From assembly GCA_001899175.1 (NCBI GenBank), contig MKVH01000019.1, forward strand, positions 1 to 59,203: DNA of 59,203 nucleotides, written 5' to 3'. This document shows positions 1-59,203 of this stretch, piece after piece (position 1 is the stretch's first letter; every line of letters begins with the position of its first letter). A program made the position numbers and the translations under genes. The DNA comes from Candidatus Kapaibacterium thiocyanatum (GTDB lineage Bacteria > Bacteroidota > Ignavibacteria > Kapaibacteriales > Kapaibacteriaceae). The notes beneath the pieces were generated by a model. That model saw nothing but the letters and a program-made list of their open reading frames with translations, did not search any database and was not told the origin of the DNA.

Positions 1-13
1 GGTTATCTGTCAC

Positions 14-46
14 AGAAGCCCCCTATCCAACGATAGCGGGGCTTCT
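14..46 (+). terminator. Terminator-like hairpin
   Basis: A 9-bp perfect stem (AGAAGCCCC at 14-22, GGGGCTTCT at 38-46) with an inner TATC/GATA pairing forms a stable hairpin. The following bases (ctgctttg) are only weakly T-rich. It probably ends a transcript from a gene left of the window and separates it from the dehydrogenase gene. Confidence 0.6.
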
Positions 47-248
47 CTGCTTTGTGCCATCCTACCCCTCTCCTCACTCCACCACCACCAACAACAGCAA
101 CACGCCGACAACACCACCACGACACACCACACCGACAACTCACGCAGACGATTGGTCCAACCGACGATCCGCCCCCGAGCTTGCATTATGCCATCGTAAT
201 GGCCATATTACCGCATCGGACCACCCGATCCCGCGTCTGTCACCCGTC

Positions 249-2321
249 ATGAAAGGTCGAATGTTGGTCAAGCATACGTGCGCCGCTGTCCTGGCCCTGG
301 CACTTTCAATGGGCTTCGCCCATACCTCGGCCACAGCACAGAAGAAGAATGACTACTACTACGCCATGAGAACCGTGACCACGGGGCTCGACTCACCCTG
401 GGAAATGACACCCGGACCCGACGGTCAACTCTGGTGCACGGAACGAGCCGGCTACGTCTGCCGCATCGATCCCGACAATGGCACCTACACGCGCATTCTC
501 GATATCTCCGACCGCGTCGTCAACAAGGAGGAATCCGGTCTCCTGGGCATGGCCCTCCACCCGTCCTTCGCGGATAGCCCATATGTCTACCTGTCCTGGA
601 CGGATCATGGTGACGGTCAACTCCAGCAGAAGATCGTACGCTATACCTACGATGGCGACCAGCTCGTCGATCCACAGGAATTCATGGCCTGGGATACACC
701 TGCCATCTTCCATGCAGGATCACGTCTGGCGATCTCGAAGGACCACAAGCTGATCGTCACAACGGGAGAGACGACGTCGAACATGGTCGCCCAGTACACC
801 GAAGATCCGAGAGGAAAGGTGCTGAGGCTCAATCTCGACGGGAGCATTCCGGATGACAATCCGGTGCCGGGGTCGGCGATCTACGCACGAGGTTTCAGGA
901 ATCCCCAGGGCCTGGTCGTTCTTCCCGACGGGCGCATCTATACGGCGGAGCACGGCCCCGCCACCGACGACGAGATCAACCTGATCCTGCCCGGCGCCAA
1001 CTACGGCTGGCCCATCGTGATGGGCTACTGCGACGAACCGGAAGAGATACCCATCTGCGAAGCGGAGAACATCACGGAAGCCGTCTATTCGACGGTCGGG
1101 TTCACCTACGGAATGGGTGCGCTCGAATACTACACCGGAACACGCTTCCCCGAATGGCAGAACAAGCTCCTCGCCGGCTCGCTGAAGAGTGCCCGTATCC
1201 AGGCCTTCGAGCTCGGTGAGGATGGCACGACCGTCTCCAACGAGCGCCAGTACTTCTCACACTCCGTCGGAAGGATACGTGACTTCGCCGCGACGCCCGA
1301 TGGGCGCATCTTCATCTGTACGAGCAATCGCGACGGGCGCGGACGATATCCCTTCCCGACGGAAGAGGACGATCGTATCTACGAACTTCTCCACGCTCCA
1401 GCGGAAGCCGTACCTACGCTGGAAGAGCAGCTGCAACCCGACACCGTCTATGCGAACGTCGGCGATGTCGTCCTGCATCATCTCCGTCTCGAGAATACGG
1501 GCAACGCGATGCTGTCCATCAACAACTGGTGGACGGGAGGCGAGAACGCATCGGATGCCATGGTCTATATCTTCGACGGATCACTCTGGCTTCGGGAGAA
1601 CAGCCACAACTACCTTCCCGTCCAGTGCACTCCGACAGGTGAAGGCGTGAGGACGGCAACGGTTACCGTATCTCCGAACAACATCAACTCCAACCGAACC
1701 TATACCATCGTCATCGATCCCGACTTTCCTGACGTGACCTACAAAGAGGATACCATCAGGGTGGAGGGAGCGGTAGGTGCCCGCTCGAACTTCAGTATCC
1801 GCTTCATCAACAGTGGTGAGAAGACGGTCGACGTCAACGACGTCCTGATCGAAGGCGAAAGCGCTTCCGAATTCATCGTCAATGACGAGCATCTCCACAC
1901 GGTACTGGCTCCGGGACAGGAAGGCAACATCGCCATGGAGTTCATTCCCGTATCGATCGGTGAGGAGAAGATCGCCACCGTCTCCGTCACGGGGAATCTG
2001 CCACGCAAGCGCTCGATGGTCGTCATCGGCAGCGCTCTCACCGTCTCCGTTGCCGAGAAGAAGTCCGTTACCCAGCCGATATGCGCTCCCCAACCTGCGG
2101 ATCAGGAAGTGTTCCTTACCGTTCCTGCAGAAGCAGGGCACCATATGATGGTGCAGGTACGGGATATGTTCGGACGTCTCGTCGATACCTTCGAATGGAT
2201 GTCGGTGTCGGGGATGGACGTCCATCGTATCGCCACGACGGCCTATCCGTCCGGTGCATACAGCATCTCCATCGCCGCAGGAAGCGACGTACGATTCGTC
2301 CCGATGATCGTACGGCACTAA
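249..2321 (+). CDS. Secreted PQQ-dependent sugar dehydrogenase-like protein with T9SS sorting tail
   Basis: Predicted 690-residue exported protein. A signal peptide ends near TSATAQ (about residue 30). Residues ~35-400 match the soluble glucose/sorbosone dehydrogenase beta-propeller: the segment RNPQGLVVLPDGR, then AEHGPATDDEINLI and PGANYGWP, is the family signature. Members oxidise sugars with PQQ. Residues ~400-600 look like Ig-like/choice-of-anchor modules. The last ~80 residues (VQVRDMFGRLVDTF ... YPSGAYSISI) resemble a type IX sorting domain, so the protein should be exported and surface-attached. The reading frame is open from position 54, but only the start at 249 (or ATG 261) puts the signal peptide at the N-terminus. 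The 47-248 leader is C/A-rich and shows no other gene. The substrate is unknown. Confidence 0.8.
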   Translation: MKGRMLVKHTCAAVLALALSMGFAHTSATAQKKNDYYYAMRTVTTGLDSPWEMTPGPDGQLWCTERAGYVCRIDPDNGTYTRILDISDRVVNKEESGLLGMALHPSFADSPYVYLSWTDHGDGQLQQKIVRYTYDGDQLVDPQEFMAWDTPAIFHAGSRLAISKDHKLIVTTGETTSNMVAQYTEDPRGKVLRLNLDGSIPDDNPVPGSAIYARGFRNPQGLVVLPDGRIYTAEHGPATDDEINLILPGANYGWPIVMGYCDEPEEIPICEAENITEAVYSTVGFTYGMGALEYYTGTRFPEWQNKLLAGSLKSARIQAFELGEDGTTVSNERQYFSHSVGRIRDFAATPDGRIFICTSNRDGRGRYPFPTEEDDRIYELLHAPAEAVPTLEEQLQPDTVYANVGDVVLHHLRLENTGNAMLSINNWWTGGENASDAMVYIFDGSLWLRENSHNYLPVQCTPTGEGVRTATVTVSPNNINSNRTYTIVIDPDFPDVTYKEDTIRVEGAVGARSNFSIRFINSGEKTVDVNDVLIEGESASEFIVNDEHLHTVLAPGQEGNIAMEFIPVSIGEEKIATVSVTGNLPRKRSMVVIGSALTVSVAEKKSVTQPICAPQPADQEVFLTVPAEAGHHMMVQVRDMFGRLVDTFEWMSVSGMDVHRIATTAYPSGAYSISIAAGSDVRFVPMIVRH

Positions 2322-2327
2322 ACGGCG

Positions 2328-2335
2328 TATCTTCG
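2328..2335 (+). promoter_or_regulatory. -7-like box (TATCTTCG) 5 nt before ATG 2341
   Basis: TATCTTCG matches the Bacteroidota -7 consensus TAnnTTTG at five of six fixed positions and ends 5 nt before the amine oxidase start. No TTG lies 19 nt upstream. If used, the transcript would start at or next to the ATG. Confidence 0.4.
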
Positions 2336-2340
2336 CCGCC

Positions 2341-4308
2341 ATGAAGTGCCTTCTGATCGCCATGCTCGTGGTGATGACGACCTCCAGCTTCACAGCACGT
2401 GAGGTCGGGTCTCGCCATCCCTTGTCCAATCTTACCGTCGCCGACGTCGACTCGGTATGTGCCATCGTACGCCGCGACAGTCGCTTCCCGATGACCGCCC
2501 GCTTCGTCAGCGTCGCGGTGCAGCCGCCGGACAAGCGATCGTTCATCGCTGCGAGGAACGCAATGACCCTGCCTCGACTGGTAGTGGCCGTCGTCTACGA
2601 TCCGCGGCCGCGGCAGACGTATGAAGTGTACGTCGACCTGCGCACGCGTGACGTCGCCGAGTTCCGCATGGTGGAGAAGGTCCAGCCGATGGTGATGCTG
2701 GATGAATACGACAGCGTATCGGCCATCGTACGGGCAAGTCCCCGTTTCGACGAGGCGATGAAACGGCGCGGTATCGTGGATCCCTCCACCGTCGCCATCG
2801 ATGCATGGGCAACGGGAATACCGACGACGTCGTTTCCGCAGCGACTCTTCAGGGCGATCTGCTACATGAAGAACGGCGATCAGAACGACTACGATCGTCC
2901 CGTCGAGGGTGTGCTCGTTCTCGTCGATATGACGAATCGTCGTATCGTCGAGTTCGTCGACAGACCGCTGACGGTCGTTCCGCGCGCTACGCCTACACCC
3001 GACGAGCGGCGTAGGGGATCGAAGCGCGCTACGCTCGGTCGCCTCGACATCACGCAGCCATCGATACCGTTCACGGTGAACGACGGTGAGGTCGTATGGC
3101 AGAACTGGAAATTCCGCTACGTGATGAATCCGAGAACCGGGCTGGAATTGCACGACGTCCGCTGGCTGCACGATGGAACGGCGAGGAGTGTCGCACATCA
3201 GATATATCTGTCCGAGATGGTCGTACCGTATGGCGATACGTCGTCACTATGGTACTGGCGGAACGCGTTCGACGTGGGTGAGTACGGTGTGGGTATGCTC
3301 TCGTCCCCCCTGGAACGCGGTGCCGAAGTCCCGGGAAATGCTGCACTGTTTCCCGCGGCCTTCGTTACGTCGGACGGAGAAGGCTATGCCACTCCGGACG
3401 TCGTAGGCATCTACGAACGTGATGGAGGAATACTGTGGAAGCATCGCGATGCGTTGACCGGATCCAACCAGGCCAGGCGCGGTCGTGAACTCGTCGTCAT
3501 GCATATCGCGACGGTCGGTAACTACGACTATGCGCTGCAGTACGTGTTCGGCCTCGACGGCAGTGTCCGTGTCGAGGTCGGGCTTACGGGTGTCATGCTC
3601 GCGAAGGGCACGACGGATACGGTCTATTCCGGTAACAGTGCCGAGCAGAAATTCGCCCATCTCGTCGCTCCCAACGTTCTTGCTCCGACGCATCAGCATT
3701 TCTTCAGCTTCAGGATGGACCTCGATATCGACGATACGTCGAACGTCTTCTCCGAAGTCGACGTATGGGCGCCATCGGCGCGTGACGAGAATCCGCACGG
3801 CAATGCCATGATGATGGACGACTACGATTTCAGATACGAGCGCGAGGCCCGCCGCTCGATGGATGCGTCACGTGCAAGAGTGTGGAAGATCGCGAGCGCG
3901 GACAGCGTCAATGCCATCGGTATTCCCACTGCCTACCTTCTGATTCCCGGAGCGAATGCCGTGCCCTACATGATGACCGCCAATCCCGTGAGGAAACGGG
4001 CTGGCTTCATCGAGCATCACGTATGGGTTACACGACAACACGATGCTGAGCGCTATGCGGCAGGCGACTATCCGAATCAATCGACGGGCGGCGATGGACT
4101 GCCTGCCTACGTGCGTGATAACGAATCCATCTACCGCAAGGACATCGTGTTGTGGTATACGATGGGTGTCACCCATGTGGCACGACCCGAGGAGTGGCCC
4201 ATCATGCCGACGACGACGGTCGGATTCAAGCTGCTGCCTGCCGGTTTCTTCGATGCCAATCCGGCACTGGATCTTGCACCGACGGTAAAGAAGTCGAAGC
4301 GCAAATGA
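2341..4308 (+). CDS. Copper amine oxidase (topaquinone enzyme), exported
   Basis: 655-residue copper amine oxidase, oxidative deamination of primary amines to aldehyde, ammonia and H2O2. The cofactor motif N-Y-D-Y is at 394-397, with Tyr395 as the residue that becomes topaquinone. The copper ligands are visible as HQH (His451, His453) and His612 in TMGVTHVARPEEWP. The catalytic-base motif AFDVGEYG contains Asp311. A short hydrophobic N-terminus (residues 1-18) suggests export to the periplasm. Length is normal for the family. It starts 19 nt after the sugar dehydrogenase, so two quinone-cofactor oxidases lie side by side; the dehydrogenase needs external PQQ whereas this one makes its own cofactor. 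Confidence 0.93.
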   Translation: MKCLLIAMLVVMTTSSFTAREVGSRHPLSNLTVADVDSVCAIVRRDSRFPMTARFVSVAVQPPDKRSFIAARNAMTLPRLVVAVVYDPRPRQTYEVYVDLRTRDVAEFRMVEKVQPMVMLDEYDSVSAIVRASPRFDEAMKRRGIVDPSTVAIDAWATGIPTTSFPQRLFRAICYMKNGDQNDYDRPVEGVLVLVDMTNRRIVEFVDRPLTVVPRATPTPDERRRGSKRATLGRLDITQPSIPFTVNDGEVVWQNWKFRYVMNPRTGLELHDVRWLHDGTARSVAHQIYLSEMVVPYGDTSSLWYWRNAFDVGEYGVGMLSSPLERGAEVPGNAALFPAAFVTSDGEGYATPDVVGIYERDGGILWKHRDALTGSNQARRGRELVVMHIATVGNYDYALQYVFGLDGSVRVEVGLTGVMLAKGTTDTVYSGNSAEQKFAHLVAPNVLAPTHQHFFSFRMDLDIDDTSNVFSEVDVWAPSARDENPHGNAMMMDDYDFRYEREARRSMDASRARVWKIASADSVNAIGIPTAYLLIPGANAVPYMMTANPVRKRAGFIEHHVWVTRQHDAERYAAGDYPNQSTGGDGLPAYVRDNESIYRKDIVLWYTMGVTHVARPEEWPIMPTTTVGFKLLPAGFFDANPALDLAPTVKKSKRK

Positions 4309-4367
4309 TGCGTTCGAGGTCTGGGGACGAGCGCTCCTGTAGCGTTGCAGCTCCATGTCGAACGGAT

Positions 4368-5351
4368 CTACGGCCGTGAAAGGGCCCTGTTCCGTATGAT
4401 ATCCCGTGCGAACTGGATCGCTTCCTTCGTGCTGAGAGGGTCGGCCATGCCCTTTCCTGCCAGGGAGAACCCCGTGCCGTGATCGGGAGACGTCCGTATG
4501 ATCGGCAGACCGGCCGTCATGTTCACGCCGCCGCCGTGTGCGAGAAGCTTGAGCGGGATCAGCCCCTGATCATGATACATGGCAAGAATGCCGTCATAGG
4601 AAGCATAGGCACCGAAGGCGAAGAATCCATCGGCCGGGAACGGTCCTGTGGCATCGATCCCTTGTTGTCGTACCGAAGCGATCGCCGGTGCGATGACGTC
4701 GAGCTCTTCACGGCCGAACATGCCATGCTCTCCGGCATGAGGATTGAGACCAAGCACGGCGATCTTCGGATGGGTGATATTCCAGTCGGTCGTCAGCGAT
4801 GTATGCAGCGCTTCGATGCGCATGTGGACGTTATCGTGCGTGATGAAGGAGCTTACCGCCGTCAGAGGTTCGTGGATGGTCACCAGGGCAACCCGCAGGT
4901 CGCGTGTACACAGGACCATCAACGGTGTGCCGCCCGTGCGTGCGGCCAGCATCTCCGTCTGACCGGGAAAGGTCCATCCCGCCTGCGTACAGGCTTCCTT
5001 GCTTACGGGTAACGTGACCATCGCTCCTGCACGGTCATCGATGCATTCACGAATGGACGTTTCGAGGGCAAGCAGGGCCGCTTTGCCGGTATCGGCTGCG
5101 ATGGCGCCGGGTGTGATCGTCACCGGTGCATCGACGTTCAGGATGCCGATCGTCCGCCCATCGACATGCAGGCGCCCGTCGTCGACGTTGGCCGGTAGCG
5201 ACATGACGTCGCAGCTGGCACCGATGCCGTCGACCGGGCCGACGAGGACGAGGTCGGAGACGTCCATACCTTGTACGGCTCCCACGAAGCATTCGAGGCC
5301 GATGCCGTTGAGATCTCCGCACGAGATCACGATGCGGGACCCGTCAGACAC
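4368..5351 (-). CDS. pdxA: 4-hydroxythreonine-4-phosphate dehydrogenase
   Basis: 327-residue PdxA, the NAD-dependent oxidation of 4-phosphohydroxy-threonine in pyridoxal phosphate synthesis. The three metal-binding histidines are His160 (VTIHEP), His205 (LNPHAGEHG) and His260 (MYHDQG), each six residues earlier than in the E. coli enzyme. The C-terminal motif RTSPDHGTGFSLAGKG is intact. The start is GTG at 5349-5351, overlapping the end of rodA by 8 bp, which suggests translational coupling. It is convergent with the amine oxidase gene, 59 nt away. Confidence 0.95.
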   Translation of the reverse strand: MSDGSRIVISCGDLNGIGLECFVGAVQGMDVSDLVLVGPVDGIGASCDVMSLPANVDDGRLHVDGRTIGILNVDAPVTITPGAIAADTGKAALLALETSIRECIDDRAGAMVTLPVSKEACTQAGWTFPGQTEMLAARTGGTPLMVLCTRDLRVALVTIHEPLTAVSSFITHDNVHMRIEALHTSLTTDWNITHPKIAVLGLNPHAGEHGMFGREELDVIAPAIASVRQQGIDATGPFPADGFFAFGAYASYDGILAMYHDQGLIPLKLLAHGGGVNMTAGLPIIRTSPDHGTGFSLAGKGMADPLSTKEAIQFARDIIRNRALSRP

Positions 5352-6630
5352 GTCCGGTGCGCCGCCGGCGCGTCTTGTAGAAATTCATCAGCAGGCCAAC
5401 GATCGTCAGATTGATGATGAGTGCGGTCCCGCCCGAACTGAGGAAGGGCAGAGGGATACCCATGACGGGGAACAGGCCCACGGCCATGCCGATGTTGACG
5501 AGTGTATGGTACAGCAACATCGTCCCGAATCCGATGGCGATGACGCTGGCGAACTTCGTGCTCACCAGACTGGCGATCGTGATGCTTCGGATGATGATGG
5601 CCACCAGCAGGGCGATGACGATGACACCTCCGACGAAGCCGAACTCTTCCGTCGGTACGCTGAAGATGAAGTCGGTATACTGCTCGGGAATGTATCGCAA
5701 CTGTGTCTGCGTCCCTTTCATGAAGCCCTTGCCCGTCACGCCACCGGAGCCGACGGCGAGGATGGACTGGATGACGTGATAACCGTCACCACGCGGATTG
5801 CGTTCGGGTTCGAAGAGGGTGACGAGGCGACCCTGCTGATAGGCGGGGAGCCTGTCGTAGACGGGTTCGACTGCCAGGCCGACGCCGATGAGGACGGCGA
5901 CGGCGACGATGGTCAGGATGAGATTCCGGCGGAACAGGAAGGCCCCCAGGGTCACGACGGCAGCGACGATGCCGAACCAGAGCATGTTGTCGAACAGTAC
6001 TCCGTAGAGTGCCGATGCACCGATGAAGGGCAGCATGCCGACGCAGTAGAGGAAGAACAGATCGCCACCGACCCATAGGTAGATTCCCAGCGACATGGCC
6101 AGGAATACCGTCGCGGAACCCGTGTCCGGTTGTCCCATGATGAGACCTACCGGAAGCAGGATCATGGCGAGGAGAATGGCCAGGTCACGTATCGTGCGTA
6201 CGTCCGTACCCTTCTCCGTCATGTATCTGGCGATAGCCATTAGCGTCGTGAGCTTGGCTAACTCCGATGGCTGGAAGGTGAAGCTGCCGATCTGGATCCA
6301 GCACTGCTGACCATTGACGATCTTGCCGATACCGGGGACGAGAACGGCCCCGAGCATCAGGATACCTACGCCATAGGCAGGGTAGGCCAGTTCACGAAGC
6401 CAGCGCTCGGGAATGAAGAAGGCGACGAGCGCACCGACGACTCCGACTCCGGCGTAGATCAACTGCTTCTGGAAGAAGCTGCTGGCTCCGGAATCGTACG
6501 TGGCGCTATAAATGGAGATCAGGCCGAGTGCGAGCACGCCCGCGACGGCGAGGAGAAGACCCCAGTCGAGAAGGTCGTTCATCCGCCGCTGCAGAGCGAC
6601 GTCGTCATCGTCGAGAAGAAAGGTCGACAT
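5344..6630 (-). CDS. rodA: Rod-shape peptidoglycan polymerase RodA (SEDS family)
   Basis: 428-residue polytopic inner-membrane protein of the SEDS family, which polymerises lipid II during cell elongation. The RodA/FtsW signatures are present: an N-terminal first helix ending ISIYSATYDSG, the loop EQYTDFIFSVPTEEFGFVGG around residues 310-330, and the C-terminal FLSSGGTALIINL. About ten membrane segments can be counted. RodA rather than FtsW is chosen from the GVTGKGFMKGTQTQLRYIPEQ stretch typical of RodA. It lies between purC and pdxA on the same strand; its usual transpeptidase partner is not in the window. Confidence 0.93.
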   Translation of the reverse strand: MSTFLLDDDDVALQRRMNDLLDWGLLLAVAGVLALGLISIYSATYDSGASSFFQKQLIYAGVGVVGALVAFFIPERWLRELAYPAYGVGILMLGAVLVPGIGKIVNGQQCWIQIGSFTFQPSELAKLTTLMAIARYMTEKGTDVRTIRDLAILLAMILLPVGLIMGQPDTGSATVFLAMSLGIYLWVGGDLFFLYCVGMLPFIGASALYGVLFDNMLWFGIVAAVVTLGAFLFRRNLILTIVAVAVLIGVGLAVEPVYDRLPAYQQGRLVTLFEPERNPRGDGYHVIQSILAVGSGGVTGKGFMKGTQTQLRYIPEQYTDFIFSVPTEEFGFVGGVIVIALLVAIIIRSITIASLVSTKFASVIAIGFGTMLLYHTLVNIGMAVGLFPVMGIPLPFLSSGGTALIINLTIVGLLMNFYKTRRRRTGRV

Positions 6631-6660
6631 GGTCGTCTTTTCGGAATCGGAATGGAAGGG

Positions 6661-7551
6661 TTATTCCCAGCGACGTCCGGTGATGCGCTCGAAGGCCTCG
6701 ATATACTTGGCACGAGTTCCGCTCACCACGGCGTCGGGCACGGTCGGCGGGGGATACTGCTTGTTCCAGTCCGTTGTTTCCAGCCAATCGCGCAGGATCT
6801 GTTTGTCGAAGTTGTGTTGTGCCTCGCCAGGTACGTAGTCCGCTGCGAGCCAGTAACGTGACGAGTCGGGCGTCAGTGCCTCGTCGATGAGGATGACGGT
6901 GCCGTCGTCGAGCTGGCCGAATTCGAACTTCGTATCCGCCAGGATCAGGCCCTTGGCGGCGACGTCCGTAGCTGCAGCGTTGTACAGGGCGATGCTGATG
7001 TCGCGTACCTGACGGGCGATGTCCTCGCCCAGGATATCGCAAGCCTGTTCGAAGGCGATGTTCTCGTCATGACCTTCCTCTGCCTTCGTCGCAGGCGTGA
7101 AGATCGGCGTGGGCAGCTTCGACGATTCGCGCAGGCCACCGGGCAGCGGTATGCCGCATACGGTGGTATCGTTACGGTATTCCTTCCAGCCCGATCCGGC
7201 GAGATATCCCCGCACGACGCATTCCACGGGAAGCGGAGCGGTCTTGCGGACGATCATCGTACGCCCCCGGAGCATGATCCGTTCGTCATCCGTGAGTCCA
7301 TCCACGGTATCGACGTCCGTCGAAAGAAGATGGTGGGGAACGATGTGTCGGAGGGTGTCGAACCACCATGCGGAAATCTGCGTCAGCAGTGCACCCTTGT
7401 CCGGAATGGTCTCGTTCATCACGACGTCGAAGGCGGAAATCCTGTCCGTCGCCACCATCATGAGACGGTCGCCGAGATCATAGACGTCGCGTACCTTGCC
7501 GCGACGGAACAGCGGATAGCGGCCTATGGCCGTGGTGTGTACTGCAGGCAT
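6661..7551 (-). CDS. purC: SAICAR synthase (phosphoribosylaminoimidazole-succinocarboxamide synthase)
   Basis: 296-residue purine biosynthesis enzyme joining aspartate to CAIR with ATP. The N-terminal GKVRDVYDLGDRLMMVATDRISAFD is the family's nucleotide-binding hairpin; VECVVRGYLAGSGWKEY (about 100-116) and LADTKFEFGQ plus DEALTPDSSR are the diagnostic downstream motifs. It belongs to the longer PurC type found in yeast and many Bacteroidota. The reading frame extends upstream to 7971, but ATG 7551 fits the family start and lies 24 nt downstream of a perfect -7 box. It is separated from rodA by 30 nt. Confidence 0.95.
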   Translation of the reverse strand: MPAVHTTAIGRYPLFRRGKVRDVYDLGDRLMMVATDRISAFDVVMNETIPDKGALLTQISAWWFDTLRHIVPHHLLSTDVDTVDGLTDDERIMLRGRTMIVRKTAPLPVECVVRGYLAGSGWKEYRNDTTVCGIPLPGGLRESSKLPTPIFTPATKAEEGHDENIAFEQACDILGEDIARQVRDISIALYNAAATDVAAKGLILADTKFEFGQLDDGTVILIDEALTPDSSRYWLAADYVPGEAQHNFDKQILRDWLETTDWNKQYPPPTVPDAVVSGTRAKYIEAFERITGRRWE

Positions 7552-7575
7552 GGAATCGGAAGAGTAATGGAAGGA

Positions 7576-7583
7576 CAAAACTA
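7576..7583 (-). promoter_or_regulatory. -7 box (TAGTTTTG) upstream of purC
   Basis: Read on the minus strand, TAGTTTTG is a perfect match to TAnnTTTG. It lies between the end of the upstream gene (7596) and the purC start (7551), leaving a leader of roughly 20 nt. No TTG is found 19 nt upstream. It suggests purC-rodA-pdxA can be transcribed separately from the two genes before them. Confidence 0.45.
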
Positions 7584-7595
7584 CGGAACCCGCAG

Positions 7596-9122
7596 CTAGG
7601 GCAGGCAGAGAAGAGGCAGGATATCCCGGTCGGTTTTCAACAGGTAGAGTCCTGGCGGGACGTCGGGCATGAGCGGAACGGTGCCGTCCGTGAATCGGTG
7701 GATGATCCGGCCGTCCGAGGCGTGCAGAATGCCGCCGGTATCCGGTTCGTCGGACCGGGACAACGCGTCGCCCGGACGGACGATGCGTCCACGGCCGGTG
7801 GCGGTGACGGAAGGTCCTTCTCCCTCGATGCTCGTGCTGGGATAGGCATAACGCTGTATCATGAGAGCGGTATCCGGGGAGCGCGTCGTGGCGGACAGAA
7901 GGAAGCCCGTCCTGCTGCGGGAAACGTCGGCGACCTGGGACCATATGGGCGACCCAAGGACCTTTCCCCATATCAGACGTCCGTTCGTGTCGATGGCTGC
8001 CACGAAGCCGTTACGCAGCGTGGCTGCCTTCGCTACGAGGTCGGGCCGGCGGCTGATGGTGTCGAACAGGAGCGATCGTTCGAAGCGTCCACCCACGAGA
8101 AGCGTGCTGTCGTCCAGTGGGGTCATGGTCGTCGCCAGGGAATTCGGTCCTCCGCATGTATACCTGATGCGGTTGAACTGTTGCCCGGACCGCGGTGTAC
8201 GGTACCAGGCGATCGTCAGTTCATCACCCGGATTGCATGTCTTCGTCTCCGTCGCCACATGATAGGCGATGTCGCCGATCATCGTGCCGGTCACGACCTG
8301 GCCGTTGCAGAAGGGAAGCGGCCGGGAATCCATGACGTTGCCGGTCGGATCGTACGTGCGCAGGAACGGTCCATCCTCTCCCACGAGCGTCGCCGCCATG
8401 ATCGAAGGGGTCCGTCTGAACAACGGACGTGTTTCGGCTTCCTCGTCCACGACGCTGATCCATTCTACGGCGCCGTCCGAAGTCAGCGAATAGAGGAAGG
8501 GGGTGACGAAGCCGTTGACGACGTCGAAGAAGGACGTGCCCAATCTCGTGCGTGTGGTGAAGGTGCCGAGGACGATGATGCGTCCGGTTTCATCGACGAC
8601 GATCGATTCCGGAATGTCGACAAGGTCGGCTCCGTCGTTTCTCGCCCATCCCGGCGTGCCGTCGGGATGGAAGGTCGCGATGAGGATGTCGGCATTGCCT
8701 CGGCCGGAGAACGTCACGTTGCCTGCGCGATAGGTCGGAATGTCCTGGCTCCCGCTGCCGCACAGTGCGGCGATCGCAATCCCGCCCGTGGGCAGAGCGG
8801 AGAGTGCCGTGACGGAGTCCTCGGCCGGTCCTCCGACGTTCTGCAGCCACAAGGGGGCGAGCTTGCGCGTCAGGGCGAGTATGAAGCCATCGCGTCCCCC
8901 GTGGGAGTCGAGGGACAGCGCACCACATGAAATGCGACCGGTGAAGGTGCCTGCCACGTAGACTACGTCGGATGTCCTGTCTTCCACGACATGGACGATC
9001 GCAGCCGTGTCGATGCCGCCACTCAGGGCGGCGGTGTATGTCAGTACGGGTTCTTCACGCGCCGAAAGATCGGTGACGCACCAGCAAAGGATGATGATCC
9101 ATATGTGGCGTATCGCCCTCAT
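7596..9122 (-). CDS. Secreted beta-propeller (SBBP-like) repeat protein
   Basis: 508-residue exported protein of unknown function. Residues 1-21 form a signal peptide ending DLSARE. The body contains repeats of the type VVYVAGTFTGRI ... GGRDGFILALT and GRIIVLGTFTTRTRLG, as in SBBP-type propellers found in surface proteins of this phylum. The C-terminus (GGILHASDGRIIHRF ... VPPGLYLLKTD) resembles a short sorting-domain tail, so type IX export is possible. The start overlaps the preceding gene by ATGA. It is similar in design to the protein encoded at 24362. Confidence 0.65.
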   Translation of the reverse strand: MRAIRHIWIIILCWCVTDLSAREEPVLTYTAALSGGIDTAAIVHVVEDRTSDVVYVAGTFTGRISCGALSLDSHGGRDGFILALTRKLAPLWLQNVGGPAEDSVTALSALPTGGIAIAALCGSGSQDIPTYRAGNVTFSGRGNADILIATFHPDGTPGWARNDGADLVDIPESIVVDETGRIIVLGTFTTRTRLGTSFFDVVNGFVTPFLYSLTSDGAVEWISVVDEEAETRPLFRRTPSIMAATLVGEDGPFLRTYDPTGNVMDSRPLPFCNGQVVTGTMIGDIAYHVATETKTCNPGDELTIAWYRTPRSGQQFNRIRYTCGGPNSLATTMTPLDDSTLLVGGRFERSLLFDTISRRPDLVAKAATLRNGFVAAIDTNGRLIWGKVLGSPIWSQVADVSRSRTGFLLSATTRSPDTALMIQRYAYPSTSIEGEGPSVTATGRGRIVRPGDALSRSDEPDTGGILHASDGRIIHRFTDGTVPLMPDVPPGLYLLKTDRDILPLLCLP

Positions 9123-9529
9123 TCAAGGCCAAGGGAAGAGCGTCCTTGCGGCAGGATGAGGATGGCAAGGATGATCAGGACGAGAGAGCCGAACACCATG
9201 AGCGTCGTATTGCGCACGGCGATCTGGGGCGGTGCCTGACGCCAGCGGGCGGTCATATGCACCATGCTCATGGCGACGAGCATCATGAAGGCGTGCTCAA
9301 GTCGATAGCGGAGGCCATCTCCGAAGTCGCCCCAGCGCATGGCGAGCTGCGTCATTCCGATGAGAACCTGGATGGTGACGACCAGACCATAGATGCGTAC
9401 CAGGATCGAATCGGCCTTTCCGAGTCCCTTGCCAGAGAAGAGGGAGATGGCGAGCTTGATCGTCGTGATGACGGCGAGTCCGATGACCAGCCATCGCATG
9501 TGCTGGTGAGCGAGAATGATGGTTTCCAT
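9119..9529 (-). CDS. Small four-helix membrane protein ('cytochrome B'-named uncharacterised family)
   Basis: 136-residue integral membrane protein with four predicted helices. It opens HQHMRWLVIGLAVI, and a second conserved histidine pair surrounds helix three (LEHAFMMLVAMSMVHM). This layout (H-x-x-RWLV near the N-terminus, EHxxMML in the middle) resembles short Bacteroidota proteins often named cytochrome B without proof of haem binding. The reading frame runs to 9685, but the Met at 9529 starts right at the first helix. It is followed by the propeller gene with an ATGA overlap. Confidence 0.6.
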   Translation of the reverse strand: METIILAHQHMRWLVIGLAVITTIKLAISLFSGKGLGKADSILVRIYGLVVTIQVLIGMTQLAMRWGDFGDGLRYRLEHAFMMLVAMSMVHMTARWRQAPPQIAVRNTTLMVFGSLVLIILAILILPQGRSSLGLE

Positions 9530-9589
9530 GGCCCTCGTTCTGTCGATGTAGGTGGAAGATGCCAGGCAAGATACGACGTTGGGAAACGA

Positions 9590-9597
9590 TAGATTTG
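9590..9597 (+). promoter_or_regulatory. -7 box (TAGATTTG) 5 nt before ATG 9603
   Basis: A perfect TAnnTTTG match ending 5 nt before the start codon at 9603. The expected initiation point, a few nucleotides downstream of the box, coincides with the ATG, so the mRNA would be leaderless or nearly so. No TTG is seen 19 nt upstream. Confidence 0.5.
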
Positions 9598-9602
9598 CGC
9601 CC

Positions 9603-10685
9603 ATGATCCCTCTTGCGCGACGCGTCATACTCGCAGCGGTACTCGGTCTTGCATCGTTCACGAACGGAATGGCCCAGGATTCCACCCGGACCTATTTCTA
9701 CAAACCGCTGAACTACGGCAGTATGAGCATGTTCACGCCATGGAACGTCATCATCAACGGAAGTCACGACATTCTCCAGCTCGATCGCCAGGAGCGCCGT
9801 TTCGACTACATATCCTATGGTCCGGGTCTGGAGGGTGTCTGGCGCAACCTGCTTGCACCAGGTCCAGCCATTTCGAAGTACGGTTGGTGGAAGTTCATCA
9901 GTACCGAGCTGCTGCCGCTGAACCTCACGAAGGAAGGCGGGCAATGGCTGCCGAACTATCAGTTGCACCTGATCGGCGGCGGTATGACGTACAGGATGCT
10001 CAGCGAATGGTACGAATATCAGGGCGTGGCCGCGCCCGATATCTGGGCCGGCGGTACGATCGCCGTCTATCACGTTCTGAACGAGGCCGTCGAGAATGGA
10101 CGTCATCGCGGCTACAACACCGATCTCCTGGCCGATCTTCTCGTCTTTGACTGGCTCGGCGTCGTGCTGTTCAGCAACGACGACGTGGCGGGCTTCTTCA
10201 GTGAAACGCTGCATATGACGGACTGGTCGAACCTGCCTGTCGTGACCTTCCCCGCGGGGGAGCTTTCCAGTAATGGCCTGTACTACGCGCTCAAGTGGAA
10301 CATTCCCGGACTCGAACGATGGAGTGCCTTCTATCTGATGGGGATGAGCAACATGGGCGGAGCATCCTATCGATTCGACGATGAACACAGCGTCACGCTT
10401 GCGGGTGGACTTCGGGGCAAGTACCTCTACGATCTCGACACCAACGTCAATCTCAAGACGCTCGAGCTCGTGCCGACCGGGGGAGTATACTGGGATCGTA
10501 ACAACTCGCTCATGGCTTCGCTGACGGCAAGTGGTCAGGAAAGCCAGAGTGTCATCCTCAATGTCTATCCGGGCATCGTCGAGATCGCCGGTGTCTCTCC
10601 CGCCTTCTGGGCGGCATGGGGAACGACGGGCGGATGGGGCGTCGGAGTCGCCGTACGGAGTGGTATAGGAGTGGGGTGGAAGTAG
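9603..10685 (+). CDS. Secreted protein of unknown function, possible outer-membrane protein
   Basis: 360-residue protein not recognised. A signal peptide ends TNGMAQD (about residue 20). The body is rich in Tyr, Trp and Gly and, after residue ~220, shows alternating patterns such as WSAFYLMGMSNMGGASYRF, HSVTLAGGLRGKYLYDL and the C-terminal GWGVGVAVRSGIGVGWK, as in beta-barrel or periplasmic beta proteins. Residues ~100-200 contain a more helical, conserved-looking stretch (LHLIGGGMTYRMLSEWYEY, ADLLVFDWLGVVLF). It diverges from the small membrane protein gene with a 73-nt gap holding its likely promoter. Confidence 0.55.
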   Translation: MIPLARRVILAAVLGLASFTNGMAQDSTRTYFYKPLNYGSMSMFTPWNVIINGSHDILQLDRQERRFDYISYGPGLEGVWRNLLAPGPAISKYGWWKFISTELLPLNLTKEGGQWLPNYQLHLIGGGMTYRMLSEWYEYQGVAAPDIWAGGTIAVYHVLNEAVENGRHRGYNTDLLADLLVFDWLGVVLFSNDDVAGFFSETLHMTDWSNLPVVTFPAGELSSNGLYYALKWNIPGLERWSAFYLMGMSNMGGASYRFDDEHSVTLAGGLRGKYLYDLDTNVNLKTLELVPTGGVYWDRNNSLMASLTASGQESQSVILNVYPGIVEIAGVSPAFWAAWGTTGGWGVGVAVRSGIGVGWK

Positions 10686-10856
10686 GAGGCCGTCACCGCG
10701 GTCCATGCCTCTCGTTCCGATACAGAGGCACCATCGTCATGCACGGTTCCCGTCGATGGTACCGATGGCCTAGTCCGATTCACCTATGCAGGATGTATGT
10801 GGTGCGGTGCACTGCGCTCGATGGTGGAGCGGCCATACCGATGGACGTGTCGATGA

Positions 10857-12239
10857 TCAGGCCAGCACGCCGAACAACGTGGCCGCATTCCCACGTTCGA
10901 TGACGACGTCGACGGTATCGCCGATGATATAGCCCCGTTGATCTTCGTGACGGAAGACGACCATCTTGTTGGTGTCGGTGCGCCCGCACCAGTCGGCTGC
11001 GTCGCGTTTCGAAGGGCCTTCGACGAGGACGCGTACGGTCGTTCCCGCCGCTCTCTGGTTGATGTCGTGGGCGATCTGGTTCTGCTGGTCGATGATGTCC
11101 GTAAGACGGCGATTCTTGACGTCGTGCGGAACGTCGTCGCCCATCTTCCATGCCTTCGTGTTCTCGCGCGGCGAGTAGGCGAACATGTAGGCTCCGTCGT
11201 AACCGACCTCACGCATCAACTGCATGGTGCGCTCATGATCATCTTCCGTCTCGGTGCAGAATCCGACGATGATGTCGGTCGACAGTGCACAGTGGGGCAT
11301 GAGTTCCCTGATCTTGCGGATGCGCTCCATGTAATGTTCGACCGTATACGTTCTGTTCATGAGCTCCAGAACGCGATTCGAGCCGCTCTGTACCGGCAGA
11401 TGGATGTACTTGCAGATGTTGTCGTGAGCGGCCATCGTCTCGATGAGCTTGTCGCTCATGTCCTGCGGATGCGATGTCGTATATCGTATGCGCACGTCGG
11501 GCACGGCCTGGGCGCATGCGGCAAGAAGGTCGGCGAAGTCATGACCGCTGGTCTCGTCGCGGTAGGAGTTGACGTTCTGACCGAGCAGCGTCACCTCCCT
11601 GAATCCATCGTCCCCAAGTTGCCGGAGTTCGTCCACCACACTCGCGAGGGCGCGGGAACGTTCCCGGCCTCGCGTGAAGGGTACGACGCAAAACGTACAG
11701 AACTTGTCGCATCCGCGCATGATGCTCACCCATGCCGAGATGCCTTCGGTGCGCAGGGGAACGACGTCGTCATAGGTTTCCACACGCGACAGCTTGACGG
11801 CGATGCCCTTGTTCCCGGATGATGCCGTGTCGACGAGCTCAGGGACGCGACGATATTCATCGGGTCCGACCACGATGTCGACCAGTTCCTTTTCGAGCAA
11901 CTGGCCGCGCAGGCGTTCCGCCATACAGCCGAGTACCCCTACGACGAGTTCCCTGTTCTGCTTCTTGAAGTATTTGAGCGTGTTGAGCCGCTCGTGGATC
12001 TTGCGTTCCGCATTGTCGCGAATGGCACAGGTATTCAGCAGGATGACGTCGGCATCGTCGGGTTTGTCCGTGTTCTCGTAGCCACTACCACGCAGCACGC
12101 CCATTACGATCTCGGAATCGCTGGCGTTCATCTGGCATCCATACGTTTCCACATAGACCTTGCGTCCGTTCGACGAGCTCGGATCGGAAGCAGGCAGGCG
12201 GACGTCGTCCAGTACGGGAAGATCGAATGTGGTCGACAT
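10857..12239 (-). CDS. miaB: tRNA-2-methylthio-N6-dimethylallyladenosine synthase
   Basis: 460-residue radical-SAM methylthiotransferase modifying A37 of tRNAs that read codons starting with U. The N-terminal UPF0004 domain has cluster cysteines Cys35 (YGCQMNASDSE), Cys71 (NTCAIRDNAE) and Cys105 (LGCMAERL). The radical-SAM CxxxCxxC is Cys177-Cys181-Cys184 in RGCDKFCTFCVVPF. A C-terminal TRAM domain ends TVDVVIERGNAATLFGV. MiaB rather than MtaB or RimO is chosen from the QMNASDSE motif and overall length. The intergenic region after its stop (10686-10856) holds nothing recognisable. Confidence 0.95.
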   Translation of the reverse strand: MSTTFDLPVLDDVRLPASDPSSSNGRKVYVETYGCQMNASDSEIVMGVLRGSGYENTDKPDDADVILLNTCAIRDNAERKIHERLNTLKYFKKQNRELVVGVLGCMAERLRGQLLEKELVDIVVGPDEYRRVPELVDTASSGNKGIAVKLSRVETYDDVVPLRTEGISAWVSIMRGCDKFCTFCVVPFTRGRERSRALASVVDELRQLGDDGFREVTLLGQNVNSYRDETSGHDFADLLAACAQAVPDVRIRYTTSHPQDMSDKLIETMAAHDNICKYIHLPVQSGSNRVLELMNRTYTVEHYMERIRKIRELMPHCALSTDIIVGFCTETEDDHERTMQLMREVGYDGAYMFAYSPRENTKAWKMGDDVPHDVKNRRLTDIIDQQNQIAHDINQRAAGTTVRVLVEGPSKRDAADWCGRTDTNKMVVFRHEDQRGYIIGDTVDVVIERGNAATLFGVLA

Positions 12240-12409
12240 GCTGTAAGTCCATGACTAGGCAAAGGGATACCAATTTAACGAAAAAGCGCCGTCGGCGGGG
12301 TCTGATCGTGGGGCGATCCGCGGGGTTTCATCGATCCGGAGCCGGAATCGATCATCGATATCTGTCCACGTGCGTGAAAGGGTGCGCGGACAACGATGCC
12401 ATGTATCGG

Positions 12410-12447
12410 CAGGGATGTTCCGTGACGGTCGACATGGAATATCCCTG
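12410..12447. other. Inverted repeat, 12-bp stem, downstream of the esterase gene
   Basis: CAGGGATGTTCC at 12410-12421 pairs with GGAATATCCCTG at 12436-12447 (one G-U pair, 14-nt loop). It begins 14 nt beyond the esterase stop codon in the minus direction. It has no T-tract, so it is either a stabilising 3' hairpin or a factor-dependent stop. The rest of 12240-12460 shows a smaller imperfect dyad near 12330-12352 and no gene. Confidence 0.5.
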
Positions 12448-12460
12448 TCGATAGCGACCG

Positions 12461-13201
12461 TTACAACCCTTGCAGTTTCGAGCCGAGGTAGTGGGGGAGC
12501 ATGGCCCGCCACGTCGGCCAGTCATGCGTCCATTCGTATCCCCAGAGATCGATCTCGTGAGGGATGCTCTTCATCGACAGCACGCGGCCGATATCGAGCG
12601 ATGCCTGGGGATCTTCGTATGCTCCACGGCCGGAGACGAAGTAGATGTGGTGCTTCGAGCGCAGGATGTTCAGCCAGTAGTCGTCGTGGAGATTGGGGAG
12701 GTAGTCGACAGGTGAGTTGAAATAGCAGTCTTCGTCGAAGTATCCCTTGCTGTATGACTTCAGGTCGTAGATGCCGCTCATGGCAAGGACGCCGTCGAAG
12801 ACGTCCGGACGGCGGAAGAACGTGTTGGCTGCATGGAAGGCGCCCAGCGACACACCTGACGTCACGATGGGCACTTCTCCATCGCAGTCGCGATAGATGA
12901 AGGGAACGACCTCGTCCACGACATACTGGTTGTAGTGCTGATGCCGCACGACCTTCTCACGTCCGTGCATGTGATCGTTCAGCCAGCTTTCGCTGTTGAT
13001 GCTGTTGATCGAATAGACCTTGATCTTTCCCGCTTCGATGAAGGGCCGGATGGCTTCGATGAGATGGAAGCGTTCATATTCCAGGAAGTCGGCCGCCGCA
13101 CTTGGGAACATCAGTAGCGCCGGCCCATAGTGGCCGTAGGCCACGATTTCCATGTCCTTGCCGAGATTAGGGCTCCACCAGGTGGTGATGGTACGATGCA
13201 T
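12461..13201 (-). CDS. Putative alpha/beta-hydrolase esterase (esterase-D-like family)
   Basis: 246-residue cytoplasmic hydrolase with the nucleophile elbow G-V-S-L-G at 116-120 (Ser118). A likely acid region follows FVSGRGAYEDP (~190-198), and the catalytic His is probably His226 in EWTHDWPTW. The pattern (SNINSESW early, HQHYNQYVVDEVVPFI before the elbow, GIYDLKSY after it) fits the putative-esterase family that includes enterochelin-esterase-like proteins. No signal peptide. The natural substrate cannot be told from sequence. It stands alone, 69 nt after the thiamine pyrophosphokinase gene. Confidence 0.8.
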   Translation of the reverse strand: MHRTITTWWSPNLGKDMEIVAYGHYGPALLMFPSAAADFLEYERFHLIEAIRPFIEAGKIKVYSINSINSESWLNDHMHGREKVVRHQHYNQYVVDEVVPFIYRDCDGEVPIVTSGVSLGAFHAANTFFRRPDVFDGVLAMSGIYDLKSYSKGYFDEDCYFNSPVDYLPNLHDDYWLNILRSKHHIYFVSGRGAYEDPQASLDIGRVLSMKSIPHEIDLWGYEWTHDWPTWRAMLPHYLGSKLQGL

Positions 13202-13270
13202 GACAGCTCCGTGCAGAACGTTCGAAAGCCATTGGGAATAACCGGACGTCGACAGGCGAAGATAGAGACA

Positions 13271-13948
13271 TCACTCGAACAGAGGAGACGACGGAAGACG
13301 TTCGTCGCAGAAGAACAGGAGGGAACCGTCGTGTACGGTGATGGAGACGGCCTCGGCGACGGTGCGGTTGCGGGCCCCTTCCCTGTCTCCCAATGCGAGG
13401 CTTTCTTCGGTCAGTTCCCACAGGAGACCGCTCGTGGTGAGGTGCGACGACGGTTGGGGGATGAGGGATACCAGCTCGTCCGGCTTCGCCATGAACCGGA
13501 AGGACGTATAGACCGGAATCGCATAGCGTCCGCGTTCATATGCGCAGAGCGACATCGTCCGGCCGTATCGCATGAGTACGCTCCAGTTGTTGAGCGTGTG
13601 TTCGAGATTCCCGCCATGCATGCCGGTGACGAGGATGCGCGACCATAGCTGCGTCTGTGCGAAGCGGAGGCACTTCTCGAAGTCATTGCTATCCTGATCG
13701 GGTTCGACGATGAATTCCGTCAATCCGTCGATCGCCCTGATGGTGTCGGCATCGAGGGAGTCGAGGTCGCCGACGGTGAACTCGGGAATGACATCGATGG
13801 CAGCGAGGCCTGCAGCCGTGCCGTCGGCGGCGATCAGCGGAATGTCGGCAAGCAGTTCGAAGATGGTCCGCGGGGGAATGTCCCCGTTGAGGCAGATGAC
13901 GGCGTCGAAGTTGAGATCGCCGAACGATAGGATGGGATGGTCCATCAT
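13271..13948 (-). CDS. Thiamine pyrophosphokinase
   Basis: 225-residue enzyme transferring pyrophosphate from ATP to thiamine. The N-terminal catalytic domain shows AVICLNGDIP, IAADGTAAGL, PEFTVGDLDSL and PDQDSNDFEKCL (~80-95), the acidic metal- and ATP-binding motifs of the family, followed by LVTGMHGGNLEHTLNNW. The C-terminal half carries the thiamine-binding beta domain (LVSLIP ... TSGLLWELTEESLALG). The start at 13948 forms an ATGA overlap with the upstream binding-protein gene; a second ATG follows immediately at 13945. No thiamine riboswitch was seen. Confidence 0.88.
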   Translation of the reverse strand: MMDHPILSFGDLNFDAVICLNGDIPPRTIFELLADIPLIAADGTAAGLAAIDVIPEFTVGDLDSLDADTIRAIDGLTEFIVEPDQDSNDFEKCLRFAQTQLWSRILVTGMHGGNLEHTLNNWSVLMRYGRTMSLCAYERGRYAIPVYTSFRFMAKPDELVSLIPQPSSHLTTSGLLWELTEESLALGDREGARNRTVAEAVSITVHDGSLLFFCDERLPSSPLFE

Positions 13949-14739
13949 GTGCGTTCCCATGTGTCGTAGATACGTTCGATGGCCTCTATGCCATCCGTCA
14001 GGACGGCCGGGCCGGGCTGGAGGATGATGGCGGAGTGGATGTCGTACATCTGCCCGCTCACGGCAGGGCGGAAAGCGTCCCAGCCGGGCCGTGCACGCAC
14101 GCGTTCCGGTCTGAACATCTTGCCGCACCATGAAGCGATCATGATGTCGGGATCACGCCGTACCGGTTCGAGCGGGTCCGCAAGGATTCGTTCCTTCGCT
14201 CCCTGGTGGATCCTGTTCTCGGCGAAGACGTCGATGCCACCGCAGAGTTCGATGAGCTCGCTCACCCATGCGATGCCGGTGATCAGCGGATCGTACCATT
14301 CCTCGAAGTAGACGCGCGGATGGCGCGTACGTTGTTTTCCGCGGTCGGCGGCGGCGTCCACATGCTCCTTCAGCGTGGCCGCATAGGCTTCAGCCGCATC
14401 CGCCATGCCGACGAACGCTCCCAGGCGGGCGATCATCGAGAGGATGCCGCCCACGGTACGGTGGTTGAAGCAAAGGACTTCCACACCCCGGCGTATCAGT
14501 TCGGCGCACATGTCGGCCTGGAGGTCGGACCACGCGATCACGACGTCCGGTTCCAGCGCCATGATCTCGTCGAATCGCGCATCGAGATAGGTGGAGACGA
14601 GGGGCTTCTCCTTGCGGGCGCGGGGGGGACGCACCACGAAACCCGAAATGCCGACGATGAGATCTTCGGCATGCAGGGCATACAGGGTCTCGACGGTCTC
14701 TTCCGTGAGACAGACGATGCGGCGCGGAAACATGGTCAT
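13945..14739 (-). CDS. BtuF/FecB-like substrate-binding protein without signal peptide
   Basis: 264-residue protein of the periplasmic-binding-protein fold used for cobalamin and iron-siderophore uptake. It opens RRIVCLTEETVETLYAL, contains FDEIMALEPDVVIAWSDLQ, and ends with the second lobe AFRPAVSGQMYDIHSAIILQPGPA. No signal peptide or lipobox is visible with the start at 14739, and no permease or ATPase is adjacent, so it may act in the cytoplasm as many orphan members of this family appear to. It begins 6 nt after the stop of the large TPR gene and overlaps the thiamine pyrophosphokinase gene. The ligand is unknown. Confidence 0.75.
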   Translation of the reverse strand: MTMFPRRIVCLTEETVETLYALHAEDLIVGISGFVVRPPRARKEKPLVSTYLDARFDEIMALEPDVVIAWSDLQADMCAELIRRGVEVLCFNHRTVGGILSMIARLGAFVGMADAAEAYAATLKEHVDAAADRGKQRTRHPRVYFEEWYDPLITGIAWVSELIELCGGIDVFAENRIHQGAKERILADPLEPVRRDPDIMIASWCGKMFRPERVRARPGWDAFRPAVSGQMYDIHSAIILQPGPAVLTDGIEAIERIYDTWERT

Positions 14740-14744
14740 GGCGG

Positions 14745-17700
14745 TCAGGGTCTCGACGGAGGTCGTACCGTCGTTCCTCTCGGAACGAGCAGCATGTGCC
14801 GCCTGTCGTTCTTGACGCACTGGTTGTAGAACGTCTTGTACGACGTGTATTCTTCCGGCATGACGTAATTGCGCTTGAATACCGTACGGCGGTTGAGCAC
14901 GAGGTCGGAACCACGCAGATCGTTCCTGACGTCGTACTCGGCGGCGTCATGGATGAAGCTGTTCACGGGCTTGAGTCCGGACGGAGTGTATCCTTTGGGA
15001 AGACGGATAGTGATGCGCTCGGCTACCGTATCCTGATAGTTCGAGAATTCGTAGGGATACTCCCTCTTCTCGTAGGACAATGCACCGTCGGGATGGAACT
15101 CACCGAACCAGGGGACACGGAAGAAGAGGAAGTCTCCTGCCTCCGTCACATAGGTCGGTGCCAGGTAGGTCAACGTATACGTAAGGTTCTGCGTAAGCGA
15201 ATCGAGGTTGCGGATGTCGAAGGCTTCGAGGGAGACGTCGGGATAGTCCTGGGCGAGCATTTCGACGATCTGCTTTTCCTGCTCGCGGCGGCTCTTGCCC
15301 TTCCATGCGGAACGGTAGAGCTGCGTGCGCGCACCCGTGTGCGTGAAGGTCTGCGTGAAATGCGCCGAGCCGTCGTCCAGAAGATTCATCGCCGTCGTGA
15401 CCTGGATATTGTTCGCCGGGAAGTCGCTCTTGCCGAGACGGAACGGCTCGGCTTCACCGGGCTTGATCATGAGGGCCAGGCCGTCGACGTCGCCGAACGG
15501 CAGGCTGCCGACGGGGATGTTGTCGGCGGTGAGGTCCATGTACATGAGACCCTTCTTCGACATGATGGCCACGATGCAGTGGTCGAAGGGAATCGACGGC
15601 AGTGGCGTCCTGAAGAGCGGGGACGTGTTGGTTCTCAGCAGGACGTGATAGGCCTCGATGTTGCGTTCGGCGAGCATGGCGATGCACAACGTCGCGACGT
15701 CCTTGCAGTCGCCGATACGCGTAACCAGGACGTCCCGTGCTTTCTGCGGGACGATGCCGCTCTGACGGAAAGGAACGCTGCTGTACCGTATCTCGGACGT
15801 GATGTACTGGTAGACGGCCTTGATGACGTCGGCTTCGGAAGCGTCCTTCGGGAGCAGGTCCTTCATCAGCGAAGCGATCTCGTACGAGGAGCGCGTCTTC
15901 GTCCGAGCGATATCGTAGTACCAGCTTATCAGGTCGCGCCAGGAATCCACGGACGATACCTGAAGCTGCTTGCCGATGCTGCCGTAGTCGGGCATGCCTT
16001 CTTCGTATTCGATGGCGGGTTCGTTCCTGTTCGTCCACGTATACAGCGTGCCGAAGGGTGTCGGAGTGATGCGTGGATCCGATGACCAGTTGTCGGTCTG
16101 CCATTTGAACGACGTGCCGACGGGTACGAGGATGCTGTATCGCGAGAGAAGGACGGGATAGAAAGCGTTGAAGTCGTAGGAATCCCAGAAATACTTCGCG
16201 AGGCGCCCGCTGCGCGATTCCCTCGACCGTGTACGGATGATGAGATAGTCTCCGGGCACGAGGCCCTTGAACACGAGCAGGCCGCTGTTGTGATCGGCAG
16301 GGATTTCACGACCGTCGGCCTTGCGCACGATGGCCTTCTCGATGATGAGCGAGCCATCGCCCGAGAAGGGCAGGCGGTATTCCTTGAACGCATCGATGCC
16401 TTCCGTGGTCAGGATCTTGATGACGGTCTCGCGCAGCACTTCGGCGCGGCTGCCGTCATAGACCACGCGGCGTAGGTCGTCGAACAGATAGACGGCAGCG
16501 GCATCCGGCGCTTCGGCCGCCATGGGCGAGCTGGCGATGATGCTGTCGATGTTCGCACTGGGCATGATGGAAAAGGGCGAAGCGGCGCCCGTGACGTCGC
16601 GGAGCGCTTCCCGCGCATCGAAGTTGGCCGGATCGCATTCCAGGGCTTGCGTGAACGACATGAAGGCGCCGGCGCTATCGTACAGCGTGCGATCGAGCGC
16701 ACCCGCGCGCGCCCACAGCACCGAAGCGCCGGGTGAGATCGCGAGTGCCTGCTTGATGTGTGCGAGCGCCTGATCGTACTGCTTCCGTGCCGAGTAGACA
16801 TCGCTCATCACGACATGGTAACCGGGCGCTGCCGGAGACAGATCGAAGAGTTTCTTGAACGTGCCTTCCCATTCGTCGAGACGTCCGGCATCGCGCTGGA
16901 GGTTGGCGAGGATGAGCAGCCCTTGTTCTGTGTAGGCGAAGGAGAGATGGCGCTGGATGATGGCGATGGCCGCAGCATGACGCTGAGACGTCTGCAATGC
17001 CATCGTCGCATTCATCGCGGCATAGTTGACGTTCTCGGGATGATCCTCGAACGCACGTACGTAGAGCTCGTTCATGTCCGCGATGCGATTGCGCCGACGC
17101 GCGAGCGAGAGGGCGTTGTCGTAGAAGGATACCGTTCCCGGAATGATGCGCGACAATCCATCGAGGGTCTGTGCGGCCTCTTCCAGGCGGTCGGCAGCCA
17201 GAGCGGTCTGGAACTTGTATCCGAGGGGTAGCGGCAGATCGGGACGAAGCAGGGCGATGCGTTCCATCGTGGTGGCGTACTCATCGGTCTTCCCTCCGCG
17301 CTGGTAGGCTTCCAGCAGCAGCGTCAGTACGGGAATGCAGTCCGGAGCGCGTTCGAGGGCGTTGCGCAGAACCAGTTCCGCGTCGATGGCCTGGTCGTTC
17401 CGCAGATGGCATTCCGCAAGCAGCAGATAGTTCTCCAGCGCATTCGGATCGCGTTCGATGGCGCGGCGGAACCAGGCCGTATACGGGTTGTCGATGCGGA
17501 CCGCTTCCGCCTTGCCCTTGTTGGCAGGGAAGGACGAGGTGGAGAACTGCAGGTCGGGAACGGGAATGCCTGCGGCATCGGTGATGCGCAGGAAGAAATT
17601 GCAACTGGTGAGCTCACTGTTGCAGCATTTCACGAGGATGCGATTCCATCCCGATTCCAGCCATACTTCCGCGACGTACGTGTCGACGTCGTTGTTGTGT

Positions 17701-18527
17701 TCGTCGATGGACTCGTTGACGACGCTGTCGTTGAGGAACAGCTTGAAGGCGCCGCTCGTGCCGAGGCGCAGTTGTGCGCGCATCCGCTTCGGTGCGAAGG
17801 TATAGGTGATGCCGTAGAATACACCCCTGTTGGTCGGGAAATAGCGTGCCATGTCGATCCATCCGTCGTTGCGGAAGACCTTCGGCTCGTTCCATCGTAC
17901 GATGGCACCGCTGGCGCCGTTGAAGGTGGCAGTGGCGGAGTCCTGGTACTCCGGCGGGAAGGAACGGTCGAAGCCCGATGCCGATGTGTTGTCGAAGGGA
18001 CCTGCCAGCCTCCACGTACGGACGGCGCCGATACGCCTGTACAGCGAGCGGGCTTCGTCGATACGGCCGCGCCGTTCGGCGATCATCCCCATCTGTTCCA
18101 GGGCCATGGCCTGGAGGATGCCTAATGAGTCGGGACGTTTGATCGCATCGCCGAGCAGTTCCAGAATGCCCGACGAGGGATCGTAGACCTGCGATGTGAA
18201 GCGGTCCGTCAGAATCGATGCGTAGAGATATGGTGCTCCATCCGGTGCGGATGTGAGGGCTGTACGGAATGCGTTCCAGGAGTCCTTCGAGTTCTGCAGC
18301 ATGCCATAGGCATAGGAAAGGCCCAATGCGGCACGGACGTCACGGGGATTCTGTGCCAATGCACTCCTGAACTGAGCGATGGCATCCGCTTCCTTGTTCT
18401 TTCGCAGGGCCGACCAGCCGTCGTCCGTGGAGTGTGCCGAACATAGGGAAGAAGAAGAGAGGGCCAGGAATACCGTCGTGACCGTCGACAGGACCCACGC
18501 GGAACGCATGCAAAATGATCTGGTCAT
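14745..18527 (-). CDS. Exported TPR / DUF3857 / transglutaminase-like protein
   Basis: 1260-residue envelope protein. A signal peptide ends near SSLCSA (about residue 30). Residues ~35-130 and ~370-650 are TPR-like helical repeats (for example AIAIIQRHLSFAYTEQGLL, QALAHIKQALAISPGASVL). A DUF3857 domain follows (~690-880), then a transglutaminase-like domain with catalytic Cys in RIGDCKDVATLC near residue 940 and a His in FDHCIVAI. The C-terminus (~1050-1250) is beta-rich. Proteins of this architecture are frequent in Bacteroidota; their substrates are not defined. ATG 18509 is an alternative start placing the signal peptide closer to the N-terminus. Confidence 0.8.
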   Translation of the reverse strand: MTRSFCMRSAWVLSTVTTVFLALSSSSLCSAHSTDDGWSALRKNKEADAIAQFRSALAQNPRDVRAALGLSYAYGMLQNSKDSWNAFRTALTSAPDGAPYLYASILTDRFTSQVYDPSSGILELLGDAIKRPDSLGILQAMALEQMGMIAERRGRIDEARSLYRRIGAVRTWRLAGPFDNTSASGFDRSFPPEYQDSATATFNGASGAIVRWNEPKVFRNDGWIDMARYFPTNRGVFYGITYTFAPKRMRAQLRLGTSGAFKLFLNDSVVNESIDEHNNDVDTYVAEVWLESGWNRILVKCCNSELTSCNFFLRITDAAGIPVPDLQFSTSSFPANKGKAEAVRIDNPYTAWFRRAIERDPNALENYLLLAECHLRNDQAIDAELVLRNALERAPDCIPVLTLLLEAYQRGGKTDEYATTMERIALLRPDLPLPLGYKFQTALAADRLEEAAQTLDGLSRIIPGTVSFYDNALSLARRRNRIADMNELYVRAFEDHPENVNYAAMNATMALQTSQRHAAAIAIIQRHLSFAYTEQGLLILANLQRDAGRLDEWEGTFKKLFDLSPAAPGYHVVMSDVYSARKQYDQALAHIKQALAISPGASVLWARAGALDRTLYDSAGAFMSFTQALECDPANFDAREALRDVTGAASPFSIMPSANIDSIIASSPMAAEAPDAAAVYLFDDLRRVVYDGSRAEVLRETVIKILTTEGIDAFKEYRLPFSGDGSLIIEKAIVRKADGREIPADHNSGLLVFKGLVPGDYLIIRTRSRESRSGRLAKYFWDSYDFNAFYPVLLSRYSILVPVGTSFKWQTDNWSSDPRITPTPFGTLYTWTNRNEPAIEYEEGMPDYGSIGKQLQVSSVDSWRDLISWYYDIARTKTRSSYEIASLMKDLLPKDASEADVIKAVYQYITSEIRYSSVPFRQSGIVPQKARDVLVTRIGDCKDVATLCIAMLAERNIEAYHVLLRTNTSPLFRTPLPSIPFDHCIVAIMSKKGLMYMDLTADNIPVGSLPFGDVDGLALMIKPGEAEPFRLGKSDFPANNIQVTTAMNLLDDGSAHFTQTFTHTGARTQLYRSAWKGKSRREQEKQIVEMLAQDYPDVSLEAFDIRNLDSLTQNLTYTLTYLAPTYVTEAGDFLFFRVPWFGEFHPDGALSYEKREYPYEFSNYQDTVAERITIRLPKGYTPSGLKPVNSFIHDAAEYDVRNDLRGSDLVLNRRTVFKRNYVMPEEYTSYKTFYNQCVKNDRRHMLLVPRGTTVRPPSRP

Positions 18528-18601
18528 GCAGGAGCGGGGTTATACGCTGGTGTTTGCTATGTTGCGACATACAACAATGTCCACAATCTAGCAATAATGC
18601 C

Positions 18602-19060
18602 ATGTTCACGGTAGCCTCCCTCCTCGTCCCGACCGATTTTTCGGAGAACGCCGGCAAGGCGCTGGAATATGCCAAGGAGATCGCACGTTCCACGAATGCC
18701 GAACTGCACCTCATCCACGTCGTGGAGCCCGTGGTCTATCCGGCTGACTGGAGCTATGCGCAAGTGGGCTTCGCCGATATCGAACAGGAGCTGTTCAACA
18801 ATGCGGAGAAGGAGCTCGGCGCTCTTGCCGAGCACCTTCGTGGGGAAGGCTTTACGGTCGTGACCGCCGTACGCCGCGGCCGCGCATCCGATGAAATATG
18901 CTCCTACTGTTTGCAACACGGGATCAGCATCATCAGCATCGGAACGCATGGTCGCAGCGGCCTGGAGCATCTTCTGTTCGGCAGTACCACGGAACGTGTG
19001 CTCCGCAAGGCTCCATGCCCGGTTCTGTCGGTGAGGCTGGACCAAAAGACGTCGTCGTAA
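18602..19060 (+). CDS. Universal stress protein, UspA family
   Basis: 152-residue single-domain Usp. The N-terminal strand SLLVPTDFSENAGKALEYA and the ATP-binding loop GTHGRSGLEHLLFGSTTERV (the G-2x-G-9x-G-S/T pattern, near residues 115-135) are clear, so it likely binds ATP. ATG 18602 is selected because upstream codons do not fit the family. Its stop overlaps the start of the fructose-bisphosphatase gene as TAATG, implying coupled translation. It diverges from the large TPR gene, with a 74-nt gap. Confidence 0.9.
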   Translation: MFTVASLLVPTDFSENAGKALEYAKEIARSTNAELHLIHVVEPVVYPADWSYAQVGFADIEQELFNNAEKELGALAEHLRGEGFTVVTAVRRGRASDEICSYCLQHGISIISIGTHGRSGLEHLLFGSTTERVLRKAPCPVLSVRLDQKTSS

Positions 19061-20076
19061 TGCCTCTTCTCAAGACTTCCCGTCTCATTACCATCGAGCG
19101 CCATATTTCGGAGGAAGGCGCCCTCCATCCGGATGCGACCGGTGAGTTCACGCGACTGCTGCGCGATCTTACCCTGGCTCTTCGCATCGTCGCGAGCGAC
19201 GTGCGTCGTGCGGGATTGAACGACGTGCTCGGCATGACGGAGAATACCAACGTTCACGGCGAACGCGTGAAACGGCTGGACATCCACGCCAACGAAGTCA
19301 TCTTCCGTGCCATGGATCATGGCGGCAACCTGTGTGTGATGGCTTCGGAAGAGAACGAAAGCCTGATGCACATTCCCCGCGAATTCCGCTGCGGGAAGTA
19401 CGTCCTCGTCTTCGATCCGCTGGACGGCTCGTCCAACATCGACGTCAACGTTTCCATCGGTACGATTTTTTCGATCTACATGCGTCTGGATCCCACGTCA
19501 TCCGAGCCGGGCACACTGGCCGACGTCCTCCAGCCCGGATATCGTCAGGTGGCCGCCGGATACGCATTGTACGGGAGCAGTACCCAACTGGTGTATTCGA
19601 GCGGCAACGGCGTCGACATCTTCACGTTCGATCCCACCATCGGCGAATTCCTGCTGACGTTCGAGAAGATCCGCATACCCAGGCGTGGGCGGATCTACTC
19701 CGTGAACTCCGGCAATGCCTACAAGTGGAGTCCGCAGCTCCGCGACTACGTATCGTATCTGCTGCGTCCGAGCGACGATGGAATGCGTCCGTATTCGCTG
19801 CGATACATCGGCACGATGGTCGCCGACGTGCATCGGACGTTGCACTACGGTGGCATCTTCATGTATCCCGCCGATACGTCGTCGCCCGCAGGCAAGCTCC
19901 GTCTGGTCTATGAAGTGAATCCGATGGCCTTCCTTGTGGAACAGGCCGGTGGCAAGGCGAGTACGGGGACGCAACGTATCCTCGATCTCCAGCCGGATTC
20001 GTTGCATCAACACGTTCCGTGTTTCCTCGGTAGCGAGGATGACGTGACCGAAGCCGAGGACTTCCTCCGGCGATAG
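19060..20076 (+). CDS. fbp: Fructose-1,6-bisphosphatase, class I
   Basis: 338-residue gluconeogenic enzyme that hydrolyses fructose-1,6-bisphosphate. The metal-binding motifs ASEENE (near 100) and FDPLDGSSNIDVN (~120-132) and the substrate-binding KYIGSMV-like segment RYIGTMVADVHRTL with LRLVYEVNPMAFLVEQAGG are all present. The ATG at 19060 overlaps the Usp stop codon. An upstream in-frame extension to 18898 lies inside the Usp gene and is not used. Pairing with a Usp gene suggests control with growth state, but this is inference. Confidence 0.95.
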   Translation: MPLLKTSRLITIERHISEEGALHPDATGEFTRLLRDLTLALRIVASDVRRAGLNDVLGMTENTNVHGERVKRLDIHANEVIFRAMDHGGNLCVMASEENESLMHIPREFRCGKYVLVFDPLDGSSNIDVNVSIGTIFSIYMRLDPTSSEPGTLADVLQPGYRQVAAGYALYGSSTQLVYSSGNGVDIFTFDPTIGEFLLTFEKIRIPRRGRIYSVNSGNAYKWSPQLRDYVSYLLRPSDDGMRPYSLRYIGTMVADVHRTLHYGGIFMYPADTSSPAGKLRLVYEVNPMAFLVEQAGGKASTGTQRILDLQPDSLHQHVPCFLGSEDDVTEAEDFLRR

Positions 20077-20117
20077 TATAGCCTCTTCCCCCAATAACCT
20101 TCCGTCAGGCATACGTC

Positions 20118-20825
20118 ATGAATGATCGCAGATCCTTTCTCAAGACCGCTGCCGCAGGTGCCGCAGCATTGACCGTCGTTCCATCCCTGCACGTCATCGG
20201 TGCGGAGCCCGCGCCGTCGGCCCAACACCAGTTGCCGCCGTTGCCCTATCCGGCCGAAGCGCTCGAACCGTACATCGATGCGCAGACGATGCAGATCCAT
20301 CACGACAAACACCATCTCGGCTACGTGAACGGTCTGAACAAGGCCGAGGAAGAACTGGCCAAGGCCCGTGCCAGCGGAGACTATTCGCTGATCCAGCACT
20401 GGTCGCGTCAGGCTGCCTTCCACGGTGGCGGGCACTGGCTCCATTCCATGTTCTGGAAGGTCATGGCGCCCAACGGAAAGGGTGGAGGTGGAGAGCCGAC
20501 GGGAGATCTCGCGACCTCCATCAAGAACGATTTCGGATCCGTCGACGCGTTCAGGAAACAGTTCAGCGCCGCCGCCAACGCCGTGGAAGGCAGCGGATGG
20601 GCGCTGCTCCACTATCGTCATGACGACGGCCGCCTCATCGTCCTCCAGGCAGAGAACCAGCAGAAGCTTTCTTCATGGGGCTCGACCCCCATCCTCGGCA
20701 TCGACGTCTGGGAGCATGCCTACTATCTGAAGTACCAGAACAAGCGCGGCGACTACGTAACGGCATGGTGGAACGTGGTCAACTGGGGCCAGGTGGCTCA
20801 GAATCTCGCTTCCATCCGTCGATAG
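20118..20825 (+). CDS. Fe/Mn superoxide dismutase with Tat signal
   Basis: 235-residue superoxide dismutase. The N-terminus has the twin-arginine motif RRSFLK followed by an Ala-rich hydrophobic stretch to about residue 29, so it should be exported folded with its metal. Metal ligands are His61 (QIHHDKHH), His109 (GGHWLHSMFW), Asp196 and His200 (GIDVWEHAYY). A Gly-Gly before His106 and Gln in AENQQK look more like the Mn type, but metal choice is uncertain. The 3' end overlaps the convergent GH18 gene by 28 bp. Confidence 0.93.
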   Translation: MNDRRSFLKTAAAGAAALTVVPSLHVIGAEPAPSAQHQLPPLPYPAEALEPYIDAQTMQIHHDKHHLGYVNGLNKAEEELAKARASGDYSLIQHWSRQAAFHGGGHWLHSMFWKVMAPNGKGGGGEPTGDLATSIKNDFGSVDAFRKQFSAAANAVEGSGWALLHYRHDDGRLIVLQAENQQKLSSWGSTPILGIDVWEHAYYLKYQNKRGDYVTAWWNVVNWGQVAQNLASIRR

Positions 20826-22000
20826 ACGCGACCGTTCGCGTCGGTCAGGATGATGATCTGCGGACCGTTCCATGACGTTCCCGGAGGAATCTCCTGCCCG
20901 AGTATCGTATACCTTCCTGCCTCGTGGAGTCGTTCCGGTCTACCGTCGCCTTCGGCGACGGTAGACGCGGGATACCATGCGGTGCGGATGCCGCTCCATA
21001 CTTCGCGGCGGCCACCGTCGTAACCCAGGGCCCAGAGTGCGATCCCGCGCAGGCCCTTCGCCCTGGCCATACCGTACTTCCGTGCCAGCGACAGACTGTC
21101 ATCGACCCACGTCTGCGTGAGCGATCCCTTGCGTTCGTCGTTATACCATAGGGTGGACGTCGGCTCATCGAAGATGGTCTGATGGGAAGGTGTCTCCGTC
21201 ATGGCCGTGGCGAACGTCACGGCCGTAGCGCGTCCCGTCGCCGTGGCCTTCCTGTTCGTGGACGATACGGGCCACCGCCTGCCGTAGAGCGGCACGCCAA
21301 GGACGAGTCTGGAAGGGGGGACGCCGGCGTCAAGGTAGGTGTCCACACTGCGCGTGACGCTCAGGTTCTCGCCACCGAGCGGAGCTACAGGGCCGGCCGT
21401 AGGACTCGTATCCCAATAGTAGTCGTAGCCCATCAGGCAGAGGTAGTCGCAGATATCGGCGAGTGCCGCCAGGTCGAAGGCATTCGACCAGTCCACGGCC
21501 GGTGTGGCCATGGTCAGCTCTGCGACAGGAATGGTGGTCTTCAGGGCTGCCGACAGATCTCCCATGAACGCCGTCAGATTATCCCGCTGGTTTCCCGGTA
21601 CGCTCTCGGCATCGATGCAGACGCCGCGTCCCTGCCGCTGGCGCAGGGCTTCCACGATGTCGCCGATGGTGCGCTGTCGTTTATCCCGGGAGGACAGCCA
21701 TGCCGTATTCGACTCGGTGCCGAAGCAGGTGACGGTCAGGTGCAGGGCAATGCCATGTTCCAGAGCCCACGCCGCAGGGCGGCCCGTCATCCACGACGGT
21801 GGGATGGTAAGAGCTCCCGTGGCGGTGTCCACCTGGGCATCGAACCAGGAAAGATGGGTGAGGAGGGACGGATCGAGGCCGTCGACGGCGGCCTGGGACG
21901 ACCAGGACGGATACCATCCGTAGACGATCGGTCCCTGTGCTGAGGCCGCCAGAGCGAGGAAGAAGGCGGTCAGGGCGGTGGAAAACTTGCGAACTATCAT
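20798..22000 (-). CDS. Secreted glycoside hydrolase family 18 protein
   Basis: 400-residue exported hydrolase. A signal peptide ends ALAASAQ (about residue 22). The domain begins IVYGWYPSW; the strand with the catalytic motif reads GRGVCIDAESV (about 120-130), keeping the D-x-E pair of GH18. LMGYDYYWD and LVLGVPLYGRRWP are further family motifs, and LRGIALWALGYDG is the last barrel strand. The sequence is closer to the YaaH/spore-peptidoglycan branch than to true chitinases, so peptidoglycan or chitin-like substrates are both possible. The last ~40 residues are an add-on without clear identity. Confidence 0.85.
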   Translation of the reverse strand: MIVRKFSTALTAFFLALAASAQGPIVYGWYPSWSSQAAVDGLDPSLLTHLSWFDAQVDTATGALTIPPSWMTGRPAAWALEHGIALHLTVTCFGTESNTAWLSSRDKRQRTIGDIVEALRQRQGRGVCIDAESVPGNQRDNLTAFMGDLSAALKTTIPVAELTMATPAVDWSNAFDLAALADICDYLCLMGYDYYWDTSPTAGPVAPLGGENLSVTRSVDTYLDAGVPPSRLVLGVPLYGRRWPVSSTNRKATATGRATAVTFATAMTETPSHQTIFDEPTSTLWYNDERKGSLTQTWVDDSLSLARKYGMARAKGLRGIALWALGYDGGRREVWSGIRTAWYPASTVAEGDGRPERLHEAGRYTILGQEIPPGTSWNGPQIIILTDANGRVYRRMEARF

Positions 22001-22029
22001 GTGCGGCAGAAAGTTAACCAAGAATTACC

Positions 22030-22059
22030 TTGCTTCGGGTTGCAGAAGTCGTATCTTTG
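22030..22059 (+). promoter_or_regulatory. Bacteroidota-type promoter TTG-N19-TATCTTTG
   Basis: TTG at 22030-22032, a spacer of exactly 19 nt and TATCTTTG at 22052-22059 match the Bacteroidota -33/-7 consensus fully. Initiation would fall near 22064, giving a leader of about 95 nt before the RRM gene. It is the best promoter in the window. Confidence 0.8.
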
Positions 22060-22158
22060 ATTATTGATGCGTGGGCGAACCGACGCATTAGGTGCCAGGT
22101 CGAGGTTAATTAAGTGGTTCTTCACGGCACCGCAGACAAGGTTCGCATCGAGGTTTGT

Positions 22159-22437
22159 ATGAATATCTATGTTGGAAACCTGCCGTATTCCATGGGTGAC
22201 GTTGAATTGCGTCAAGTCTTCGAGGAATTCGGCGCCGTCGATTCGGCTTCGGTAGTGAAGGACAAGTTCACTGGCCGCTCGCGTGGTTTCGGTTTTGTCG
22301 AGATGTCCGATGGTGACGCCGCAAATCGCGCCATCGACGCTCTCAACGGCCGCAACATCGGCGGTCGCCCTCTGGTTGCCAATGAAGCACGTCCGCGTGA
22401 TGAGCGCCCGCGCTTCAACAACCGCGATCGCTATTGA
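22159..22437 (+). CDS. RNA-binding protein with one RRM domain
   Basis: 92-residue RNA-binding protein. RNP2 is IYVGNL (residues 3-8) and RNP1 is RGFGFVEM (42-49); the charged tail RPRDERPRFNNRDRY is typical of the short bacterial glycine/arginine-tailed RRM proteins also found in cyanobacteria and Bacteroidota, some of which are cold-induced. It is a single-gene unit with its own promoter, a ~95-nt leader and a strong terminator. The long leader could support post-transcriptional or temperature control; this is inference. Confidence 0.93.
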   Translation: MNIYVGNLPYSMGDVELRQVFEEFGAVDSASVVKDKFTGRSRGFGFVEMSDGDAANRAIDALNGRNIGGRPLVANEARPRDERPRFNNRDRY

Positions 22438-22466
22438 TCACGCCCAACAACGAGATCAAGTCTGCA

Positions 22467-22497
22467 GGGCCGCCCCCGATAGGGGCGGCCCTTTTTT
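22467..22497 (+). terminator. Strong intrinsic terminator after the RRM gene
   Basis: A 10-bp GC stem (GGGCCGCCCC at 22467-22476, GGGGCGGCCC at 22482-22491), 5-nt loop and a run of six T make a classic rho-independent terminator 29 nt after the RRM stop codon. Confidence 0.95.
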
Positions 22498-22601
22498 GAT
22501 GATATGAGGCGTCGCCGGGCCTGCGGGCTCCGGATGCTGCCGCGATACAGTCGAGGTGGAACAGCGATGGGGACTCGTCAACCGGCAAGTCCCTTTTCTC
22601 G

Positions 22602-22608
22602 TATTTTG
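22602..22608 (+). promoter_or_regulatory. Possible -7 box (TATTTTG) upstream of leucine dehydrogenase gene
   Basis: TATTTTG resembles TAnnTTTG with one base fewer. It lies between the terminator and the start at 22650, giving a leader of about 40 nt. There is no clear TTG partner, so this is a weak call. Confidence 0.3.
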
Positions 22609-22649
22609 CGGGTCTGAATTCTTCGACATTCCGCACCTTGAGGCAACGA

Positions 22650-23738
22650 ATGCAAATCTTCGACACGCTCCAATCGATGGGTCACGAACAAGTTGTTCTG
22701 TGCTCGGACAAGACTACAGGCCTGCGCGCCATCATCGCCATCCACGATACCTCGCTTGGACCGGCACTCGGTGGAACGCGCATGTGGCAGTACGCGACGG
22801 ACGATGATGCGATCACGGATGCACTCCGGCTGTCGCGCGGCATGACCTACAAGGCTGCCGTCAGCGGCGTCAACCTCGGCGGTGGCAAGGCGGTCATCAT
22901 CGGCAATCCCCATTCGGACAAGAGCGAGGCCCTGTTCCGTGCATACGGACGCATGGTGGAATCGCAGCGTGGACGCTACATCACGGCAGAAGACGTAGGC
23001 ACGAGCGTACGGGACATGGAATGGATCCGCATGGAAACGAAGTACGTCACCGGTGTCGGTGGCAACGGCGGTTCGGGTGATCCTTCCCCGGTCACGGCCC
23101 TCGGAGTGTATTCTGGTATGAAGGCCTGCGCGAAGAGTGTCTACGGAACCGACGCACTCTCCGGCAAGCGGATCGTGGTCCAGGGTGCCGGTAACGTGGC
23201 CTCCCACCTCGTCCACTCCCTCGTGAAGGAAGGCGCCGTCGTCTTCGTGACCGATATCTACGAAGAGAAGGCGAAGGCTCTCGCCGCCGAGACGGGTGCT
23301 ACGGTCATCAGGACCGATGAGGTGTTCACGACGCAGTGCGATATCTTCTCGCCGAACGCCCTCGGTGCCGTCCTCAACGACGAGACCATTCCCCAACTGA
23401 CGTGTGCCATCGTTGCCGGTGGCGCCAACAATCAGCTCAAGATCGAACAACGGCATGCGACGGCGCTCCAGGAGAAGGGCATTCTCTACGCACCGGACTA
23501 TGTGATCAACGCCGGTGGCTTGATGAACGTGGCGTCGGAAGTCGACGGATACAATCGTGAAAAGGTGATGCGCCAGGCCGAAGGCATCTACGACATCACG
23601 ATGAATATCCTCAATACGGCTCGCGAGCGCAACATCCTTACCATCGAAGCATCCAATGCCATTGCGGAAGAACGTATCAACAAGGTGCGTCACGTCCATG
23701 GCAATTTCATCGGTTCGCCCAGCATTCGCGGCGTGTAA
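22650..23738 (+). CDS. Leucine dehydrogenase (Glu/Leu/Phe/Val dehydrogenase family)
   Basis: 362-residue NAD-dependent amino-acid dehydrogenase, reversible oxidative deamination of leucine and other branched-chain amino acids. Lys68 (GMTYKAA) and Lys80 (GVNLGGGKAV) occupy the catalytic and substrate-binding positions known in Bacillus leucine dehydrogenase. The dinucleotide fold motif is VVQGAGNVASHL (~180-191). Length (~360) favours leucine over glutamate dehydrogenase. The ATG at 22650 is preceded by GAGG. The nusB-like gene follows 12 nt later. Confidence 0.88.
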   Translation: MQIFDTLQSMGHEQVVLCSDKTTGLRAIIAIHDTSLGPALGGTRMWQYATDDDAITDALRLSRGMTYKAAVSGVNLGGGKAVIIGNPHSDKSEALFRAYGRMVESQRGRYITAEDVGTSVRDMEWIRMETKYVTGVGGNGGSGDPSPVTALGVYSGMKACAKSVYGTDALSGKRIVVQGAGNVASHLVHSLVKEGAVVFVTDIYEEKAKALAAETGATVIRTDEVFTTQCDIFSPNALGAVLNDETIPQLTCAIVAGGANNQLKIEQRHATALQEKGILYAPDYVINAGGLMNVASEVDGYNREKVMRQAEGIYDITMNILNTARERNILTIEASNAIAEERINKVRHVHGNFIGSPSIRGV

Positions 23739-23750
23739 CGAGGTTATCTG

Positions 23751-24341
23751 GTGGCCAAACAGGTTCAAAAAGACGAATTCCCCGTCAGCCGTACCCGGAA
23801 CGTGAAAGGTACGAGACACATGGCGCGCGAAAAGGTGCTGCAGGTGCTCGCCGCCACGATGGAAACGGAAGTATCGCTCGACGCAGTGTTCCCCCATGTC
23901 TTCTATCGTCAGTTCACCTTCGACGCAGGTAACCCTCCCGAAGACGACCAACGCATCCTGCGTCCAGACGAAGTGCTCGAACTGGAAGCGGACGTCCCGA
24001 TCGAATGGACGTCCGAGGACATCGACTATGCGATGAACCTCATCATCGCCACACGCGACATGCGGGAGACCAGCCAGGCGCTCATCGACAGGCATGCGAA
24101 GAACTGGGACCTCGAGCGCATCGCTCTCCTGGATCGCGTGTTGATGCACATGGCTATTGCAGAACTGGTCTCGTGTGCTGATATTCCGGTCAAAGTAACG
24201 ATCAACGAAGTCATCGAGTTGGGCAAACAATACTCGACCGACAAGAGCGGTACATTTATCAACGGCATCCTCGATGCCATCATTGCCGATCTCCAGGCTG
24301 AAGGCCGTATTCGCAAATCCGGGCGTGGCCTCGTGGAGTGA
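23751..24341 (+). CDS. nusB: Transcription antitermination factor NusB
   Basis: 196-residue NusB-fold protein, which with NusE binds boxA RNA and supports rRNA transcription. The N-terminal GTRHMAREKVLQVLAA and the C-terminal WDLERIALLDRVLMHMAIAEL, IPVKVTINEVIELGKQYSTDKSGTF and INGILDAI are the diagnostic segments. The GTG at 23751 is preferred because the ARE-LQ helix normally lies 15-20 residues inside the protein; ATG 23821 is an alternative that would truncate it. An insertion around residues 50-90 (rich in Glu/Asp) is longer than in E. coli NusB. Confidence 0.9.
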   Translation: MAKQVQKDEFPVSRTRNVKGTRHMAREKVLQVLAATMETEVSLDAVFPHVFYRQFTFDAGNPPEDDQRILRPDEVLELEADVPIEWTSEDIDYAMNLIIATRDMRETSQALIDRHAKNWDLERIALLDRVLMHMAIAELVSCADIPVKVTINEVIELGKQYSTDKSGTFINGILDAIIADLQAEGRIRKSGRGLVE

Positions 24342-24361
24342 TCACGGAAAGGGCAGAGCCA

Positions 24362-26443
24362 ATGAAACGTGTGAGACTCGCACTTCTTCTCATTCTGACG
24401 GCGAGCGCCGTCGCATTCGGACAACCGCGGTTCCAGTGGGTACGGGCCGGACTCGGACCGTCCTACAGTGAAGTGAAGTCCCTGGGACTCGCTCCGAACG
24501 GCGACCTCTACATCACGGGGTCCTTCAACGACTCGCTGAGATTCGGTGGCCAGGCCATCGAGAGCTTCGGTAACTACGACGCCTTCCTGGCGCGCTACAG
24601 CACGGGTGGCAACATCCTGTCGTCGAACGCCTACGGCGGATTCGACGAGGACGATGCCCGTTCCGTCGCCGTCGACAACAACGGTAACGTCTACCTCGCC
24701 GGTTCCTTCTCGGATCAGGCATCCGTGGCGGGTCAGATCATCGACGCACTCGAACTCGGTACGTCGGATATCTTCCTGGCGAAGTTCAACAAGATGGGTA
24801 TCCCGCAGTGGGTCAAGGTCTATGGATCCAAGGAATATTCCGAATCGGCTCCCGTCGTCGCCTGCGACTCCGTCGGTAACGTCTACCTCGCCGGCGGTTG
24901 TGGCGGGGTCTGCCACTTCGATACGAAGACGTATCAGAGCCACGGCAAGGCCGATGCCTTCATCGCCAAGATCACGGCCAATGGCGACGTCGTGTGGGTG
25001 CAAGGTGGCGGTGGTATCGACAACGACTTCGTGACCACGCTGTCCGTATCGCCGAACGGCGACCGCATCTACGCCGCCGGAACGTTCATCGGCTCCGTCG
25101 TCCTCGGCGGACGCGACATGACGAGCGTCAACAGCAAGGAAGACTTCTTCGTGATGGCCTACAACGCCAACGGCCAGCCGGTTTGGGTGAAGAAGATCGG
25201 TCATCGCGAAGCCGACCGCTACATCACGTCCACGACGACGAAGGAAGGTAACCTCGTCCTCTCCGGCGCACTGTCCGGTGTGACGACCTTCGATACGCAG
25301 ACGATCAACGCCAACGGAGAGCTCGCTTCGGACCTCTTCGTCTCCCTCATCGCTCCCGACGGTACGATCCGCTTCGTCAAGGTCTTCGGCGACGTCTACA
25401 ACGAAGTAGGCCTGGCCGTCACCACGGACTCCCGTGGCAGCATCTATGTCGGTGGATACTTCGAAACGTCGAGCAACTTCGATGGCGATATCATCAAGTC
25501 CAACGGCGGCCGCGATGCCTTCGTCGCACGGTTCTTCCCGACCGGTGAATACGAATGGATCCGGACGGCCGGTGGCCCCTACGATGATGAAATCCGTGGC
25601 GTCGTCGTTACACCCGCCAACGTTCCCTACGTGGCGGGCAAGTTCGATACGCGCGCCAGCTTCGGCGACTACGTCCTCGAAGGCGAGCGTTATGATGACT
25701 GCTTCATCGCCGCACTCGAATGCGGACCCAACACGGCACTGATTCCCAACACGGACACCCTCGTGATCTGCGAAGGTAACGATACCCTGCTCCGTACGCG
25801 TGCCGGCTATCCCGAATACCAATGGTACGTGGACGGTACGGCGCTTCCGGGTGCCGTGCGTTTCTCGCACCGCATCCAGGGGTTGACGGAAGGTTCCCAT
25901 ACCATCACCGTCAAGGTCACCGACTTCTACGGCTGCACGAAGTTTTCCGACACGGTGGCGATCACCGTGCTGACGGGACTTCCCGTGCCCGTCGTCACGA
26001 GGGATGGACAGGAACTGTCCTCCAGCGTCGTCGATTCGACCTATCAGTACCAATGGTATCGTGAAGGCCACCCGATGAACGGCATCACCGGCCCGCAGGC
26101 TCCTGTCCAGGGTGATGGCACGTATCGCGTGCGTATCTCCGACGAGCGCGGCTGCTGGCGCTGGTCCGAGCCCTTCGTCATCGGCACGACGGACGTTGGA
26201 GAAGATGCCATCGTCAACGGTGTCGTCGTCTTCCCGAATCCCGTCCACGACATCCTGACGCTCGACGGTCTTACGACGACCTGCGATGTGACGATGGTGA
26301 ACGTGCTCGGCCAGGTCGTGGCCACGATTCACGGCGTGGAAGGAGCATCGACGATTCCCATGCAGTCGATGGCACCGGGTGCCTATACGCTGATCGTACG
26401 CCGCAGCGGTGCCATGGCATCGCATGTCGTGATCAAGCGGTAA
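24362..26443 (+). CDS. Secreted SBBP-repeat propeller protein with T9SS sorting domain
   Basis: 693-residue exported surface protein of unknown role. A signal peptide ends SAVAFGQ (about residue 20). Residues ~25-460 hold about nine propeller repeats with signatures such as GNVYLAGSFSDQ, GNVYLAGGCGG and GSIYVGGYFETS. Residues ~470-600 look like PKD/Ig-like modules (YQWYVDGTALPG, YQYQWYREGHPMNG). The C-terminal sorting domain runs from VVVFPNPVHDILTL through MVNVLGQVV to GAYTLIVRRSG. It starts 20 nt after nusB and its end overlaps the convergent glycosyltransferase gene by 11 bp. Confidence 0.82.
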   Translation: MKRVRLALLLILTASAVAFGQPRFQWVRAGLGPSYSEVKSLGLAPNGDLYITGSFNDSLRFGGQAIESFGNYDAFLARYSTGGNILSSNAYGGFDEDDARSVAVDNNGNVYLAGSFSDQASVAGQIIDALELGTSDIFLAKFNKMGIPQWVKVYGSKEYSESAPVVACDSVGNVYLAGGCGGVCHFDTKTYQSHGKADAFIAKITANGDVVWVQGGGGIDNDFVTTLSVSPNGDRIYAAGTFIGSVVLGGRDMTSVNSKEDFFVMAYNANGQPVWVKKIGHREADRYITSTTTKEGNLVLSGALSGVTTFDTQTINANGELASDLFVSLIAPDGTIRFVKVFGDVYNEVGLAVTTDSRGSIYVGGYFETSSNFDGDIIKSNGGRDAFVARFFPTGEYEWIRTAGGPYDDEIRGVVVTPANVPYVAGKFDTRASFGDYVLEGERYDDCFIAALECGPNTALIPNTDTLVICEGNDTLLRTRAGYPEYQWYVDGTALPGAVRFSHRIQGLTEGSHTITVKVTDFYGCTKFSDTVAITVLTGLPVPVVTRDGQELSSSVVDSTYQYQWYREGHPMNGITGPQAPVQGDGTYRVRISDERGCWRWSEPFVIGTTDVGEDAIVNGVVVFPNPVHDILTLDGLTTTCDVTMVNVLGQVVATIHGVEGASTIPMQSMAPGAYTLIVRRSGAMASHVVIKR

Positions 26444-27746
26444 CCGTAGGTATCTGACCGCGGCGCACGTCGATCCATAGCGCCACGAAGACAGGAACGA
26501 ATTCAATGACGAGCCACGCGGGGTGTTCCAACCACACCCCGCGTTCTATATAGTGCCGGATGATCAGACCGCTCATCGAAATCGTGGTGCATAGGACGAT
26601 CGACGAGCGCAGCGTTGCGAAGGGGAGCAATGCGATCAGGGGAATGACGTACCAGGGATGAAGCACCGGCGTCGTGATCATCAGGGCCACGAGAATCATC
26701 GCGATCATCGTGACCGGTTCACGACGATGATACCACCAGACTGCCGACGCCAGCATGGCGAAGAGAACCAGGCATATCCTCCGGGCGACGACAGGACCCG
26801 TCACGGCGGAGGCGATCGTATGCACCAGACTGTTGGCGCTCCATGCCTTGGCGAACAGACCGAGGCTTCCGAACAGATCGACTCCGAGGAACGGTACGTA
26901 GGTCAATCCGAGCGTGATCATGACGATGGCCGTAAAGGCCAGTGCGCGCGGCCACGGCGTCTTCCGCCACAGCATGGGAATGGCGACGAGCGGCAGAAGC
27001 TTGATCGAAGCTGCGAGACCGAGGACGACGGCCCCCAATACCATCCTTCGACGTTCCATCAGCATCATCGCGGCGATCATCACCGTCGTCATCACGATGT
27101 CGACATGGGCATCGACCACGCCATGGAGCAGGACGACGGGAGACAGGAGGATGAGCAGGGCCATGTCGCGGCGTGCGCCCCTGTTCTTCGCCCAGCGATC
27201 CGCCACGGCCCAGAGCAGCAGCACGCAGACGATGGTCGGAATCTTCCACAGGACGTCGTCGAGTCCGCCGATCCACGAGGACAGGGCGAACCATGCCTGT
27301 GCCCCCGGGGGGTAGATCGTCTTCAGCTTCTCGAACGTCACGATGTCCGGATACCATCCTGCCGTGCCCTGTGCACGCAACCACTGGATGCCGTCGTCGA
27401 CCGGCGCATAGGCGTACGGATTGACGCCGTGCGTCGTGATCCACCCGTCCCAGATGTATCGATAGACATCGTCGCTCAGCACGTCGTGTATGGGTGTGAG
27501 GACTCCGATGCAGACGAGGGCGACGGTGATGACGATGCGTCGTGAGGACGTGGACAGGGGAACGGTGCGTCCGACGAGGGCGACGGCCAGCAGTGCCCAG
27601 CCGAGGGACATCACCAGCCATGCGATGGCCGTCGTCGTGGCCATGGACGCAGGACGCAGCCAGGGCGTCATGGCCAGACTGCCGGCCAGGACGAGGCCGA
27701 CACCGATGGTGCCGGACAGGGAAAGCCTGGGATCAGTCGACGGCAT
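26433..27746 (-). CDS. Polytopic membrane glycosyltransferase (GT87/mannosyltransferase-like)
   Basis: 437-residue inner-membrane protein with about eleven predicted helices. The first external loop has [26 protein letters not shown]-like content (the acidic pair DD followed by YRY-WDG), as in polyprenol-phosphate-dependent mannosyltransferases of the GT-C class. YPPGAQAWF and [13 protein letters not shown] are further GT-C-like signatures. It likely transfers a sugar from a polyprenyl-phosphate donor outside the membrane; the adjacent GT2 enzyme could make that donor. ATG 27746 overlaps the GT2 gene end by 14 bp, so the two are co-transcribed. Confidence 0.75.
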
Positions 27747-28428
27747 AGCGGGCAATCGTAAGGAGTATCTTGGTTCCGGCCTTGAACGTGCCGCTGACCG
27801 TGCCGGCGATCTTCGACGTGCCGATGCGCCGGCGATAGCGGACGGGAACTTCCGTGCATCGGAGACCGAGCCGTGCGGCCTTGATCTGCATCTCCACCGT
27901 CCAGCCGTAGTTCGGATCCTCCATCGACATCTGGTGCAGGGCATGGGTGGATACAGCACGCATCGGACCCAGATCGGAAAAGTCCACCTTCCAGAAGAGT
28001 CTGATCAGCGATGTCGCCAGCCAGTTGCCGAAGACCTGCTGTGGCAGGAGGGAGCCTTGCTCGCGTTCGCCGCGTACGCGGGAACCGATGCACAGATCGG
28101 CGCTGCCCGAGCAGACGGGTTCGAGGACCGATGGCATATCGTCGAGGACGTCGCTATGGTCGCCGTCGCAGAAGACGATGACGTCCGGCCGGAGGGAACG
28201 GGCTTCGAAAAGCCCCTTCAGGCAGGCCGAGCCGTAGCCCCGGCGGGGTTCGTGCACGACGATGGCCCCGGCGTCGGTGGCGCGTATGGCCGTGGCGTCC
28301 GTACTTCCGTTATCGACGACGATGACGTGATCCACGCACGGCGGCATGTCGCGCAGGACATGGGTGATGGACTGTTCTTCGTTCAGAACGGGAATGATGC
28401 AGACGACGATGCGGCCGTGATGTGCCAT
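27733..28428 (-). CDS. Glycosyltransferase family 2, dolichol/polyprenyl-phosphate mannosyltransferase-like
   Basis: 231-residue GT-A glycosyltransferase. [21 protein letters not shown] and FCDGDHSD (the D-x-D-like donor/metal site near residue 88) are the family-2 motifs; the C-terminal [22 protein letters not shown] is typical of the DPM1-like subfamily. No membrane helices are evident, so it acts at the cytoplasmic face, probably making a polyprenyl-phosphate sugar for the neighbouring membrane transferase. Its start lies 3 nt from the end of the small membrane protein gene. Confidence 0.85.
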
Positions 28429-28431
28429 CGA

Positions 28432-28812
28432 TCAGGCGTAGTAGCGGGCATTGTAGCCGGTGAGCTCCTCGCGGCGCCAGTGGCGCTTCCTCGCCATGGC
28501 ATCGAGGACGTCGCGTGCCGAATCGAGCGTGATGCCCACGGAATCGGCGAAGGTCACTGCATCGATATGGCCGTTCGTGGCGGACAGATCGGCGATGGCC
28601 GATTCGAACTTCCTGTGCATGGACTTGCGCATGCCGAGGCCGATGCGGAGGACGACGAGGGTGAGGAGCAGGAAGACGCCCGTGAGAATGGCGTTGCCCA
28701 TGGCGGAGTCGGAAATCGTGTCTCCGCTCAGCGAGCCGATGAACATCACCAGGCCGAAGATGAAGAACATCATCAGGAGGCCCGAAGCGATGAGAACGAG
28801 GCGATAGATCAT
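28432..28812 (-). CDS. Small membrane protein of unknown function
   Basis: 126-residue protein not recognised. Two membrane helices (residues 3-27 and 42-60) are followed by a ~65-residue soluble tail ([22 protein letters not shown] ... RREELTGY) with a helix-turn-helix-like rhythm but no firm match. ATG 28812 is chosen because it starts at the first helix and sits 6 nt after a perfect -7 box. It heads a three-gene unit with the two glycosyltransferases (gaps of 3 nt, then a 14-bp overlap). Confidence 0.6.
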
Positions 28813-28818
28813 AGAGAG

Positions 28819-28826
28819 CAAAAATA
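28819..28826 (-). promoter_or_regulatory. -7 box (TATTTTTG) 6 nt before ATG 28812 (minus strand)
   Basis: On the minus strand TATTTTTG is a perfect TAnnTTTG match; only AT-rich CTCTCT separates it from the ATG. The implied transcript is leaderless or has a leader of a few nucleotides. It lies in the 54-nt divergent space before the carboxylase gene. Confidence 0.5.
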
Positions 28827-28866
28827 CGTGGTAAATTCGCTGCCTCGTGAACCAAAGGAGAACAAC

Positions 28867-30411
28867 GTGGACGAGAGAATAGAACGACTGCATGCGCTGC
28901 AAGCCGAAGCCCAACTGGGCGGCGGACAGGCGCGCATCGATTCCCAGCATGCGAAGGGCAAACTCACGGCCCGCGAGCGGCTATCCATCCTGCTCGACGA
29001 AGGCTCGTTGAACGAGTTCGACATGTTCGCCCGGCACCGGTCCACACGATTCGGGCTGGACAAGCAGCGTCCGCTGGGCGACGGCGTGGTGACCGGCGTC
29101 GGCACCATCCACGGTCGTACCGTCTGCGTCTTCTCGCAGGACTTCACGGTCTTCGGCGGATCGCTCAGCGAAGTGCATGCCGAGAAGATCTGCAAGATCA
29201 TGGACTATGCCATGAAGATCGGGGCCCCCGTCATCGGACTGAACGACTCCGGTGGCGCCCGTATCCAGGAAGGCGTCGTTTCACTCGGCGGCTATGCCGA
29301 CATCTTCCTGCGCAATACGCTCGCCAGTGGCGTCATTCCCCAGATCAGCGTCGTGCTCGGACCCTGTGCCGGTGGCGCCGTCTACTCGCCGGCGCTCACG
29401 GACTTCATCTTCATGACGAAGGGAACGTCCTACATGTTCGTCACGGGCCCGGAAGTCGTGAAGACCGTCACGCACGAAGAGGTCAGCTTCGAAGAGCTCG
29501 GAGGTGCGGATACGCATGCCGAACGATCCGGGGTGGCGCACTTCGCGATGGAGAACGAAGTGGAATGTCTGCTCGCCGTGCGCAAGCTCATGTCCTTCGT
29601 TCCTCTCAGCAATCGCGAGAAGCCTCCGCATCGTCCGACGACCGACGCTCCCGACCGTATCTGCGACAAGCTGCGTCATGTCGTTCCCGCCAATCCGAAC
29701 CATCCCTACGACATGAAGGACGTGATCCGCGAGATCGTCGATGAAGGCGATTTCTTCGAAGTCCACGAGGGCTATGCCACCAACATCATCGTCGGCTTCG
29801 CCACGATGGACGGAATGTCCGTAGGTATCGTGGCCAATCAGCCGGCTTCGCTCGCAGGTGTGCTGGACATCAACAGTTCCATCAAGGGCGCGCGCTTCGT
29901 CCGCTTCTGCGACGCCTTCGGCATTCCACTGATCGTCTTCGAGGACGTTCCGGGCTTCCTGCCGGGTACGGACCAGGAATGGCGCGGCATCATACGCCAT
30001 GGTGCCAAGCTGCTCTATGCATTCTGCGAAGCCACGGTGCCCAAGCTTACCGTCATTACCCGCAAGGCCTATGGCGGCGCCTACGACGTGATGAACTCCA
30101 AGCATATCCGCGGCGACTACAACGTTGCCTGGCCCACGGCCGAAATCGCCGTCATGGGTGCCAAGGGTGCCGTAGAAATCCTCTACCGCAAGGAGATCGA
30201 CAAGGCGGAGGACAAGCAGCAGCGCATGCAGGAATTGCAGGATCAGTACAACGTCCAGTTCGCCAATCCGTACGAAGCCGCCGAGCGTGGCTTCGTGGAC
30301 GACGTGATCGAACCGCAGTACACGCGCATGAAGCTCGTCACGGCCCTGCGTTCGCTCCGGAACAAGGTCGACACCAATCCATGGAAGAAGCACGGCAACA
30401 TTCCGTTGTAA
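28867..30411 (+). CDS. Acyl-CoA carboxylase, carboxyltransferase beta subunit (propionyl-CoA type)
   Basis: 514-residue biotin-dependent carboxyltransferase, moving CO2 from carboxybiotin to propionyl-CoA or a similar acyl-CoA. N-terminal [47 protein letters not shown] and the C-terminal oxyanion-hole segment [12 protein letters not shown] are all intact. Length fits PccB. The start is GTG 28867 with a good Shine-Dalgarno AAAGGAG; the long in-frame extension back to 27490 overlaps three opposite-strand genes and is spurious. No biotin carboxylase subunit is in the window. Substrate specificity (propionyl versus methylmalonyl decarboxylase) is inferred. Confidence 0.92.
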
Positions 30412-30547
30412 CGGGGTTGTCGGCCGTCGAAATGAAGAGACGATATGGCGTTCGGGTGTCGTGCCTGAACGCCGGTTCGTGTTCCGCATATATGGTACAC
30501 GCAGATGACGCATTCATACAGTGATATGGCTATTCTGTAAAGTAATC

Positions 30548-30562
30548 GTCGATAGTATCGAC
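30548..30562. repeat. Perfect 15-bp palindrome GTCGATA-G-TATCGAC
   Basis: A perfect 7-1-7 dyad located 10 nt before the shared regulatory module at 30572. It lies in the gene-free stretch 30412-30676 and may be an operator. No T-tract follows. Confidence 0.5.
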
Positions 30563-30571
30563 ATCGCAGAG

Positions 30572-30614
30572 ACTATGACCGTAGATGGCATGGTGACCGA
30601 CGTACGTTCGCACG
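30572..30614 (+). promoter_or_regulatory. Shared 43-nt module, copy A (dyad plus TACGTTCGCACG)
   Basis: Aligns without gaps to 54029-54071: left arm ACTATGAC 8/8, centre nGTAGAT 6/7, right arm GGCATGGT versus GTCATAGT 6/8, an 8-nt unconserved spacer, then TACGTTCGCACG 12/12. In this copy the right arm still pairs mostly with the left through G-U pairs. TACGTTCG resembles the -7 box TAnnTTTG, so the module may be a regulated promoter. It lies 62 nt before the start of the broken gene at 30677. Confidence 0.55.
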
Positions 30615-30676
30615 CACATGCAACATGAAGCGGTATCGCCGTCGGTGCCGCCTATGTGGTCACGAACGAGGGTCCT

Positions 30677-31723
30677 ATGTGTACGATGTCCCGGGTGGCC
30701 ATGCCGTTGTTGGCCCTATGCTTCCTGTCGATATCCGCGCTCGCGCAATGCGATTCGTCCTTCCAGTTCTACCGACCGGATGCGGAAATCTATCCTCTGA
30801 CCCCGAATGGGCTCGACACTGACAACCGGATCGATCCGCGCATCTGGACGGCTCAGTGGCATTTCGAAACACAGTCGGATTCGACTGTAACGAAGATTGT
30901 CTTCGATGACTTCCTGAGCAATGGGCGCCGTATATGACTGGATAGCTGGTGCCGTGAGAAAGTCTGGAACTGGAACAGGATGACCCAGCAGTACTTCAAC
31001 GAAGTCACCAATACACAGTTGAGTGAGCTGTCGCGTACGGCCTATATGCCCGTCATCGCGGGCGATACCATCGGCTTCTTTCGCTATGTCTACTGGATCA
31101 AACGGGGCGGTACTGCCAATGTCCCGTTGTCGAAGTGCGTATCGGACGACGTCGTGTCGTATGCCGTCGAACTGGTACGGCAGTCGGACGGCCAGCGTAT
31201 GGCCCTGCTCGACACGTTCCGTATCAGTCAGAGCGGAGCGTCGTCGCCATGCGTTTACTCCATCTATCCGCTGGCATCGAAGGTCAGATACGTCATACCG
31301 TCGCATATCACGGATACGATACTCGCCTGCATCCGTGTCAATGTCTATACCAGCGGCGGATCAAACGACACCTTCACACGCGGCGATATCTTCAGTACGG
31401 CGCGTGTCAGAACATTCCTGAACAACCCCTACTTCGAGAACTTCATGGCAGTGGTCGACTCGAACAATGTGTGCCGTGCCTCCGCCGGAAACCGCGGCAT
31501 GGCCGTTACGAACGGCACCACCGGTACGGTCAATGCAGCCGTGTCGTCGAACGGTATCGTACAAGTCAAGGCCTTCTCCCAGCAAGGGTCGCCAGTGGCT
31601 GACGCATCCGTAACGAGCTGGCCAAGCACGAAGGCACTTGCTACCGGAGTGGGGCTGTTCATCGTCTGCGGTATCAATAGTGCCGGAGCTGTAGTATGTA
31701 CAAGTACGATGATGGTGCAGTAG
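30677..31723 (+). pseudogene. Secreted protein gene interrupted by in-frame TGA at 30935
   Basis: The reading frame from ATG 30677 encodes a signal peptide (MSRVAMPLLALCFLSISALAQ) and 86 codons, then TGA at 30935-30937. The same frame stays open on the other side to 31723 with plausible protein (LDSWCREKVWNWNRMTQ, then about 250 residues), so one ancestral ~348-codon gene carries a nonsense change, or the base is a sequencing error. The product is not recognised; the 3' half is Ser/Thr/Val-rich with several Cys and looks like an exported beta protein. If translated separately, the second half could begin at ATG 30980 but would lack a signal peptide. Confidence 0.6.
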
Positions 31724-31752
31724 AACATTCACAACACATACCTTCAATCGAT

Positions 31753-32175
31753 ATGATGAGAATGACCACTCTGACTGTCATGCTCATGGTGAGTATCGTG
31801 GGCGTGATTCATGCGCTCACGTCGAAACAGCTACCTGGAACAGGAGGAACCCACCCTTCATGTAATCCCGACACTGCTCCTGCGAGTGATTACGCAGTCT
31901 CTGGCCCACGATCATGCGACTGCTCCGAAGCCGTCGGGGGTGGTGTCGGCTCGGCTATGGCATCCTATCCTCTCATTTCTATCATCGGTGTATTCAACGT
32001 CGGTGTAGTTGTCGAGTGCAATCCCGAGCAATACAACAGCACGCCGACCACATGTAGCCGGCGTAGTGATTGTGCGCCGGATGTCGCATATTCGATTCCG
32101 GGATGGATGTACGACTGGACTTTGCAGGGCAAGCCCATCTTCACCATCGATGCCGGACCGGGAAGTACGCCCTGA
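31753..32175 (+). CDS. Small Cys-rich secreted protein of unknown function
   Basis: 140-residue protein not recognised. An N-terminal hydrophobic segment (LTVMLMVSIVGVIHAL, residues ~6-22) suggests export. The mature part has six Cys residues in HPSC, SCDC, VVEC, TTC and SDC, an even number compatible with three disulfides. A second hydrophobic stretch lies in the middle (SYPLISIIGVFNVGVVV). It follows the broken gene by 29 nt and precedes an orphan membrane protein by 49 nt. ATG 31756 directly follows and could also serve. A host-interaction or bacteriocin-like role is conceivable but unsupported. Confidence 0.5.
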   Translation: MMRMTTLTVMLMVSIVGVIHALTSKQLPGTGGTHPSCNPDTAPASDYAVSGPRSCDCSEAVGGGVGSAMASYPLISIIGVFNVGVVVECNPEQYNSTPTTCSRRSDCAPDVAYSIPGWMYDWTLQGKPIFTIDAGPGSTP

Positions 32176-32224
32176 GCGATGAGTCGGGATTCGAGCCGAA
32201 ACAAATACATACCGAGAATAGTCC

Positions 32225-32674
32225 ATGGATCGTATCGTTCGACGTAATCTGACCTGTGCCGCATTCCTTGTTGCGAACATGGCAATGCTCTTCGCCAGTG
32301 CGTATACGATGACATTTCACGGGTTCCGTAACGGACTCGCCCCCTCCATGGTGGCGATCATTCTCATGATCGTCTTCGCCACCTACCACGTGAAGCAGAT
32401 GCGACTGCTCGGAAGGAAAGGTGGGGCGCTATCCATACTGTTCGGTATGGACGATGATGGTAGTGCATCCGACGAAGGGCGTCCGACGAGATGGTGGATC
32501 CATGTGGGGCGGTGCGCCATCCGCCCTGGCTTCATGGTGACGGTACTCGTCAGTGTCGCATTCTTCGTATCGGAACGCTATCTGTATGGAATGGTGGCAC
32601 TTCTTCCGCTGCCCATTCTGCTTCTGTCGTTCGTATTCGCTCGTATGATATGGCTGCGCAATGTTCGAACATGA
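32225..32674 (+). CDS. Four-helix membrane protein of unknown function
   Basis: 149-residue integral membrane protein with two helical hairpins: residues ~10-30 and ~40-55, then ~97-115 and ~120-140, separated by a charged cytoplasmic-like loop (KQMRLLGRKGG ... MDDDGSASDEGRPTRW). No family was recognised. It follows the Cys-rich secreted protein by 49 nt, so the two may be one unit. Base composition in 30.4-32.7 kb looks less GC-rich than the flanks by eye, consistent with accessory DNA. Confidence 0.5.
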   Translation: MDRIVRRNLTCAAFLVANMAMLFASAYTMTFHGFRNGLAPSMVAIILMIVFATYHVKQMRLLGRKGGALSILFGMDDDGSASDEGRPTRWWIHVGRCAIRPGFMVTVLVSVAFFVSERYLYGMVALLPLPILLLSFVFARMIWLRNVRT

Positions 32675-32840
32675 TATCGTTTCGATCTACTGCGCTATGC
32701 GAATCCGTCTGTATGCCTAGTGCTGACGATTCGATGAATTCCCGCAGGTCTGGGTGAGATATCTGGATCCATTGACGATAAGCGGGGACGGTGCAGGTAC
32801 GAGGATATACAGGCTGCGCAACGCTTCCACCCCGCAACCG

Positions 32841-32930
32841 CGGCTCATCCCCGCGTATGCGGGTGAGATACCTCTCGGTCAAGCCGCTTCATCATCGCAC
32901 GCGGTCCACCTCCGCAACTGCGGTACGTGT
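32841..32930. CRISPR. Possible degenerate two-repeat CRISPR relic, type I-E-like
   Basis: The 29-nt segment 32841-32869 has the core TCATCCCCGCG..TGCGGG and, compared from memory with the common type I-E repeat, agrees at about 23 of 29 positions. A second, weaker copy (17/29 to the first) starts exactly 61 nt later at 32902, leaving a 32-nt spacer (32870-32901), the standard I-E geometry. A third partial copy at 32732-32760 shares the end GGGTGAGAT but is 109 nt away. No cas genes are in the window. The rest of 32675-33054 holds no gene. Confidence 0.3.
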
Positions 32931-33054
32931 TCGACACACATGTCGTCATACAATGAACCGATTCACATCCGTATCTCCAGATGGTGGTCGAACCGTACCG
33001 ACATGGAGATGCTGACCTGCGGTGCGATTCGTGCATCGGTAACCGGCGATTCGT

Positions 33055-33900
33055 CTACGGTGCGGCGAGAACGATGACGGCCGTCGTGCCGTACTTCGGA
33101 TGCGTACCGGTGGCGATGCCGACGGACGTGTAGTTCGGACCGAGGATGTTGATCCGATGCCCACGGTCGGGAGTTCCTTCGTCGACGAGGAAGGCGGCGA
33201 GGATCATCGATGCGGTGCGTTGGCCGTACGTGATGCATTCGCCGATCGTCGTCCGTTCGCTGTATCGTTTCACGCGGTCGAGTGGCGTCGAACCGTCGCT
33301 CCCGATGTGGCCGATCAGCGCATGACGTTCCGTGTCACGAAGATGGTCGATGGCTGCACGTACGAGAATACTGTCGAACGAGAGCGGTGCGAGCGGCTTC
33401 TGCTTCACGAGCTGTTTCCTGATTTCCTTGACGGCCTTCTCCAGCTCTCGCTTGTTCGGTGTGAAGGAACGTACATGACGGTAGTAGTTCTCGATGTCCC
33501 GGAGAAAGAACGACGGCTCCGTTCTCACACGGTTGATGAGCGCGGCCACTTCCTGAGCCAGACCCGCAGACTGTACCATATGCGGATCGCCGGGATTGAC
33601 GAGCGTCGTTTCGTCCTGTGGCGGATCAGCGACCTGTGGTGTATGGCGATCGTGGATGTCGACGAGGATCGCCAGGTCCTGTGCATGGGCGGTGGACCAG
33701 TGTACGGATTGATCCTGGGCATCGGCGAGCGTGGCTGCATTCTGCGCCGTGCCGGTGGACTGTCGTGGGCTCCGGTCACGGATATCGGTGAGCATCACGG
33801 CTTGTATCGGATCCCGTGCCGGATCGATGGAGTGTTGCGTACGCAGGCCGAGCGTGTCGATGAGGACGAGGACGACGAGAGAGAGGAATATCTTCATCAT
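33055..33900 (-). CDS. Exported CAP/SCP-domain protein with tandem 21-residue repeats
   Basis: 281-residue exported protein. Residues 1-21 form a signal peptide. Residues 34-117 are four consecutive 21-residue repeats. Residues ~118-281 form a CAP domain (the CRISP/Antigen-5/PR-1 fold): AALINRVRTEP, LVRAAIDHLRDTERHALIGHIGSDGSTPLDRV, IGECITYG and RGHRINILGPNYTSVGIA correspond to the HxxxxH...E...H pocket. Bacterial CAP proteins are secreted and their biochemical role is mostly unknown. It follows doxX on the same strand, with a strong hairpin ending 4 nt before its start. Confidence 0.85.
   Translation of the reverse strand: MMKIFLSLVVLVLIDTLGLRTQHSIDPARDPIQAVMLTDIRDRSPRQSTGTAQNAATLADAQDQSVHWSTAHAQDLAILVDIHDRHTPQVADPPQDETTLVNPGDPHMVQSAGLAQEVAALINRVRTEPSFFLRDIENYYRHVRSFTPNKRELEKAVKEIRKQLVKQKPLAPLSFDSILVRAAIDHLRDTERHALIGHIGSDGSTPLDRVKRYSERTTIGECITYGQRTASMILAAFLVDEGTPDRGHRINILGPNYTSVGIATGTHPKYGTTAVIVLAAP
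33550..33801 (-). repeat. Four tandem 63-bp (21-residue) coding repeats
   Basis: Repeats begin AVMLTDIRDR, AATLADAQDQ, LAILVDIHDR and ETTLVNPGDP and end TAQN, HAQD, PPQD and LAQE. Shared positions are a hydrophobic-Leu-x-Asp/Asn core, a central D-x-x and a final A/P-Q-acidic triplet. The copies have diverged strongly in DNA, so duplication is old or selection favours variation. Confidence 0.75.
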
Positions 33901-33904
33901 GGAA

Positions 33905-33933
33905 CGGCGCCGGCTGCAGGGCAGCCGGCGCCG
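33905..33933. other. Perfect 13-bp GC hairpin between doxX and the CAP gene
   Basis: CGGCGCCGGCTGC (33905-33917) and its exact complement (33921-33933) enclose a 3-nt loop. On the transcribed minus strand it follows doxX and ends 4 nt before the CAP start codon. There is no T-tract, so it may limit translation or transcription of the CAP gene rather than end the transcript cleanly. Confidence 0.7.
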
Positions 33934-33953
33934 GATCGTGTTGGTGTCGGAAC

Positions 33954-34328
33954 TTATGCCTTGTTCGAGTGCACGTAGGCGAGGATCAGCGCTCCGCCTG
34001 CAAGACCGAGATCCTTCAGGGCCGCACTCATCGAAGCCTGGGATGCGGCCTGGTTCGCGGCATGCATCATGCCAGGAATATGCATCGTGACCACGTAGAT
34101 GAGCATCAGCAGTGCGAGCAGGATACAGGCCAGCCGTGTCTGCTTGCCCGTGAGGATGGAGATCGCCGCGGCGATCTGGGCGATGCCCGTGATGTAGATC
34201 CAGATGACTCCACCCGGAATAGGCACCATGCCGGCCATCTGTTCACCTGCCATCAGGTGCATGATGCCGAAGACAAGGAACGGTATCATGAAGAATACCC
34301 GTCCCATCACAAGAAGAGGAACATTCAT
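33954..34328 (-). CDS. DoxX-family membrane protein
   Basis: 124-residue protein with four membrane helices. GRVFFMIPFLVFGIMHLMAG and IPGGVIWIYITGIAQIAAAISILTGK are typical of the DoxX/SURF4-like family; ALKDLGLAGGALILAYVHS is the last helix. Members are implicated in redox or sulfur-related stress but have no agreed activity. ATG 34328 is preceded by GGGAGG, a good ribosome site, whereas the longer frame to 34391 overlaps the marR gene. The position right after a marR gene suggests it is part of that regulon. Confidence 0.85.
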   Translation of the reverse strand: MNVPLLVMGRVFFMIPFLVFGIMHLMAGEQMAGMVPIPGGVIWIYITGIAQIAAAISILTGKQTRLACILLALLMLIYVVTMHIPGMMHAANQAASQASMSAALKDLGLAGGALILAYVHSNKA

Positions 34329-34368
34329 GCAGGCCTCCCAACGAACGTGAGTAAAACGATCGGCCGTT

Positions 34369-34830
34369 TCAGCCGCCGTACACTTTTTCACATAGTCTGG
34401 ATAGCGTCCTGGCGTCCTTGTCCGACATGCGGTTCATGAGACCGGTATCGAGATCCTGAATGTCGTTCTGCATCGACGTCAACAGATCCAGTCCCGCCTG
34501 CGTGATGAAGGTGAGCGACAACCGTCCGTCGTTGCTGCTCTTTCCACGTCTGACGAATCCCGAACGGGCGAGCCTGTCGATCAGTCTCGTCACGTCGGGG
34601 GCCACCTGTATCATCCGCTCGATGATTTCGCAGCGGGGATGTCCCTCGGGGTAGACACCACGCAATATGCGCAGGACGTTGTATTGCGCGGCGGTGATGC
34701 CGTAGGGTGTACAGAGTTCTTCCATGCGGCGGTTGAGAAAGTCCGCGCAGACGAGCAGGTTCAGCATCGCTTCCTGATACGGAGACGAGAATGTTTTCTG
34801 CTGGAGCCGTTCCTGTAGCTTTTCACCCAT
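34369..34830 (-). CDS. MarR-family transcriptional regulator
   Basis: 153-residue winged-helix repressor. The DNA-binding core runs from GITAAQYNVLRILRG through HPRCEIIERMIQVAPDVTRLIDRLARSGFVRRG (recognition helix near residues 75-90) to the wing SSNDGRLSLTFITQAG, all standard for MarR. No Cys sensor is prominent beyond Cys28, Cys40 and Cys67. The start at 34830 sits 4 nt after a -7-like box, and a near-perfect dyad covers the region upstream, indicating autoregulation. doxX follows after 40 nt. Confidence 0.92.
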   Translation of the reverse strand: MGEKLQERLQQKTFSSPYQEAMLNLLVCADFLNRRMEELCTPYGITAAQYNVLRILRGVYPEGHPRCEIIERMIQVAPDVTRLIDRLARSGFVRRGKSSNDGRLSLTFITQAGLDLLTSMQNDIQDLDTGLMNRMSDKDARTLSRLCEKVYGG

Positions 34831-34834
34831 GGTG

Positions 34835-34873
34835 CAAGTATACGAAATGATATTACGTGTTGAAACACGCAAT
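34835..34873 (-). promoter_or_regulatory. marR promoter with operator-like dyad
   Basis: On the minus strand, TATACTTG (34842-34835) matches the -7 box at 5 of 6 fixed positions and ends 4 nt before the marR ATG. The dyad at 34852-34873 has arms ATTaCGTGT and ACACGcAAT around a 4-nt centre; the centre falls exactly where the -33 element should be. A dimeric repressor bound there would block the promoter. Confidence 0.6.
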
Positions 34874-35020
34874 TAGACGTATCATCAATCGAACAATGGT
34901 GGTTCACGTCGCGGATTCATCCGGCATGTCCGGACGAACATTCGATCCCCGTGCGGGATGGGGAAAGGCTCGGGCCTGGAATGCAGGATGAGCATCGGAC
35001 ATAGACCCGGATCGTCTGAT

Positions 35021-36103
35021 TCAGTCGCTGCTTCCCGTACTCATAGCCTGGGCGCGGTCGGCCATCCGAAGCGCTTCGATGATGGGGTCGAGATCGCCGT
35101 CGACGACCTGCTGCAGAGGATGGTTCTTCGCCTCGCCATCCAGACGATGGTCCGTGACGCGGTTCTGGGGCCAGTTATACGTCCTGATCTTCTCGCTGCG
35201 ATCGCCGGACTTGACCATGCTCTTGCGTGCGCCGGCGATGGCGGCCTGCTGCTTCTCGAGTTCCAGCTCGTAGAGGCGGGCGCGCAACACCTTCATGGCC
35301 TTGTCCTTGTTCTTGAGCTGGGAACGCTCGTCCTGGCACTGGACGACGATGCCCGTGGGAAGATGGACGAGTCGCACGGCCGTTTCCACCTTGTTGACGT
35401 TCTGCCCGCCCTTGCCCCCGCTTCGGAAGATGTCGATACGCAGGTCGGCGTCGTTGATCTGGACGTCGACTTCCTCGGCCTCGAGCAGGACGGCAACGGT
35501 GGCGGCCGACGTATGGATGCGCCCCTGCGTTTCGGTATCGGGCACACGTTGGACGCGGTGGACACCGCTCTCGTACTTGAGGAAGCCGAAGGCTTCCTCA
35601 CCACTGACGCCGAAGGTCATTTCCTTGAAGCCGCCGCGTTCGCTTTCGGTGAAGTCGATCGTCTCGACCGTCCAGCCCTTGCCTTCGCAATACCGCTGAT
35701 ACATGCGATAGAGGTCGCCGACGAAGATGGCCGCTTCGTCTCCGCCCGTTCCAGCGCGGATTTCCACGATGCAGTCGCGCATGTCGTTGGGATCCTTCGG
35801 AATCAGCAATACACGAAGGATCTCCTCACGTTCGTCCAGTTCGGCCTGCAGGGCCCGCGAATCGTCGTAGGCCATGTCGCGCATGTCGGAATCCGTGGTC
35901 GGGTCGTCGATGATGGCCCTGTTCTCGTCGAGCCGACGCAGGAGCGACAGATAGTCCTCCGCAGCGGCAGCGACGGGCTGGAGCGTCTTGTATTCACGCG
36001 AGACGTCACGCAACCGCCTGGTGTCGTTGACGACGTCAGGATCGTTCAGGGAATGTTCTATCGAGCGATAGCGGTCGAGGATGGATTCGAGGCGGTTTTT
36101 CAC
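35021..36103 (-). CDS. prfA: Peptide chain release factor 1
   Basis: 360-residue class I release factor for UAA/UAG. The catalytic GGQ is at 232-234 ([13 protein letters not shown]). The codon-recognition tripeptide position reads PDT at 188-190 in [18 protein letters not shown]. coli RF1 has PAT, while RF2 has SPF, so this is RF1. The start is GTG 36101-36103, preceded 31 nt upstream by a perfect -7 box. The short gap 34874-35020 after its stop holds nothing recognisable. Confidence 0.96.
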
Positions 36104-36134
36104 GGACGGCAGCGGACTGGAAACAATGAACAGG

Positions 36135-36142
36135 CAAAATTA
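36135..36142 (-). promoter_or_regulatory. -7 box (TAATTTTG) upstream of prfA
   Basis: Perfect TAnnTTTG on the minus strand in the 56-nt divergent region between prfA and the DUF4397 lipoprotein gene. The position 19 nt further upstream reads TTC rather than TTG. The leader would be about 25 nt. Confidence 0.5.
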
Positions 36143-36159
36143 TCGCAAATTGGATGGCC

Positions 36160-38124
36160 ATGAAGAGAAATGTCATCGTCATGCTGGCCGTGGTGCTGCT
36201 TTGCGCTGCATGTGCCAGCGAGGATCAGTCCATCATCAACCCGCCTCCGAACTCGAACAACGTTTCCCTGCGTCTGTTCAACATGGTGCCGGACGGAGCA
36301 TCGCGCAGGATGCTGCTGGAGCTGAACATCCAGACTTCGGAAGTACCATCGGCATCCTTCAGCGCCGTCGTCGGCGCCCCGTCGGATTCGAGCTTCATCG
36401 AAATACTGCGCGGCAGCACGTCCGAGTACCGTTCGGACAAACGGATGATGTTCATCCGTAACAGCGTTTACGACGTCTTCACCATCGCCAGCCCCAATGC
36501 GGCGCCGGTGCTCGATACGATCATCCTGCACAATGCCACGGCCGCGCTGCTCACCACGAACGACGCATCGGTGCGACTCGTGAACATGGTTCCCGATACG
36601 CTCCGCAAGTATCGTCTGCGTATCGGCTGTCCGAGCGGTGCCATCCTGCACGATACCGTCGGCTACGGTGGTGCCTCGCTCTATGCGAGCATGGCCCCGG
36701 GGCAGGCGGTGTTCTCCCTGATGGAGACGACGGCAGCGGGAGAACGTCTCCTGGGCATCCTGGAAGGGACGCTCAAGGATCGGGCGCCGTATTCCATCAT
36801 CACGTATACGATGCAGGGTGATGCCACACCGCAGGTGATGTTCATCGAGGAGACGGACCTGACGCCGGGCGCCACACGTCCGCTCCTGCCGGTCGCGGCG
36901 CGTACGGCCGACTTCCGCATCGTCAACACGGCGTCGGAAGCCGTCACCGTCCAGCATTCGTCGAGCGGTCAGCCCCTTGCCGTATCGTTGCCGCAGAACA
37001 CCGTCAGCGCATGGAATAACGTCCCGACGTGCATCAGCGATCGTCCCGACGGGTTCGACGTGTCCTTCACGGGTGGTGCCACGCTGAACGACAGCATCTC
37101 CCTCGGTGTGCGCAGTCATTACACGATGGTGACGGCCGACAGTGCCGGGGCCAAGCGATCGATCATCATCGCTCCGCAGCGTCAGCCGGCCGATGCGGCA
37201 TCGAAGGCCCTCGTCCGGGTCGTCCACGTCGCCCCGTCCACGGGCAGGGTGGGCGTCTCCATCGGTGGCCGCTCGGATGCATCGCAGTCGAACGGTATCA
37301 GCGCAGGCATGGTCCTGGCGCGAAGCCTCGCCTTCGGTGCCGTATCCGACGTCCAGGCCGTGGCTCCCGGAACGTTGCCCCTTACCATCACGACGTCCAT
37401 GACGCCGACGGCCATGCTCCAGGTCGCCAGCATGAGCGTCGAAGCCGGAGGCGAATACCTGATCATCCTGACGAGCAATCCCGACGGTACGATCGCCGCT
37501 TCGCTGCTTTCCTCCGCGACGGAGAACGGCCCGCTGACTCCTGCTGGCACGGCCGCGCTGGTCACCGTGGTCAATGGCTCACCGACAGACGAATTCGAAA
37601 CCGTCTCGATCGGAACGATGATCGGGAACGGCAAGCTCTACTATCGCAATACGATGGCGACGGTAGCCGCAACGGGATCCATTCCAGTCCAGATCGGTGG
37701 AGTGACGACGAGCCTGGCCGTGGAAGCCGGGAAGCGCTCGCTGGCCATCTATGCCGAAGGCGGCGGTACGCCGGGCATCATTGGTATCGTCAGCGACCCG
37801 CTGCTACCCCAGTTCGGCCGCTCCATGCGCCGGGTCATCAATGCCACCGAGGACGTCGCCCTCGTTTCCGTGGCCTACGATTCGATTCCGAAGAGCGATC
37901 CAGGTGCCGAGCGCATGGCCGACCGTGTGGCCTACGGCACTGCCTCGCCCGTCAACACGGTCGTCAACGAACGTCGTGGAACACTGTTCTTCTACGACAG
38001 CGATGCCTTCACACAGATCTATACACTGCCGGTCCAGTACGCTCCACTGGGCAATTGCACCTCGCTGATCGTCACCGGGAACAAGACGAAAGGCTACGAG
38101 GTGATCGTCCTGCAGGAATTCTAG
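36160..38124 (+). CDS. DUF4397-type lipoprotein
   Basis: 654-residue envelope protein. The N-terminus MKRNVIVMLAVVLLCAAC ends in a lipobox-like AAC (Cys18), although the -3 residue is Cys rather than Leu. The mature part is a series of beta domains, each starting like VSLRLFNMVPDGA, ASVRLVNMVPD, ALVRVVHVAPSTG and AALVTVVNGSPTD, the hallmark of DUF4397 repeats; at least five can be counted. Function is unknown; the family is common in cell-surface lipoproteins of Bacteroidota. ATG 36154 lies two codons upstream and could also be used. It diverges from prfA. Confidence 0.75.
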   Translation: MKRNVIVMLAVVLLCAACASEDQSIINPPPNSNNVSLRLFNMVPDGASRRMLLELNIQTSEVPSASFSAVVGAPSDSSFIEILRGSTSEYRSDKRMMFIRNSVYDVFTIASPNAAPVLDTIILHNATAALLTTNDASVRLVNMVPDTLRKYRLRIGCPSGAILHDTVGYGGASLYASMAPGQAVFSLMETTAAGERLLGILEGTLKDRAPYSIITYTMQGDATPQVMFIEETDLTPGATRPLLPVAARTADFRIVNTASEAVTVQHSSSGQPLAVSLPQNTVSAWNNVPTCISDRPDGFDVSFTGGATLNDSISLGVRSHYTMVTADSAGAKRSIIIAPQRQPADAASKALVRVVHVAPSTGRVGVSIGGRSDASQSNGISAGMVLARSLAFGAVSDVQAVAPGTLPLTITTSMTPTAMLQVASMSVEAGGEYLIILTSNPDGTIAASLLSSATENGPLTPAGTAALVTVVNGSPTDEFETVSIGTMIGNGKLYYRNTMATVAATGSIPVQIGGVTTSLAVEAGKRSLAIYAEGGGTPGIIGIVSDPLLPQFGRSMRRVINATEDVALVSVAYDSIPKSDPGAERMADRVAYGTASPVNTVVNERRGTLFFYDSDAFTQIYTLPVQYAPLGNCTSLIVTGNKTKGYEVIVLQEF

Positions 38125-38139
38125 CACATCAGCCCTTGG

Positions 38140-38146
38140 TATATTG
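38140..38146 (+). promoter_or_regulatory. Possible -7 box (TATATTG) 5 nt before ATG 38152
   Basis: TATATTG lacks one T of the consensus TAnnTTTG and ends 5 nt before the start codon, the same placement as at 2341 and 9603. Weak on its own. Confidence 0.3.
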
Positions 38147-38151
38147 CGTCC

Positions 38152-38925
38152 ATGCGCCGAATCACCACGTCCATTCTGTTCACCATACTGGCTCTTCTGG
38201 CTGCGAGTGCGACATGCCATGCAGGGGGGAGCGTCACGGTGCCATCCGAAACGATTCTCCGCTATGGCCAGACGACGCGCATCGTCGTTTCCGGCGCCCT
38301 GGATGCAGGGACGAGCGGTACGGTGCGACTGTCCTTCGCCTATCCTCCGACGGTGATACGTATACGGCAGGTCGTGGGCGATGCGAGCTATGCCCTCAAG
38401 TGCCCCGACGTCCGCATCGTTTCCAACACGGTGACGAATCGCACGACGGCGACGCTGGTAGTGGAATGCGACAACGTATCCGAGGCCTCGACGGGCCTGC
38501 TCTGCGCCATCGATGTGGAAGGGCTGGCCGGACCGGATACGCTCGGCCCGCTGAATCCGCTGGAGCTTGCCGTCAACGGTCAGGTGCAGGGAGATGCGGC
38601 ACTGACGTCCGGTACGGTGCGGGTACAGGGAAGTCCGGGCGGTGGTACCGTACCGCTGGTGGAAGGAATCCTGGGTAACTATCCCAATCCGTTCCGCGAC
38701 ATGACGAGAATCGAATATGCGATGGAAGGTCCTGGACTGGCACACTTCACGGTACGGGACATGAGCGGACGGATGTTCGTCAAGCTCGATCCCATCCAGA
38801 GCGCCGCCGGGCTACAGTCGTTCGAGCTGCGGCCGGAGGCATGGGAGCTTTCGTCCGGTGCCTACCTTCTGCAGATGACGACCGATCGTGGCACCTACTT
38901 CCATTCGTTCATGATCATGAAGTAG
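38152..38925 (+). CDS. Secreted protein with T9SS sorting domain
   Basis: 257-residue exported protein. A signal peptide ends SATCHAGG (about residue 24). Residues ~25-155 are a beta domain with a cohesin-like or similar pattern (VPSETILRYGQTTRIVVSG, VRLSFAYPPTVIRI). A Gly/Ser linker precedes the sorting domain at ~175-257: ILGNYPNPFRDMTRIEY, FTVRDMSGRM, LSSGAYLLQM. The family is not known beyond that. It sits 27 nt after the DUF4397 gene and 7 nt before the IgGFc-type gene, so the three form one likely envelope operon. Confidence 0.8.
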   Translation: MRRITTSILFTILALLAASATCHAGGSVTVPSETILRYGQTTRIVVSGALDAGTSGTVRLSFAYPPTVIRIRQVVGDASYALKCPDVRIVSNTVTNRTTATLVVECDNVSEASTGLLCAIDVEGLAGPDTLGPLNPLELAVNGQVQGDAALTSGTVRVQGSPGGGTVPLVEGILGNYPNPFRDMTRIEYAMEGPGLAHFTVRDMSGRMFVKLDPIQSAAGLQSFELRPEAWELSSGAYLLQMTTDRGTYFHSFMIMK

Positions 38926-38932
38926 GGGAACC

Positions 38933-41302
38933 GTGAAGTATATCGTACGTATCCTGATCCTCGTTCCGCTCCTCCTGGCCGCCGTCGCAGACGGTATGGC
39001 GAGAGATCCCCTGTTGATCACGAAGAACTCCGAAGGACGCGAATTCTGGGTCTGCTTCATGAAGAACTTCCGCGAAAGCGGAGGCAGTGCCCAGCAGAAC
39101 AGGCCCGATCTCCTGAAGCTGCAGCTCTTCCTCACGAGCAGCTACGATGCCAACGTCCGGATTCGCGTCGAGGAAATCAACTACGACAACACCATCCAGG
39201 TGCGGGCCAATACGGTCGTCAACGTCGCCCTGCCCGCCCGCGCCCAGCTCAGATCGCTGGAAGTGGCGGAACGCCTGGCCGTCCATATCACGGCGGACAC
39301 GACGATCGCCGTCTACGGTCTGAACAGCCGTGTACAGACGACGGATACCTACATGGGTCTGCCCGTAAGCGTTCTGGGGACGGAATACCGCGCCATCGGC
39401 TATACGAAGCTCGCATCCGACCTGCTGTCGCAGATTTCCGTCATCGCCACGGAAGACAGTACGGAGGTCACCGTGACACCGACGACGACGACATCGACGG
39501 GACGCAAGGCCGGGCAACCGTTCACCGTGCGGCTCCGCAAGGGTGACGTCTATTCGATCGGTGCGCGCTTCGAATCCGTCGGTCAGTGCGACCTCACCGG
39601 CACGCATATCCTGTCGAACAGGAACATCGCCGTCTTCAGCGGTCACCAGTGCGCCTACGTGCCTCCCAAGGTCGAGGCCTGCAACCATCTCGTCGAGCAG
39701 CTGCCTCCGATCTCGGCATGGGGAATGCACTACTATCTGGGTATGCTCAAGGAGCGTTCTCGCTATACCTATCGCGTCATCGCTTCCGAAGACGCCACGA
39801 AGGTGTTCGAGGATGCCAGGCTCGTGGCCGTACTCAAGGCCGGTGAGTTCTTCGAGAACCTGAACGTCGCACGCCACATCCAGCTTACGGCCGACAAGCC
39901 CGTCCTCGTGGCCCAGTTCGCACAGGGCTTCAAGAACGGCGACAGCGTGGGCGATCCGATGATGATTCTCGTGAGCCCCACGCAACAGTTCCTGAGGGAA
40001 TACCGTTTCGCGACACCCATCAACGGTGACTGGCACCACTATATCAACGTCGTGGCTCCTACGCCGTCGATCAGGGAACTGCGCCTGAACGGACGCCGTA
40101 TCGATTCCAACATGTTCGTCGTGCTCGGCGAGAGCCGGTATTCCATCGCCCAGGTGCCGCTGCCGTACGGTACGCACGTCATCAAGAGCGAGACGCCGTT
40201 CGGTCTGTATTCCTACGGCTTCGGTTTCCGCACCGATGCCTACGATGCATACGGGAACATGGCAGGGCAGTCCTTCTTCGAGATAAGCAGGATGGTGGAT
40301 ACCCTCGCACCGACTGCCGAAGGCAAACCCATACGCGACGACTATCAGGTGACGTTCCGTGACGACCGCGTCTTCGATCGCGGTCTGAAGAGCGTCAAGG
40401 TCCTGTTCGCATCCGCACTCGAAGCATCGATTCCGAAGATCGACGAAGGTGCACCCCAGGCCGGTATCAGGGTCCGCCCGTCGACGTCGGGATCGGCTGG
40501 CCGCATGGTATTGCAGGCGACGGACGTGGCCGGCAACGAAAGCACCTATACGCTCTGCTACATGTTCGACAGCCGCAGCGAGCGGTACGTCTTCATGCTG
40601 AACGAAGGGCGCGACGTCATCTGCGCTGCCGATCACACGTGGCAGGTAGGTGCCTACGGTTCCTTTACCCATGCGTTCCAGACGACGTCATTCAGTACGT
40701 CGGGAAATCTGTCCACGCCGGGAACGTTCGGTACGGCCCAGGGGCCGGGCGGATGGTTCGGATTGCTGGTAGGACGCCGGGTGTCGCAGGACGTCGTAGT
40801 CACGGCGCGCTTGTCCCTCACGACGGTCGGTGGTACGTTGCTCGCTCCCGACAGTACGATGGGATCGGTCTTCGATACGACGACGAATACAGTGGTGCCC
40901 TATCAGGAGGGTACGACGGTGAAGCTGTCGGCGCCGTACGTCAATCTCGGTCTCGGTATCGAGTATACGCTCGAACGATACTTCTACGTGCTCGGTGGTC
41001 TGCAGGCATCGATGCCGCTTGGGTCGGCCGTCGATGTTCAACGCACCATCCTTCGTCCGGCGAACCGTACCTTCGGTAACGGACAGGGGTCGACGATGAC
41101 CATCGACCCGACGTCGCTTTCATCGCTGAACGGTATGAACTTCGGTCTGTACGGAGGATTGGGCTTCGCCTATCCGGTGAGCTTCCGCGCTTCCGTCTTC
41201 CTCGAAGGCATGTATACGACCGTCCTCAGCAACCTCACGTCGGAAGGCATGTGGCGCCTCCAGTATCTTTCCGCCAACCTCGGTGTCCGCTGGCGTTTCT
41301 GA
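38933..41302 (+). CDS. IgGFc-binding-domain protein fused to a C-terminal outer-membrane barrel
   Basis: 789-residue protein with a signal peptide (residues 1-24). Residues ~25-440 match the IgGFc-binding N-terminal type domain: GREFWVCFMKNF near the start, VYGLNSRVQTTDTYMGLPVSVLG, SNRNIAVFSGHQCAYVP and FGLYSYGFG at the end. Residues ~460-540 are a beta linker (VLQATDVAGNESTYTLCYMFD). From ~570 to 789 alternating strands (HTWQVGAYGSFTHAF, PYVNLGLGIEYTLERYFYVLGGLQA, LSANLGVRWRF) and a terminal Phe indicate a small outer-membrane barrel. The start is GTG 38933 with GGGGA upstream. It may be a self-anchored adhesin-like protein. Confidence 0.75.
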   Translation: MKYIVRILILVPLLLAAVADGMARDPLLITKNSEGREFWVCFMKNFRESGGSAQQNRPDLLKLQLFLTSSYDANVRIRVEEINYDNTIQVRANTVVNVALPARAQLRSLEVAERLAVHITADTTIAVYGLNSRVQTTDTYMGLPVSVLGTEYRAIGYTKLASDLLSQISVIATEDSTEVTVTPTTTTSTGRKAGQPFTVRLRKGDVYSIGARFESVGQCDLTGTHILSNRNIAVFSGHQCAYVPPKVEACNHLVEQLPPISAWGMHYYLGMLKERSRYTYRVIASEDATKVFEDARLVAVLKAGEFFENLNVARHIQLTADKPVLVAQFAQGFKNGDSVGDPMMILVSPTQQFLREYRFATPINGDWHHYINVVAPTPSIRELRLNGRRIDSNMFVVLGESRYSIAQVPLPYGTHVIKSETPFGLYSYGFGFRTDAYDAYGNMAGQSFFEISRMVDTLAPTAEGKPIRDDYQVTFRDDRVFDRGLKSVKVLFASALEASIPKIDEGAPQAGIRVRPSTSGSAGRMVLQATDVAGNESTYTLCYMFDSRSERYVFMLNEGRDVICAADHTWQVGAYGSFTHAFQTTSFSTSGNLSTPGTFGTAQGPGGWFGLLVGRRVSQDVVVTARLSLTTVGGTLLAPDSTMGSVFDTTTNTVVPYQEGTTVKLSAPYVNLGLGIEYTLERYFYVLGGLQASMPLGSAVDVQRTILRPANRTFGNGQGSTMTIDPTSLSSLNGMNFGLYGGLGFAYPVSFRASVFLEGMYTTVLSNLTSEGMWRLQYLSANLGVRWRF

Positions 41303-41305
41303 CGA

Positions 41306-42070
41306 TCAGCTCGGTTGCCACTCCATGCGGCCGTTGACGGCGTTGTAGTCGGCCACGACGGCACGGATGAGTTCGACGGGTACGAGGTCCGAACGCAGAC
41401 CATAGACTTCTTCGAGCCGTTCCTTCGCACGCCATGTAAGGCGGATGGCGGCATCCCTCGATATGCGGCGAAAGGCGATCACCGTCAGCAGATCGCGCAG
41501 CGTTTCGGCATCCTGCTCCGTCAACATCCGCACCTGCGGGAACCGGGGCTGATAGGCCTCCTCCGCACCATCGCTGACGAACGTCATGTCGAGCGATACC
41601 TTCGGTGCCAGGCGTACGACCGTCGTGCCTGCGGCCATGTCGCCGAGGCGCTGATGCCTTCTGCTCGCGACCGTCGTGAGCAGGGCGATGGCGGGGAACA
41701 TGGATATCTCGAACAGACCCGTCAGCCAGCGTACGACGTAGTTGCCCACCGTGGGCTGCGTGCCGTCCAGCCGCAGGACGCGGATCTTCATGGCGCGTTT
41801 GCCGAGCGTCTGACCATTGAGCATGATCTCGCACAACAGCGGGTAGAGCACCGGTGGAAGGTAGAGCAGGCCATAGACGACGATGGCCATGCCGGTTGCA
41901 TCGTTCTCCAACAGCGAAGCTGCCACCAGACCCGCTACGATACCGACGACGGAAAAGTATCCGTAGAGTACCAGCATGTCGACGAAGTAGGACAACATGC
42001 GGTCCAGAGGATTGGCTGCTTCGAAGTGGATGTCGACGTTCTGCGTCGTGGCGATGTTGACTTGACTCAT
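41306..42070 (-). CDS. RDD-family membrane protein
   Basis: 254-residue protein. The RDD domain lies at ~20-160: NPLDRMLSYFVDMLVLYGYF gives the R and first D, and TLGKRAMKIRVLRLDG is the second family motif. Two to three helices are visible. The C-terminal ~100 residues (RMLTEQDAETLRDLLTVIAFRRISRDAAIRL) are soluble and helical. RDD proteins often neighbour SpoIIM and MoxR genes, as here. ATG 42070 gives the usual N-terminus; an in-frame ATG at 42085 would run into the divergent promoter. Confidence 0.85.
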   Translation of the reverse strand: MSQVNIATTQNVDIHFEAANPLDRMLSYFVDMLVLYGYFSVVGIVAGLVAASLLENDATGMAIVVYGLLYLPPVLYPLLCEIMLNGQTLGKRAMKIRVLRLDGTQPTVGNYVVRWLTGLFEISMFPAIALLTTVASRRHQRLGDMAAGTTVVRLAPKVSLDMTFVSDGAEEAYQPRFPQVRMLTEQDAETLRDLLTVIAFRRISRDAAIRLTWRAKERLEEVYGLRSDLVPVELIRAVVADYNAVNGRMEWQPS

Positions 42071-42090
42071 GTTCGAATATCGCATATTTG
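42062..42090 (+). promoter_or_regulatory. Promoter TTG-N18-CATATTTG, 4 nt before ATG 42095
   Basis: TTG at 42062-42064 and CATATTTG at 42083-42090 are 18 nt apart, within the Bacteroidota range, and the box ends 4 nt before the SpoIIM-type start. A reverse-strand box-like CGAATATC (42074-42081) lies 3 nt before the RDD start, so two near-leaderless promoters may sit back to back in 24 bp. Confidence 0.5.
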
Positions 42091-42094
42091 CCCG

Positions 42095-43075
42095 ATGCGC
42101 GAAGTAGCTTTCGTCCGATTACATCAGGATACGTGGAGGGAGGTCGAACACGTTCTCTCCGATTCGGTGTCGGTAGGTCCTGACCGCCTGGCGGAGCTGT
42201 ACGTCAAGCTTACCGACGACCTGGCCTATGCGTCCACGTACTATCCCGGCACGAAGACCTTCGCCTACATCAACGACCTGACGGCCAGGGTCTACCACTA
42301 CATCTACAAGAACCGCAAGGAACGACGCAAGCGGTTCCTGACGTTCTGGACGGAGGAAGTGCCGCTGGCCTATGCGGAGAATACTCCCGCACTGCTGTTC
42401 TCGCTGGGAGTGTTCGTCCTGGCCTTTCTCATCGGCGTCGTGTCGACGCTCGGCGACGACACCTTCGTACGGCTGATCCTGGGCGATTCCTACGTGAACA
42501 TGACGATCCGCAACATCAAGGCGGGGAATCCGCTCGGAGTCTATCAGCAGGACGATGGCCTGGGCATGGTCGTACAGATCACGCTCAACAACCTGCGCGT
42601 CGACATCCTGTCCTGCATCCTCGGTCTGCTGGCATCGGTGGGAACGGCCTTCATCATCCTGTACAACGGCATCATGGTCGGCACGTTCTTCACGCTGTTC
42701 GGTCTTCACGGTTCGCTCGGCGATGGCCTGGCGGGTGTGATGATCCACGGTACGATCGAACTCACGACCATCGTTCTGGCAGGTGCAGCGGGCTTCGTCA
42801 TCGGTAACGGCATCATGTTTCCGGGTACCTATACGCGGTTGCAGTCCTTCGTCCGTGCCGTTCGTCTCGCCACGATCATGCTGGTCGGCGTCTTCCCGTT
42901 CACCATCGTGGCCGGAATACTCGAGAGCTTCGTCACACGCTGGGGACATGTCTCCATCGCCGTGGACGTCCTTCTCATCGTATTGTCCGCAGCGCTCCTC
43001 ACGTGGTACTTCATTCTACTTCCACGCTCCGTACGCACCAGGGAATCCCATGTCGCCATCGTACATACCGCTTGA
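42095..43075 (+). CDS. SpoIIM-family integral membrane protein
   Basis: 326-residue protein. Residues 1-100 are soluble and helical (DTWREVEHVLSDSVSVGPDRLAELYVKLTDDLAYA). From ~105 on there are about five to six helices with the SpoIIM/DUF95 pattern NMTIRNIKAGNPLGVYQQ and LLASVGTAFIILYNGIMVGTFF, MIHGTIELTTIVLAGAAGFVIG (the H-G-x-x-E motif). In sporeformers SpoIIM acts in peptidoglycan remodelling; here no other sporulation gene is seen, so the role must be general envelope-related. It leads the MoxR-type operon. Confidence 0.88.
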   Translation: MREVAFVRLHQDTWREVEHVLSDSVSVGPDRLAELYVKLTDDLAYASTYYPGTKTFAYINDLTARVYHYIYKNRKERRKRFLTFWTEEVPLAYAENTPALLFSLGVFVLAFLIGVVSTLGDDTFVRLILGDSYVNMTIRNIKAGNPLGVYQQDDGLGMVVQITLNNLRVDILSCILGLLASVGTAFIILYNGIMVGTFFTLFGLHGSLGDGLAGVMIHGTIELTTIVLAGAAGFVIGNGIMFPGTYTRLQSFVRAVRLATIMLVGVFPFTIVAGILESFVTRWGHVSIAVDVLLIVLSAALLTWYFILLPRSVRTRESHVAIVHTA

Positions 43076-43970
43076 CCGGTCGCGCCGGTTGCGCAACCTG
43101 GTATCCGCCGTGTTCGACATCATGCACGTGGCGTTCAAGCCGCTGATCCAGAGCGTGTTCGCGATCGCCGGACCGTGGATGTTCATCGTCGGAGTCGGTG
43201 GAACGATGATGCTGCAGGCGGCCTTCATGGGGATGGACAACGGCACGGATACGTCATGGCAGAACGCCACGGCCTCGCTCGTTGCCAGCACCTTCCTGAT
43301 GATCATCGGCTACGTGATCGCCGTGATATCGCAGCACCTCGTCGTTCTGGCCTATCTGAAGATCTATCACGACGAGAAGCGCGCCGCGTCCGTTGCCGAG
43401 ACGTGGGCCTATATCAAGAAGAACTGGAAGCGTCTTCTCGGAGCGGCGGCCCTGCAACAGGTCGTGATCGTGCTGCCGAGTCTCATGCTGTTCGTGCTGA
43501 TCGCGGGAACAGGGTTGATCGCACTGAGCTTCATCCCGTTCTTCCTCATGATCTATCTCTTCGTCCCTGCGCAGATGGTAGGCTGTCTCTATGTCTTCGG
43601 TGGTCTGAGCGCACGCGAAAGTGTCCGCAAGGCATTCGCGCTGACGCGCGGCAGATGGTGGCGTCAGGTCGTCGTCTACGGGGCGCTCGGAATCGTCCAG
43701 TACATCGTGGTCACACCCGCTCTGCTGATTCTCGCCATCGCCGTCTTCCTCGCGGTCTTCGCATCGATGGACGGAAGCATGGACGACATGGCCGTGCCGA
43801 TGCGCATCTATTCGGCCGTCAGTGCCGTACTGTTCTCCGTTCTCTATCTGGTGGCGAACACCTTCATGTTCGTCGGCGTCGTGCTCAACTATTTCGATGC
43901 ACTGGAACAGGATGAGGCGCCGAGCCTCGTGGCGCGTATCGAGAACATCGGTGCGGAAGCGACGCAATGA
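43050..43970 (+). CDS. Integral membrane protein of the MoxR locus
   Basis: 306-residue polytopic protein with about six helices. It resembles glycerophosphoryl-diester-phosphodiesterase-type or YciC-like membrane domains in layout: AYLKIYHDEKRAASVAETWAYIKKNWKRLL (cytoplasmic loop), LFVPAQMVGCLYVFGGLSARESVRKAFALTRGRWWR, then two hydrophobic blocks. The family is not firmly recognised. ATG 43050 lies 26 nt inside the end of the SpoIIM gene in another frame, and its stop forms ATGA with the next gene, showing tight coupling within the operon. Confidence 0.65.
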   Translation: MSPSYIPLDRSRRLRNLVSAVFDIMHVAFKPLIQSVFAIAGPWMFIVGVGGTMMLQAAFMGMDNGTDTSWQNATASLVASTFLMIIGYVIAVISQHLVVLAYLKIYHDEKRAASVAETWAYIKKNWKRLLGAAALQQVVIVLPSLMLFVLIAGTGLIALSFIPFFLMIYLFVPAQMVGCLYVFGGLSARESVRKAFALTRGRWWRQVVVYGALGIVQYIVVTPALLILAIAVFLAVFASMDGSMDDMAVPMRIYSAVSAVLFSVLYLVANTFMFVGVVLNYFDALEQDEAPSLVARIENIGAEATQ

Positions 43971-44677
43971 ACGTCTTCCTTCGCGTCCTGTGTTCCATGA
44001 TCCTCCTGATCGTTCCGTTCGGCAGTGTGGCCGCGGACCTGGCGAAGGACTCTTCCGTCGTCACCCGGCCCGCCTTCAGTCCGGATCGCCGTGCCGATCT
44101 GCGTAACGACGATACGTATGCCTATGTCGACGTCCGCGAGGAACGTTCGATCGTCGGCGACATCCTGGCATGGATCGACCGGCTGTTCTCGACGCTGGCC
44201 TTCGACAATCCCGATCTGGCCAGCCTGCTGAAATGGATGATTCTCGCCGCCATCATCGTCTTCGTGGTCGTGATGATCGTGCGTGGACGCAACTCCTCAC
44301 CCCTGGCTCCGGGCGACGTTCGCCTGCAAGGTACCTTCGATCCCGATGCCGCCGTGGAGGACATCACGGCCGTCGACTTCGACAGACTGACGGGCGAGGC
44401 CATCGCCGCCGGACGATACCGTGAAGCGATACGCTGGCAGTATCTGCATATGCTCCAGGAGCTCGAGCGCGCCGACCTGATCGACTGGCGGCCGGACAAG
44501 ACGAATACGCACTACCGCCGTGAACTCCGGCCGAAGCCGGTCTTCACCGCGTTCGACGCAGCCGTGCGCATCTACGAAGAGGTATGGTACGGCGAGCGGC
44601 AGGTGGACGTCGGAACGTACGAAGACAACCGACGGGTCTTCGACAGGTTGCGCAAGGAAGTGACGGGGCTCGCATGA
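43967..44677 (+). CDS. DUF4129-type membrane protein
   Basis: 236-residue protein with an N-terminal signal or anchor (residues 1-23), a periplasmic region, one membrane helix (residues ~85-105, MILAAIIVFVVVMIV) and a cytoplasmic DUF4129-like C-terminal domain: AIAAGRYREAIRWQYLHMLQELERADLIDW and IYEEVWYGERQVD. That domain is a standard partner in MoxR/DUF58 loci. Its start and stop each form ATGA overlaps. Confidence 0.8.
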   Translation: MNVFLRVLCSMILLIVPFGSVAADLAKDSSVVTRPAFSPDRRADLRNDDTYAYVDVREERSIVGDILAWIDRLFSTLAFDNPDLASLLKWMILAAIIVFVVVMIVRGRNSSPLAPGDVRLQGTFDPDAAVEDITAVDFDRLTGEAIAAGRYREAIRWQYLHMLQELERADLIDWRPDKTNTHYRRELRPKPVFTAFDAAVRIYEEVWYGERQVDVGTYEDNRRVFDRLRKEVTGLA

Positions 44678-45855
44678 AACGTCAGCACCTCGTTACCGTC
44701 ATGCTCGGCGTCATCGTCGTGGCGCTCGTCGTCTTCCAGTATCTGCAACCGCAGCCGATCGACTGGTCCGAGGATTTCCGCCGCAACGAAACGAAGCCGC
44801 ACGGATGCACGGTCCTCTATGGAATGCTCGAGGCGATCCGCCCCGAACGCGCGCTCACGGTAGTCAGGACCACACCCGAGGATGCCTTCCTCGAAGGAGA
44901 AGTGCCGGAGGGAAGTACGTACATGATCGTGACGGGCATGTTCAATCCCGATTCGGCGAGTATGGGAAGTCTGATGGACTTCGTGCGAAGAGGCGGGACA
45001 CTTTTCCTCGTGACGGATCATGCCGGCATCGTCGCCGGCGACTCCATGCGGATGAGAACGGACGTGAAGTGGGACAGTACTTCCATCGACTTCACGAATC
45101 CACGGCTGAAGTCCGCGAAGGCCATGCGATTTCCGCGATCGGTGACGAATGCCGCCGTGATGCTGGCCGACAGCATCGACAGTGCGGGCGTGACCGTCCT
45201 GGCTGTGACGTCGGAAGACGAGCCCGTCTTCGTGCGGCGCTCCGTCGGTGACGGAGCCATCTACTTCCTCTCCATGCCTCGTCTGCTCGGCAACTACGGT
45301 ATCCTCGTCGATACCGTCCAGAACGTGGCGGACAAGATTCTCGCCTATCTCCCTGCCGGTGAGGTCGTATGGGACGAACACTTCAAACCCGGTCAGACGA
45401 AGGAGCGGCAGGGCGTCCTGCGGTACGTAGCGAATACCGAGCCACTGGCGTGGGCATGGTACGTGACCATGGCCGGCCTCGCCCTGTTCGTCGTCGTGCA
45501 CGCACGTCGACGTCAGCGGGCCATTCCCGTCCTCGATCCGGTCAGGAATACGACCGTCGAATTCGTGCATACCGTGGCCATGCTCTATCATCACGTGCAC
45601 GACAACAGGGATCTCGTGGAGAAGCTGCAGAAGCTCTTCCTCGATCATGTGCGTACGCGCCTGCGTATCCGCACGGATCAGCCGCAGGACGTCATGGCGA
45701 AGCATATCGCCACGACGGCAGGCGTCCATATCGACGTCGTCAACGACGTCTTCCAGATACTGACGAACGTCCTGTCGCTTTCCGAAGTGACGGACGACGA
45801 TGTGATACGCGTTCATGACGCCATCATGACCTTCCATTCCAGGAGCACAGCATGA
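44674..45855 (+). CDS. DUF4350-type membrane protein
   Basis: 393-residue protein. Residues 7-24 form a membrane helix. A DUF4350-like domain follows (WSEDFRRNETKPHGCTVLYGMLEAI ... FVRRGGTLFLVTDHAG ... VGDGAIYFLSMPRLLGNYGI), resembling a class-I glutamine-amidotransferase-like fold. A second helix at ~260-278 (WAWYVTMAGLALFVVVHA) precedes a cytoplasmic helical tail. In other genomes DUF4350 proteins pair with DUF4129 and MoxR. ATGA overlaps join it to both neighbours. Confidence 0.8.
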   Translation: MKRQHLVTVMLGVIVVALVVFQYLQPQPIDWSEDFRRNETKPHGCTVLYGMLEAIRPERALTVVRTTPEDAFLEGEVPEGSTYMIVTGMFNPDSASMGSLMDFVRRGGTLFLVTDHAGIVAGDSMRMRTDVKWDSTSIDFTNPRLKSAKAMRFPRSVTNAAVMLADSIDSAGVTVLAVTSEDEPVFVRRSVGDGAIYFLSMPRLLGNYGILVDTVQNVADKILAYLPAGEVVWDEHFKPGQTKERQGVLRYVANTEPLAWAWYVTMAGLALFVVVHARRRQRAIPVLDPVRNTTVEFVHTVAMLYHHVHDNRDLVEKLQKLFLDHVRTRLRIRTDQPQDVMAKHIATTAGVHIDVVNDVFQILTNVLSLSEVTDDDVIRVHDAIMTFHSRSTA

Positions 45856-46820
45856 CTTCGACGGAACAGCCGGATCTCGGCCTGCTTCAACACGCCGTCA
45901 ACGATATCCGCAGCGCCATCGGCACGGTGATCGTAGGCCAGCACGACATGACGGATCTGATCATTGCCGCCGTGCTCGCCGATGGCCACGTCCTGCTGGA
46001 AGGCGTGCCGGGTGTCGCCAAGACGCTTGCGGCGAAGCTTACGGCACGGATGCTCGACTGCTCGTTCTCGCGCATACAATTCACGCCCGACCTGATGCCG
46101 GCGGACATCCTCGGTACGAGCGTCTTCAATCCGAAATCGCTGGATTTCACGTACCGTCAGGGACCCGTCTTCGCCAACATCGTGCTGGCCGACGAGATCA
46201 ACCGCTCTCCGGCCAAGACGCAGGCCGCTCTCATGGAAGTGATGGAAGAGCGCCAGGTATCGTCCGACGGTTCGACGATGCCGCTGCCGAAGCCCTTCAT
46301 CGTGCTGGCGACGCAGAATCCCATCGAGCAGGAGGGTACGTATCGACTGCCCGAAGCGCAACTGGACCGGTTCCTCTTCAAGATCGACGTCCGGTATCCT
46401 ACGGTCGATGAGGAGAAGGAAATCCTCAGGCGTCATCACGAGCGCCGTGGTCAGGCCGATCTCTCGGCCATCCGCCCCTTGTTGACGAAGGACCAGGTCG
46501 TGGCATATCGCCGGGCCGTGCAGTCCGTGACCGTCGAGGAGCATCTGCTCGGCTACGTCGCCTCCATCGTATCGGCTACGCGTTCGCATGCGGCACTCGA
46601 TCTCGGTGCGTCTCCACGCGCATCCATCGGTATGCTGAATGCGGCCAAGGCCATCGCCGTGATGAGGGGCCGCGACTTCGTGATTCCCGAAGACATCCAG
46701 GAAATGGCCGTTCCCGTGCTGCGCCATCGCGTGCAGCTCACGCCCGAAAAGGAAATGGAAGGACTTTCGCCCGATACCGTCATCGCCGACATCGTCCGAT
46801 CGATCGACGTGCCGCGATGA
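45852..46820 (+). CDS. MoxR-type AAA+ ATPase
   Basis: 322-residue cytoplasmic AAA+ ATPase. Walker A is GVPGVAKT (residues 51-58), Walker B VLADEIN (about 111-117), sensor 1 VLATQNPIEQEGTYRLPEAQLDRF, and sensor 2 lies near SPRASIGMLNAAKA. MoxR proteins act as chaperone-like ATPases on VWA- or DUF58-domain partners, and the DUF58 gene follows directly, sharing ATGA. This ATPase is the energy source of the locus. Confidence 0.95.
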   Translation: MTSTEQPDLGLLQHAVNDIRSAIGTVIVGQHDMTDLIIAAVLADGHVLLEGVPGVAKTLAAKLTARMLDCSFSRIQFTPDLMPADILGTSVFNPKSLDFTYRQGPVFANIVLADEINRSPAKTQAALMEVMEERQVSSDGSTMPLPKPFIVLATQNPIEQEGTYRLPEAQLDRFLFKIDVRYPTVDEEKEILRRHHERRGQADLSAIRPLLTKDQVVAYRRAVQSVTVEEHLLGYVASIVSATRSHAALDLGASPRASIGMLNAAKAIAVMRGRDFVIPEDIQEMAVPVLRHRVQLTPEKEMEGLSPDTVIADIVRSIDVPR

Positions 46821-48151
46821 TGTCCGTCATCCGATCGTGGTTCCTCACCAGACGGTTCTTCGTGGCACTCGCCGTGTGCGTCGCGGGACTGGTGCTGTCC
46901 TATTGGCTGCCTGTCCTGCTGCTCCCGATGAAGCTCGCCACCGTCGTCCTCGGTGCCGTCGTCCTCGGTGAGACCATCCTGCTCTACGGCATCCGGCACG
47001 CCATCGATGCCGAGCGCGTCAGCGCCGCCCGACTGTCGAACGGCGACGATAACGTGATCCGTATCGTCGTCACGAGCCGCTATGCCTTCCGTGCGCGACT
47101 GGAGATCATCGACGAGCTGCCGTATCAGTTCCAGATCAGGACATGGTCCCATCATGCCCGGATCGGTGCGCGCGGCACGTACGACATGGCCTATACGCTC
47201 CGCCCTCTGCATCGGGGCGAGTACAGGTTCGGCGCCATCAACGTCTTCGCCGGCAGTCCGATAGGATTCGTGCAGCGCCGCTTCGCCTGCGATGCCGAAC
47301 GGATGTTGCCCGTCTATCCATCCTACATCCAGATGAAGAAGTTCGAGCTGCTGGCCTTCAGCAACCGGCTGTCGCGTCATGGCATGAAGCGTATACGCCG
47401 TATCGGACATACGATGGAGTTCGAGAAGATCAAGCAGTACGTGGCCGGTGACGATGTGCGGACGATGAACTGGAAGGCCACCGCGCGTTCCGGCGAGATG
47501 ATGGTGAACCAGTACCAGGACGAGAGATCGCAGGATGTGTATTCGGTGATCGACATGGGCCGCGCGATGAAGATGCCCTTCGACGGAATGACGCTGCTCG
47601 ACTATGCCGTCAACGCTTCGCTCGTCATCAGCAACATCGCCATCAAGAAGCACGACCGTGTCGGTCTCATCACCTACGGACATCAGCCGGGCAATCTTCT
47701 GGCGAGCGATGGCACGCCGTCGCAGATGGGACGTATCCTGGAATCGCTCTATCACGTCAACACCGACTTCCGCGAATCCAGTGACGAGCTGCTCTACTCG
47801 CTGGTGAAGAACATGGTGCGTCAGCGCAGTCTGCTGCTCTACTACACGAACGTGGAATCCATCACCACGCTGCGCCGCAGGATTCCGTACCTCAGGGCCA
47901 TCGCCCGGCGTCACCTCCTCGTCGTGCTCCTGTTCGAGAACACCGAACTGAAGGAACTCACGAAGGAGGCGCCCGAAACGGTGGAGGCAATCTACGTCCG
48001 TACCGTCGCCGAAATCACTGCCCTGCAGAAGCGAGAGATCGTGCGCGAACTGCAGCGTCATGGCATCGTGGCCGTGCTCACGCCACCGTCCGGCCTCACG
48101 ACGGCCACCATCAACACCTACTTGGAATTGAAGGCCCGCGGGGTAATTTGA
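46817..48151 (+). CDS. DUF58 protein (VWA-like partner of MoxR)
   Basis: 444-residue protein. Two N-terminal helices (residues ~14-60) anchor it in the membrane. The DUF58 signature GDDVRTMNWKATARSGEMMVNQY lies at ~213-235, followed by a VWA-like domain starting VYSVIDMGRAMKM with the first acidic metal-site residue. MHxA-type partners are predicted MoxR clients. It ends the run of ATGA-linked genes; its TGA lies 23 nt before the CcmB-like start. Confidence 0.92.
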   Translation: MMSVIRSWFLTRRFFVALAVCVAGLVLSYWLPVLLLPMKLATVVLGAVVLGETILLYGIRHAIDAERVSAARLSNGDDNVIRIVVTSRYAFRARLEIIDELPYQFQIRTWSHHARIGARGTYDMAYTLRPLHRGEYRFGAINVFAGSPIGFVQRRFACDAERMLPVYPSYIQMKKFELLAFSNRLSRHGMKRIRRIGHTMEFEKIKQYVAGDDVRTMNWKATARSGEMMVNQYQDERSQDVYSVIDMGRAMKMPFDGMTLLDYAVNASLVISNIAIKKHDRVGLITYGHQPGNLLASDGTPSQMGRILESLYHVNTDFRESSDELLYSLVKNMVRQRSLLLYYTNVESITTLRRRIPYLRAIARRHLLVVLLFENTELKELTKEAPETVEAIYVRTVAEITALQKREIVRELQRHGIVAVLTPPSGLTTATINTYLELKARGVI

Positions 48152-48174
48152 CCGGTCGAACCCCTGGGAGCCGC

Positions 48175-48834
48175 ATGCGTTTTACCGCCGTCGTAGCCAA
48201 AGACGTCCGCAGCGAGTTGCGGACGCGATTCGGCATCACTGCCTTGCTGTTGTTCGTGGTGACGGCCGTCGTCCTGGTCGCCTTCGCGGCGGCGGACGAG
48301 GCCATGCCCCGACCTCTGGCTGCGGGCGTGATGTGGATCGTGATGTTCTATACGGCGATGACCGGACTGGGCAGGGGATTCATCAGCGAGGAGGAGCGGG
48401 GGACGACCCTGCTGCTTCGTCTGAGTACCGATGCGATGAGCGTCTACTTCGGCAAGCTCGTCGTCAACGTCGTCCAGGCCGTCGCCGCCAATCTCGTCGC
48501 CGCCATTCTCTTCCTCTTCTTTCTCTCGAACGTCACGGTGGGGGCACCCGGACTGTTCGTCCTGACGGTGCTGATCGGAAGCGCGGGGCTGGCATCCGTG
48601 CTGACGATCGTATCGGCCATCGTGGCCAAGGCCGGGACGAAGAATGCCCTCCTGCCCGTTCTCGCCTTCCCGATCCTCTTGCCGCTGCTACTGCCCGGCG
48701 TGAACGCCATGCTGATGTCCTTCGCCGGAATGGCACTATCCGACGTCGTGGGGAGTCTTGTACTCATGCTGGTGCATACCGGCCTCGTCATCGTTGTTTC
48801 AGTGTTCGTGTTCGAAACCGTCTGGTGCGACTGA
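48175..48834 (+). CDS. CcmB-like haem-exporter permease
   Basis: 219-residue membrane protein with six helices. The first cytoplasmic segment FTAVVAKDVRSELRTR and the loop MTGLGRGFISEEERGTTLLLRLS after helix two are the CcmB signature (normally ExE-rGT-xxL). CcmB forms the membrane part of the CcmABC haem/cytochrome-c maturation transporter. Neither ccmA nor ccmC is adjacent in the window. ATG 48175 follows GGGAG; a TTG at 48148 is a less likely start. Its end overlaps the phosphoesterase gene by 10 bp. Confidence 0.8.
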   Translation: MRFTAVVAKDVRSELRTRFGITALLLFVVTAVVLVAFAAADEAMPRPLAAGVMWIVMFYTAMTGLGRGFISEEERGTTLLLRLSTDAMSVYFGKLVVNVVQAVAANLVAAILFLFFLSNVTVGAPGLFVLTVLIGSAGLASVLTIVSAIVAKAGTKNALLPVLAFPILLPLLLPGVNAMLMSFAGMALSDVVGSLVLMLVHTGLVIVVSVFVFETVWCD

Positions 48835-49823
48835 TTCCCGCTCGTTTGCTCCATGCCCTGTTCGTGAGCCTGACGCTCATGATGGCATCGTCGTGCTCGA
48901 CCACGACGTCGTACATCGACCCGTTCTGTACGGACGGAGAATGCGGGACAGGTGCCCGTATCGCAGTCGTGGGCGACCTTCAGCGGACCGGTCCCGTGGA
49001 AGTCTGGCGCGAGCGCAACGATGCCGAGCGGGAGCGCCTGCTGCGGCAGCTCGCCGACGATCGCCCGGACGCACTGGTCCTTCTGGGCGACATGGTATGG
49101 TGGGGAGCGTCCGAAGAGGAATGGTCGTACTTCGACAGGATCATGAAGCCCGTGCGCGAGCTCGGAATACCGATGCTGCCCATCCTCGGCAACCATGAAT
49201 ACTACGGCGGCGATGCCGCCGCACTCGGCGCCTTCCATCGCCGGTTCTCCGATGTCGAGGGCACGTACTACGTCCGCACGATGGACTCCATCGCCTTCGT
49301 CATGCTCAACACGAACACGGACGAGTTGCCGGTGCCGTTCATGAGGGCACAGGCGGCCTGGTTCCGGAAGACCATGAAGAGGCTCGATAACGATTCGGCC
49401 GTGGTAGCCGTCGTCGTCTGCGGTCATCATCCGCCGTATACCAACAGCACCGTCGTCGATGACGACAAGGTCATGCGGCGGCACTTCGTTCCGGCTTTCG
49501 TCGAGTCGAGGAAGGGAGCGCTCTGGCTGAGCGGACACTGCCATGCCTACGAGCACTTCGTGAAGGACGGAAAGCACTTCGTGGTATCGGGTGGCGGTGG
49601 CGGTCCGCGGCAGAGCCTGTACCAGGCGGTCGGACAGCGGCGTCACGACGATCTGTATCCGGGTGGGCCGATCAGACCGTTTCACTATCTTCTGATGCAG
49701 CGTATCGGGACGACCGTCGTCGTCGCGATGCGGCCGCTCGAACAACGGGGATCCACTACGGCCGATGAAACGTTCGCCGTAACGGTTCAGTTCAGTCCTG
49801 CCGACGTCACGTCACGCGAGTAG
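48825..49823 (+). CDS. Lipoprotein calcineurin-like metallophosphoesterase
   Basis: 332-residue exported phosphoesterase. The N-terminus ends in ASSC (Cys24), a lipobox-like cleavage site. All five metal-site motifs are present: AVVGDLQ, LVLLGDMVWWG, LGNHEYYGG, VVCGHHPPYT and LSGHCHAYEH. The GDL rather than GDx-H opening fits purple-acid-phosphatase-like members. GTG 48825 is the only start that gives a signal sequence; it lies inside the end of ccmB. Substrate unknown; the downstream lipoprotein glycerophosphodiesterase suggests periplasmic phosphate-ester degradation. Confidence 0.85.
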   Translation: MRLIPARLLHALFVSLTLMMASSCSTTTSYIDPFCTDGECGTGARIAVVGDLQRTGPVEVWRERNDAERERLLRQLADDRPDALVLLGDMVWWGASEEEWSYFDRIMKPVRELGIPMLPILGNHEYYGGDAAALGAFHRRFSDVEGTYYVRTMDSIAFVMLNTNTDELPVPFMRAQAAWFRKTMKRLDNDSAVVAVVVCGHHPPYTNSTVVDDDKVMRRHFVPAFVESRKGALWLSGHCHAYEHFVKDGKHFVVSGGGGGPRQSLYQAVGQRRHDDLYPGGPIRPFHYLLMQRIGTTVVVAMRPLEQRGSTTADETFAVTVQFSPADVTSRE

Positions 49824-49825
49824 TC

Positions 49826-50545
49826 ATGGTACCGTCACGACGTCTTGCTTGTCTTCTCCTGGCAGTCATGATCTGCCTGTCTTCGGTCTTCGCCCAGGAA
49901 GAGTTGCCGAACGACCGGCACTACATCATGACGGCGCGGCCGTTGCCGGTGGCACGGCTCAATCTTTCGCTCGGACTCGATCTGACGATCCTTCCCGAGC
50001 CGCTGACGGAGGGCGCCATTCCTGCTCCGATGGTGGATGTGCGTGCCCGGCTCGGACTGCCGCTGAATCTCAGCGGACTGTTCCGCGCCGCTTCGAACTA
50101 CGCCACGACGATGGTCGAAGCCGGTGGCATGTGGTCCGTACCCATCGGCAACCTCAGCATCGGTGCCGGGTATCGTGCGGCCTTCATGTACGGCTATCTC
50201 GACTATCTGTACGGCTTCAATACCACGCAGACGATGTGGCTGAACTATCCGATGGTGATGGCGAGCTGGAGCTTCGGCACGTGTACGCTTACGGGGCGTC
50301 TGGAGGCCGAACTCATCACGTCGCGTCAGCAGCGCATCGAAGGGCAGTTCGTCGAGGCCACGAAGAGGATCTTCAACGGAGGGTCACTGACCATCGCCAT
50401 CGAGCAGCCGTTCTGGAAACAGACGCACATCATGCTCGGCGTCTCCCTCATCAGTTCGCGTAATCCATATCAGGCCTGGTTTCTCTACAACACGTTCGAC
50501 GAAGTGATGTTCTATCCCGAACTGTTCGCAGGATTCCTCCTATGA
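49826..50545 (+). CDS. Predicted outer-membrane beta-barrel protein
   Basis: 239-residue exported protein. A signal peptide ends LSSVFAQEE (about residue 25). Alternating strands such as ARLNLSLGLDLTIL, MVDVRARLGLPLNL, LSIGAGYRAAFMYGYLDYLYGF, CTLTGRLEAELIT and HIMLGVSLISSRN with aromatic residues at strand ends and a hydrophobic C-terminus suggest an 8- to 10-strand barrel. No family recognised. It begins 2 nt after the phosphoesterase and overlaps the glycerophosphodiesterase by ATGA. Confidence 0.6.
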   Translation: MVPSRRLACLLLAVMICLSSVFAQEELPNDRHYIMTARPLPVARLNLSLGLDLTILPEPLTEGAIPAPMVDVRARLGLPLNLSGLFRAASNYATTMVEAGGMWSVPIGNLSIGAGYRAAFMYGYLDYLYGFNTTQTMWLNYPMVMASWSFGTCTLTGRLEAELITSRQQRIEGQFVEATKRIFNGGSLTIAIEQPFWKQTHIMLGVSLISSRNPYQAWFLYNTFDEVMFYPELFAGFLL

Positions 50546-51792
50546 GCGGAAGAATCGTGCGCTGGCTTCTGCCGCTCGTCGTCCTCGCAGGATGCGTGAC
50601 GCCGCTCGAGGACATTCTCGATCCGGCCATCGATCTCGACGACGTCGAAGCATCCGTCACGCTGCTCGACACGACCGTCAAGGAAGACATGGGAGGCGTC
50701 TACAGCGTCGAGGAGGGTCAGCAGCAATTCGGCGATACGATAGCCTTGCGCTGGAATGCGCGGGACCTCAGCGGTTTCGGTACGCGTAACGTCTGCTTCC
50801 TCACCATGCGTGGCGGAGTGCGCGGCGATACCGGCGTGATCGAAGGAACGTGGCGCTTCACCACGGGTTCGTCCACAGGTATCATACGTCTGCGGGCCCT
50901 GCCCGACGAAGGCGGCCGTGCATTGAGCGGCGGAACGGTGAAGGCCAAGGACATCGTATGGCGCGGTACGTGGAGCGGCGCCGACGGCGCGAATGCGCGA
51001 CCTCTCGTCCTGCGCGGAAAGCGGGCCCTGTTCCGCAGACCGAACGGCTTCAGCATCATCGCGCATCGTGGTGGCGGACGCAATTCCGAGCGTTACGGCG
51101 TATCGGAGAACAGCCTCGAGATGATGCGACTGGCGAGCAGACTCGGTGCGACGGGTATCGAAATCGATGTCCATCGTACGAGGGACGACCAGGCCATCAT
51201 CTTTCACGATCCGACGTTCACGCCCCGCACGATTCGCGGCGCCTACGTACTGGGCGATGTGGAGAACTACACCCTGCGTCAGATCAAGGCCGTGGCCCGA
51301 CTCGTCAACGGAGAACAGATCCCGACGCTCGAAGAGGCGTTGCGCACGGTCATCGATGAAACGCCGCTGGAGATGGTGTGGCTCGACATCAAGGCCGAGA
51401 CGATCATCGACAGCATCATCGCGGTGCAGAAGAGGATGATGGAGTATGCGGTACAGCAGCGGCGTACGGTGAAGATCTACCTCGGCATACCTACGTCGGA
51501 AGTTCGCGATGCCTACCTGGCGAGCCCGCTGCGAGGTGCCGTACCCGTCCTCTGCGAACTCGACGCGAATTCCGTGAGGGCCGTCGACGCCGCCGTTTGG
51601 GCGCCGCGCTTCACGGCGGGGCTTCAGCTCGATGTCGTCAAGCAGATGCACAGGGAACAGCGCAGGGTCTATGTATGGACGCTGGACGATCCGAATTTCA
51701 TGCGTTCGTTCCTGACCGACGGAGACTTCGATGGCGTACTGACGAACTATCCGATGCTGCTGGCCGCCATTTTCTATACGAGGGCGCTATGA
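50542..51792 (+). CDS. Lipoprotein glycerophosphodiester phosphodiesterase
   Basis: 416-residue exported enzyme. A perfect lipobox LAGC ends at Cys18. Residues ~40-165 are an N-terminal beta domain not usual in this family. The GDPD domain starts at ~170: AHRGGG (His175, Arg176), EIDVHRT (Glu207, Asp209) and HDP (His222) supply the catalytic and metal residues; MVWLDIKAET is the later acidic strand. It would cut glycerophosphodiesters to alcohol and glycerol-3-phosphate in the periplasm or on the outer membrane. It overlaps both flanking barrel genes. Confidence 0.88.
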   Translation: MSGRIVRWLLPLVVLAGCVTPLEDILDPAIDLDDVEASVTLLDTTVKEDMGGVYSVEEGQQQFGDTIALRWNARDLSGFGTRNVCFLTMRGGVRGDTGVIEGTWRFTTGSSTGIIRLRALPDEGGRALSGGTVKAKDIVWRGTWSGADGANARPLVLRGKRALFRRPNGFSIIAHRGGGRNSERYGVSENSLEMMRLASRLGATGIEIDVHRTRDDQAIIFHDPTFTPRTIRGAYVLGDVENYTLRQIKAVARLVNGEQIPTLEEALRTVIDETPLEMVWLDIKAETIIDSIIAVQKRMMEYAVQQRRTVKIYLGIPTSEVRDAYLASPLRGAVPVLCELDANSVRAVDAAVWAPRFTAGLQLDVVKQMHREQRRVYVWTLDDPNFMRSFLTDGDFDGVLTNYPMLLAAIFYTRAL

Positions 51793-52418
51793 TGCGGTAC
51801 ATCTGGGGCCTGATCGTCATCCTTGCCGCTGCCGTTTCGTTGCATGCGCAGCAGACGGACAGTACGCACGGCGTCGATACGACGCTGCCTCCGAACGTCT
51901 ACCGTCTCAAGCTCTTCGTATCAGGAGGCATGCAGTTCACGGTGTTCAAGGAGCCGACGACCGCCGTCGGCAACCGTCGCAGCTTCACCATGCCCACGTT
52001 CAACGTCCGTGCCATGTGGAAGCCCGAACACCTGCTCAGCGTGGGACTGATGTCGGGCTATACGACACTGGCCCGCGAGACGCTGACGGCCCAGGACATT
52101 CCGCAACTGCAGGGCGACCTTCACCTGGAGCTCGACGCCATACCGATGATGATGGTCTTCGCCATGCAGCAGTACGGTGTGGAAGTATCCGTCGGTATCG
52201 GAGCCTACTATCTCACGTCGACGTCGACAGGATCGCGTCTGGGCGATACGCGCAGCACGGACTTCACCCTGGGCGTTTCTCTGCTGGCCGGATATACCTA
52301 CAAATTCACCGACCGCTTCGGCCTCGGAGTCGAAGCCGGCCTGCACAACCTCAGCTCCAGAGGGATATTCGGCATCGCGCCGGCGCTGAGGCTGGAATAC
52401 GACTTCTACACGTACTGA
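51789..52418 (+). CDS. Predicted outer-membrane beta-barrel protein
   Basis: 209-residue exported protein. A signal peptide ends AVSLHAQQ (about residue 20). Strand pairs such as YRLKLFVSGGMQFTVF, LLSVGLMSGYTTLA, VEVSVGIGAYYLTS, FTLGVSLLAGYTYKF and APALRLEYDFYTY with a terminal aromatic pattern fit an OmpW/opacity-like eight-stranded barrel. It overlaps the glycerophosphodiesterase by ATGA. The 52419-52538 gap after it has small dyads (TCCGC/GCGGA) but no clear terminator. Confidence 0.65.
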   Translation: MMRYIWGLIVILAAAVSLHAQQTDSTHGVDTTLPPNVYRLKLFVSGGMQFTVFKEPTTAVGNRRSFTMPTFNVRAMWKPEHLLSVGLMSGYTTLARETLTAQDIPQLQGDLHLELDAIPMMMVFAMQQYGVEVSVGIGAYYLTSTSTGSRLGDTRSTDFTLGVSLLAGYTYKFTDRFGLGVEAGLHNLSSRGIFGIAPALRLEYDFYTY

Positions 52419-52538
52419 TCCGCACCGGCGGACCGGAACCGCGGGAGACGTCGACGCGTCGGGGATGCGTCGGACATGACCGTTCAATGAACAAAAATTA
52501 AGTTGACCTCGTTGCGAGGAACGTGCAGGTTGCATGCC

Positions 52539-53774
52539 ATGATGTTCGGTATGCCATATCTCTTCCGCGGTTCCCTGGTTCAGCCTTTGCGCCGTCCCGC
52601 AGCCGTGCCGGACAGGCGGAAGTCGTCGGATGGCAAGGGTGCGGGCGATCGGCTCCATGCGCTGGACTTCGCACGCTTCATCGCCATGCTGTTCATGATG
52701 CAGGGACACGTCCTGGACGCCCTGGTCGGTACGGCGTGGATCGATGTTTCCGTGTTCCCCTGGAACATCTGGCATGCCTTCCGCGGATTCACCGCTCCCG
52801 TGTTCCTCATGGTCTCCGGCGCCGTCCATGCCTTCGCATCGAAGCGCGGCGAGAACGGACTCATCCGTGAGGATGTCCTGGCCAAACGTATCCGGTGGGC
52901 ATTGACGATCATCGGTATCGGCTATCTCCTCGTCATGCCTGCGAACAGGATATGGGATCTGCCCTTCGTTCCGTCGCAGGTCTGGGCTCCCGCGCTGTCG
53001 GTGAACATCCTCCAGCTTACGGGCGTGACGATGCTCATGTTCGTGATCGTGATGCATACGACGCGATCTGTACGCGACATGGGACGTCGTGGGTTGTTGA
53101 CGGGGCTGGCCATCGTGGCACTGACGCCACTCATGCAGTACGTGCCGCCGTCCATGCTTCCTGCCTGGGTGATGTCCTACCTCAATCCGTCCACGGGCTC
53201 GCTCTTCCCGATCTTCCCCTTCAGCTCCTTCCTCTTCTTCGGCATCGCGGTCGGTGCCTACCTGCATGGCATCCCGGCCGAGCATCGTAACGAACACATC
53301 AAGCGCTACGGCTGGCGCGCAGGTGGCGTCATGGCCGCATGTGCCACGCTCTGCTACTATGCGGCGCTCGGTATGGGAGTGCCGGACAGCGCCCTGGCAT
53401 CGTCGACGAGCGTGCTGCTCGTTCTGCAGCGCCTTGGCGTCGTGCTCATGATCTTCAGTGCGTCGGTCGTTCTGCTCGAGCGGACGTGGAAGCTCAGGAA
53501 CTGGTATTCGATGTTCGGCAAGAAGTCGCTCTATATCTACGTCATCCATCTCGTGCTGCTCTTCGGTACGCCGTGGTTCGACGGCATCGGCCGCACACAT
53601 TTCCGGGTCTTCGATCTCGCCACCGGTCTCGGCTTCGTCGCCCTGATCATGACGTCGACGCTGATCCTGGCCTTTGCCATGGACCGATTCGAACGCTATC
53701 CGTGGAAGCCTGCCCACCGCAGGGCCCTTTCACTCGCAGCCTGTCTGCTCCTCGGGTGGCTGCTGATGGTCTGA
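52539..53774 (+). CDS. Polytopic acyltransferase-like membrane protein (HGSNAT/DUF1624-like)
   Basis: 411-residue protein with about ten helices. The first helix carries RLHALDFARFIAMLFMMQGHV, and the next loop AFRGFTAPVFLMVSGAV, which resembles heparan-alpha-glucosaminide N-acetyltransferase-like and OpgC-like membrane acyltransferases (R..LD..R...M..M..GH with the conserved His in helix one). KKSLYIYVIHLVLLFG near the C-terminus is also typical. It may acetylate an envelope glycan. The start among ATG 52539, 52542 and 52551 is uncertain; residues 1-45 are a disordered basic leader. Confidence 0.7.
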   Translation: MMFGMPYLFRGSLVQPLRRPAAVPDRRKSSDGKGAGDRLHALDFARFIAMLFMMQGHVLDALVGTAWIDVSVFPWNIWHAFRGFTAPVFLMVSGAVHAFASKRGENGLIREDVLAKRIRWALTIIGIGYLLVMPANRIWDLPFVPSQVWAPALSVNILQLTGVTMLMFVIVMHTTRSVRDMGRRGLLTGLAIVALTPLMQYVPPSMLPAWVMSYLNPSTGSLFPIFPFSSFLFFGIAVGAYLHGIPAEHRNEHIKRYGWRAGGVMAACATLCYYAALGMGVPDSALASSTSVLLVLQRLGVVLMIFSASVVLLERTWKLRNWYSMFGKKSLYIYVIHLVLLFGTPWFDGIGRTHFRVFDLATGLGFVALIMTSTLILAFAMDRFERYPWKPAHRRALSLAACLLLGWLLMV

Positions 53775-54028
53775 GATCATCGTTCTCCTGATCCGATCGT
53801 TCCGTTGTCTTCCGCTCCCGAGCGGCAGGCCAGGCCGAGTCGTGACCTGTCGTCGGTACACCATGTCGTCCTGTCGATTGCGTTCCATATGGAACGATAT
53901 GATCGTGAACCGTCATCCGAGACGCCCACCTCCGTCGCCGTGATCATGATACTTGTATGAATGATTCGGAATACGTTGTTCGCAAAGCTCCATTCCTCAT
54001 TCGTGAAATGAATATCCCGGACGGTATC

Positions 54029-54071
54029 ACTATGACAGTAGATGTCATAGTCCTTCCGTTACGTTCGCACG
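54029..54071 (+). promoter_or_regulatory. Shared 43-nt module, copy B (perfect dyad plus TACGTTCGCACG)
   Basis: ACTATGAC (54029-54036) and GTCATAGT (54044-54051) form a perfect 8-bp dyad around AGTAGAT; TACGTTCGCACG follows at 54060-54071. The copy at 30572 aligns over 43 nt without gaps (32 identities). TACGTTCG matches the -7 box at five of six fixed positions, and GTA in the dyad centre falls at the -33 position, so a dimeric regulator on the dyad would cover the promoter. Confidence 0.6.
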
Positions 54072-54161
54072 AAGAAAGGTGATCGAAGCCAGTGCATGGC
54101 AACGAGGACCGGACGCTATGGGCATGGCGAACGGGTGCGTCGGAAACCGCACAGAATGAGG

Positions 54162-54187
54162 CAGGGAGATTCCGCACGATCTCCCTG
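54162..54187 (+). other. 9-bp hairpin between module copy B and the terminator
   Basis: CAGGGAGAT (54162-54170) and ATCTCCCTG (54179-54187) form a perfect stem with an 8-nt loop. No T-tract. If the region is transcribed it would be an internal stem of the RNA. Confidence 0.5.
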
Positions 54188-54300
54188 TCCATTCGAAGAA
54201 CGGATGGCGGATAGATGTGGTGAACATGGAATCGTATGAACGATGCGGAACGGTATCGTCTCGGGGAAGCCGCTGCCGTGAGTGACCGCACTGAGTGAAG

Positions 54301-54335
54301 CGGAGAGGTCTGCGAAGGGGCCTCTCCGTTTTTTT
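54301..54335 (+). terminator. Strong intrinsic terminator without an upstream gene
   Basis: CGGAGAGG (54301-54308) pairs with CCTCTCCG (54321-54328), followed by seven T. The nearest coding sequence upstream ends 527 nt earlier, so the terminator probably serves a separate short transcript. Confidence 0.9.
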
Positions 54336-54732
54336 GTCACGTCCGTTCTCGTTTTCTCCGTGACGTTTTCATTGGTCCGCGCTCCTTGCATTTGAGGTGC
54401 ATAGGTCCGATTCATGATATCTCGCGTGTCCATAGATGATGTCCCATTGTTCATCAACGGATGTCATAGTCTGAACAAGTGTCGTAGCTGCCGTCGTCCG
54501 GCTTGGCGATAACATCGCGTCCGATCGGTGTATGTGTGGTCTCCGATCGGTGTCCGGTATGAACGACGGGCTCGCCCCCACGTTGGGCCAGTGCATTTGG
54601 GCAATCGTGACCGATGAATGGTCCGTTGGTGAAGGCACGGTATCGCGATGCCGATGCCGTCGAACACAGACAGTCGCAATGCGTGCTGCCAGGATAGAGA
54701 ACCGTAACTCTCGATACTTCCGGAGTCCTTCC

Positions 54733-55614
54733 ATGATTCGCATACAGGGGTGGATCGCTCTCATCATGACGCTGACGATGTGCTCGGCCGTCATGCCTTC
54801 ATATGCGCAGGACGACGACGTCGTGCGCCGTACTGCCGTCCTCGGCAGCGAAGACTTCGATGCCGATGGTTTCCTTGATACCGTCACGGTGACCGTCCGC
54901 TACGATGCGGAGCATGGAAAGCGCTATCGCGGTGTGAACCTCGCGGCCATCCTCTGGGGCTACGACGCGGAGAACAAGGACGCCGTGGCCGATACGACCG
55001 TCCTGGATGTGACGCTGGATGGCGGGGAGTCCATGGATGCCTACTTCTACGACACGGACAAGGATGGCATCCACGACATCGTCGTCTATGCGTCGAAGAA
55101 GCAGGACGGCGAGACGGTGCGCCGACGCTGGGTCATCCGTCCGGATGCGGACATGAAGACGCAGAACGCGCTCGCGTTCCGGGGTGCCAGCATGCGCACC
55201 CAGGCCGCAGCATGGATGGAGGACATGGATGCCGCCGATACGACGCAGTCGCGGAAGATCAGAGGGACGGGCTATACGGTGACGCCGCTCAACCACCGCT
55301 CACGCAGCGAGAAACGTATACCCCGTGCAGCGGATACGATCCTGATGAAGACGCCGGAAACCACGCTCACGCTGGCACCGAACCCTGCGACGAACGAAGT
55401 CCGGATGCATCTGAAGGCGGAGAATCTGTCGTCGCCGATGCTGAGGATCATGGACAACACCGGACGCCTCGTGATGCATCGGCGCTTGAGCGATGAAGCG
55501 ATGACGGGAATGTCCGTGATCGATATCCGGAGTCTTTCCTCCGGAAGCTATGTGGTGAAGATCGTCGACGGTGGACGCACGATTGTCGAATCCATTCTCG
55601 TGGTGCAGCGATGA
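54733..55614 (+). CDS. Secreted protein with T9SS sorting domain
   Basis: 293-residue exported protein. A signal peptide ends MPSYAQDD (about residue 25). Residues ~30-130 include two calcium-site-like segments, DFDADGFLDTVTV and DTDKDGIHDIVVY, of the D-x-D-x-D-G-x-x-D type seen in thrombospondin type-3 or dockerin-like repeats. The last ~80 residues are the sorting domain: TLTLAPNPATNEVRMHL, RIMDNTGRLV and SSGSYVVKIVDGG. The role is unknown. The end overlaps an in-frame ATG of the giant gene (ATGA at 55611). Confidence 0.8.
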   Translation: MIRIQGWIALIMTLTMCSAVMPSYAQDDDVVRRTAVLGSEDFDADGFLDTVTVTVRYDAEHGKRYRGVNLAAILWGYDAENKDAVADTTVLDVTLDGGESMDAYFYDTDKDGIHDIVVYASKKQDGETVRRRWVIRPDADMKTQNALAFRGASMRTQAAAWMEDMDAADTTQSRKIRGTGYTVTPLNHRSRSEKRIPRAADTILMKTPETTLTLAPNPATNEVRMHLKAENLSSPMLRIMDNTGRLVMHRRLSDEAMTGMSVIDIRSLSSGSYVVKIVDGGRTIVESILVVQR

Positions 55615-55667
55615 GAACAACATCAGAATTATTGTCGATGTCGACATCCTTCTTTCCGGAGTTCGCG

Positions 55668-58600
55668 ATGATGCGCCGTTCCCTTCTTTCGCTGATGATC
55701 GTCGCCCTCGGTATCGGTATGGCGTCTTCGACCGCCACGGCCCAGACCAGCCTCAACGCGATGACGGGTGAGATGTCCTACGTCTATCCCATCACGAGCA
55801 CGACCGTCAACACGGCGCCGGTCGACGTCCATCTCGCATGGCTTCCGAGCCTCGAGCAGGTATACTATGTCGGAGGGTCGTACCGTTTCGGCATCAACAA
55901 CCCACCGCTCACGACCGGCTACAATCAATGGACGACATGGCCGCGTCGACATGGCGGCTGGGCCATCTGCGTCAACGGCTTCGTCGTCCAGCTCTTCAAC
56001 TACGTCCAGAGGTATACATCCGAGTCGCAAGGCTCTACACCCGAGCCGGAAGATTCCACCCGTAACTGGCTGACGGTCGGATACGACGTCTGCAATCGCA
56101 TGACGACGCTGACCGAACTTGCGGAGCCCGACGTCATCAAGCTCCTTCAGGCCGACGGCTCCGTCCTCGAACTGCGCAATGCCATTCCTCATGATGCCGT
56201 GGCCGACGAAGAGGATCGCTACGTCGGTTGGTACTATGTCAACGGCGTGAACACCAATGCCTTCGCCGTCGTCGAGTACGACGACACCTACTATCCGACG
56301 TGGATGCAGGACATCACGTCAGGACGTATGGCGGACTACGTGAGCGAATGGGCCGTGCGGCCCCGCGTCGTGCGCTACTATCCCGGTGATGGGCTCGAAT
56401 ACGTCTTCCGCGAAGTCATCCTGCCCTATGGAAAGCTGGGCCTGGAAAACTATGCCAGTCCGCCGGAATCGCTCGTCGGCGTCACGCCGACGGTCTTCTA
56501 TCTCGAAGAGATCAACCGCGACAACGTCAATATCCTCACCTTCAAACGCTCGAAACACTATCCGTCGGATACGGACCACGATCTGACGCCGGGCCGTGCT
56601 CTCGTGGAAGAGTTCCACGGACACCGCATCTCCTACGAGAACAACTTCGTGACGATCGAGGCCGAAGGCCACACGCATCGTCTGCTCATGACGGACCAGT
56701 TCACGGTACCGTCGAACGACATCAACGGAGCGACGAGTTATCTGGACGACGAGGCGAACACGACGCGTTGGGCGGACTACGGCTCGCGTACCCGCAGTTA
56801 CTACAGCAACCTCGTCGCCGATTGGGTCAACGGCGCCCGGATGATGATCCGTGCCATCGTCCAGCCCAACGGCGAGGTCACGAAGATCGCCTACGAGAAG
56901 TACGAGCGCAACTCGCCATTGGCGTGGTGGAGCGGCTTCCGTCCGACGAAGATCACGACGCGCCAGGAGATCACCGACGTCGTCTATTGGGATCCGGGTC
57001 CTCTGGAAGGATACACTACCGGATACTACGACGACTGGTACTTCGAAGAGGCGAAGCGTAACTGCCAGCCCAACGTCAATACCGTGATCAAGAGTATCAC
57101 GCTGTCGACGAACCATACGACGCCGAAGGAGCTTCGTCGTACGTTGTTCGACTGGTACAATCCCACGGCGACGCCGGATACGGGATCCTATACGACGAGA
57201 ATTCGTGTGGAAGACCGTACGCTCCTGACGGATCAGCTACGGCAGAAGACGCTCAACTACTGGTCATGGAGAGCCGTCACGCCATCCATCGATGCGGCCC
57301 TCGACAAGCCGTTCCATCGCTTCCTGCGCAATTCCTTCGATACGACGGGTGACGTCAAGACGTCCACCAGAAGGGTGGAGGAGCAACTGGTCGGCGGCGC
57401 CAACATGTCCTTCTATCCGACGGAGACGAAGACGTGGATCCGCGACGGTCTGGCCAATGCCGATCTGCTGACCAGCTACGAAACGTATGCCTATACGTTC
57501 ACCGACTATCACAACATGACGCACGGGACGTACGGCAATCCTTCCACGGCCATGAAGAGCGCCTACGGCAAGGGTGTCGCCACGACGACGAACACGATCT
57601 ACGAGCCGACGTCGACGACGAACGTCTTCCGCACCATCGAAACGTCGCTGGCGACGAACATGCTCTATTTGACGAAGACATGTACGTACGACGATACGGT
57701 GCTCGCCGAGTCAGCCACACGCCGTGCTCTCGACGCTCTGCGTAATGGTTCGGGCGCGATCACGAACTTCTCCCCGACACTCACCGTCAATCCGGCCTAC
57801 ATCTATCATACGTTCCAGCTCTGTCCCGTCTGGGGACTGCCATCGTCCATATCCGTGAAGGATGGTCTGGGCAACTTCCTGGGCGGCAGGGACGTGACCT
57901 ATCAGACGACCACCGCCTGCAATCTTCTCGTCGAAGCGCTCCGTGGTTCGCCACTGGACATGACGTCGTATGGCATGGCCGATGGTACCGGCCTGAAGGC
58001 GACGGCGCCCAGTACCGTACAGACTCTTCTCTACACGAACGGCAGCAGGGCCCGTCTTCCCCGACAGCTCATCGGGCCGCAGGGCTCGCAGATCATGCTG
58101 TACTATGCGTCCGGAGGCGCACCCAGCGCCAGCCGGGTGAACAATGCCGGTACGACGACGACGGGCGTCGCCATCAACGACTTCGACTATCTGCACGACG
58201 ATCCCATCGCCGTCGTGCCTGCCGTCCGTCGCATGAATCCGGGCGGAACGGCCATCGACGTCGTGTCCCTGCCGACACACCATGGCTCGACCGTCGACGG
58301 ACGCGAGACGACGTCCTATGGTCCCGCCAAGGTCCTGACCTATGGCAGGGCAAGCGTTACGGATACCAGTGCCATGGCCTGGGCTCCGGGCGATATCCCA
58401 TCGACGGGATGGACGGATCGTCCGCCCTACGTCAAGATCTGGAATCATCAGACCGAGAACGATCAAACCTTCACGCAGGCCGTATGCTATGTGCCGACGG
58501 TTCCAGCCGCCACCACGACCTATGATGACTATCGCCTCCGCACGATGGAGGAAGCTCTCGTCGTCCAGCGTCTGTGTGCCAACCTCGGTGATGGCCGCAC

Positions 58601-59203
58601 GATGGAGCAGAACAGTACGATCAACCTGAACTACGTCGCCAATACTGGCGACTATCTGCATCGCGAAGCCGCCGACATCGACGACGGTCACCTGCGCGTC
58701 GTCGTCACCGGCCTCTCCGCACTCGAATGGACCTTCCTCGGCAAGGTGACCTTCAGCGGCGGGGGACTCGTGACGCCGGTGCAACTGGACTACGAGTTCT
58801 CGCGCGACCACGTCTTCGATCCCGTTCTCGCCGACACCTTCGCCATCTGGGAGATTCCGCTCGACGAAGATGTCCTCACGGCCATGAAGGCCATGGGCAC
58901 GGGCAATACGATGCAGATCGAAATCACCGTGTCGCCGACGGCAGCCGGCAAGGTTCCGTATCTCGAACTGGCCTGCCATGCCGAGGATGCCGCCCCTCGT
59001 CTCGAGTTCTGGAAGTCGTCCACCATCAACGCCATCGTCGGCAACCGTCCGGACAAGGCATCGAAGGACTTCACGGCGGCCATGATCATGAAGCATGCCG
59101 ACAACAAGGCCGATGTCTTCACGAAACTCGATCAGTCGTCTCAGCACGTCGGTACGGCATCGTATACCGCGTCCACGGCCAGTCTGTTCGGACGCTACGG
59201 CAA
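55668..59203 (+). CDS. Very large secreted protein, RHS-like in places; 3' end outside window
   Basis: At least 1178 codons, open to the window edge. The N-terminus MMRRSLLSLMIVALG ... SSTATAQ is a signal peptide. ATG 55668 follows CCGGAG; an in-frame ATG at 55611 overlaps the previous stop and would add 19 residues. The sequence is rich in Tyr, Thr, Asp and Gly with short adhesin-like strands. Segments such as RYYPGDGLEYVFREV, LLQADGSVLELRN and GYDVCNRMTTL recall the N-terminal parts of RHS/YD-repeat surface proteins, but clear YD repeats are not seen here. With the sorted protein just before it, a surface complex is plausible. Any sorting domain or toxin tail lies beyond the window. Confidence 0.7.
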   Translation, partial: MMRRSLLSLMIVALGIGMASSTATAQTSLNAMTGEMSYVYPITSTTVNTAPVDVHLAWLPSLEQVYYVGGSYRFGINNPPLTTGYNQWTTWPRRHGGWAICVNGFVVQLFNYVQRYTSESQGSTPEPEDSTRNWLTVGYDVCNRMTTLTELAEPDVIKLLQADGSVLELRNAIPHDAVADEEDRYVGWYYVNGVNTNAFAVVEYDDTYYPTWMQDITSGRMADYVSEWAVRPRVVRYYPGDGLEYVFREVILPYGKLGLENYASPPESLVGVTPTVFYLEEINRDNVNILTFKRSKHYPSDTDHDLTPGRALVEEFHGHRISYENNFVTIEAEGHTHRLLMTDQFTVPSNDINGATSYLDDEANTTRWADYGSRTRSYYSNLVADWVNGARMMIRAIVQPNGEVTKIAYEKYERNSPLAWWSGFRPTKITTRQEITDVVYWDPGPLEGYTTGYYDDWYFEEAKRNCQPNVNTVIKSITLSTNHTTPKELRRTLFDWYNPTATPDTGSYTTRIRVEDRTLLTDQLRQKTLNYWSWRAVTPSIDAALDKPFHRFLRNSFDTTGDVKTSTRRVEEQLVGGANMSFYPTETKTWIRDGLANADLLTSYETYAYTFTDYHNMTHGTYGNPSTAMKSAYGKGVATTTNTIYEPTSTTNVFRTIETSLATNMLYLTKTCTYDDTVLAESATRRALDALRNGSGAITNFSPTLTVNPAYIYHTFQLCPVWGLPSSISVKDGLGNFLGGRDVTYQTTTACNLLVEALRGSPLDMTSYGMADGTGLKATAPSTVQTLLYTNGSRARLPRQLIGPQGSQIMLYYASGGAPSASRVNNAGTTTTGVAINDFDYLHDDPIAVVPAVRRMNPGGTAIDVVSLPTHHGSTVDGRETTSYGPAKVLTYGRASVTDTSAMAWAPGDIPSTGWTDRPPYVKIWNHQTENDQTFTQAVCYVPTVPAATTTYDDYRLRTMEEALVVQRLCANLGDGRTMEQNSTINLNYVANTGDYLHREAADIDDGHLRVVVTGLSALEWTFLGKVTFSGGGLVTPVQLDYEFSRDHVFDPVLADTFAIWEIPLDEDVLTAMKAMGTGNTMQIEITVSPTAAGKVPYLELACHAEDAAPRLEFWKSSTINAIVGNRPDKASKDFTAAMIMKHADNKADVFTKLDQSSQHVGTASYTASTASLFGRYG

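Follow-up and report, generated by a model that had tools for sequence, protein, structure and literature searches.

Regulator-controlled intergenic small RNAs (sRNAs) of bacteria carry their own control site, measure ~100-300 nt, are structured, end at an intrinsic terminator, and stand as orphans between genes. Among DNA-binding proteins with palindromic operators, BrxR and CapW are reportedly WYL transcription factors that combine HTH and WCX domains. A further comparison is offered by PafBC of actinobacteria. PafBC-dependent (RecA-NDp) promoters are given as tTGTCRgtg, 8 nt, and TannnT (PMC5656591), the PafBC motif is described as non-palindromic and the fold of WCX domains as ferredoxin-like and similar to that of RNA-binding proteins (PMC6789036), and PafBC is reported to let the housekeeping polymerase use such promoters via sigma adaptation (PMC11804915).

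The locus considered here lies in a window of 59,203 nucleotides (the whole stretch of DNA that was analyzed), which is contig 19 of the 28-contig, 3.27-Mb genome of Candidatus Kapaibacterium thiocyanatum. It is of an ordinary kind, an intergenic sRNA candidate, in a notable regulatory context. We lean toward the view that it is a stand-alone small RNA gene of ~260 nt in the regulon of an HTH_11+WCX regulator, with a probably trans-acting product whose transcription, 5′ end, and function are predicted. This view is built on the observed elements, a shared module, the co-occurrence of that module with the regulator, and a fold excess. The features are as follows.

52503..53774, + strand: upstream neighbor, HGSNAT_cat/Acyl_transf_3 membrane protein (ORF list, Pfam; context only)
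54029..54051, no strand: perfect palindromic putative operator, 23 bp, ACTATGACA-GTAGA-TGTCATAGT (8 own-genome sites with up to 3 mismatches versus 1 for a reversed-pattern control)
54060..54067, + strand: -10-like element TACGTTCG, 8 nt past the palindrome, shared form TAnnnTCG (motif scans, matrix; putative promoter role, weakened by the regulator-start comparison)
54072..54335, + strand: predicted non-coding RNA, ~260 nt (fold excess z -4.3, no convincing ORF; 5′ end placed from the -10 position, could instead be upstream of 54029)
54154..54194, + strand: 17-bp bulged hairpin with a 9-bp perfect stem inside (folding, inverted-repeat pairing, shuffles)
54298..54335, + strand: intrinsic terminator, G+C-rich stem 54298-54331 plus T7 at 54329-54335 (fold-based scan, shuffle test)
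54733..55614, + strand: downstream neighbor, Por_Secre_tail sorting-domain protein, with a paralog-shared leader at 54449-54569 (Pfam, DNA comparison; context only)
30572..30610, + strand: second window copy of the module, ahead of a secreted-protein-like gene (motif scans, matrix)

Fold, terminator, and coding potential of the interval

The upstream gene (end 53774) and the downstream gene (start 54733) are separated by ~960 nt. The first-pass annotation had placed a perfect intrinsic terminator in this gap, 527 nt after the upstream gene, and the distance was right within a few bases, as the stem begins 524 nt past the end of the upstream ORF. The terminator also held up: a T-run scan (at least 5 T, fold < -12 kcal/mol) gave three window sites, at 22492 (-27.2), 54329 (-24.9), and 23771 on the - strand (-13.3, weak), of which this one is the second strongest. 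Its stem has a z of -4.4, and 0/300 shuffles were equally stable. A consensus scanner listed 0 terminators on the + strand and 0 sigma-70 promoters in the window (shuffle means 1.8 and 1.4), and we think that its rules miss the G-U-containing stem and the promoter type of this locus. The intrinsic terminator expected of a bacterial intergenic sRNA is present at 54298-54335, though absent from this generic scan.

The 9-bp hairpin noticed earlier ahead of the terminator is likewise exact (54162-54170 with 54179-54187) and is the core of a hairpin that grows to 17 bp with one bulge. The larger hairpin (54154-54194) has a z of -6.2, with 0/300 shuffles equally stable; when the window is folded in 44-nt pieces, some six other places equal or exceed it. 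The whole interval from 54072 to 54335 folds at -109.0 kcal/mol versus -89.1 for shuffles (sd 4.7; z -4.3, 0/300), and with the terminator removed z is -3.0, with 1/300 shuffles as stable. Both the linkers of the RNA (z -1.8 and -0.1) and its flanks (53776-54028, z 0.1; 54340-54730, z 0.7) are unremarkable in folding. Thus, the fold excess has the same limits as the proposed RNA and comes from the two hairpins. The original proposal of a candidate non-coding RNA keeps its structured body and its terminator.

The proposal had also held that the interval is without a convincing coding sequence. An Arg-rich frame of 47 codons does exist at 54096-54239, and its codon score corresponds to the 5th percentile among true coding pieces, a level that 12.9% of wrong-frame pieces also reach; no Pfam match was found for its 47-aa product. 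An overlapping 40-codon GTG frame (54092-54214) has a score of 0.058, above that of the 47-codon frame and intermediate on yardsticks set with 47-codon pieces (coding median 0.249, wrong-frame 95th percentile 0.057), and this frame stays ambiguous. It is conceivable, albeit unlikely in our estimation, that the transcript serves as a short mRNA and encodes a tiny peptide, in either frame or a shorter one, with the hairpins as mRNA structure. Such an mRNA would fit the other 7 modules of the genome, which precede protein genes, the intermediate score of the GTG frame, and the presence at ~54073-54084 of AGAAAGGTGATC, which resembles a Shine-Dalgarno sequence. However, the start codons stand ~12 and 16 nt from the AAAGG of AGAAAGGTGATC, the 17-bp hairpin falls within the frames, relatives are lacking in the family genomes, and the low score and missing Pfam match of the 47-codon frame also speak against a peptide.

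The palindromic module and its regulator

The promoter-like module of the first-pass annotation is a real shared element, although a specific regulon site rather than a generic promoter. A pattern made of the palindrome, 8 nt, and TAnnnT[CT]G (up to 3 mismatches) has 8 matches versus 0 controls in the own genome, and 32 versus 2 in 40 genomes. This pattern was built from sites already seen, including the window site, and a matrix test is therefore cleaner. A matrix derived from the regulator sites of 16 other genomes ranks 30574 (40.4) and 54031 (25.0) first and second among ~118,000 window positions, where the third-best score is 5.4 and the mean is -51 (sd 12). The score at 54031 is under those of all 16 training sites (43.7-61.6) and comparable to those of four sites on contig 8 (26.3-30.3).

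Parts of the module carry less signal. The palindrome alone occurs at or under control level in several other genomes, the half-site TGTCATAGT alone has 20 sites versus 23 controls in the own genome, and an earlier spaced pattern (19 matches versus 15 controls) is not enriched. The exact operator was found in 15 stretches across genome contigs: 2 are from Ignavibacteria, 1 is from Melioribacter and presumably belongs to the same class, and the other 12 are taken as chance. The two of these 15 that were examined coincide with genomes G009 and G012 of our set.

The 8 modules of the own genome are distributed as 2 before the regulator, 5 before genes whose products were judged by eye to be secreted- or lipoprotein-like (window 30574 and four sites on contig 8), and 1, that at 54029, before no convincing gene. 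The 54029 module is the sole one of the 8 without an ORF of at least 60 codons within 500 nt. The gene after the 30574 module (window 30572-31723) resembles the contig 8 genes by eye, and its frame from ~30656 is broken by an in-frame TGA at 30935-30937. On contig 8 (10500-22500), four module-preceded genes follow one another ~2 kb apart, and three appear paralog-like by eye; Pfam gave no match for the two of the four products that were scanned.

The regulator, encoded on contig 15 of the own genome, has 178 aa with HTH_11 (E 6.4e-7) and WCX (E 1.7e-11) domains and no WYL domain. Among the full-length orthologs scanned, 3/3 have HTH_11 and WCX and lack WYL. The HTH + WYL + WCX composition of PafBC-type proteins is therefore not that of this regulator. 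Its gene stands after a sigma-54 factor gene and has two modules in tandem ahead of it; the module region (locus L045, 1615-1850) is a tandem duplicate, and one open frame crosses both copies into the regulator.

Module and regulator co-occur. Of 40 genomes, 17 have a regulator match at E<=1e-18 and 8 more have weak matches only, and in 17/17 a module lies ~30-45 nt ahead of the matched region (3 of these carry 3 mismatches). Among the 23 genomes without a strong match, modules were seen in G030 only (3, each with 3 mismatches); no convincing ORF follows them, and we take them as chance. Over the 40 genomes, 8 foreign modules are not ahead of a full regulator. Foreign modules also precede ORFs of 478 codons (G004), 476 and 280 codons (G022), and 326 codons (G005), and one in G012 (C34) lies before a regulator start that is truncated where the contig ends. 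A palindrome scan of G004 also gave a site before a 787-codon ORF. Nine genomes, all of a single genus within the family, have a regulator match shortened to ~75-80 residues, mostly the HTH domain, and the one such locus scanned (L074) has no WCX match; the upstream module is kept in 9/9.

One caution concerns the start of the regulator. In 12/17 genomes the position of an ATG in the palindrome (AGG in G012) is in an open frame with the regulator, and in 5/17 stops intervene. For 7 in-frame genomes, the stretch from the module to the usual start differs by 0.46, 0.41, and 0.75 per codon position, a third-position excess as in coding DNA, whereas the module itself does not have this excess (0.12, 0.27, 0.23), nor do 4 out-of-frame genomes (0.52, 0.33, 0.43). 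In view of this excess, the coding region of the regulator may begin within the palindrome in some genomes and be transcribed from a promoter perhaps further upstream. This would weaken the -10 reading and a 5′ end at ~54072 more than the operator reading, and it makes an RNA start at ~54075 less certain. It is possible that the palindrome at 54029 is a repressor site downstream of the transcription start. As a predicted binding site, the palindrome survives the caution. That it is solely regulator coding sequence was rejected as a general reason, given the intervening stops in 5/17 genomes; read as a coding start at the 6 own non-regulator sites, its frame enters the gene only at a contig 8 site (L044, 8110).

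Position and relatives of the RNA

Placement of the module and terminator after the acyltransferase is not common to relatives: the two were found together downstream in none of the 19 usable loci with an acyltransferase match (L009, with 33 nt available, and L028, where the wrong ORF had been taken, were left out). L024 has two loose palindrome-like matches, and L022 has an unrelated terminator.

The whole window has 0 Rfam matches at gathering score, and the best sub-threshold match is P31 on the - strand (22.4 versus 40 bits). Besides the locus itself, a DNA search of 60 genomes recovered own-genome matches for the operator (C15:44614) and for two parts of the leader of the downstream gene, 54449-54569 and 54699-54740; a weak G035 match to 54076-54111 (E 0.0055), which runs antisense within a 636-codon frame, is probably due to chance. 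The 22 other family genomes yielded no relative of the RNA body and a single match (G019), which covers the operator only, and a one-sequence covariance model of 54150-54335, a test of low power, recovered only itself and 0/21 relatives. Phages and plasmids gave no match to the RNA. In G001, the one congener in the comparison, the regulator and module are present and the RNA is not detectable. Within the genomes compared, the RNA thus appears to be species-specific.

Such a distribution is also what might be expected if a gene of the regulon had decayed or been deleted here, leaving its control site and terminator in place and a transcript without function. Other modules precede secreted-protein-like genes, and the one after 30574 has an internal stop. 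However, a search of the gap for traces of 8 neighboring or regulon proteins gave no residual similarity (best E 0.10), and drift does not predict a perfect operator and a strong fold (z -4.3). We are doubtful of a remnant for these reasons.

The gene at 54733 lies on the same strand ~400 nt downstream, and the RNA could in principle be its attenuated leader, with the terminator acting conditionally on that gene and what follows. This seems quite improbable: the leader of that gene (54449-54569) is common to two paralogs, neither upstream stretch aligns with the RNA, and an unsystematic look at the predicted fold revealed no obvious antiterminator. In the two paralogous copies of this leader elsewhere in the own genome, TGTCATAGT-like half-sites stand as direct repeats at a distance of ~30-34 nt, with TAACATCG after them; perhaps, given this arrangement, the same regulator acts there. 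The window copy has a degenerate proximal box.

Proposed action and comparison with known systems

Returning to the stand-alone RNA gene that we favor, a dimer of the HTH_11+WCX regulator would probably bind the palindrome at 54029-54051 and guide RNA polymerase to TACGTTCG, the -10-like element next to it. We infer activation over repression because the geometry is analogous to that of PafBC-dependent promoters. Transcription would start near 54072-54076 and end at 54335, yielding a structured RNA of ~260 nt. Because the control site is common to the regulator and to secreted- or lipoprotein-like genes, action in trans is the most likely mode for the RNA, and it might serve as a post-transcriptional arm of the surface-protein regulon through base pairing to mRNAs of surface proteins or through titration of a protein. 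Computed duplexes with candidate mRNAs gave this role no support, their energies being unremarkable (they rank at 0.08-0.92 relative to 91 background starts) in a crude test that whole-length duplexes dominate and whose ten candidates include one not located and two with starts a few bases off.

Since the WCX fold is ferredoxin-like and akin to RNA-binding proteins, one could also imagine that the WYL-less regulator binds the RNA itself, as a ligand or as a decoy, which would close a feedback loop in place of the nucleic-acid sensing by the WYL domain in PafBC. We view this idea as a long shot. In the titles and abstract openings that make up our literature sample, no RNA is described under an HTH+WCX regulator without WYL.

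The candidate resembles regulator-controlled intergenic sRNAs in its control site, size, structure, terminator, and orphan position, and differs in lacking an Rfam match and in its likely control by a WCX-type regulator. With BrxR and CapW the system shares HTH and WCX domains and a palindromic operator, but the regulator here has no WYL domain. Compared with PafBC promoters, the module is alike in its TGTC-type box (TGTCATAGT), 8-nt spacing, and TAnnnT, and the regulators are alike in HTH and WCX. However, the box here is palindromic and one base longer and is not a PafBC promoter, the regulator has no WYL domain, and the linked genes are secreted- or lipoprotein-like rather than DNA repair genes. 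What was an orphan terminator can now be tested as part of a defined regulon in a group that has received little study, and the comparison brings to light a compact WYL-less HTH+WCX regulator whose site is palindromic and PafBC-like and whose likely targets include an RNA.
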